From contig JWZX01002058.1 in assembly GCA_001275005.1 (NCBI GenBank), positions 1-27,896 on the forward strand: a stretch of DNA of 27,896 nt. The letters run 5' to 3'. Under the pieces are notes generated by a model that saw nothing but the letters and a program-made list of their open reading frames with translations, ran no database searches and was not told where the DNA came from. The DNA comes from Chrysochromulina tobinii. Taxonomy: Eukaryota; Haptophyta; Prymnesiales; Chrysochromulinaceae. The position numbers and the translations under genes were made by a program. Positions 1 to 27,896 of the stretch are shown in pieces (within the stretch, counting starts at the first letter, position 1; each line of letters begins with the position of its first letter).

Positions 1-38
1 CGGCGGTGGGGGCGGTGGGGGCGGTGGGGACGGGACGG
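1..38. repeat. GGCGGTGGG-type minisatellite
   Basis: Three near-identical GC-rich units of about nine bases sit at the very left edge. On the minus strand they encode a Pro-Thr-Ala repeat in the IQ-motif protein. The array may continue outside the window. Confidence 0.6.
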
Positions 39-895
39 GCGTCGTGGCGGGCGTCGCCCGCTCCGTCGCTCGCCACGGGGTACCAGCGATGCTGTCCCAC
101 CGCCTGCCAGTTTGCGGGCTGCGCTACCGGGTACCAGCCCGGTACGACGCTCGCACTCGTCGTGTCGCCGCTTGCGGCTTCACAACTAGAAGCATCTCCC
201 TCGCCCTCCCAGAGGCTCCCTCTAAGCCGTTCCGCCGCCGCGAGCACGGCGGCCACCTCAGCATCGCCCTCGCCCTCCCAAACGCTGTGCGTGCGCTGAA
301 GAGTGCGCGCGCTCGCCAGCTGCCGCGCCTCGGCGCGCGCCTCGCGACCGCGAATCTGACTCTGGATCAGCACTGCCGCCTCCTGCTCGATCTGGCGTTG
401 CTGGTGCTCCTGCCTCGGTAAGTTGTGCGCCGCGGGCGCGCGTTGCGATTGCTCGCGTCTCACAGTATCGTTCTTCTTCTTCGTGAGCTTGCCCATCTCC
501 GCCGCTGCCCGCTCGGCCTCCGCTGCACCCGCCTGGGCTTGCGCCGCTGCACGTGCCTGATGGGCTTGCTTCGAAGCTGCGCTCTTAGCGCGCTCCTCTT
601 TCCGCACGAGCTTATCCATCTCCGCCGCTTCGCGCTCGGCCTCCGCTCGTCGCAGTGCATAATAGGCCCTATAGGCAGCGAGATCATTGGCACGCTGGTT
701 CGCACAGTACCGAGCTGCACTGCGCCTGCCTTTGCTGTCCACCGCTGCGGCGTAATGCATCACGGCCCGCTTTCCGGTTGGTTGCGGTGGCGGCTTGAAC
801 TCTGGCACAAGGTCGGCGATCACGTCGCGCACGACAGCTCTCTGAAAGTCGCGAGTGCTGTCGATTCTGTCCAAGAGGTCGGCCTCAGACGCCAT
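1..895 (-). CDS. IQ-motif coiled-coil protein, 3' end outside window
   Basis: An open minus-strand frame of 298 codons runs from an ATG at 895 to the left edge without a stop, so the C-terminus is missing. The N-terminus begins MASEADLLDRIDS. Residues about 80-165 are Ala/Glu/Lys/Arg-rich and probably helical, with a repeated segment (AEREAAEMDKL, then AERAAAEMGKL). An IQ-type calmodulin-binding motif follows at residues 177-187 (IQSQIRGREAR, fitting IQxxxRGxxxR). Next come two copies of WEGEGDA spaced 23 residues apart, two WYPVA segments, and a Pro-Thr-Ala repeat at the edge. IQ motifs normally bind calmodulin or related EF-hand proteins; beyond that I recognise no family. It lies head to head with MAD1, 167 bp between starts. 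Plus-strand frames over the same DNA have no recognisable content. Confidence 0.72.
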   Translation of the reverse strand, partial: MASEADLLDRIDSTRDFQRAVVRDVIADLVPEFKPPPQPTGKRAVMHYAAAVDSKGRRSAARYCANQRANDLAAYRAYYALRRAEAEREAAEMDKLVRKEERAKSAASKQAHQARAAAQAQAGAAEAERAAAEMGKLTKKKNDTVRREQSQRAPAAHNLPRQEHQQRQIEQEAAVLIQSQIRGREARAEARQLASARTLQRTHSVWEGEGDAEVAAVLAAAERLRGSLWEGEGDASSCEAASGDTTSASVVPGWYPVAQPANWQAVGQHRWYPVASDGAGDARHDARPVPTAPTAPTA

Positions 896-1062
896 CCTCG
901 GTTCTGTTATTCGGACCGCCATCTCCAAACGCAAACCTTGCTGCGGGAGGCCGGGCCGTGAACGGCGGCAGAAGAGGGGCGTTGTTCAGGGGCATCGAAC
1001 GAGGTGTTGTTCGTTTGAATTTGAGCTACATTTGTACATTAGGACCCGTTCCCCACAGCGCT
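896..1062. promoter_or_regulatory. Divergent intergenic region, probable shared promoter
   Basis: These 167 bp separate the start of the minus-strand IQ-motif gene (ATG at 895) from the MAD1 start (ATG at 1063). The right part is less GC-rich than its surroundings and holds CTACATTTGT at 1026-1035. The same ten bases occur at 17644-17653 in another divergent promoter of this window. No TATA box is evident. The promoter role is inferred from gene orientation. Confidence 0.45.
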
Positions 1063-3348
1063 ATGGAGACTCCTCTGGGCTTCAAGGCGCCTCGCGGCTT
1101 GACGCGCTCGTCAGCCAAGCGCGCCGCGCCCTGGTCCGGTAACGTTGAGCAGCAGGAGCCGACGCCCTTCAAGCGCCCGGCCCTTCTTGACCGCCTCGAT
1201 GAGGTCGCCCGCCCGGATGAGGTCCTCCGCCTCGAGGAGGAGGTGGAAGAGCTGCGCAAGAAGCTCGATGAGGAGCAGGAGGCGACGCGCAAGGCGTCGC
1301 ACGAGCATGCGCTCGAGCTCCTCCGCGAGAAGCACAAGCGCGAGGAGCTCGAGATCGGCCTCGGGCACCTCCAACGCTCGGAAGCGTCCTGGCGGGCAAA
1401 GTACGAGGGGGAGCGCTTGCGTCGCGAGGAGGAGCGCCGAGGCCACCTGGAGGAGCGCGAGCGTGCGGAGGTGCTCATGCAGAGTGCCCGCGAGGAATAC
1501 ATCGCGGAGGCCGAGGAACAGAGCCATGAGCTGCGCCGTACCATCTCGTCGCTGCAGAGCGACCTGCAGGCGGCCAAGAAGGAGGCGGCCGACGCTGCCG
1601 CTCAGGAGGGAGGAGCGGCAGCGTTTGCTGGCTCGGCCCTGCGCGGCTCGGCGGAGCTGGAAGCCCTGCGGCGTGCGGAGGACGCGGAGGCGGCGCGAGA
1701 GGCGCTCACGGCGCAGTTGCGCAAGGCCGAGCGCCAGGTGGCCATCGCGGCCGACGTGCAGACGTTGTATGAGGCGACTCGGAGGGAGTTGGTGGAGCTG
1801 CGAGCCACACGGCATGCCGCGTCCGTCGCGGGCGCGGCCGGTGGCACGTTTTCGAGCGCCGCCTCGAGCTCCGACCACGCGGAGCTGCGCCGCCAGATCG
1901 AGGCGGCCGAGGCGCTGCGGGAGACGCACAACGCTCTCCTCACGCGCCATGCGCAGCTCGAGGTGCAAGTGCAGTCATGGTGCGCGCTCTTCGCCGCGGA
2001 GCTCGACAACCCGGCGGCGGCCGCGGCGGCGGCGCCTTCCTTTTCGGGCTCGTCCGCGGGCGTGCGCCGCGTGCTCACCGACGAAGGGCTCCCAGAGGCG
2101 GGCGCGGCCGAGGCGGTCCGCACGCGACTGCGCGAGCTGCGCGCGCGCGAGAGAGCGCTCGTCTCCGAGCAATGGCAACTACAGTCCGCGGTGCGCACGC
2201 TCGAAGCGGCGGAGGCGACGGCGGCACGCGAACTCACCGGGCTCAAGAGCGAGCTCGCCAGCGCGCAGCAGCGCGCGAGCGCTGCGGAAGCGCGCGCTGA
2301 GCGCGAGGGCGCTCGCGCGAGCGGCGCCGAAACGGCTCGCGAGCACGATCACGAGTACATTTTGAAGCTCGAGGCGGACCGAGAGCGGCTGCGCCTGACC
2401 AAGGCGAGCGGCGCGCCCGCCGAGGCGTCCGGCGCCAGCGCCGAGGGCCGAACCAGCACGGAGGACGACGCGGTCGCTGCGGCGGGCACGGCGGCCTTAC
2501 GGGCCGAGATCTCGGTGCTACGGGACCGTTGCGGGCTCCTCGAGAGGCACGCGAGTGCGTCGGCGGACAAGGAGGCGGCCGCGGCGGCCGAGGTGCGGCA
2601 GGCGAAGCTCGAGGCAGCGGACGCCAAGGCCGCGGCCAAGGCGGCCTCTGCCAGGGCGAGCGAGCTTGAGCGGCTCGCGGGAGCTCAGGATGCCGGTAAG
2701 GATGCCGGCGGCCGGGGGGCACCGAAGGGGGGGGCTGCCAAGGTGCTGAGCCTGAAAGACAACCCAGCGTCGCAGGCGCAGGGGGCGCTGCTCGACAGCC
2801 TGCGTGCCAAGGTGAGCTCGCTCGAGATGCAGCTTCGTCTGCTGCAGGAGTCCAACGCTGTGCTCGCGGAGGGCAGCGAGACTTCGTCTGCCGCCGTGCT
2901 CGGCGCGGCCGCGGCGGCCGAGCACGCGGCGGCGACGCTCGCGGCGCAGAACGTGGCGAACGAGCTGCGCAGGCAGGTGAGCGAGCTCGAGATGGACAAG
3001 CTCAAGCTCCAAAAGGGCTTCGAGAGCGCGTTCAAGTCCAACATCAAGCGGTTTCGCGAGTCGTCCATGAAGATCACCGGCTATCGCATCGATATGCGTC
3101 ATCTTGAAGGCTCGAAGGCGGGAGCGGACATGTTTGACGTGTACCTCATCGACCACGTGCGCAAGGAGCCGCTCCACTTCCGGCTCTCCGATGCAGATCA
3201 CGCCCAGGCGGAGATCCTCCCTTCGCCGCTGCTCGAGAAGCTCCTCGCCGAGCACCCCTTTCTCGAGGACTATCTCAAGGAGGGCAACTTTGCCGCCTTC
3301 CTTGCCGCTGCCACGCTCGAGCTCAACAAGAAGGCGCGAGCGAGCTAG
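1063..3348 (+). CDS. MAD1: Mitotic spindle assembly checkpoint protein MAD1
   Basis: A 761-residue single-exon protein. MAD1 recruits and converts MAD2 at unattached kinetochores, and the sequence fits in three ways. Nearly the whole length to about residue 540 is Glu/Lys/Arg/Ala-rich coiled coil. At residues 560-568 KVLSLKDNP matches the MAD2-interaction motif of MAD1 proteins (KVL, a hydrophobic residue, then NP). The last about 120 residues match the globular RWD-like C-terminal domain: FRESSMKITGYRID near 660-677 and the terminal AAFLAAATLEL. The start is the ATG at 1063; the frame is open upstream to 958 but only from a GTG. The Arg-Leu-Lys motif used by animal and yeast MAD1 to bind Bub1, just before the C-terminal domain, seems replaced by Gly-Phe-Glu. 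Length is close to human MAD1 (about 718). Apparent antisense frames reflect high GC. Confidence 0.9.
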   Translation: METPLGFKAPRGLTRSSAKRAAPWSGNVEQQEPTPFKRPALLDRLDEVARPDEVLRLEEEVEELRKKLDEEQEATRKASHEHALELLREKHKREELEIGLGHLQRSEASWRAKYEGERLRREEERRGHLEERERAEVLMQSAREEYIAEAEEQSHELRRTISSLQSDLQAAKKEAADAAAQEGGAAAFAGSALRGSAELEALRRAEDAEAAREALTAQLRKAERQVAIAADVQTLYEATRRELVELRATRHAASVAGAAGGTFSSAASSSDHAELRRQIEAAEALRETHNALLTRHAQLEVQVQSWCALFAAELDNPAAAAAAAPSFSGSSAGVRRVLTDEGLPEAGAAEAVRTRLRELRARERALVSEQWQLQSAVRTLEAAEATAARELTGLKSELASAQQRASAAEARAEREGARASGAETAREHDHEYILKLEADRERLRLTKASGAPAEASGASAEGRTSTEDDAVAAAGTAALRAEISVLRDRCGLLERHASASADKEAAAAAEVRQAKLEAADAKAAAKAASARASELERLAGAQDAGKDAGGRGAPKGGAAKVLSLKDNPASQAQGALLDSLRAKVSSLEMQLRLLQESNAVLAEGSETSSAAVLGAAAAAEHAAATLAAQNVANELRRQVSELEMDKLKLQKGFESAFKSNIKRFRESSMKITGYRIDMRHLEGSKAGADMFDVYLIDHVRKEPLHFRLSDADHAQAEILPSPLLEKLLAEHPFLEDYLKEGNFAAFLAAATLELNKKARAS

Positions 3349-3464
3349 AGGATGCAAAAGCTTCGAAACACAGTGTTAAGTGTTGAAACCGTACCCGGTA
3401 TGCCAACCACAATCAACGGTTTGGGCAAGGCTCCCGCACTCATCAACGAATTCACAGCGTCCGA

Positions 3465-4496
3465 ATGCAGGTGCCGCTGACCCGAGTCCTCGCATCTTGC
3501 CTCCTCCTAGCCAACGTGCAGGCACTCGCAAATGAGTTTCACCCGACGTGGCGACCCGGCTCCATCGGGCCCAAGGTGAGTGGTCAGGCTGCGGCATGCC
3601 GCGAGAAGGTCTTCTCGTTCGGAGGCCTGCTGGGTTCGGCAGGTTCGCCGACAACCGATGAGCTCTGGGCATTCGACGATGGACGATGGACCAAGGTCAA
3701 GACCGGAGCCCGCACGCCCGGTCGTCGCATGTACGCGGCGTCTGCCATGCTCGAGGGCGCATTCTACGTGTTTGGAGGCTGGGATCCGGGCGCCCCGGGC
3801 TCCGGCGGCACCTTCAAGGACGACTCATGGAGGCTCGATCTCGAGAGCCTGGAGTGGAAGCCGCTCGCGCAGCTGCCGTGCGGCCCCGTGTCGCGCCACA
3901 CAGCGGTGACCGTCGGCGACAAGATCGTCCTCCATACGTTCCGTGAGAAAGTCGTCGTGTGCGAGGGTGAAGTGATCAGAGAGCAGTCAACGAGCGGAGA
4001 AGCGCCCGTCGGTGTGAGCATGTGCGCCGCAGCGGCTCTGGGCGCGGACGCCATGCTCATCTTCGGTGGCTCAACGAAAACCCAAGGCATGTCTGCTGAT
4101 GCCTTCGTCCTCGACACGCGCACGTGGGCCTGGCGCAAGCTCCGGCCGACGAGTGTGGAGCGCCCGAGCCCAAGGGGAAGTTGTTGTGCCGCCGCCATCG
4201 ACCCCTCGACGTGCATCGTGTTTGGTGGCGCGGGACTCGGTGGCGGGGGCTATCAAGGCGGATCCGGGTTGACGCCATTCGACGAGACCTGGAAGCTGAC
4301 CGTGGACGGCGAGGAGTGCCACTGGGAGCGGCTGAGCGTTGAGGCGCCGCTACCGGCTGCTCGAGTCGCAGCGTCGCTCAGCGCACTGCCCTCAGGGGAG
4401 TTGCTGCTGCACGGCGGCTGGTCGCCGTCGACGAAGGAGACGTTTGACGAATCGTGGCTTCTCAACGTGGCTCCGTATTCATGGACCCACGATTGA
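3465..4496 (+). CDS. Secreted kelch-repeat protein
   Basis: A 343-residue protein with a typical signal peptide (MQVPLTRVLASCLLLANVQA, then Leu-Ala). The mature part consists of kelch motifs: hydrophobic strand plus Gly-Gly (VFSFGG, FYVFGGW, MLIFGGS, CIVFGGAG, LLLHGGW), each followed by a conserved Trp (ELWAFDDGRWTKV, DSWRLDLESLEW, WAWRKL, ETWKLTV, ESWLLNV). Five or six blades are visible, consistent with one beta-propeller. There is no transmembrane segment or second domain. Kelch propellers usually bind proteins or sugars; the ligand cannot be told from sequence. Pairs of cysteines (Cys-Cys near 4185) suit a secreted fold. The gene begins only 116 bp after MAD1 on the same strand. Confidence 0.82.
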   Translation: MQVPLTRVLASCLLLANVQALANEFHPTWRPGSIGPKVSGQAAACREKVFSFGGLLGSAGSPTTDELWAFDDGRWTKVKTGARTPGRRMYAASAMLEGAFYVFGGWDPGAPGSGGTFKDDSWRLDLESLEWKPLAQLPCGPVSRHTAVTVGDKIVLHTFREKVVVCEGEVIREQSTSGEAPVGVSMCAAAALGADAMLIFGGSTKTQGMSADAFVLDTRTWAWRKLRPTSVERPSPRGSCCAAAIDPSTCIVFGGAGLGGGGYQGGSGLTPFDETWKLTVDGEECHWERLSVEAPLPAARVAASLSALPSGELLLHGGWSPSTKETFDESWLLNVAPYSWTHD

Positions 4497-6237
4497 GACG
4501 AAATGGTAGCGAGCGTGCCCTCTTCTCTGGGACCCTCTTCAGACATACTGTGGAGCTGGGTCCTGAAATCTGCTCTGAGGTGTTGCATCAGGTCCTCGCT
4601 CCGGCCTCCGCTCGTGGCGGCCGCGGTCGAGCGCGCGCGCTCGGTGTGAGACGGTGACGTTGAATCCGGGGTCCCCGCGTGCGAACGGAACAGAAGTCGG
4701 AACGCGGTTTAGGTTCGCTACGAAAAAATACGTAGCGTAGGTGCTGAGTATGTCGTAGTACGTAGGTGGAACGCCGAATGGTCGTGATACAGGACCCAGA
4801 AACTAAGTAAGTGGCCGCCGGAGAGTCGAGAGCGAGAGGCGGCAAGCGGGGTGTACGTTAGTTCGTGAAGAGTAGAAAGTCCTACTATGTTTGGATTGTA
4901 ACACCGCGTGTGTATACGCAAGTTTTCGCCACGATCGAGGCCCATGAGACGTGTGCACAGTAGGTACCTGTGTAAAGGGGACGGCGCCGTAGAGTCCCCT
5001 CTCGCGCCCACTCGCCGGTCTGCGCTGTAACTGCTCCTAAACGTTCAGCTTGGTATATGGTACAAACGAGCCGCAACTCACGACAGACCTTGCGAGGTTT
5101 CACCTCGATCTCGTCACCTCGGACCTCTCTGATATGCACATGGCCCCTCGGCAGTCCAGCGGCCGTGATCACTTGGTATGCACTACTTCCGACCAGGTGG
5201 CCGCAGACCAGGCGCGGGATAGGCGACCTCGGGCGAGCCGCGATGGTTGACTGGTGTTGGGCAAGTTCTGAGCCACTGTCACGAGGTTCTCGACGTTGGC
5301 CGTGTGGGTGGGCACCTCTTGAACTTGCCACAGCTTCTTGCTCCGGGACCACAGCCTCACACCGGGAGCGACGTTGTGCGCGGCGGGCTCCTCGACTGGG
5401 ATGGCATGCCTAGATGTGTGCGCGCGGTGGGCCGACCCGAGAACGAATGAGTCACGAATCGGGCCTTGCGCTTGAGTCCCGAATCCACGACGAGCGACGG
5501 TCACGATGAGCCGGCTGGGGGTACCGAGGACGGGGGAACCCATTAGCTGGACGCACAGTGGCGCGAGGAGAGCTTTTGACGAATTTTTGTTTCGGACATA
5601 TTTGACGAACCCATTGAACTACTTCGGGCCTTCCTTTGTGGTGCAGGGGGTGACGAGGGACAACCTGGCTCTGCCCTCGCGCGGGGAGCAAGCGGGGAGC
5701 GGGACCCTCCGCCCGCCGGGCACTGGCAAAGATGAATGCCGGGGAATTGGAAAGGGAAACAATGGCGAATGCGATATGGTTGCGTGGCAAAGTAACGCGA
5801 AACGGTGCGGCAAAATGCGCGGCAATGACCAATGTCCAATGTTACTGCACACCACCGCCACGCTTTGTAATGCCTGGGTACCCCCCTCGCCACGTGTGCG
5901 CTGCCGTCTTCAGGCGTGTTTTACGCTGCGGTGGCGACACTCGAGAGGCGGTTACAACACCCCCCCAATGCTAGTCTGTACTGCGGTGGCGACACTCGAG
6001 AGCCGCACATCACAGGAGCTCGCTATAGCAAGGCCGCTCATGCCCATCCAATGCCCATCCCCATCCGTCTTCAGCGCGCCGGCAGAGCCTGGAAGGTCTG
6101 TCGCTCCTCGGCGTCGATGCGCAGCGTCATCGTACAAGCTCAGCATCGTGACCACCATCGCCATCGCACCCTCCCTCCATGCAGACCTTGACCGGTGACG
6201 CTCGGCAGGCCTTGGCGCTCTACGCCCTACGCCCGGC
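4497..6237. other. Gene-poor interval between two convergent genes
   Basis: These 1.74 kb lie between the 3' ends of the kelch gene (plus) and the XS-XH gene (minus), so no promoter is needed here. GC content is lower and base use more even than in the flanking genes. Open frames up to 230 codons exist on both strands, but none shows a domain, a signal peptide or codon bias like the neighbours. A minus-strand stretch around 5275-5410 weakly resembles the protease-to-integrase linker of Ty1/copia retrotransposons. A 22-bp direct repeat lies at 5926-6002. I see no RNA gene. Confidence 0.5.
5926..6002. repeat. 22-bp exact direct repeat
   Basis: CTGCGGTGGCGACACTCGAG followed by AG occurs at 5926-5947 and again at 5981-6002, a spacing of 55 bp. 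The DNA between is unrelated and contains a C7 run. No function is apparent; it could be a footprint or a fragment of a dispersed repeat. Confidence 0.7.
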
Positions 6238-8580
6238 TCAACTCGGCGCACTGCGGCGGGTAGCCAGGTCTGCAGGCGTGAAGCCGGGCACCTCGGAGCG
6301 CATGCCTCCGTCGAAGGCGCTGTCGAGCTGCGCTGCGTGCTCGAGGAGGAACGCCACCTTTTGCGCGTGGCTCATGGGCTCATCCTTTTCCAGGTCCCAC
6401 GCGACCTTGGCGGCGCTGTAGCCCGTCGATACGTCGCACGACTGATACTCGTTGACCTGCTCGCGGAGGTAGTGGAGGATGCCGTCGGCCTTCGTCTTGT
6501 AGCGATCTCGAATCGAGCGTACGAACGACGCGTCGTGGCCCGGGATGGGCGGCCGTGGGAATGCGTTGATGACCTCGCCCTTGCCGTCACGAATCACATT
6601 GGGCTTCTGCTCCTGCGCCGGGATGTCATGTTCGCAGATGGCGGTGTAGGAGCCGCCGCGAAAGTAAAAGGCGTCCTTGTACGAAAACGGCGGTGCGCCC
6701 GGCGTAGGGCGGTTTTCGGGTGACTCCGCCTCCGGTGAGTACGGCAACTTCTCTGCACCCTCGATGACTGCCTGCCAGTTGCTTACCTCGTTGAAGAGAG
6801 CGATCTGCGCCATCGACGCCCTACCCTTCATCATTAGCTGCGGGGTCGGGATCGTGGTCATGCCCAAGGCGCGTAGCTTTTGATGCGACAGGTCGCCCAT
6901 CTGCCTCCAGCCGAAGCGACCGGAGGCAGAGATCTTCTCGACCCACCCCTGCTTCTTGAAGAGCTCGTCGATGGGCTTGAAGGCCGTCTTGAACGCCTGG
7001 ACCTGGGACACCTGGTGCATATACGTGCTCTCGTCGGGCCGGCCCGCCTCGATGGACTCCGCTTCTTGGCGCGCCTGGCGCACCTCCTCCTCCTTCTCTT
7101 GCAGCTTCAGCTCGAACTTGTGCTTCTCCTCATCCATCTGCACCTTGAGAACCTGTAGAATCTCCGCGCGCCGCGCCTCGTGTGCTCGCCGCTCCTCCGC
7201 CTGCGCCGCTGTCTGTGCTTGGGCGGCAGCTTGTGCCTTTTCCCGCTCAAACTCGGCGGCCTGCGCCTGCAGTAGCGCCTGCGCCTCGCGGTCCTTCTGC
7301 ATCATCATGCTCTTGAACTGCGCGAGCTCCATTTGCGTGTTGCGCATCTTCATCTCGGTCGCTCGCTGCGCCTCCACAGCCTGCACATGGCGCATCTGTT
7401 CCTTGAAGGCGGCGCTGCCAAACTCTCGCATCAGGCCTGCCTGTGCTTGCCGCTGCCGATCCTGCTCCTCTTGATATCGACGCTGCGAGTCCTTCAACGA
7501 CGTATTGAGAAGCTCGATCTGGTGCTGCGCCTCCCGCAGCTGCGCCTCGTCTGCCTTTCTCTGCTCACCGTGCGAGCGCTCTATCTCCTGCCGACGCTGC
7601 ACCTCTTTCTCGTTCTCGGCAGCCAGGGCGACATTCTTGAGCTTCTCCTCGGAGGCGACCTGCGCGAGCTTCTTGACGCGCTCGTTCTGCTTCGCCTTTT
7701 CGTCCGCGAGCAGGCGCGGCTCAAACTGGGCGTGCTTGAGCAGGTGCTTGGCCCACTTGGGCTCGCGACGCTGCCAATTCTGAAACGTGTTCCAGTCGAC
7801 GAGGCGCGCGCGTCGTTCCTCGTTCTCCAGGCTGCACGCCTGCTCGAAGGCACGGTAATGCTCGTCGGCGGGCGTCGCGAAGAGCAAGACTGCGTCGCCT
7901 CGGAAGGTGGGCTCATACACTGGGACGCACTGGGACGGCGTCCACTTTGTAAACTTCTCCTTGAGCTTCGCAGCAGAATCGCCTTCCGCGGCCGTGAGGT
8001 GCTTGAGCATGATGAGCGGCGGCCACGCGATCTGTGCTTGTGGCTGCTGTGCCTCAACACGATCCCTTGGCTGCACGGGCGGCAGCTCCGACTGGTTCTT
8101 CAGCTTGCAGAGCAGCACATAGTGCAGCTGCTCTTCGGGCTCGAAACGGGCCCATGCTCCAGGGTCGTTCCGCGGCGGTGGCCGATGGCCTATCGCCGCT
8201 GTCTTGCCGCCGGGCTGCGCGCCACAGTGTTGCTCGAGATGGCACATCTGCTGGATGCAATTCCTCGAGCAGAACGCGCGGCCACCAAGCTGCGTGTGAG
8301 GGGATGTCGGGTCGACGCACAGATCGAATCCGCTCGATTCTCGCAGCAGATCGTAAGCGGCACGGTCCACTTTGTAAAACTCGGCCAGGCCTTCTCTGGT
8401 AAAGGGGCAGCTGCCGCGGACGACAGTCAGATAACCAGCTCTCATGACCGTCTTGTCAAGAAGCCCCTCAAGTACCTGCTGCCATTGCACGCTGGGCGTG
8501 GTTCTGGACGAGCCACCGGGGGCTGCTCCATCGTCGGAACCCTCGCCGTCGGAATCAGCCCAGCCTCGACCTCGTTTCAT
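6238..8580 (-). CDS. XS domain / coiled coil / XH domain protein (FDM/IDN2/SGS3-like)
   Basis: A 780-residue single-exon protein; the first ATG is at 8580 (frame open to 8613 from a TTG). A Cys/His cluster at about 104-119 (CSRNCIQQMCHLEQHC) could bind zinc. Residues about 183-275 resemble the XS domain: an Ala-Trp-Pro-Pro opening (AWPPLIML), FRGDAVLLF in the centre and a closing Trp-containing segment. About 275-515 is a long Gln/Glu/Arg/Ala-rich coiled coil. About 557-751 resembles the XH domain: RQMGDL near the start, then VNEYQSCDVSTGYS and AWDLEKDE, parallel to the NEY..SGRY..LWNF signature, with an inserted Pro-rich loop (about 610-690). In plants this order defines IDN2/FDM proteins, which bind double-stranded RNA in RNA-directed DNA methylation. 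Similarity is from motifs only. Its start is 78 bp from the upstream methyltransferase's stop. Confidence 0.62.
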   Translation of the reverse strand: MKRGRGWADSDGEGSDDGAAPGGSSRTTPSVQWQQVLEGLLDKTVMRAGYLTVVRGSCPFTREGLAEFYKVDRAAYDLLRESSGFDLCVDPTSPHTQLGGRAFCSRNCIQQMCHLEQHCGAQPGGKTAAIGHRPPPRNDPGAWARFEPEEQLHYVLLCKLKNQSELPPVQPRDRVEAQQPQAQIAWPPLIMLKHLTAAEGDSAAKLKEKFTKWTPSQCVPVYEPTFRGDAVLLFATPADEHYRAFEQACSLENEERRARLVDWNTFQNWQRREPKWAKHLLKHAQFEPRLLADEKAKQNERVKKLAQVASEEKLKNVALAAENEKEVQRRQEIERSHGEQRKADEAQLREAQHQIELLNTSLKDSQRRYQEEQDRQRQAQAGLMREFGSAAFKEQMRHVQAVEAQRATEMKMRNTQMELAQFKSMMMQKDREAQALLQAQAAEFEREKAQAAAQAQTAAQAEERRAHEARRAEILQVLKVQMDEEKHKFELKLQEKEEEVRQARQEAESIEAGRPDESTYMHQVSQVQAFKTAFKPIDELFKKQGWVEKISASGRFGWRQMGDLSHQKLRALGMTTIPTPQLMMKGRASMAQIALFNEVSNWQAVIEGAEKLPYSPEAESPENRPTPGAPPFSYKDAFYFRGGSYTAICEHDIPAQEQKPNVIRDGKGEVINAFPRPPIPGHDASFVRSIRDRYKTKADGILHYLREQVNEYQSCDVSTGYSAAKVAWDLEKDEPMSHAQKVAFLLEHAAQLDSAFDGGMRSEVPGFTPADLATRRSAPS

Positions 8581-8658
8581 TTCTTGTGGAGGGACGGAGA
8601 GGGACGGTTCCAAATTAGGTGCGAATACACCTGCCTGTTCACTGGGGCGACAAGGGGA

Positions 8659-9819
8659 CTACAAGGGGTGACTCGTCCCAGTTTGCTCCCATCCTCCAGC
8701 CGTGTACTTGGCTACGTCGATCATCGGGGAGCAGCGCGCTTCCAGGTCGAACGGCAGTCCGTAACGCTGCCACGCGCTCCTGGCCGCGGCCGTCCGTGCT
8801 ACTGCCGAGCCGTCCTCGAAGATGTGGGCGCCTCTAGAGGCACAGAGGAGCGCATTGCCCGCCCATGGCTTCGAGTCACGAGAGAGCAAGCAACCAGTGC
8901 TCGCAAAGGCGCGTGCATGCGCCTGCGCCGCGATCTCGAGCCGTGCTCGCAGGCGCGCATTCCCCACATGCAGGTTGTGCACGAGGACCCCGTTCTCGCT
9001 GAGGAGGCTGTGCAGCTGCTCAAGGAATTCATCCGAGTAGAAGGCGGCAGGGCACTCGTTACGCGCGTCGAAGATGTCGATGAGGACCGCGTCGAAGGTC
9101 TGCCGAGCATCCTTGTGCTCTGCCGCCATCCGACCGATCCACGTGAGCGCATCCTCGGTGATGACGCGCACGCGCGACGTGTCCAGGCCCAGGTGTGACT
9201 TGGCGGCCTGCACCACCGTCGCATCGAGCTCGAGGGCCGTGAGTGCGCAGCGTGGAAGGTGATACGCGAGCAGCGACGGCAGCAGCGCCGCGCCCAGCCC
9301 GAGCACAAGCACGCGATGCGCGGGCGCGCGACGTGGTGAGGCGCCCATCTCCATGCCCGCCAACGCGAGAGCAGCTTGGGATCGGATGTACTCGGGCAAT
9401 GCAGCACTCGGATCGAGCGAGCCATCTGGCTGCATCCGGCACATGCCGTGCATGATGTGGCGCCGAGGGCCCACAAGACTGAGTGTTCGCCATCCACCCG
9501 CGCGCTCGCGCACCTCAACCACCATCGCCGGATCCATTGTGGACGGGGCCGAGAATATCAGCGTGGCTTTCGAACCTGAGCCTTTCCAGCTGCCCTCGCT
9601 GTCATCAAGGGCTCCCAGCCCCTTGCTGCCGTAGTCACTGTCGAGAGGCGCAGCCGTGTTTGCTGCCAGCTGGACGGCACGCATTCGCGCAGCCGCCCAC
9701 CCCCGCAGCCCTTTGATCGCATCCGTTGGCGCCAGGAATAGTATTATGATCCCAAACGCCGGGCGCTGGCCGAGCATGCCAAGGGCTCCATGTTTGACAT
9801 GTGTGAACATGTTCGACAT
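8659..9819 (-). CDS. Spermidine-synthase-fold SAM-dependent methyltransferase
   Basis: A 386-residue protein with a class I Rossmann fold. Motif I is VLVLGLGAALLP (170-181); the acidic end of strand 2 is ALELD (195-199). A later acidic residue is Asp-223 in ITEDALTW, and DAVLIDIFD (243-251) marks strand 4, as in spermidine-synthase-like enzymes and the METTL13 C-terminal domain. The catalytic pattern of true spermidine synthases is not clear, so a protein or small-molecule methyltransferase is equally possible. A hydrophobic stretch near residues 22-30 (FGIIILFLA) may be a signal, plastid-targeting or anchor segment. Starts at Met-1, Met-4 or Met-15 are all possible; I chose the first. The 5' end overlaps an inverted repeat. 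The XS-XH gene follows on the same strand. Confidence 0.75.
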   Translation of the reverse strand: MSNMFTHVKHGALGMLGQRPAFGIIILFLAPTDAIKGLRGWAAARMRAVQLAANTAAPLDSDYGSKGLGALDDSEGSWKGSGSKATLIFSAPSTMDPAMVVEVRERAGGWRTLSLVGPRRHIMHGMCRMQPDGSLDPSAALPEYIRSQAALALAGMEMGASPRRAPAHRVLVLGLGAALLPSLLAYHLPRCALTALELDATVVQAAKSHLGLDTSRVRVITEDALTWIGRMAAEHKDARQTFDAVLIDIFDARNECPAAFYSDEFLEQLHSLLSENGVLVHNLHVGNARLRARLEIAAQAHARAFASTGCLLSRDSKPWAGNALLCASRGAHIFEDGSAVARTAAARSAWQRYGLPFDLEARCSPMIDVAKYTAGGWEQTGTSHPL

Positions 9820-9835
9820 GTGTTCATGTGTGAAC
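9793..9835. repeat. Inverted and direct repeats around the methyltransferase start codon
   Basis: GTGTGAAC occurs at 9801-9808 and 9828-9835, and GACATGTGT occurs twice. The perfect ten-base palindrome GAACATGTTC lies at 9805-9814. TGAACATGT and ACATGTGTTCA form an imperfect hairpin at 9804-9826 that covers the methyltransferase start codon (9817-9819). On the gene strand the motif reads GTTCACAC, which also appears before the alcohol dehydrogenase. A regulatory role is speculative. Confidence 0.45.
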
Positions 9836-10092
9836 GTGTCTCGCGGGTTTCGAAGATGTCCACAGAGCCGTCTTGTTTACAGTGCGATGCAAACACACAG
9901 GTTGTCCTTGGTGGGTCACCTTCCTTCCTCAGGACCTTGAACCGCGCGGTCACGAGGATCGAGCCTTCGAGGTTTGTGATACTGAGATAGTTGTTACAAT
10001 GGCAATTGTACAATGGACACAGTTGTGTACCGGCATAAGAATGAAGACCTCGGTTTCGTCTCAACGTTATCGATCCCAGGATGAACGCGCAG

Positions 10093-11553
10093 TCAGCCGT
10101 CCTGCCCGGTGAGCCGCTGCGATTCCTCGGCCACCGGCGACGCCCCACCACAGACGACTTCGTCACAAGCCCCTGCGAGCTCGAAGCCGCTCGCCTCACA
10201 GCCGTCATCGCCTATAGGCGCGCCGCGCGTATGGGCGTGTGCGAGCGGCCCATCGCTCAAGGGCTCGCGCAGAAGCCAAGGCGTGGCCCAAAGGGCGAGC
10301 GGCGTCAGCAGGGCAAAGGCGCCAAGTGAGCCGAAGAGACTTCGCGCGTCACAACCGTGCGGACCGAGGGCGTCGTACGATGCCGCGGAGCAGTGACGGT
10401 CGAGCAACCAACCGCCCAGTAGCCCGGCCGGTAGCTCCGCGAGGAATGCGACGGCGGCGGACAGGCCGGCGAACGCTCCTTCCTTCCCGAGCGGAGCGAC
10501 GTCCATTGCGTAGGCCGAGAGGCGGGGATTATACAGGGCGTCTCCGGCGGTCAGCATGAGCACAAAGGCAACGACCGTAGCCAGCGTGGCGGGCAAGGCA
10601 ACCAGGAGCAGCGGTGCAGCCGCCGCGATGCTCAGGCCGAGCCGCACGAGGGGAAAGTGCTCGACATGCGCGAGTCGCTGACTGAGCAAGGGTACTGCGA
10701 GCAAGTCAAGGAGCGGGTTGATGGCGTAGATACTCCCTTTGGGGACTGCGGGTCCAAACGTCCGCAGCATGAACTTGGGAAAGAGGCCGCCGTCGAGATT
10801 GCGCAGGACCGAGTGCCCAGGCAAGATGGCAATCGAGAAGGCCGTGTAGCGCACAAAGCGCGCGGTGCACGCGGTGCGCCGCAGCTCTGCGAAGGCCTCC
10901 AGCGCAACTTGGACGGCTTCGGCGGCTGTGGCAGCGCCGCCTCTGCTGTGCATCATCTTGGGACTCGGCGGCGCGATCGGCAGCAGCACGAGGCTTGCAC
11001 CCAGTCCCAGCACCGAGCAGACTGCACTGAGGAAAGCGAGCGCCCGGTACGGCGGCGCGGGTGCCCAGCGAGCGGTGACGATGTCGATGGTGGGTCCACA
11101 TATCGCGATGCCCAGCACGAGCGCGCAGTACTGGAGTGCAAAGCCCCAGGGAGCGTCTGGAGGGCGGTTTGGTGATGTTGATGACGAGGTGATACGCTTG
11201 ATGCAGATGATGAACGCCGCGTTCGTGAGCCCATGCCCTGCAGCCATCGGCAAGTAGATGGCTGCGAGCGCGAGGCTCAGCGAATCCACCTGCGCAAAGA
11301 TGGCGCGGCCGATGGCGGCGAGCGCAAATGCGATCGGGAGCATGCGAAATGGACCGAACCAGTCGATGACCGGTCCAAACAACGTCGCGTACACGGTCGT
11401 CAGCGCGCTGCGAATCCCAAAGTGGACGCCGGCCGCAGTGTCACTCACACCATAGATTGAGGTGAGGTGCAGGGTCAACACGTTTCCGAGCGTGTAGTAC
11501 GCAAATGCCTCGAGCGTTTGCATGAGCAGGATGAGTCGCAGCGCCGCGCGCAT
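10093..11553 (-). CDS. Major facilitator superfamily transporter
   Basis: A 486-residue membrane protein starting at the ATG at 11553; the frame is open upstream to 11727 but without an earlier ATG. About ten to twelve hydrophobic segments are visible, in two halves separated by a hydrophilic loop (near residues 215-250). TM1 reads LRLILLMQTLEAFAYYTLGN, resembling the first helix of peptide/nitrate (POT/NPF) carriers; loop 2-3 has FGPVIDWFGPFRM, a variant of the MFS motif A. The second half includes GDALYNPRLSAYAMDVAP and GLLGGWLLDR. The hydrophilic tail of about 60 residues has no known domain. Substrate cannot be predicted. The gene is divergent from CFAP36, sharing 230 bp. Confidence 0.82.
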   Translation of the reverse strand: MRAALRLILLMQTLEAFAYYTLGNVLTLHLTSIYGVSDTAAGVHFGIRSALTTVYATLFGPVIDWFGPFRMLPIAFALAAIGRAIFAQVDSLSLALAAIYLPMAAGHGLTNAAFIICIKRITSSSTSPNRPPDAPWGFALQYCALVLGIAICGPTIDIVTARWAPAPPYRALAFLSAVCSVLGLGASLVLLPIAPPSPKMMHSRGGAATAAEAVQVALEAFAELRRTACTARFVRYTAFSIAILPGHSVLRNLDGGLFPKFMLRTFGPAVPKGSIYAINPLLDLLAVPLLSQRLAHVEHFPLVRLGLSIAAAAPLLLVALPATLATVVAFVLMLTAGDALYNPRLSAYAMDVAPLGKEGAFAGLSAAVAFLAELPAGLLGGWLLDRHCSAASYDALGPHGCDARSLFGSLGAFALLTPLALWATPWLLREPLSDGPLAHAHTRGAPIGDDGCEASGFELAGACDEVVCGGASPVAEESQRLTGQDG

Positions 11554-11783
11554 CGCGCGCAAACGTTGCGCGCGGCATGAGCGGCAGTCGTGCCCCGATC
11601 GGAGACGTGAAGAGTGCGTTTCTCGACGAATCGAGTCAACCAACTGAACTTGAGAAGCGCGACGGCGACCAATCGTTGCGTTGTGTTCATGGGCGGGGAG
11701 AGGAAAACCAAGCGCCTTCGCGATCAAGTTTCAACGGCCGCGCTCGAACACATCGACCAGTGTCGCTGCGGCGCTCGCTCCAC
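11554..11783. promoter_or_regulatory. Divergent intergenic region between MFS transporter and CFAP36
   Basis: These 230 bp separate two divergent starts (11553 minus, 11784 plus) and probably carry promoters for both. In-frame extensions of both genes run into it but lack family similarity and, on the transporter side, lack an ATG. CACATCGAC at 11755-11763 also occurs in the element found before the two surface-protein genes, which may be chance. Confidence 0.4.
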
Positions 11784-13217
11784 ATGGCCACAGAAGATTC
11801 GGTGTGGCTCTTCGACGCAGTCACCGGCTTCCTCAGGAGCCCTGACTGGGCCGTGCCCGTCTGGAACTTCATCGACGACAACTGCATCGTGTTCGACTCG
11901 GACGAGGAGAATAAGCTCGCCTACCATGACATCTTCAACGCCTTCCGTGAGATGGTGGAATCGTTGCTGGAGATGTTCCTGTCCGACATGGGGAAGACGA
12001 TGGAGGCGTTCGTCAAGCTCTGCGCAGAGTTCGCAACCACAGACGTGGGCAAAGACGTCCTCGAGCAGATCCTGGCCGTCGACGACTACTCCTCCTTCAA
12101 GCAGATGATGGTGAAGCGCAACATGGAACTCGAGCTTGAGTCGATGCGGCAGCTTCAGGTGCTTTCCGAGCAGGTGAAGGCCGGCGAGGTCGCGACCGAG
12201 GAGGTGGACGAGGACGCCAGCTTCGAGGCGCAGCTCCAAGCAGCCCTGGCCGCCTCGATGAAGGACCTGCAGAACGTGGGCTTCTCGACCGACATCAGCG
12301 CGGAGGAGATCTCGAGGATGGCAGACGAGGCCGAAGATGCGGACCTCAGGATGGCGCTCGCACTCTCCCTCCAGATCGAGAAAGTCAGGGAGGAGAAGGA
12401 GAAGGCGGAGGACGCCTCGCCGTCGAGCTCCGCGGACGCCCCCAGCCTGCCGCAGCATCGGCAGGAGGCGCCGCCAGCTGCCGCGAAGGAGGGAGTCCTG
12501 GCCGAGGTGGCGCCAGCCTCGCCCTCCCAGACGAGCCTGGCGGACGCCCCCAGCTTGACGGCGCCGGCGAGGCGCGCACCGCCCCCCCCCAAACCCGCCT
12601 CCAAGCCGCCGATGGCTGCGCTCGCGCCCATCCAGCATCCACCGATCCAACGGACGGAGGATCAGCAGCTGCGCGCCGAGAGGGCGATCGCCGTGGCACA
12701 AAAGGCGGCGGCACGTGCCGCCGAGGTACGCGAGCGCGACTTTCAGGAGCGCGAGGAGCGCGAGGAGAAGGAGCCGACCGCGCCCCCGGCTGGATCTTCG
12801 ATCTCGCAGGCGGAGATGCGCGCGCGCGCCGAGCACTTGAGGAAGCAGCGTGATCTGATCCTAGCGAAGCGCAAGGCCGACAGGGAGGGAGCGCTGGGCA
12901 AACCTTCCGACTGGGTCTCGGCCGCGCCGGGCGCAGCGGCGGAGCCTGCACCGGCGCAGACCTCGGGATCGGCTCTGAACCTGACCCTCAGAGCCGCAGG
13001 CTACTCGAGCGCTGCAGACGGCAAGGGCGGCCTGCCCGAGGGCGTCGATTCGAACCGCGCCGCGCTCTCCCGGGCCTTGGCTTCGTCAATGAAGGCGTCG
13101 TTGGTTGGTGGGGATGCAAGCACCCTCGAGCTACAGCAGCGTATTGACACTCACCAGCGAAAGGCCGATCTCGAGCGCATCAAGGAGCAGCTCAAGGCCG
13201 ACGCGAAAGACTTCTGA
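11784..13217 (+). CDS. CFAP36: Cilia- and flagella-associated protein 36 (CCDC104), BART domain
   Basis: A 477-residue protein starting at the ATG at 11784, where similarity to CFAP36 begins (MATEDSVWLFDAVTGFLRSP). Residues 5-118 form the ARL2BP/BART-type domain typical of CFAP36: FLRSPDWAVPVWNFIDDNC, then FDSDEENKLAYHDIFNAF, and at the end FKQMMVKRNMELELE. CFAP36 binds ARL3-GTP in cilia, so a flagellar trafficking role is likely. Near 341-364 the family's second conserved stretch appears (AEMRARAEHLRKQRDLILAK). Two helices match ubiquitin-interacting motifs: residues 145-162 (ASFEAQLQAALAASMKDL) and 185-204 (DADLRMALALSLQIEKVREE); a weaker one is at 424-440. The middle is Pro/Ala-rich and low in complexity. 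The stop codon lies in the first unit of a tandem repeat. The minus-strand frame over the gene is a shadow. Confidence 0.85.
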   Translation: MATEDSVWLFDAVTGFLRSPDWAVPVWNFIDDNCIVFDSDEENKLAYHDIFNAFREMVESLLEMFLSDMGKTMEAFVKLCAEFATTDVGKDVLEQILAVDDYSSFKQMMVKRNMELELESMRQLQVLSEQVKAGEVATEEVDEDASFEAQLQAALAASMKDLQNVGFSTDISAEEISRMADEAEDADLRMALALSLQIEKVREEKEKAEDASPSSSADAPSLPQHRQEAPPAAAKEGVLAEVAPASPSQTSLADAPSLTAPARRAPPPPKPASKPPMAALAPIQHPPIQRTEDQQLRAERAIAVAQKAAARAAEVRERDFQEREEREEKEPTAPPAGSSISQAEMRARAEHLRKQRDLILAKRKADREGALGKPSDWVSAAPGAAAEPAPAQTSGSALNLTLRAAGYSSAADGKGGLPEGVDSNRAALSRALASSMKASLVGGDASTLELQQRIDTHQRKADLERIKEQLKADAKDF

Positions 13218-13290
13218 GAGGACGAGAGGAGATCTGAGAGGACCAGATGAGATCTGAGAGGACCAGAATGAGTTCTGAGAGAGGACGAGG
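13213..13290. repeat. About 20-bp tandem repeat beginning at the CFAP36 stop codon
   Basis: Four imperfect units based on TCTGAGAGGACCAGATGAGA run from 13213 to about 13290. The first unit contains the CFAP36 stop (13215-13217), so the array forms the start of its 3' untranslated region. The units differ by small substitutions and a one- or two-base length change. Confidence 0.8.
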
Positions 13291-14344
13291 ACGAGATCGA
13301 CACGTCGCGAGGCCGGGGGGAGCGAGATTGCCGACAGCTGCTCTCAGCGCCGGCACCACACGCGGGTGGGAATGCGAACGATGGCTCGTCCTTCTCCTTG
13401 CCTCGAGGCCGTAGGCCGAGGAGGTTCTGGTCTGAAGCATGTGGCGCATTACGAGTCGTTGTCGCCAGGGGTATTCGGTGGCGATTCGGTGGCGCGTTTG
13501 CATGCCGGCGAAAGCCCGGGGCGGCCGGTGCGCGTGGGTCCAGGGGGTGAAACTGTGCAATGCGCACGGACTGGTGAAACGCAGTCGTCGCAGTATGATA
13601 TACACAGTATGATTGATTATTCGGTGCACGCAACACGCAACAGTACGACAGAGGGCCGACGGGGGCAGAGCCGCGGCCCGGGGGCGAGTCCGCAGCTCGC
13701 AACCCGTTGAGTATCGTTACATTTAGTCAGAGCAGCGAGCGCTCCCGGTTCCAGCCACGGTCAGGGTGAGCCAGCTCTCCTAGGGTCAATGTTGAAACGG
13801 CCTGCATTTGCCCGGAGGCGGAGCCTAGTAGGGGTTCCTAATACCGTTACGCTGCCAGTCATGCTGCCAGTAGGCGATGTTTAATTACTTACTTACTTCA
13901 TCGCACTCCGTCCTCGCCTGGGGCATGGGGGTGTCGCGCGTGACGCTGACGCGCCGACCTCCCGTCCGCTCTCACACCGCTCACACCGGTGAACTGCACT
14001 TGGGCTTCCCCCCACTTATGCACACACCTCGCCCTACACGTCGCCCCAAGCCCAACGCTGACTCTTCCCATGACGTGGAACTGCTAAGTACTGCGCTCGC
14101 CCCACACCATTTCTGGCTGCTGTGCACGGGGATCATGCTGTTCGGCATGCTGTCTGTATGCTGTCTGCGTTTGCATCCGCTCCCGACCCAGATGCACATG
14201 GATGCCAGATCACGCAAGCAGAAGCACTCGGAAATCACACGGACGGTCTACGACCCACCGCCGATCTTCACATGTGCTGGCTCCGTCGGCAATCGAGCCC
14301 TCGCCCCGGATGAAGGTATGTTGCCGACCGCGCCTCACAGCGAG

Positions 14345-14365
14345 CTGCTGCTGCTGCTGCTGCTG
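14345..14365. repeat. (CTG)7 trinucleotide run
   Basis: Seven perfect CTG units in otherwise unassigned sequence. Confidence 0.9.
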
Positions 14366-14439
14366 CGACTCATCCACGGGAGTCCGAGTGCACACTGCCC
14401 ACGACGACGCGCCCGGCGTCGGAACCATCGAGTGTGCAC

Positions 14440-14580
14440 GCTCCCAACACGCTCCCCCCCCGCTTAACCCCCCGGTCAGCGGTCACATCGGCTACATGTA
14501 CGAGCTACCCGGGTCTCGTCTTTGCCGCTCCCAACACGCTCCCCCCGGCCACATCCGTAGCCCGGGTCTCGTCTTTTGCC
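14440..14580. repeat. Local duplication with two conserved blocks
   Basis: GCTCCCAACACGCTCCCCCC occurs at 14440-14459 and 14527-14546. CCCGGGTCTCGTCTTTGCC occurs at 14508-14526 and, with one extra T, at 14561-14580. The first unit has about 48 bp between blocks and the second about 14 bp, so this is a tandem duplication with a length difference. It lies just downstream of the minus-strand Cys-rich membrane protein. Confidence 0.85.
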
Positions 14581-14641
14581 TTCTGGTAGTCGAACATCTC
14601 CGCGACCTTGTCAGAGAAGATCGCTGTGGCATCGTTCGGCC

Positions 14642-15244
14642 TCATGCGTATCCTCGCACAGTCACTTCCGCCATCTCGAGCCCGCCCCGGGAGTTGGGCC
14701 CTGCTTCCGCATTGCAGCAGGGTCGGAACCAGTACACCCACGCAGATGCTACCGCAGAGAAGATGAGAAGGGCAACACCACCGATTATGAGCCAACGAAT
14801 CAAATCCTTGGAGTCGGGAAGGGGAGGGAGAGACGGCGCTGGGCATTTCGGAGCGCCACCGTACGGGCATGAGCTCCAAGCAGTGGCCATAGAGCTCCCC
14901 GCGGGATAAGGGCCAGCACATGAAAACGGATCACGACAAGGACCGTAACCAGCCGGAACAACGGACCGGGTCCACTTTCCATTGGTGCAGTCAAACCACA
15001 GGTATTTACTCCACACGTGTGCGAGTAAGCCAATACCATCATAGGCTTGGTAGATGTACATGGACCCCCCACTTACAACACTCGAGCAAGCACTGCAAGT
15101 GACCAAAGAGCTGGTTTTGTAGTAATATTCGCCCACGTGACCGTCCAGCATGATGTATGACCCCGAGCCCGACGAACAAGCGCCGCATGATGGACAAGTT
15201 GTCAACTGGCCGAGCGCCAGAAGATGGAATGCGAGCACCAACAT
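14642..15244 (-). CDS. Small Cys-rich type I membrane protein
   Basis: A 200-residue protein of unknown family. It starts with a signal peptide (MLVLAFHLLALGQLTTC). The extracellular part is Cys-rich with CPSCGACSSGSGSYIM, TCSACSS, WFDCTNGKW and later single cysteines, which suggests disulphides. A Pro/Ser linker leads to one transmembrane helix near residues 151-173 (WLIIGGVALLIFSAVASAWV) and a short tail. This general plan (signal peptide, Cys-rich ectodomain, C-terminal membrane helix) resembles the surface proteins at 22319 onward, but the cysteine pattern differs. The stop TGA overlaps an ATG in another frame, from which a charged 46-codon frame (MRPNDATAIFSDKVAEM) runs to 14505. That could be the original tail after a frameshift or an unrecognised splice. 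Confidence 0.68.
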   Translation of the reverse strand: MLVLAFHLLALGQLTTCPSCGACSSGSGSYIMLDGHVGEYYYKTSSLVTCSACSSVVSGGSMYIYQAYDGIGLLAHVWSKYLWFDCTNGKWTRSVVPAGYGPCRDPFSCAGPYPAGSSMATAWSSCPYGGAPKCPAPSLPPLPDSKDLIRWLIIGGVALLIFSAVASAWVYWFRPCCNAEAGPNSRGGLEMAEVTVRGYA

Positions 15245-16167
15245 CTGCGAACGCTACGCCGCCACAGCGATTGCAGGGCGAGCTCGCCCGCGAAGGCAAG
15301 AGGCCAAGAGGGGCGGCGAAAGCGGAAGAAACCGAGCCGCTCGTACATGCGACTTTTCCGCGGAGATTTTTCGGATTATTCCGTCGGCCCTTCCGCATAT
15401 GGTATGTTGGAAGACATGCAGGCATGGGCCGGTAGGCCGGCTCTCCTTCTTCGTTCGTTCGTGCTTCGTCATTGTCGTTCGTTTCAGGGCCCCTCGACCA
15501 GACTCTCGTACGGGGAGCCCTCATTCGCACCCACACTGAACACAACAAACGGTGAGCTTGAAAAGTCAGGACTACACTGTAAGCTCTAAAGGTAGTAAAG
15601 TTAAGTAAGCGCTATTTCGCGGCCACACACACGCGCCCACAAAACCAGTCATGTCCGGGGCGGACGGCTCCGCGCTCCTCGGTCTACACAACTCAAACTA
15701 CGTACTGAGCGAGGCGACTCGCTCGCTCGCGGCAGACGCACACCCGCCCCCCCTCGCACCCCGAGCGCGGTGTTGCGACGCGTCGGTGTGCGACTGTGCG
15801 TCGACCGTCGTGGGCCCGTCGATGCCATCGTTCATACCACGCGACCGGTAAATCCCTGAACTTGTCTCGGCAGTTCGCCGCTTGCAGCGCGAAAAGGAAT
15901 GCTTCTCTCGTACAAAATCGGCGCAGCGAGCGCACGGCACTCGCCTCACACCGCCCAGCACCCTCCAGCTCCACACGGCACACGCAACGAGGCATTACAG
16001 ATGCGACACGCGACAAGAGGACGAACGGCGACGAGTCCTTTTCATTCAAGGCGGTGCGATCCGAGCGCTGCCCGGCCCTGTGTCATGCATGTCCTCGGCG
16101 CGCGCCGTGATGGGCGCCAACCGCCAACCGCCAACCGCCAACCGCTCCTGGCCGATGGCACGAGCGC
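15245..16167. other. Intergenic interval, no gene recognised
   Basis: These 0.92 kb lie between the start of the Cys-rich membrane protein and the 3' end of the RIIa/EF-hand gene, both on the minus strand. They should hold the membrane protein's promoter (near 15245) and the other gene's 3' end. Open frames of up to about 129 codons have no domain and uneven composition. The only clear structure is the seven-base tandem repeat near 16116. Confidence 0.5.
16116..16143. repeat. (GCCAACC)4 tandem repeat
   Basis: Four perfect seven-base units, 25 bp downstream of the stop of the minus-strand RIIa/EF-hand gene, probably in or near its 3' untranslated region. Confidence 0.9.
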
Positions 16168-17604
16168 TCAGCGAAGCCCATGGCCTATGGCCTCCTGCTC
16201 GGCGCAGAAGAGCAGGACCCCGTACGCCGCCTCGCACGCGCTCGGGTAGTACACGCGGTCGTCCTGTGTGAACTCCATGACCGAGGCTAGCATGTTGAGC
16301 TCGTAATCGTTGAGCTGGAGCGTCGAGTTGACAAGCGTGCCGAAAAAGTCGTCGAGCGTCACGACCCCCGTGTTCATCCGATCGGCCCGCCGGAACTCGT
16401 CCAGCAGCGTCTGGTGGATCTCACCCTCCGAGCGCCCCCCCTTGACCGGCGGGACTCCGCCCAATTGCTGGAGAGCCACGCGCCGCTCGGCCTGCGCTTC
16501 GGGCAAGAGCATGCGCTCGATCACCTTGGAGGCGATCGGCGCGAAGCGCACATAGTCGACCGAGCCGCGCGAGTCCTTCAGGTCGTCGCTCACCTCGCCG
16601 AGCACGCTGTGGATCTGCAGCCGAGTGAGCGGCAACTCGTGCGCCATGCGGAGCGCCCCGCTCATCTTATTCGGTGCGAGCATGCCTTCATTCATCACGT
16701 CGGCCGCCTGCCAGATCTTGATGAGGAAGCGCTCAATCTCGACGTCGGTGCGCTGGCTCTGCAAAATGTCCCGGCGCACCACCTCCACGAGCATCTCGAA
16801 GCACACCGGCACAAACTCCTCATACGAGATCGTGCCGTCGCCGTCGATGTCGCACTGATGCATCAGGATGTTCACCTCGCGGCGGGTGAGCCCAATGTCC
16901 ATCTCGAAGCAGGCGTTCTTGAACTCCTCCATGCTGAGCGCGCCCGAGCCGTCCGCGTCCGCCTTGCGGAACGTCTCGACCAGCAGCTCCTCGAGCTCTT
17001 CCTTGTTCATCCCGTGGATGAGGCTGACCGCCTCCTCCGCGGCATTTCGCTCACGGGTCTCGCGCTCCGCCTCCGCATCCATGCGCGCGTACATGTTATG
17101 CACCAGCTCGACGGCGAGAGGGATGAACTCATCGTACCCGATCTCGCCGTTGCCGTCCAGGTCCGCCTCGGCGATCAGCGCCATGACGTCGCGATCGCTC
17201 AGTTGCAGCTCGGACATGCGCAGCACGCTCTTGAACTCATCGCGGTCGAGCGCGCCTGAGCCGTTCACATCAGCCTCGCGGAACATTTGGCTCAGGAGCC
17301 GCTCGAGCTCCTCCGGCGACAGCCTTGGCGTCTTCTTCGGCGCCCTCTCCTCAGCCAGCAGCCGCTCAAAGTAGTCCGCCGACCATGCAAAGAAGCCTTC
17401 GTCCTCGGGCTGCTCACGAAGCACCTCGCGCGAAAAGTCCTTGAGGATGGGCGCGAGCTCCGCGGGGACGGCATACTTCTTGCCGTAGCGTTGCGAAGAG
17501 CAGCCTTTGCCCTTGTAGGCGACGAAGGGTGCCGAGGCGAGCGGGAAGACGGCCTCCGCCATTGGAGTGCCGGAACGGCCTGCGCAACACGGCGCGGCGA
17601 CCAT
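16168..17604 (-). CDS. RIIa-domain EF-hand protein, radial spoke RSP7-like
   Basis: A 478-residue acidic protein. Residues about 40-85 (YGKKYAVPAELAPILKDFSR, then a segment ending WSADYFERLL) match the RIIa dimerisation/docking domain of protein kinase A regulatory subunits and several axonemal proteins. Four canonical EF-hand loops follow in two pairs: DVNGSGALDRDE (112-123), DLDGNGEIGYDE (148-159), DADGSGALSMEE (216-227) and DIDGDGTISYEE (252-263), all with Asp at position 1 and Glu at 12. Further EF-like loops at 302-313 and 408-419 have lost key ligands. RIIa plus multiple EF-hands is the layout of Chlamydomonas radial spoke protein RSP7, so a calcium-responsive role in the flagellar axoneme is likely. 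Met-1 or Met-15 could be the start. The gene is divergent from the LRR gene, with 97 bp between starts. Confidence 0.8.
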   Translation of the reverse strand: MVAAPCCAGRSGTPMAEAVFPLASAPFVAYKGKGCSSQRYGKKYAVPAELAPILKDFSREVLREQPEDEGFFAWSADYFERLLAEERAPKKTPRLSPEELERLLSQMFREADVNGSGALDRDEFKSVLRMSELQLSDRDVMALIAEADLDGNGEIGYDEFIPLAVELVHNMYARMDAEAERETRERNAAEEAVSLIHGMNKEELEELLVETFRKADADGSGALSMEEFKNACFEMDIGLTRREVNILMHQCDIDGDGTISYEEFVPVCFEMLVEVVRRDILQSQRTDVEIERFLIKIWQAADVMNEGMLAPNKMSGALRMAHELPLTRLQIHSVLGEVSDDLKDSRGSVDYVRFAPIASKVIERMLLPEAQAERRVALQQLGGVPPVKGGRSEGEIHQTLLDEFRRADRMNTGVVTLDDFFGTLVNSTLQLNDYELNMLASVMEFTQDDRVYYPSACEAAYGVLLFCAEQEAIGHGLR

Positions 17605-17701
17605 GATGCGTGATGTTCCGAGTCTCTTCCCCGTTCGACGTCTCTACATTTGTCTCGACACTCTGTAACGGTCCGCAAAACTTTCTTCGAAGCGCGGAGT
17701 G
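17605..17701. promoter_or_regulatory. 97-bp divergent promoter between RIIa/EF-hand and LRR genes
   Basis: Only 97 bp separate the two start codons, so both promoters and both 5' untranslated regions must fit or overlap here. CTACATTTGT at 17644-17653 is also in the divergent region before MAD1. The tight divergent pairing hints at co-regulation of the axonemal gene and the LRR gene. Confidence 0.5.
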
Positions 17702-20699
17702 ATGCCAACCGCCCCAATGCCTCGGCAGCCACCCAGCACGGAAGCAGCTGCTGCGGCAGGAGGAGGAGGAGGAGGAGGAGGAGGAGGAGGAGGAGCGGGA
17801 GCGCCAGCCGCGGTGCCGCCGCTCGACCTCGATGCAGTTCCGGACGGAGTCTCGACCCTGTCCGCCGCGTCGCCGCGGCTACCGCCCCGCCCAAAGCCAC
17901 GGTACCGGTACGCCACGCCGGTCTCGTGCGCCGAGAGGATCTTCAACGCGAGGTGCAAGGACCTGAGCCTTCCGCCGTCGGAGCAAGGTCGCGCGCGCTT
18001 CCAGGACGCCCTCGAGCGCGCCTTGGTGGACGACCGCCTCACCTTGCGTGCCTCGGGCATCGGGCCGGGTGCTGCACGGGAGCTGGCCATTGCCATCCAG
18101 CTCTCGCGTCAGCCACCCTGGTACCTCGACCTGGGCGGCAACAACATGGGCAATGCGGGCGCGGCGCACTTTGCTACGCTTCTCAAGCAGACCGATTCCC
18201 TCGTGTGGCTGGCTCTGCCTTCGTGCGGCATCTCCGACACGGGCGGAGCCGCGCTCGGCGACGCGCTTCGCACGAACCGGTCGCTCACAGCTCTTGACCT
18301 TTCGAGCGAGCCCAACGCCGCCCGGCGCAACACGCTCGGCCGGCGCTCGACCAAGCTGAGCACGCTCCTACACCACCGCCCGCCGCCCACGATGCCAGAC
18401 GAGACGAGCGCGCGCGATCTCGAGCGCGTATGTGCACCCCATGCGCTGGCCGACGGCGCCCGCGACGGCGCGGATTCCACGGCTGAGGCGGCAGCGGCGG
18501 CGGCGGCGACGACGGCTGCCGCTGCGCCCCTCGCGGGCGCCGCGTCGAAGCCCGTGCCGCACCACCGCGCTCCGCCGTCAGTCCCCAGCCGAGCCGGCGC
18601 TGCTGCTGGCGCTGCTGTTGGCGCTGCTGCTGGCGCTGCAGCCGCTGCGGCCGCTGCTGGCGCTGCTGGCGCTGCTGCTGGCGCTGCTGCTGGCGCTGCT
18701 GCTGGCGCTGCTGCTGGCGCTGCTGGCAGTAGCGCGGCAGCACCCGCGCCGCCGGATGCGCCTCCTTCGGCGATGCACCGGACGACCGCCACGTCGCGCG
18801 GTCGTGCAAGTCGGCGGGCGAGGCAGCGGCGCGCTCGCGACGACGCTCGGCCCGCGATCGCCTCGTGTGCTGGAGGTCGGTACCGGTAGCAGCTCGATCG
18901 CACCGACGACGGAGGCCGACGAGGTTGCTCCGGAGGGCTTTTCGGAGGCCCATCGCGAGGAGCGTTGGGAAACGTCGGCCAAGGCGCTCATCGCGCTCGC
19001 GACGGCGCTCGCGCTCAACCCGGTCCTCTCCATCCTCCGTCTGGGCGGCAACTCGCTTGGAGCTGAGGGCATCGCCCTGCTCGCTCCCGCGCTCCTCACG
19101 CCGCACTGCGCGCTCTCCGAGCTCTCACTACCGCTCAACGGGCTCCGTGCCGAGGGCGCCGAGGTGCTCGCTGTGCCCGTGGCCTCGTCCGCGTCGTTGC
19201 GGGCGCTCGACCTCACGGCCAACGACGTTGGCGATCAGGGCGTGACGGCGCTCGCGACGGCGCTGATCGAGGTCACGCCCCCCGCGCAGCTCGCGCCCGC
19301 CAGCCTTCCGCCGGCCGACGCATCCCTCGTGCATGCCGGGCTTGCCGAGCTGAACTTGAGCCGTAACGGTCTTACCGGTAGCTGCACGCTCGCTCTTGCC
19401 AAAGCGCTCGTGCGCCGTCCACACCTCAGCTGCCTCCAACTCGGCCGGAACGAGCTGTGCGACGCGGGCGCGGCGGGCCTCGCGGGCGCCCTCGCCGACG
19501 GCTGTGGGCTACGCGAGCTCGGATTGGGTCACAATCGGATCGGCGATGCGGGCGCGGCGGCGCTCGGGACGGCGCTGGCGCGCGGGCGTTCACAGCTCCA
19601 ACGGCTCGACCTCGGCCACAATGCCATCGGTGACGAGGGCGCGACCAAGCTCGCCGAGGGCCTCAGCGCCGGCGGGCCGCCCCTGCAGGTGCTCCGCCTA
19701 CACTGGAACAAGCTCGGCGAGCAAGCGGGGCGCGCGCTCGGTACGGCGCTCGGCAAGCTGCGCACGCTGCGCACGCTCGAGCTGAACAACAACACGCTCG
19801 GCTCGCGCGCGGCGGACGCGCTGCTGGCAGGGGTGCTCGCGAACGTTCACAGCGGGTGTTCACAGCTCACCCACCTCGGTCTCGAGTGCAACGTACTGCC
19901 GTACCCCACGCTCCTCAAGATCCAGCAGGCGATCGCCGGCGGCGTCAAGCGCGCGAAAGCCGGTCGGTCGGCGCTCGCGTTCTCGCGGCTCGAGGTGCTG
20001 CAAGAGATGCCGCAGCAGCTCGAGGCCGCCAAGCGAGAGTACGCCGCCCTCTGCCGCCAGCGCGCGGAGGCGCAGCAGCGCGTGCGCGCGCTCACGACGG
20101 CGCTCGACGACGAGAAAGCGAGCACGGACGAGGCGCGCGTGCACGCGCTCGAGACGGCGCTCGCGGACAAGCAGCGGGTGGATAGGGCGCGCGTGGCGCT
20201 GCAGCAGCTGCAGGCCGCGCTCAAGGAGAAGCGCGAGCATTGGGCGCTCCAGCTCGAGCAGCGGCGCAAGCGGTGCGCGCTCGAGACAGCGCGCGTGACG
20301 AACCTCGAGGAGCGCTTCGCGGGCGAGCTGCGGCAGTTACAACTCGACGTTCGGATCGCCACGGACACGCTGATCGGGCTGGCTGAGCAGCTGCAGGCCC
20401 GGGCGGCCCGCGCCGACGAGCGCGAGGCGGCCCTGATCGAGGCGAGGGCGAAGCTGAACGCGCGCCGAGAGGAGCTCGAGGGACGCCGCGTGCCGCTGCC
20501 GCCGCCGCCGCCGCCGCCGACCGACGCGGATGTTGACGCGGTCATGCTGACCTCGCCGCGCCTCTTCCCCGAGGATGAGATCGCCGCGCTCATGGCCGAG
20601 CCGCCGAGCCCCGGGAGGGCCCGGCCGAGTAGCGCGCGCCCCGCTGCGCCGGCAGTGGCGCGCCCGCCGCGGCCGCAGTCAGCGACGACGCGATCCTGA
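17702..20699 (+). CDS. Leucine-rich-repeat (RI-type) / coiled-coil protein with one intron
   Basis: Two frames make up one gene. The first, from the ATG at 17702, has a polyglycine run, then a segment (ERIFNARCKDLSLPP) and ribonuclease-inhibitor-type LRRs (WYLDLGGNNMGNAGA, then LTALDLSS). The second resumes the LRRs from about 18970 (LSILRLGGNSLGAEG, LRELGLGHNRIGDAG, LQRLDLGHNAIGDEG, LRTLELNNNTLGSRA), then a coiled coil (about 19990-20480), a Pro8 run and a Pro/Ala/Ser-rich end. A GT-AG intron, probably 18428 to 18740 or 18875, joins them in phase 0; a frameshift is the alternative. LRRs before a long coiled coil recall centrosomal LRRC45, and divergence from an axonemal gene supports a ciliary or basal-body role, but the family is uncertain. 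About 850-895 residues after splicing. Confidence 0.72.
17758..17793 (+). repeat. (AGG)12 microsatellite encoding polyglycine
   Basis: Twelve perfect AGG units near the 5' end of the LRR gene, read in frame as GGA glycine codons. Such runs commonly vary in length between alleles. Confidence 0.9.
18428..18875 (+). other. Probable intron of the LRR gene (3' end uncertain)
   Basis: The donor GTATGT at 18428 is a near-ideal splice site and falls on a codon boundary of the upstream frame. Acceptors that restore the downstream frame in the same phase are CAG at 18740 and GAG at 18875. The interval holds a GC-rich minisatellite and encodes only polyalanine-type or polyleucine-type sequence, unlike the LRRs on either side. 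An unspliced reading would end at 18889, before most LRRs. Confidence 0.5.
18597..18727 (+). repeat. GCGCTGCTGCTG minisatellite
   Basis: About eleven tandem units, mostly 12 bp (GCGCTGCTGCTG) with some 9-bp and variant units. It lies within the proposed LRR-gene intron. Because every unit is a multiple of three, each frame stays open, which explains the long spurious frames on both strands here. Confidence 0.85.
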
Positions 20700-20718
20700 T
20701 GTCGGCTTTGAGCGTTTA

Positions 20719-20752
20719 GTGTTCACACCTTAAGCTTCCCGTGTGTTCACAC
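20719..20752 (+). promoter_or_regulatory. Paired GTGTTCACAC elements upstream of alcohol dehydrogenase
   Basis: GTGTTCACAC occurs at 20719-20728 and 20743-20752, 24 bp apart, ending 37 bp before the start codon at 20790. The gap between the LRR gene's stop and this start is only 90 bp, so the pair sits in the likely promoter. Similar GTTCACAC motifs lie at the methyltransferase start and in the 5' elements of the two surface-protein genes. Confidence 0.4.
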
Positions 20753-20789
20753 TCTGGCACAGCAGCACGAACCCTGGGCCGACGGTGAG

Positions 20790-22093
20790 ATGAGAGCCGC
20801 GCTTTACCACGAGTTCGGCGGCCCGATCGCGGTGGCGACGCTGCCTCGGCCAACTGCACCGGCAGGCGGCGTGGTCGTGAAGGTCGAGGCGACCGGGGTA
20901 TGCCGTTCCGACTGGCACGGCTGGAAAGGGCACGACTCTGACATTGTCGACCACGGCTTGCCCTTTGTGCCCGGCCATGAGCTCTCTGGCACCATCGCCG
21001 AGGTGGGAGAGGGCGTCACAAAGTTCCGCGTGGGCGACCGTGTGGCTGTGCCCTTCATCCTCTCCTGTGGCACATGCCGCGAGTGCGCACGTGGACGGGC
21101 GACAGTGTGCGAAGCGCAGGCGCAGCCTGGCTTCACGATGCATGGCTCGTTTGCAGAGTTCGTCGCCCTGCCACGGGCCGAGCGAAACCTGTGCCACCTG
21201 CCGGCGCAGGTCACCTTCGCCGAGGCGGCCGCCCTTGGCTGCCGCTCGACCACCGCGTACCGCGCCGTCATCCAGCGCGGCCGCCTCGAAGGCGGGGGAG
21301 ACGCTCGCTGTGTTTGGCTGCGGGGGGCTCGGGCTCTCGGCCGTGCTGTGCGCGGTGGCCGTCGGCGCGCGCGTGATCGCCGTGGACGTGAACGCGCCGG
21401 CGCGCGCCAAGGCCGAGGCCCTCGGCGCAGTGGCCAGCATCGACGCCACCCTGGGCGCGGAGCTCGTGCGTCAGGCGGTGCTCGAGTTGACCGACGGCAT
21501 CGGAGCTGGTGCGATCTCCCTTGATTGACCTTGATGGCCCTTGATTGCCCTTGATCGCTCACTTTGAGCTCCTGTCCTCGGAGCAGGTGCGATCTCCCTT
21601 GATTGCCCTAATGCCCTTGATTGACCTTGATTGACCTTCGAGTTGACTAATGGCATCGGAGCAGATGTGACGCTCGACGCGGCGGGCTTCGGGCCGACAT
21701 GCGAGGCGGCCGTGTGGTGCGTGCGCCGCGGCGGGCGCGTGGTGCAAGCCGGGCTGCCGATCGGTGACAAGCCCCCCATTGTGCCGATGGCGCGCGTCGC
21801 CAACCGCGAGATTGAGATCCTCGGCTCGCACGGGTTGGATGCGGCGGACATGCCAGCGGTGCTCCAGCTGGTGGCCGAGGGCAAGCTGCGTGTGCGGGAC
21901 CTCATCGAGCGCGAGGTGACGCTCGAGGAGCTCTGCCACTCGCTCGCATGCAAGCGCTCAGTACGGCGCTCCCTCCTCCTCCTCTTCACAGGTGACGCTC
22001 GAGGAGGGCTGCCGTGCCATCGAGGCGATGGAGCACACCTCGCCGCTCGGCATCACCGTCGTCATCCCAAGCCTCTGCGCTCCCTGTGAATGA
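20790..22093 (+). CDS. Zinc-dependent alcohol dehydrogenase (MDR family), two introns, one frameshift
   Basis: Exons are 20790-21508, 21665-21915 and 21992-22093; about 356 residues. The catalytic zinc ligands are visible: Cys-38 (GVCRSDWHG), His-63/Glu-64 (PGHELSG) and Cys-151 (LGCRSTTAYRAV). Four structural-zinc cysteines lie at 93, 96, 99 and 107 (CGTCRECARGRATVC). The nucleotide-binding Rossmann motif is AVFGCGGLGLSAV. The enzyme should oxidise alcohols or reduce aldehydes with NAD(P); the substrate is unknown. Exon 1 has a frame break at about 21290-21298: removing one base of the G5 run (21294-21298) or of the preceding AA joins GRL to the ETLAVFGCGG frame. With both introns still splice-competent, a sequencing or assembly indel is more likely than decay. 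The two introns carry copies of adjoining exon sequence. Exon 3 ends ITVVIPSLCAPCE. Confidence 0.8.
21509..21664 (+). other. Alcohol dehydrogenase intron 1, two tandem 78-nt units
   Basis: Splicing 21509-21664 (GT...AG) restores IGADVTLDAAGFG across the junction; unspliced, the frame stops soon after 21520. The intron divides into two units of exactly 78 nt (21509-21586, 21587-21664). Both begin GTGCGATCTCCCTTGATTG and end TCGGAGCAG, so the internal boundary reads AG|GT. The last 25 nt of unit 2 copy the end of exon 1 (21484-21508) at 21 of 25 positions. Several CCTTGATTG copies lie inside. Confidence 0.85.
21916..21991 (+). other. Alcohol dehydrogenase intron 2, starts with a copy of exon 3
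   Basis: A 76-nt phase-0 intron with a pyrimidine-rich tract before CACAG. Its first 15 nt, GTGACGCTCGAGGAG (21916-21930), are identical to the first 15 nt of exon 3 (21992-22006). Splicing gives EREVTLEEGCRAIEAMEHTS, a normal end for this family; unspliced reading gives Arg/Leu-rich sequence. Confidence 0.85.
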
Positions 22094-22254
22094 GGGTGGG
22101 GGCGAGATCGGAGCGAGATCAGAGAGCGAGATATGGGCATCTCAACTGTGCGAGATCGCCTCTCGGGCTCGGCGGGGGGGGGGGACGACAAGGTAGTCCG
22201 CTTTTGTGGATTCTAAACGAATGTGGATTCTCACTCGCTCCGCGAGCGTACCAA

Positions 22255-22279
22255 GCTCTGTTCACATCGACATTCACAC
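22255..22279 (+). promoter_or_regulatory. Upstream element, copy 1
   Basis: A 25-bp block (core TTCACATCGACATTCACAC) located 40 bp before the start of the first Cys-rich/Pro-rich membrane protein. It recurs with one mismatch at 24784-24808 before the chimeric gene. It is part of a promoter or 5' untranslated region kept in, or copied with, both genes. Confidence 0.5.
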
Positions 22280-22318
22280 ACCAAGCTCCGAGCGTCCGTC
22301 CCAGTTTTGCAGCAGAAG

Positions 22319-23358
22319 ATGGAGGTAAAGGGACACTTCGCCTTCATTTGGGTCGTCATGACGTTGGGCGTCACGCACGCACCGATACGGGCTCCACCTC
22401 CACCGCCGCCAGTACCACCTCTCATCAGCTGCAGTTCGCCCCTGGGCGAAGCAGCTTGCGAAGGTATCAGTACCACGACAAGTTTTGGCTCCTGCCGCTT
22501 CCTATCCGAGAACTATCCTTGTGCGATCATCCGTTTGCTCCTCTCTGGAGCGACAACGTGCGACTGCTGCTGCTTCAACACGCTCCCGCCTCCACCAAAC
22601 CCACGCCTGCCACCGGGACCACCCCTTTCCCCTCCGCGACCCCCATACCAGCCGATAGCGGGTGGTGCCTACCTCTGCTCTGACACCTGCGGCTTTTGGT
22701 CAAGCAACGGTGAGTGCAACGACGGAGGTCCGGGATCTGAAGGGTACTCGCCGTGCCCGCTCGGAACCGATTGCACCGACTGCGGACCGCGCCTCGTCTA
22801 TCCGCCGCCCCCACCTCATCCACCTCCCAGTCTGCCACCGCCGTCACCACCTGGTGCTGTGTGCCTAGACACATGCAATTACTACTTGAATTACTACGGC
22901 GATTCTTGTATCCGCGACCATTCATGCGGTGCTGGCATCTGTGAAGACGGAGGCCCAGGCTCCGAGTACACCTACCACTACTACCAATGTCCTCTTGGCA
23001 CCGACTGCATCGACTGTGGTCCCCGGTACATTTCTCCGCCTCCACCGCCTCCACCGCCTCCACCGCCTCCGACTCCTCCTCCGAGACCGCCGCCGCAGTT
23101 TCCTGGAGGAGGATTGTTCGTGTGCGTGAACACATGCCCAACCTCCTATGGTACCGCTCGCGCGAGCAACGGAATATGTGAAGACACCGGCTTCGGCTCT
23201 GTGGCCCTCCAGTGTCCAAACAATCCCGTTTCCTTATGCGGCTGTGCACTCGGCACAGATTGCGCCGACTGCGGCCCGAGGGTCGTGCACTTGCCGCCGC
23301 CGACCCCGCTGCCGCCGCCACCATACTGGTTATGGCCGCCGCCGCCGCCAAGGCCGCT

Positions 23359-23390
<32 letters not shown>

Positions 23391-24577
23391 CGCCCCCGCC
23401 TCCAAGTACGCCTCCTGGGATGCTTTGCTCGAATTACTGCTATTACACTCAAGATGGCTACATGTACTCTCAGGACTACTATGCGAGCAACGGAGAATGC
23501 GAAGATGGAGGTCCGGGATCCGTATCGTATGAACACTGCAACTTGGGCACCGACTGCTTCGACTGCGGACCTCGGACCATGCCGCCGCCGCCACCATCGC
23601 CACCACCTGGAGCTGTGTGCCTGAACACATGCAATTCATACTTGAATTCACACGGCTATTCTTGTATCTACAGCCATTCATGCGGTGCTGGCATCTGTGA
23701 CGACGGAGGGCCAGGCTCCGGGTACAACATCTACAACTACCAATGTCCTCTTGGCACCGATTGCATCGACTGTGGTCCCAGGTACATATCGCCGCCTCCA
23801 CCGCCTGCACCGCCACCATCGCCGCCACCATCGCCGCCACCATCGCCGCCGATGCTGTGCAGCAACACGTGCCCCGGATATGCCCACACCGGTGCGTGCC
23901 AAGATGGTGGCGCCGGCGCCATAAGCGATCGCTGCGCGTACGGTACCGATTGCGCGGACTGTGGCCCAAGGCATATGTTTCCTCCGTCGCTCCCAGGGTC
24001 TCCAAGCCCGCCTCCAGGGCTGCAGTCGCCACCACCGCCACCTGCACCGTCTCCTGACCCAGAGCCGCCACCGCCACCGCCGCCATCGCCATCCCCGCCC
24101 GAGCCATCGCCGCAACCCCCGTCGCCGCCCGCCCGCCCGTCTCAACATTCTGTGGTCGATCAGTCCCATTCGTCTGCCGTCCCCGTGCTGCCACCAGCCC
24201 ATGCGGGCCTTGTCACACCAGTCCAGCAGAGCAGCGACGTGTTGTTCGTGATGATCACGCTCGGGGCGGTTGCTCTCTTGCTCCTCCTCTCGGCCATCGT
24301 GGTCCTCCTCTTCCTCTTGCTCAAGAGGGTGCGTCAGCCGTACTCGATGTTAGAGCGTGGTAGCGGAGGACAAGAGCTGACGACGATGAAGCCGCCTTCG
24401 TCGTTGGCAGGCTCCGAGGAATCCTCGTCCAAGCCGACAGGCGAGCCTCTTGCAGCCCAGCTTGTCGGATTGGCAGCGCAGACGAGGCAACTTGGCAATC
24501 ATGGCAGCTTGCCTCTGGCGATTGGCATCCCGAGCCTCGCGGCAGCGCGGAAATGGGAAAGCTTGCCTGAGAGCTGA
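22319..24577 (+). CDS. Pherophorin/extensin-like membrane protein with six Cys-rich modules
   Basis: A 752-residue single-exon protein starting at the ATG at 22319 (the frame extends upstream only to a GTG). A signal peptide (KGHFAFIWVVMTLGVTHA) is followed by six modules of the form CxxxC ... GxCxDGGxGS ... CxxGTDCxDCGPR, joined by polyproline/Ser-Pro spacers as in extensins and pherophorins. Modules 2 and 5 are nearly identical. Module 3 has a variant core (CEDTGFGS) and extra cysteines. A Pro-rich stalk leads to one transmembrane helix (about 641-668, FVMITLGAVALLLLLSAIVV) and a basic/Ser-rich tail of about 80 residues. The probable role is as a glycosylated cell-surface or scale-associated protein. 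The 3' part is duplicated in the chimeric gene at 27161-27896. Long minus-strand frames here only reflect the repeats. Confidence 0.82.
23392..24451 (+). repeat. Segmental duplication, copy A
   Basis: The 3' part of the first membrane-protein gene is closely similar to 27161-27896. Nearly identical blocks include the module ending DCFDCGPRTMP, the CPGYAHTGACQDGG module and the transmembrane segment with tail. Copy A is about 320 bp longer because it keeps one more Cys-rich module (near 23600-23790) and a longer Pro-rich stalk (near 24050-24150). Confidence 0.9.
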
Positions 24578-24912
24578 GTGCCAGCGGGGTGTGAGTCGTG
24601 CTCGTGTCGAGGTTCGGGTCGGGTGTTCCTCGTTCTCGGGATAGAGCTCCACGTCGGTCTTATTGTGTGACGATTGTGGTATGTCGTGATTAAATCATAC
24701 AAATTTCGTTTGATGGTTGAAAGTGTGGGCGTCGTCGGTCATTTGTGAGTGTGATGGCATTTTCGTTGAGATTTGCGGGCCACGCTCTATTCACATCGAC
24801 ATTCACACCAGCAAGTTTCGGCTCGAACAACTTGACGACTTGCCGCGATTTGCTCAGAAGGGACATGTGCATGTGTACGCACTCCTCCAGGTCCTCCATT
24901 GCGGCTGCAACG
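24578..24912 (+). other. Intergenic interval and 5' region of the chimeric gene
   Basis: These 335 bp separate the first membrane-protein gene from the chosen start of the chimeric gene. The first half is relatively AT-rich (near 24680-24720), suiting a 3' end or promoter. The 25-bp shared element lies at 24784-24808. An in-frame ATG at 24754 would extend the chimeric protein by 53 residues, but that puts the shared element inside coding sequence, unlike its paralogue. Confidence 0.5.
24784..24808 (+). promoter_or_regulatory. Upstream element, copy 2
   Basis: This is the counterpart of 22255-22279, with 24 of 25 bases identical (one G to A). It lies 104 bp before the chosen start of the chimeric gene. 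The sequences around it diverge, so this short block stands out. Confidence 0.5.
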
Positions 24913-27896
24913 ATGCTGCATCTCATGCAAGCTGCCGCACTTGCGCAGCCAGCGGCTTCGCCATCACAGCTCCTGGTGCTTGGCATGCACCACTCGGGCA
25001 CGTCGATCGTGTCCAACCTGACGATGATGATGGGTGCCTATGGTGGCGAGATGGACGAGCTGCTCCTGCACCCCGAGAACCCGCTCAAGTATTGGGAGCG
25101 CCGCGATGTGGTCGCGCTCGATGAGCAGCGGCTGACGGCTGGCGTGAGCGCGCGTGTGTCCGAGCGGTACGACGTTCCCGAGTGGATCGCGTACGGCTTC
25201 GATGCTGGCAAGGCCGCGACCAAGGTGCACGAGATGCCCGAGGCCAAGGCGGTCGTCGCCAAGCTCAACACGCAGCGGCCTTGGGTGACCAAGGACCCTC
25301 GCATGTGCCTCGTTGCCGACGAGTGGATGGAGCTGCTCGACGCGCCGCTGTGCGTGATCGTGCACCGCGAGCCGCTCTCGGTGGCCAACTCGATGATGAT
25401 CTATTCGCACAATGTCTCGCTCGCCGAGTGGGCTTCGGTTTACGAGGCCTACTACACTAACGCCATGCGCGCGTGCCACGGGGTGTGTGCTTCTCCCTTC
25501 CTATCGCTTGTTGAGCCCCCTCCTCCTCTCAGCCTGGTCCCGCATGTCGCCGCCACCGCCGCCCGCGCGTACCGTCGTTCGAAGGCGGGCCGCCCTCGGC
25601 GCTTCCAACTCTCCTCACGCCGCCCGCCCTTGCGCCGCCCTCTTCTTTGCAGAAACCCACCGTTGTTGTGCAGCACGCCGAGCTGGTTGCCAACCCATTG
25701 GCTGCCACAGTCAAGCTGTACAATGACCTCGTCGCCGCTGGCGTTGCGGGACTCACGCTGCCCACGGAGGCTCAGGTGGGCCGCCTGCTGCGCCCGTCGA
25801 CCGAGCATGCGCACACGTACCTCGCGTCGGAGCGTGCGGCCGTTGGCCCGTCCGTCCACGCGCTCTCGAGGGCGCTCTCGTCGGCCGACCGCTTGCCCGC
25901 GGCGCAGCTCCCGCGCGCCAGCTGGCACGTGGCCGAGCGCAAGGCGAACGAGGCGATCGCCACGCTGCTCACCACGGACAACAGGGACTACCTGCGCGGC
26001 GCCCTCGTCCTTGGCTCCTCCATCCGCTCCTTCGACTCTTCACGCGACATGGTGCGCGGCGTCGCCGCGCGCCCCCCGAAAAAGACCATCCCCTAGAGAA
26101 CTGCCTCCGCGCAGCGCCGCCCCCCTGCCCGTCGTGTGCCCAGCGCCGGCTCACACGATCCCACCCCGTGCATCGCCCAGGTGGCGCTCGTCACCGCTGC
26201 CGTCCCGAGGGAATGGCGCGACCCGCTCTCCGTCGCCGGCTGGACAGTGGTCGAGGTGCCCGAGCTGGCCGAGTTCTGGTGGGGCAAGTCGGAGGAGTGC
26301 TCGCGTTTCGCTGCCGACCAGGGCGAGCGCTGGGGGCACATGGCGACCAAGCTGCGCCTGTGGCAGCTCACGCAGTACCAGCGCGTCCTCTACCTCGACG
26401 CGGACACAATCCTCACCGGCCCGGTCGACACGGTCTTCTCGTCGATCAGCACCTTCGCTGCCGAGGCTCCCAAGTACCACTCGCACTTCAACGCGGGTGT
26501 GCTGCTCCTCACCCCCTCGGAGGCGACCTTCAACGAGCTGCTTGAGCTCGGCCGCGTGCAGCACGCGACTGTCTTCGGCAACCTGATCGACTGCACCGAG
26601 CAGGGACTGCTCAACTCGTACTACAACGGCGCGCCTGGCCGCGAGGTGGCCAAGCTGCCGATCGGCCGCGCGGATGTGCAGGCAGACTGGGCGGGCGCGA
26701 CCGCGCCGTGGGCAGTGCACTGGATCACGCTCGTGTGCCCCAAGCCGTGGCGCATCGCCGACCAGGCCGAGGAGCTCGAGGCGCACTGCGACGCGTCCGT
26801 GTACGCCTATTGGCAGCGCGTGTGGAACCGCCTGACCGCTTCCTCGGAGGACTCGTCCTCCGGCGTGTCGCGTGGCGCGCGCGAGTCGGCTCGCCGCAAG
26901 ATGCGTCGCCTCACGGGCGTGTCGGCGGGCCCGTCGGTCGTGGGCCGGCCGCAGAGGGAAACGGCATCGGCGGGCGAGCTGCTGGTTGAGCTTTGGGACA
27001 ACGCAGCTGAGGTCATCGGCCGCCAGCTGCGCCAGGTCGTCACGGGGCGCGAGCTGCGCCGCCGCCGCCGCCGCTTGCGCGAGGAGTACGACGCGTCGCC
27101 TGTGATCACAATTCCGCCGCCACCGCCCATGCCACGACCGCCGCCGCCGCTGCCGCCCCCGCCCCCGCCTCCAAATACGCCTCCTGGGATACTTTGCTCG
27201 AATGGTTGCGAATACTATACTTACTATCACGGTAATTCAAATTTGCAATATGCGAGCAACGGAATATGCGAAGATGGAGGTCCGGGATCCGTATCTCATG
27301 AACACTGCAACTTGGGCACCGACTGCTTCGACTGCGGACCTCGGACCATGCCGCCGCTGCCGCCGCTGCCGCCGCCGCCGCCATGGATGCTGTGCAGCAA
27401 CACGTGCCCCGGATATGCCCACACCGGTGCGTGCCAAGATGGTGGCACCGGCGCCATGAGCGATCGCTGCGCGTACGGTACCGATTGCGCGGACTGTGGC
27501 CCAAGAAATATGTTACCTCCGTCGCTCCCAGGGTCTCCAAGCCCGCCTCCAGGGCTGCAGTCGCCACCACCGCCACCTGCACAGTCTCCAGTTTCTGTTG
27601 GCGATCCGTCCCATTCGTCTGCCGTCCCCGTGCTGCCACAATCCCATGCGGGCCTTGCCACACCAGTCCAGCAGAGCAATGATGTGTTGTTCGTGATGAT
27701 CACGCTCGGGGGGGGTGCTCTCTTGCTCCTCCTCTCGGCCATCGTGGTCCTCCTCTTCCTCTTGCTCAAGAGGGCGCGTCAGCCGTACTCGATGTTAGAG
27801 CGTGGTAGCGGAGGACAAGAGCTGACGACGATGAAGCCACCTTCGTCGGTGGCAGGCTCCGAGGAATCCTCGTCCAAGCCGACAGGCGAGCCTCTT
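24913..27896 (+). CDS. Chimeric sulfotransferase - GT8 glycosyltransferase - Cys/Pro-rich modules - TM protein (3' end outside window)
   Basis: Exons 24913-25482, 25653-26051 and 26181 to the right edge, all phase 0; at least 895 residues. Domain 1 (about 18-260) is a sulfotransferase: the PAPS 5'-phosphosulfate loop is GMHHSGTS (24-31) and a 3'-phosphate segment is VTKDPRMCLV with VIVHREPLSVANSM. Domain 2 (about 290-600) is a GT8, glycogenin-like glycosyltransferase: AIATLLTTDNRDYLRGALVL, KLRLWQLTQYQRVLYLDADT with the metal-binding Asp-396/Asp-398, FNAGVLLLTPS and TEQGLLNSYY. An Arg-rich linker then runs without a stop into polyproline, two Cys-rich modules (CEDGGPGS, GTDCFDCGPR) and a transmembrane helix (about 825-852). 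The N-terminus (MLHLMQAAALAQPAAS) is a weak signal peptide. An enzyme that sulfates and glycosylates surface or scale polysaccharide while anchored by its tail is inferred. No separate start or signal sequence precedes the modules. Confidence 0.75.
25483..25652 (+). other. Chimeric gene intron 1
   Basis: A 170-nt phase-0 intron (GTGTGT...TTTGCAG, with a pyrimidine-rich 3' half). Splicing joins NAMRACHG to KPTVVVQHAELVANPL, which continues the sulfotransferase domain. Unspliced, the frame becomes Pro/Arg/Ser-rich low-complexity sequence. Confidence 0.8.
26052..26180 (+). other. Chimeric gene intron 2
   Basis: A 129-nt phase-0 intron, GTGCGC...GCCCAG. Splicing joins SIRSFDSSRDM to VALVTAAVPREW, giving the normal first and second strands of a GT8 domain. 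Unspliced, the frame stops at 26096 (KTIP). This junction is what connects the sulfotransferase exon to the main GT8 exon. Confidence 0.82.
27161..27896 (+). repeat. Segmental duplication, copy B (runs off the window)
   Basis: Counterpart of 23392-24451, fused in frame behind the GT8 domain. It lacks the second, duplicated Cys-rich module and part of the Pro-rich stalk. Its first module is variable upstream of the ASNGICEDGG core, where it looks more like module 3 of the other gene. The window ends at the position matching 24451 in copy A. Confidence 0.9.

What the first reader, a model, noticed from the sequence alone, without database searches (positions are those of the whole stretch)
24913..27896. 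One gene fuses a sulfotransferase, a GT8 glycosyltransferase and a Cys/Pro-rich membrane-anchored surface module
After two clear phase-0 GT-AG introns a single frame reads through the PAPS loop, the GT8 DxD motif, polyproline, two GTDCxDCGPR modules and a transmembrane helix. I know of no described enzyme with this architecture. It would couple two polysaccharide-modifying activities to a cell-wall-type anchor on one chain. The type I topology (C-terminal anchor) is also unlike usual Golgi type II enzymes.
Basis: partly seen in the sequence, partly recalled or inferred. Interest (0 to 1): 0.87.

Follow-up and report, generated by a model that had tools for sequence, protein, structure and literature searches.

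The report
Chimeric algal sugar-modifying enzyme, anchor swapped
A marine haptophyte alga appears to carry a young, intact chimeric gene in which a two-headed enzyme (sulfotransferase plus glycosyltransferase), itself a widespread but apparently unstudied haptophyte family, has lost its usual membrane anchor and gained the cysteine/proline-rich modules and anchor of a neighbouring type of gene.

Summary
In detail: a three-exon gene (24913-25482, 25653-26051, 26181 to the contig end) encodes a sulfotransferase-like domain, a glycogenin-like GT8 domain, polyproline, two GTDCxDCGPR modules, a transmembrane helix and a tail. The interpretation needs correcting. Sulfotransferase+GT8 with a C-terminal anchor is not new here: 51 of 85 database relatives carry one recurring C-terminal anchor, including a Prymnesium parvum protein, and a sister type has LNR and kringle modules before its anchor. 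What is new is the tail. After residue 633 the usual anchor is replaced by the end of a module-protein gene of the type just upstream (22319-24577; last 313 bases 95% identical); the unfused protein P0200 matches best. A 36-bp 5'-flank block is also shared with that neighbour; its exact 18-mer core occurs at only these two places in the 53-Mb assembly. A near-identical canonical copy (346 of 351 residues), already spliced, is in the databases. So this looks like a DNA-level chimera: an enzyme body nested in a module-gene duplicate. P0001 and P0025 carry the same fusion with their own differences, which argues against an assembly error. No transcript crossing the junction was found. Activity, secretion and relocation are inferred.

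The parts
22261..22278 (+). 18-mer TTCACATCGACATTCACA in the 5' flank of the module gene (core of a ~36-bp shared block)
   Evidence: 2 exact places in the 53-Mb assembly, both in this window; 2 more with one mismatch elsewhere; 0 for the reversed control; block score 50 vs at most 27 in 1000 shuffles
22319..24577 (+). Upstream module gene: 752 aa, six GTDCxDCGPR-type modules, polyproline, C-terminal TM and tail; of the type that gave the tail
24790..24807 (+). Second copy of the 18-mer, in the 5' flank of the fused gene
24865..24912 (+). Possible N-terminal extension from in-frame ATGs at 24865 and 24871, at the 5' border of the enzyme-derived segment
24875..27110 (+). Enzyme-derived segment: homology to the second enzyme copy (C931) starts at 24875, similarity to the canonical family ends at 27110
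24913..25482 (+). Exon 1: leader and most of the sulfotransferase-like domain (P-loop 24982-25005; R152/S160 in 25363-25392)
25483..25652 (+). Intron 1, GT-AG, phase 0
   Evidence: spliced relatives
25653..26051 (+). Exon 2: end of the sulfotransferase region, start of GT8
26052..26180 (+). Intron 2, GT-AG, phase 0
   Evidence: P0091 spliced here
26181..27896 (+). Exon 3: GT8 core (DxD 26388-26408, HFNAGV 26484, TEQGLLN 26595, VHW..KPW 26715), then junction, modules, TM and tail; open at the contig end
   Evidence: fold shown on the relative P0002
27111..27185 (+). Junction and polyproline: canonical SPVMT|PEAWAW replaced by SPVIT|IPPPPPMPRPP
27186..27344 (+). Module 1 of the captured tail
27387..27506 (+). 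Module 2 of the captured tail
27584..27896 (+). Captured TM and cytoplasmic tail, 296 of 313 bases identical to 24139-24451; TM 27684-27770, YSML 27786-27797

Best explanation
This is a recently formed chimeric gene. The parent enzyme is a haptophyte sulfotransferase-GT8 protein: a short leader probably carries the chain into the secretory pathway, both catalytic domains are lumenal, and a conserved C-terminal helix with an acidic, lysine-ended tail holds it in an internal compartment. In this lineage a DNA copy of that gene, introns included (about 24875-27110), came to lie inside a tandem duplicate of a neighbouring module-protein gene. It replaced the N-terminal part and kept the 5' flank upstream and the last two modules, TM and tail downstream. 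Both catalytic motif sets are kept, so the likely effect is a change of expression and address: the same two-headed enzyme under the module gene's 5' control, presented on a proline/cysteine-rich stalk by another anchor whose tail holds a YxxPhi-like YSML. There it would extend and sulfate glycans at or near the cell surface or scales. SHOWN: fusion in frame, parent-like sequences, junctions, splice agreement, two further fused sequences. INFERRED: order of events, secretion, topology, location, activity, substrates.
Against: No transcript across the junction was found: of the 277 database proteins held only P0001 and P0025 match both sides of it, and both read as genomic (intron sequence included); 48 of the 168 hits were not listed and so not checked. 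Tail dN 0.043 and dS 0.040 over 98 codons, last module dN 0.028 and dS 0.021 over 64, give no sign of purifying selection. The leader is only weakly hydrophobic (15-residue means 0.1 to 1.0) and differs from C931 by 5 replacement and 0 silent changes in 43 codons, so secretion is not established. The 36-bp 5' block is short and similarity below it is not significant (257 of 2000 shuffles reach it). P0025's tail mixes features of the neighbour and of P0200, so gene conversion may blur who the donor was. The sulfotransferase fold match is barely above P-loop kinases (8.4 against 7.7), and no Foldseek match passes 0.001.
Confidence: 0.58

Rival explanations
1. The chimera is real at the DNA level but inert: a young duplicate, unexpressed or drifting, whose long open frame has simply not yet decayed. 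The canonical copy does the work.
For: No junction-crossing transcript found, while the canonical copy P0091 is spliced and its cluster has 58 members; dN about equal to dS in the tail; leader with 5 replacement and no silent changes against C931.
Against: Frame open in three differing sequences, to its end in P0001, with the catalytic motifs kept in the window; P0001 and window exon 3 differ at 3 of 572 residues.
Confidence: 0.23
2. The frame is open but two products are made: the enzyme part is cleaved or released near the polyarginine/polyproline region, so enzyme and module tail do not stay on one chain.
For: A basic run (RELRRRRRRLREEYD in the window) precedes the junction, in some form in all 14 rows, and could be a proprotein-convertase site (recalled).
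Against: The same basic run precedes the conserved anchor in the canonical family, so cleavage there would equally free those enzymes; not tested.
Confidence: 0.08
3. Assembly chimera: two near-identical tails made the assembler jump from the enzyme gene into a copy of the module-gene tail.
For: The repeat is 95% identical and lies within 3.5 kb; the contig ends inside it at 27896. A second enzyme copy also breaks off at a contig end (C931). The source of P0001 is not shown, so it may be another assembly of the same population.
Against: P0001 (46.6-kb contig, beyond the window's end) and P0025 (5998-base contig, one module fewer) carry the fusion with their own differences; the three fused sequences share derived residues beside the junction. 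The window tail is not the neighbour's tail letter for letter (17 of 313 bases differ).
Confidence: 0.06
4. Reverse polarity: the module tail belonged first to an enzyme gene and was copied from it into the module gene.
For: The fused tail and P0200 are closer to each other than to the neighbour's tail.
Against: 51 of 85 enzyme relatives have another anchor; other module proteins (P0090, P0201) end, on reading, with the same kind of last module, proline stretch and hydrophobic helix without an enzyme part.
Confidence: 0.04

Closest known systems
Haptophyte sulfotransferase-GT8-TM family (e.g. P. parvum AB1Y20_017136, P0013; 'hypothetical protein' in the databases)
   Same: Order sulfotransferase then GT8, C-terminal membrane anchor; intron positions agree with P0041 (genomic, introns read through) and with spliced relatives; enzyme part 443 of 615 residues identical to P0013, 346 of 351 to P0091
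   Different: Conserved anchor PEAWAWVAIIGTLALGLAAGALLHKLF and acidic, mostly lysine-ended tail are missing; module tail instead
Sulfotransferase-GT8-LNR-kringle proteins (P. parvum AB1Y20_001463, P0060; own-genome C1122)
   Same: Same two enzyme regions followed by Cys-rich extracellular-type modules and a C-terminal hydrophobic helix: a precedent for the general layout
   Different: LNR and kringle modules instead of GTDCxDCGPR; 43% identity for P0060; found in several sequences, not a recent chimera
GTDCxDCGPR module proteins (upstream gene 22319-24577; P0200)
   Same: Last modules, polyproline, TM, tail; the neighbour also shares the short 5'-flank block
   Different: No enzyme part in them
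Glycogenin (GT8)
   Same: Fold; DxD, FNxGV, QGLLN aligned; KPW recalled for glycogenin
   Different: Glu where glycogenin has Asp in DQGLLN; with a C-terminal anchor and a sulfotransferase-like domain
Tyrosylprotein sulfotransferase / PF13469 sulfotransferases
   Same: Among the best fold matches; PAPS-loop SGTS and R-x7-S
   Different: Weak similarity; His at the loop position that is Arg in 5 PF13469-type relatives outside the family
NDST1 (bifunctional deacetylase-sulfotransferase) and LARGE1 (two glycosyltransferases)
   Same: Two glycan-modifying activities on one membrane-bound chain (NDST1: title and start of abstract; the rest recalled)
   Different: Other domain pairs, and N-terminal type II anchors (recalled)

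Membership tests
Haptophyte sulfotransferase-GT8-TM family | Sulfotransferase region followed by GT8 in one spliced frame | tested here: met
Haptophyte sulfotransferase-GT8-TM family | Conserved C-terminal anchor and acidic, lysine-ended tail | tested here: not met
   Replaced after residue 633; 51 of 85 relatives have the anchor, of these 49 end in Lys and 51 have an acidic run. Hence a derived chimera of the family, not a plain member
Glycosyltransferase family 8 | Glycogenin-like fold with DxD | tested here: met
Glycosyltransferase family 8 | Catalytic activity and sugar donor | not testable with these tools
   Motifs only; Glu for Asp in DQGLLN
PF13469 sulfotransferases | Profile score above the curated cut-off | tested here: inconclusive
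   Window exon 1 24.1 bits (cut-off 27); P0002 29.3 and P0013 30.8 pass; P0001, P0048, P0055, P0060 and the C1122 frame match below it
PF13469 sulfotransferases | PAPS loop and 3'-phosphate motif (R...S, 8 apart; recalled) | tested here: met
   GMHHSGTS 24-31; R152 and S160
PF13469 sulfotransferases | Lys/Arg in the loop just before SGT (recalled) | tested here: not met
   His in the 45 family loops matched, window type included; Arg in P0081-P0085
GTDCxDCGPR module proteins | Repeated Cys modules, polyproline and the same TM/tail | tested here: met
Functional expressed fusion protein | Transcript or peptide across 27080-27200 | tested here: inconclusive
   None among the 277 proteins held; 48 hits not listed; the search covers assembled proteins only

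The most novel reading that the evidence does not exclude
A new kind of cell-surface enzyme born by address swapping: a bifunctional glycosyltransferase-sulfotransferase taken out of its internal compartment and displayed on a modular surface stalk, so that extension and sulfation of wall or scale glycans can be done in place by one chain.
Probability: 0.3. Interest if true: 0.72.

Novelty: new variant of a known kind. Interest (0 to 1): 0.52.

Why it matters
It shows a chimeric gene at an early stage with near-identical sequences of its parent parts still in view, and a natural test of what an anchor and tail do to a glycan enzyme. It also draws attention to a haptophyte family, not described in the papers searched, that puts a sulfotransferase-like and a GT8 domain on one chain: a candidate for the making of sulfated scale or surface polysaccharides, whose enzymes are largely unknown (recalled).

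Tried and rejected
Viral contigs hold no relative of exon 3 at this sensitivity. NCBIfam gave no match for 5 proteins. Exon 1 by sequence alone finds no solved sulfotransferase, and the profiles A2 and A3 find solved structures only for the GT8 part (other rows are weak and unrelated). The HypF-finger match of the modules (upstream gene 19.5 bits, cut-off 23; one other module frame 23.3) rests on the C..CGPR end and I do not use it. CLN5 matches are below cut-off and overlap GT8. I thought the shared 5' flank might run on into the 5' UTR; that is not significant. No second module gene of this type appears in the own assembly, but one search scored 60 of 254 candidates. Literature: listings (none found), 36, 57, 58, 62 and passages of PMC4659905 and PMC4448552 show no description of a sulfotransferase-GT8 protein; most subscription papers are not held. 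The organism is placed only through its relatives (Prymnesium parvum 72%); I did not test an rRNA gene.

Full report

RELATIVES. A search of 5.8 billion proteins (7994 candidates scored, a capped set) gave 85 relatives. A motif script finds the canonical anchor in 51 of 85, the module tail in 2 (P0001, P0025), none with both; the other 32 are, by their Pfam notes and a partial reading, fragments, the LNR-kringle type, proteins with other C-termini, or sulfotransferases without GT8. Canonical proteins of full length are about 700-730 aa. In 42 of the 51 the motif of a spliced intron 2 is found, in 40 that of intron 1; the rest are truncated, read as genomic (P0041) or escape the motif. One is from the P. 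parvum genome (P0013). In the 13 canonical rows...EYD is followed by a short variable stretch and then (A/T)WA(W/A)(V/I)AI(I/V)(G/A)TL(A/G)LGLxxGALLHK(L/I)FIK or the like, an acidic run and the tail; 51 of 51 have the acidic run and 49 of 51 end in Lys. A C-terminal anchor after the two enzyme domains is therefore the family's normal state. The sister type is in P. parvum (P0060: kringle x2, LNR x5, GT8, and a sub-cut-off sulfotransferase match) and in the own genome on C1122 (kringle x2, LNR x5, sub-cut-off sulfotransferase; its GT8 part is seen only through 40% identity to P0002). The general layout 'two enzymes, Cys-rich modules, TM' thus has a precedent.

WHAT IS NEW: THE TAIL. From residue 634 (27111) the canonical sequence stops and a polyproline-module-module-proline-TM-tail follows. 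Three pieces are 95%, 92% and 81% identical in DNA to the gene just upstream, 22319-24577, and P0001 runs on to a matching end. The unfused module protein P0200 is closer still: 201 of 212 residues against 190 of 211 in the last module plus tail of P0001. The donor was thus a P0200-like module gene, the neighbour or a sister of it. No second such gene is listed in the own assembly (60 of 254 candidates scored), which is in 2253 contigs.

THE 5' SIDE. A 36-bp block stands in the 5' flanks of both the module gene and the fused gene (local score 50; highest of 1000 shuffles 27). Its 18-mer core occurs exactly at two places in 53 Mb, these two; allowing one mismatch adds two more elsewhere; the reversed control gives none. 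A second enzyme copy, cut by the end of contig C931, matches the window over 162 of 169 bases, starting at 24875, with no further match to the window in the 8000 bases fetched. The enzyme-derived piece is therefore about 24875-27110, lying between DNA that resembles the module gene on both sides. Introns are kept, so it moved as DNA. The simplest account is a tandem duplicate of the module gene whose first part was replaced by a copy of the enzyme gene; whether by conversion, template switching or insertion cannot be told.

REAL OR ARTEFACT. P0001 (46.6-kb contig, source not shown) and P0025 (5998-base contig, ENA) show the same join with their own differences; P0025 has one module fewer and a small duplication at the junction. 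The three fused sequences share Leu and Ile just before the junction where P0091, P0041, P0002 and P0003 have Ser/His and Met. This argues for one event older than the split of these sequences. P0091, canonical, differs from the window in 5 of 351 residues, one of them its own start codon; which species it comes from is not known.

EXPRESSION AND SELECTION. I found no transcript across the junction: of the 277 proteins held, only P0001 and P0025 match both sides, and both still contain intron sequence. The tail shows dN 0.043 and dS 0.040 (98 codons), the last module 0.028 and 0.021 (64 codons), the leader 5 replacement and 0 silent changes against C931 (43 codons): too few to decide, but not a mark of constraint.

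MECHANISM. Inferred: a leader, weakly hydrophobic here, targets the chain to the secretory pathway; the two enzyme domains act in the lumen or outside; the tail sets the address. The canonical tail is acidic and lysine-ended, like but not strictly a COPI dilysine signal (recalled); the captured tail has YSML, a YxxPhi pattern (recalled) shared with the module gene. In the own genome, of 8 module-bearing frames scanned, three also carry extracellular-type domains (laminin-G/C-type lectin/MAM; FG-GAP/dockerin; EGF), one RCC1 repeats, one only a HypF-finger match, and three nothing above cut-off; this fits a surface role without proving it. Hence the proposal that the fusion moves the enzyme to the surface under the module gene's control.

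VERDICT. Confirmed in sequence; the claim of a wholly new enzyme architecture is cut down to a recent, in-frame anchor exchange in a widespread haptophyte family that the papers searched do not describe. Function is open.

Noticed in passing
G000 C1122 (L026:2496-6404, - strand): Own-genome member of the sister type in one uninterrupted 1303-aa frame: sulfotransferase-like and GT8-like regions, LNR x5, kringle x2, C-terminal hydrophobic helix, like P. parvum AB1Y20_001463.
   Followed up: partly
G000, dozens of contigs: GTDCxDCGPR modules are frequent in this genome (104 matches, the window's own included), in some frames beside lectin, MAM, laminin-G, EGF, FG-GAP or RCC1 domains; I saw no Pfam family of their own.
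   Followed up: partly
P0025, at the junction: A small local duplication (DATPVITTPPPWMLY then DATPVITTPP) right at the fusion point and an altered stretch about 25 residues before it, as if the junction were still unstable.
   Followed up: no
window 26730-26732: The window gene and P0001 have Leu in VHWITLVCPKPW where P0025, P0091, P0041, P0002 and P0003 have His; the LNR-kringle proteins P0060 and P0061 also have Leu.
   Followed up: partly
P0048, P0055: Other relatives carry another C-terminus or a Cys/Ser/Pro-rich insert between the two enzyme domains, so the family may be prone to domain swaps.
   Followed up: no
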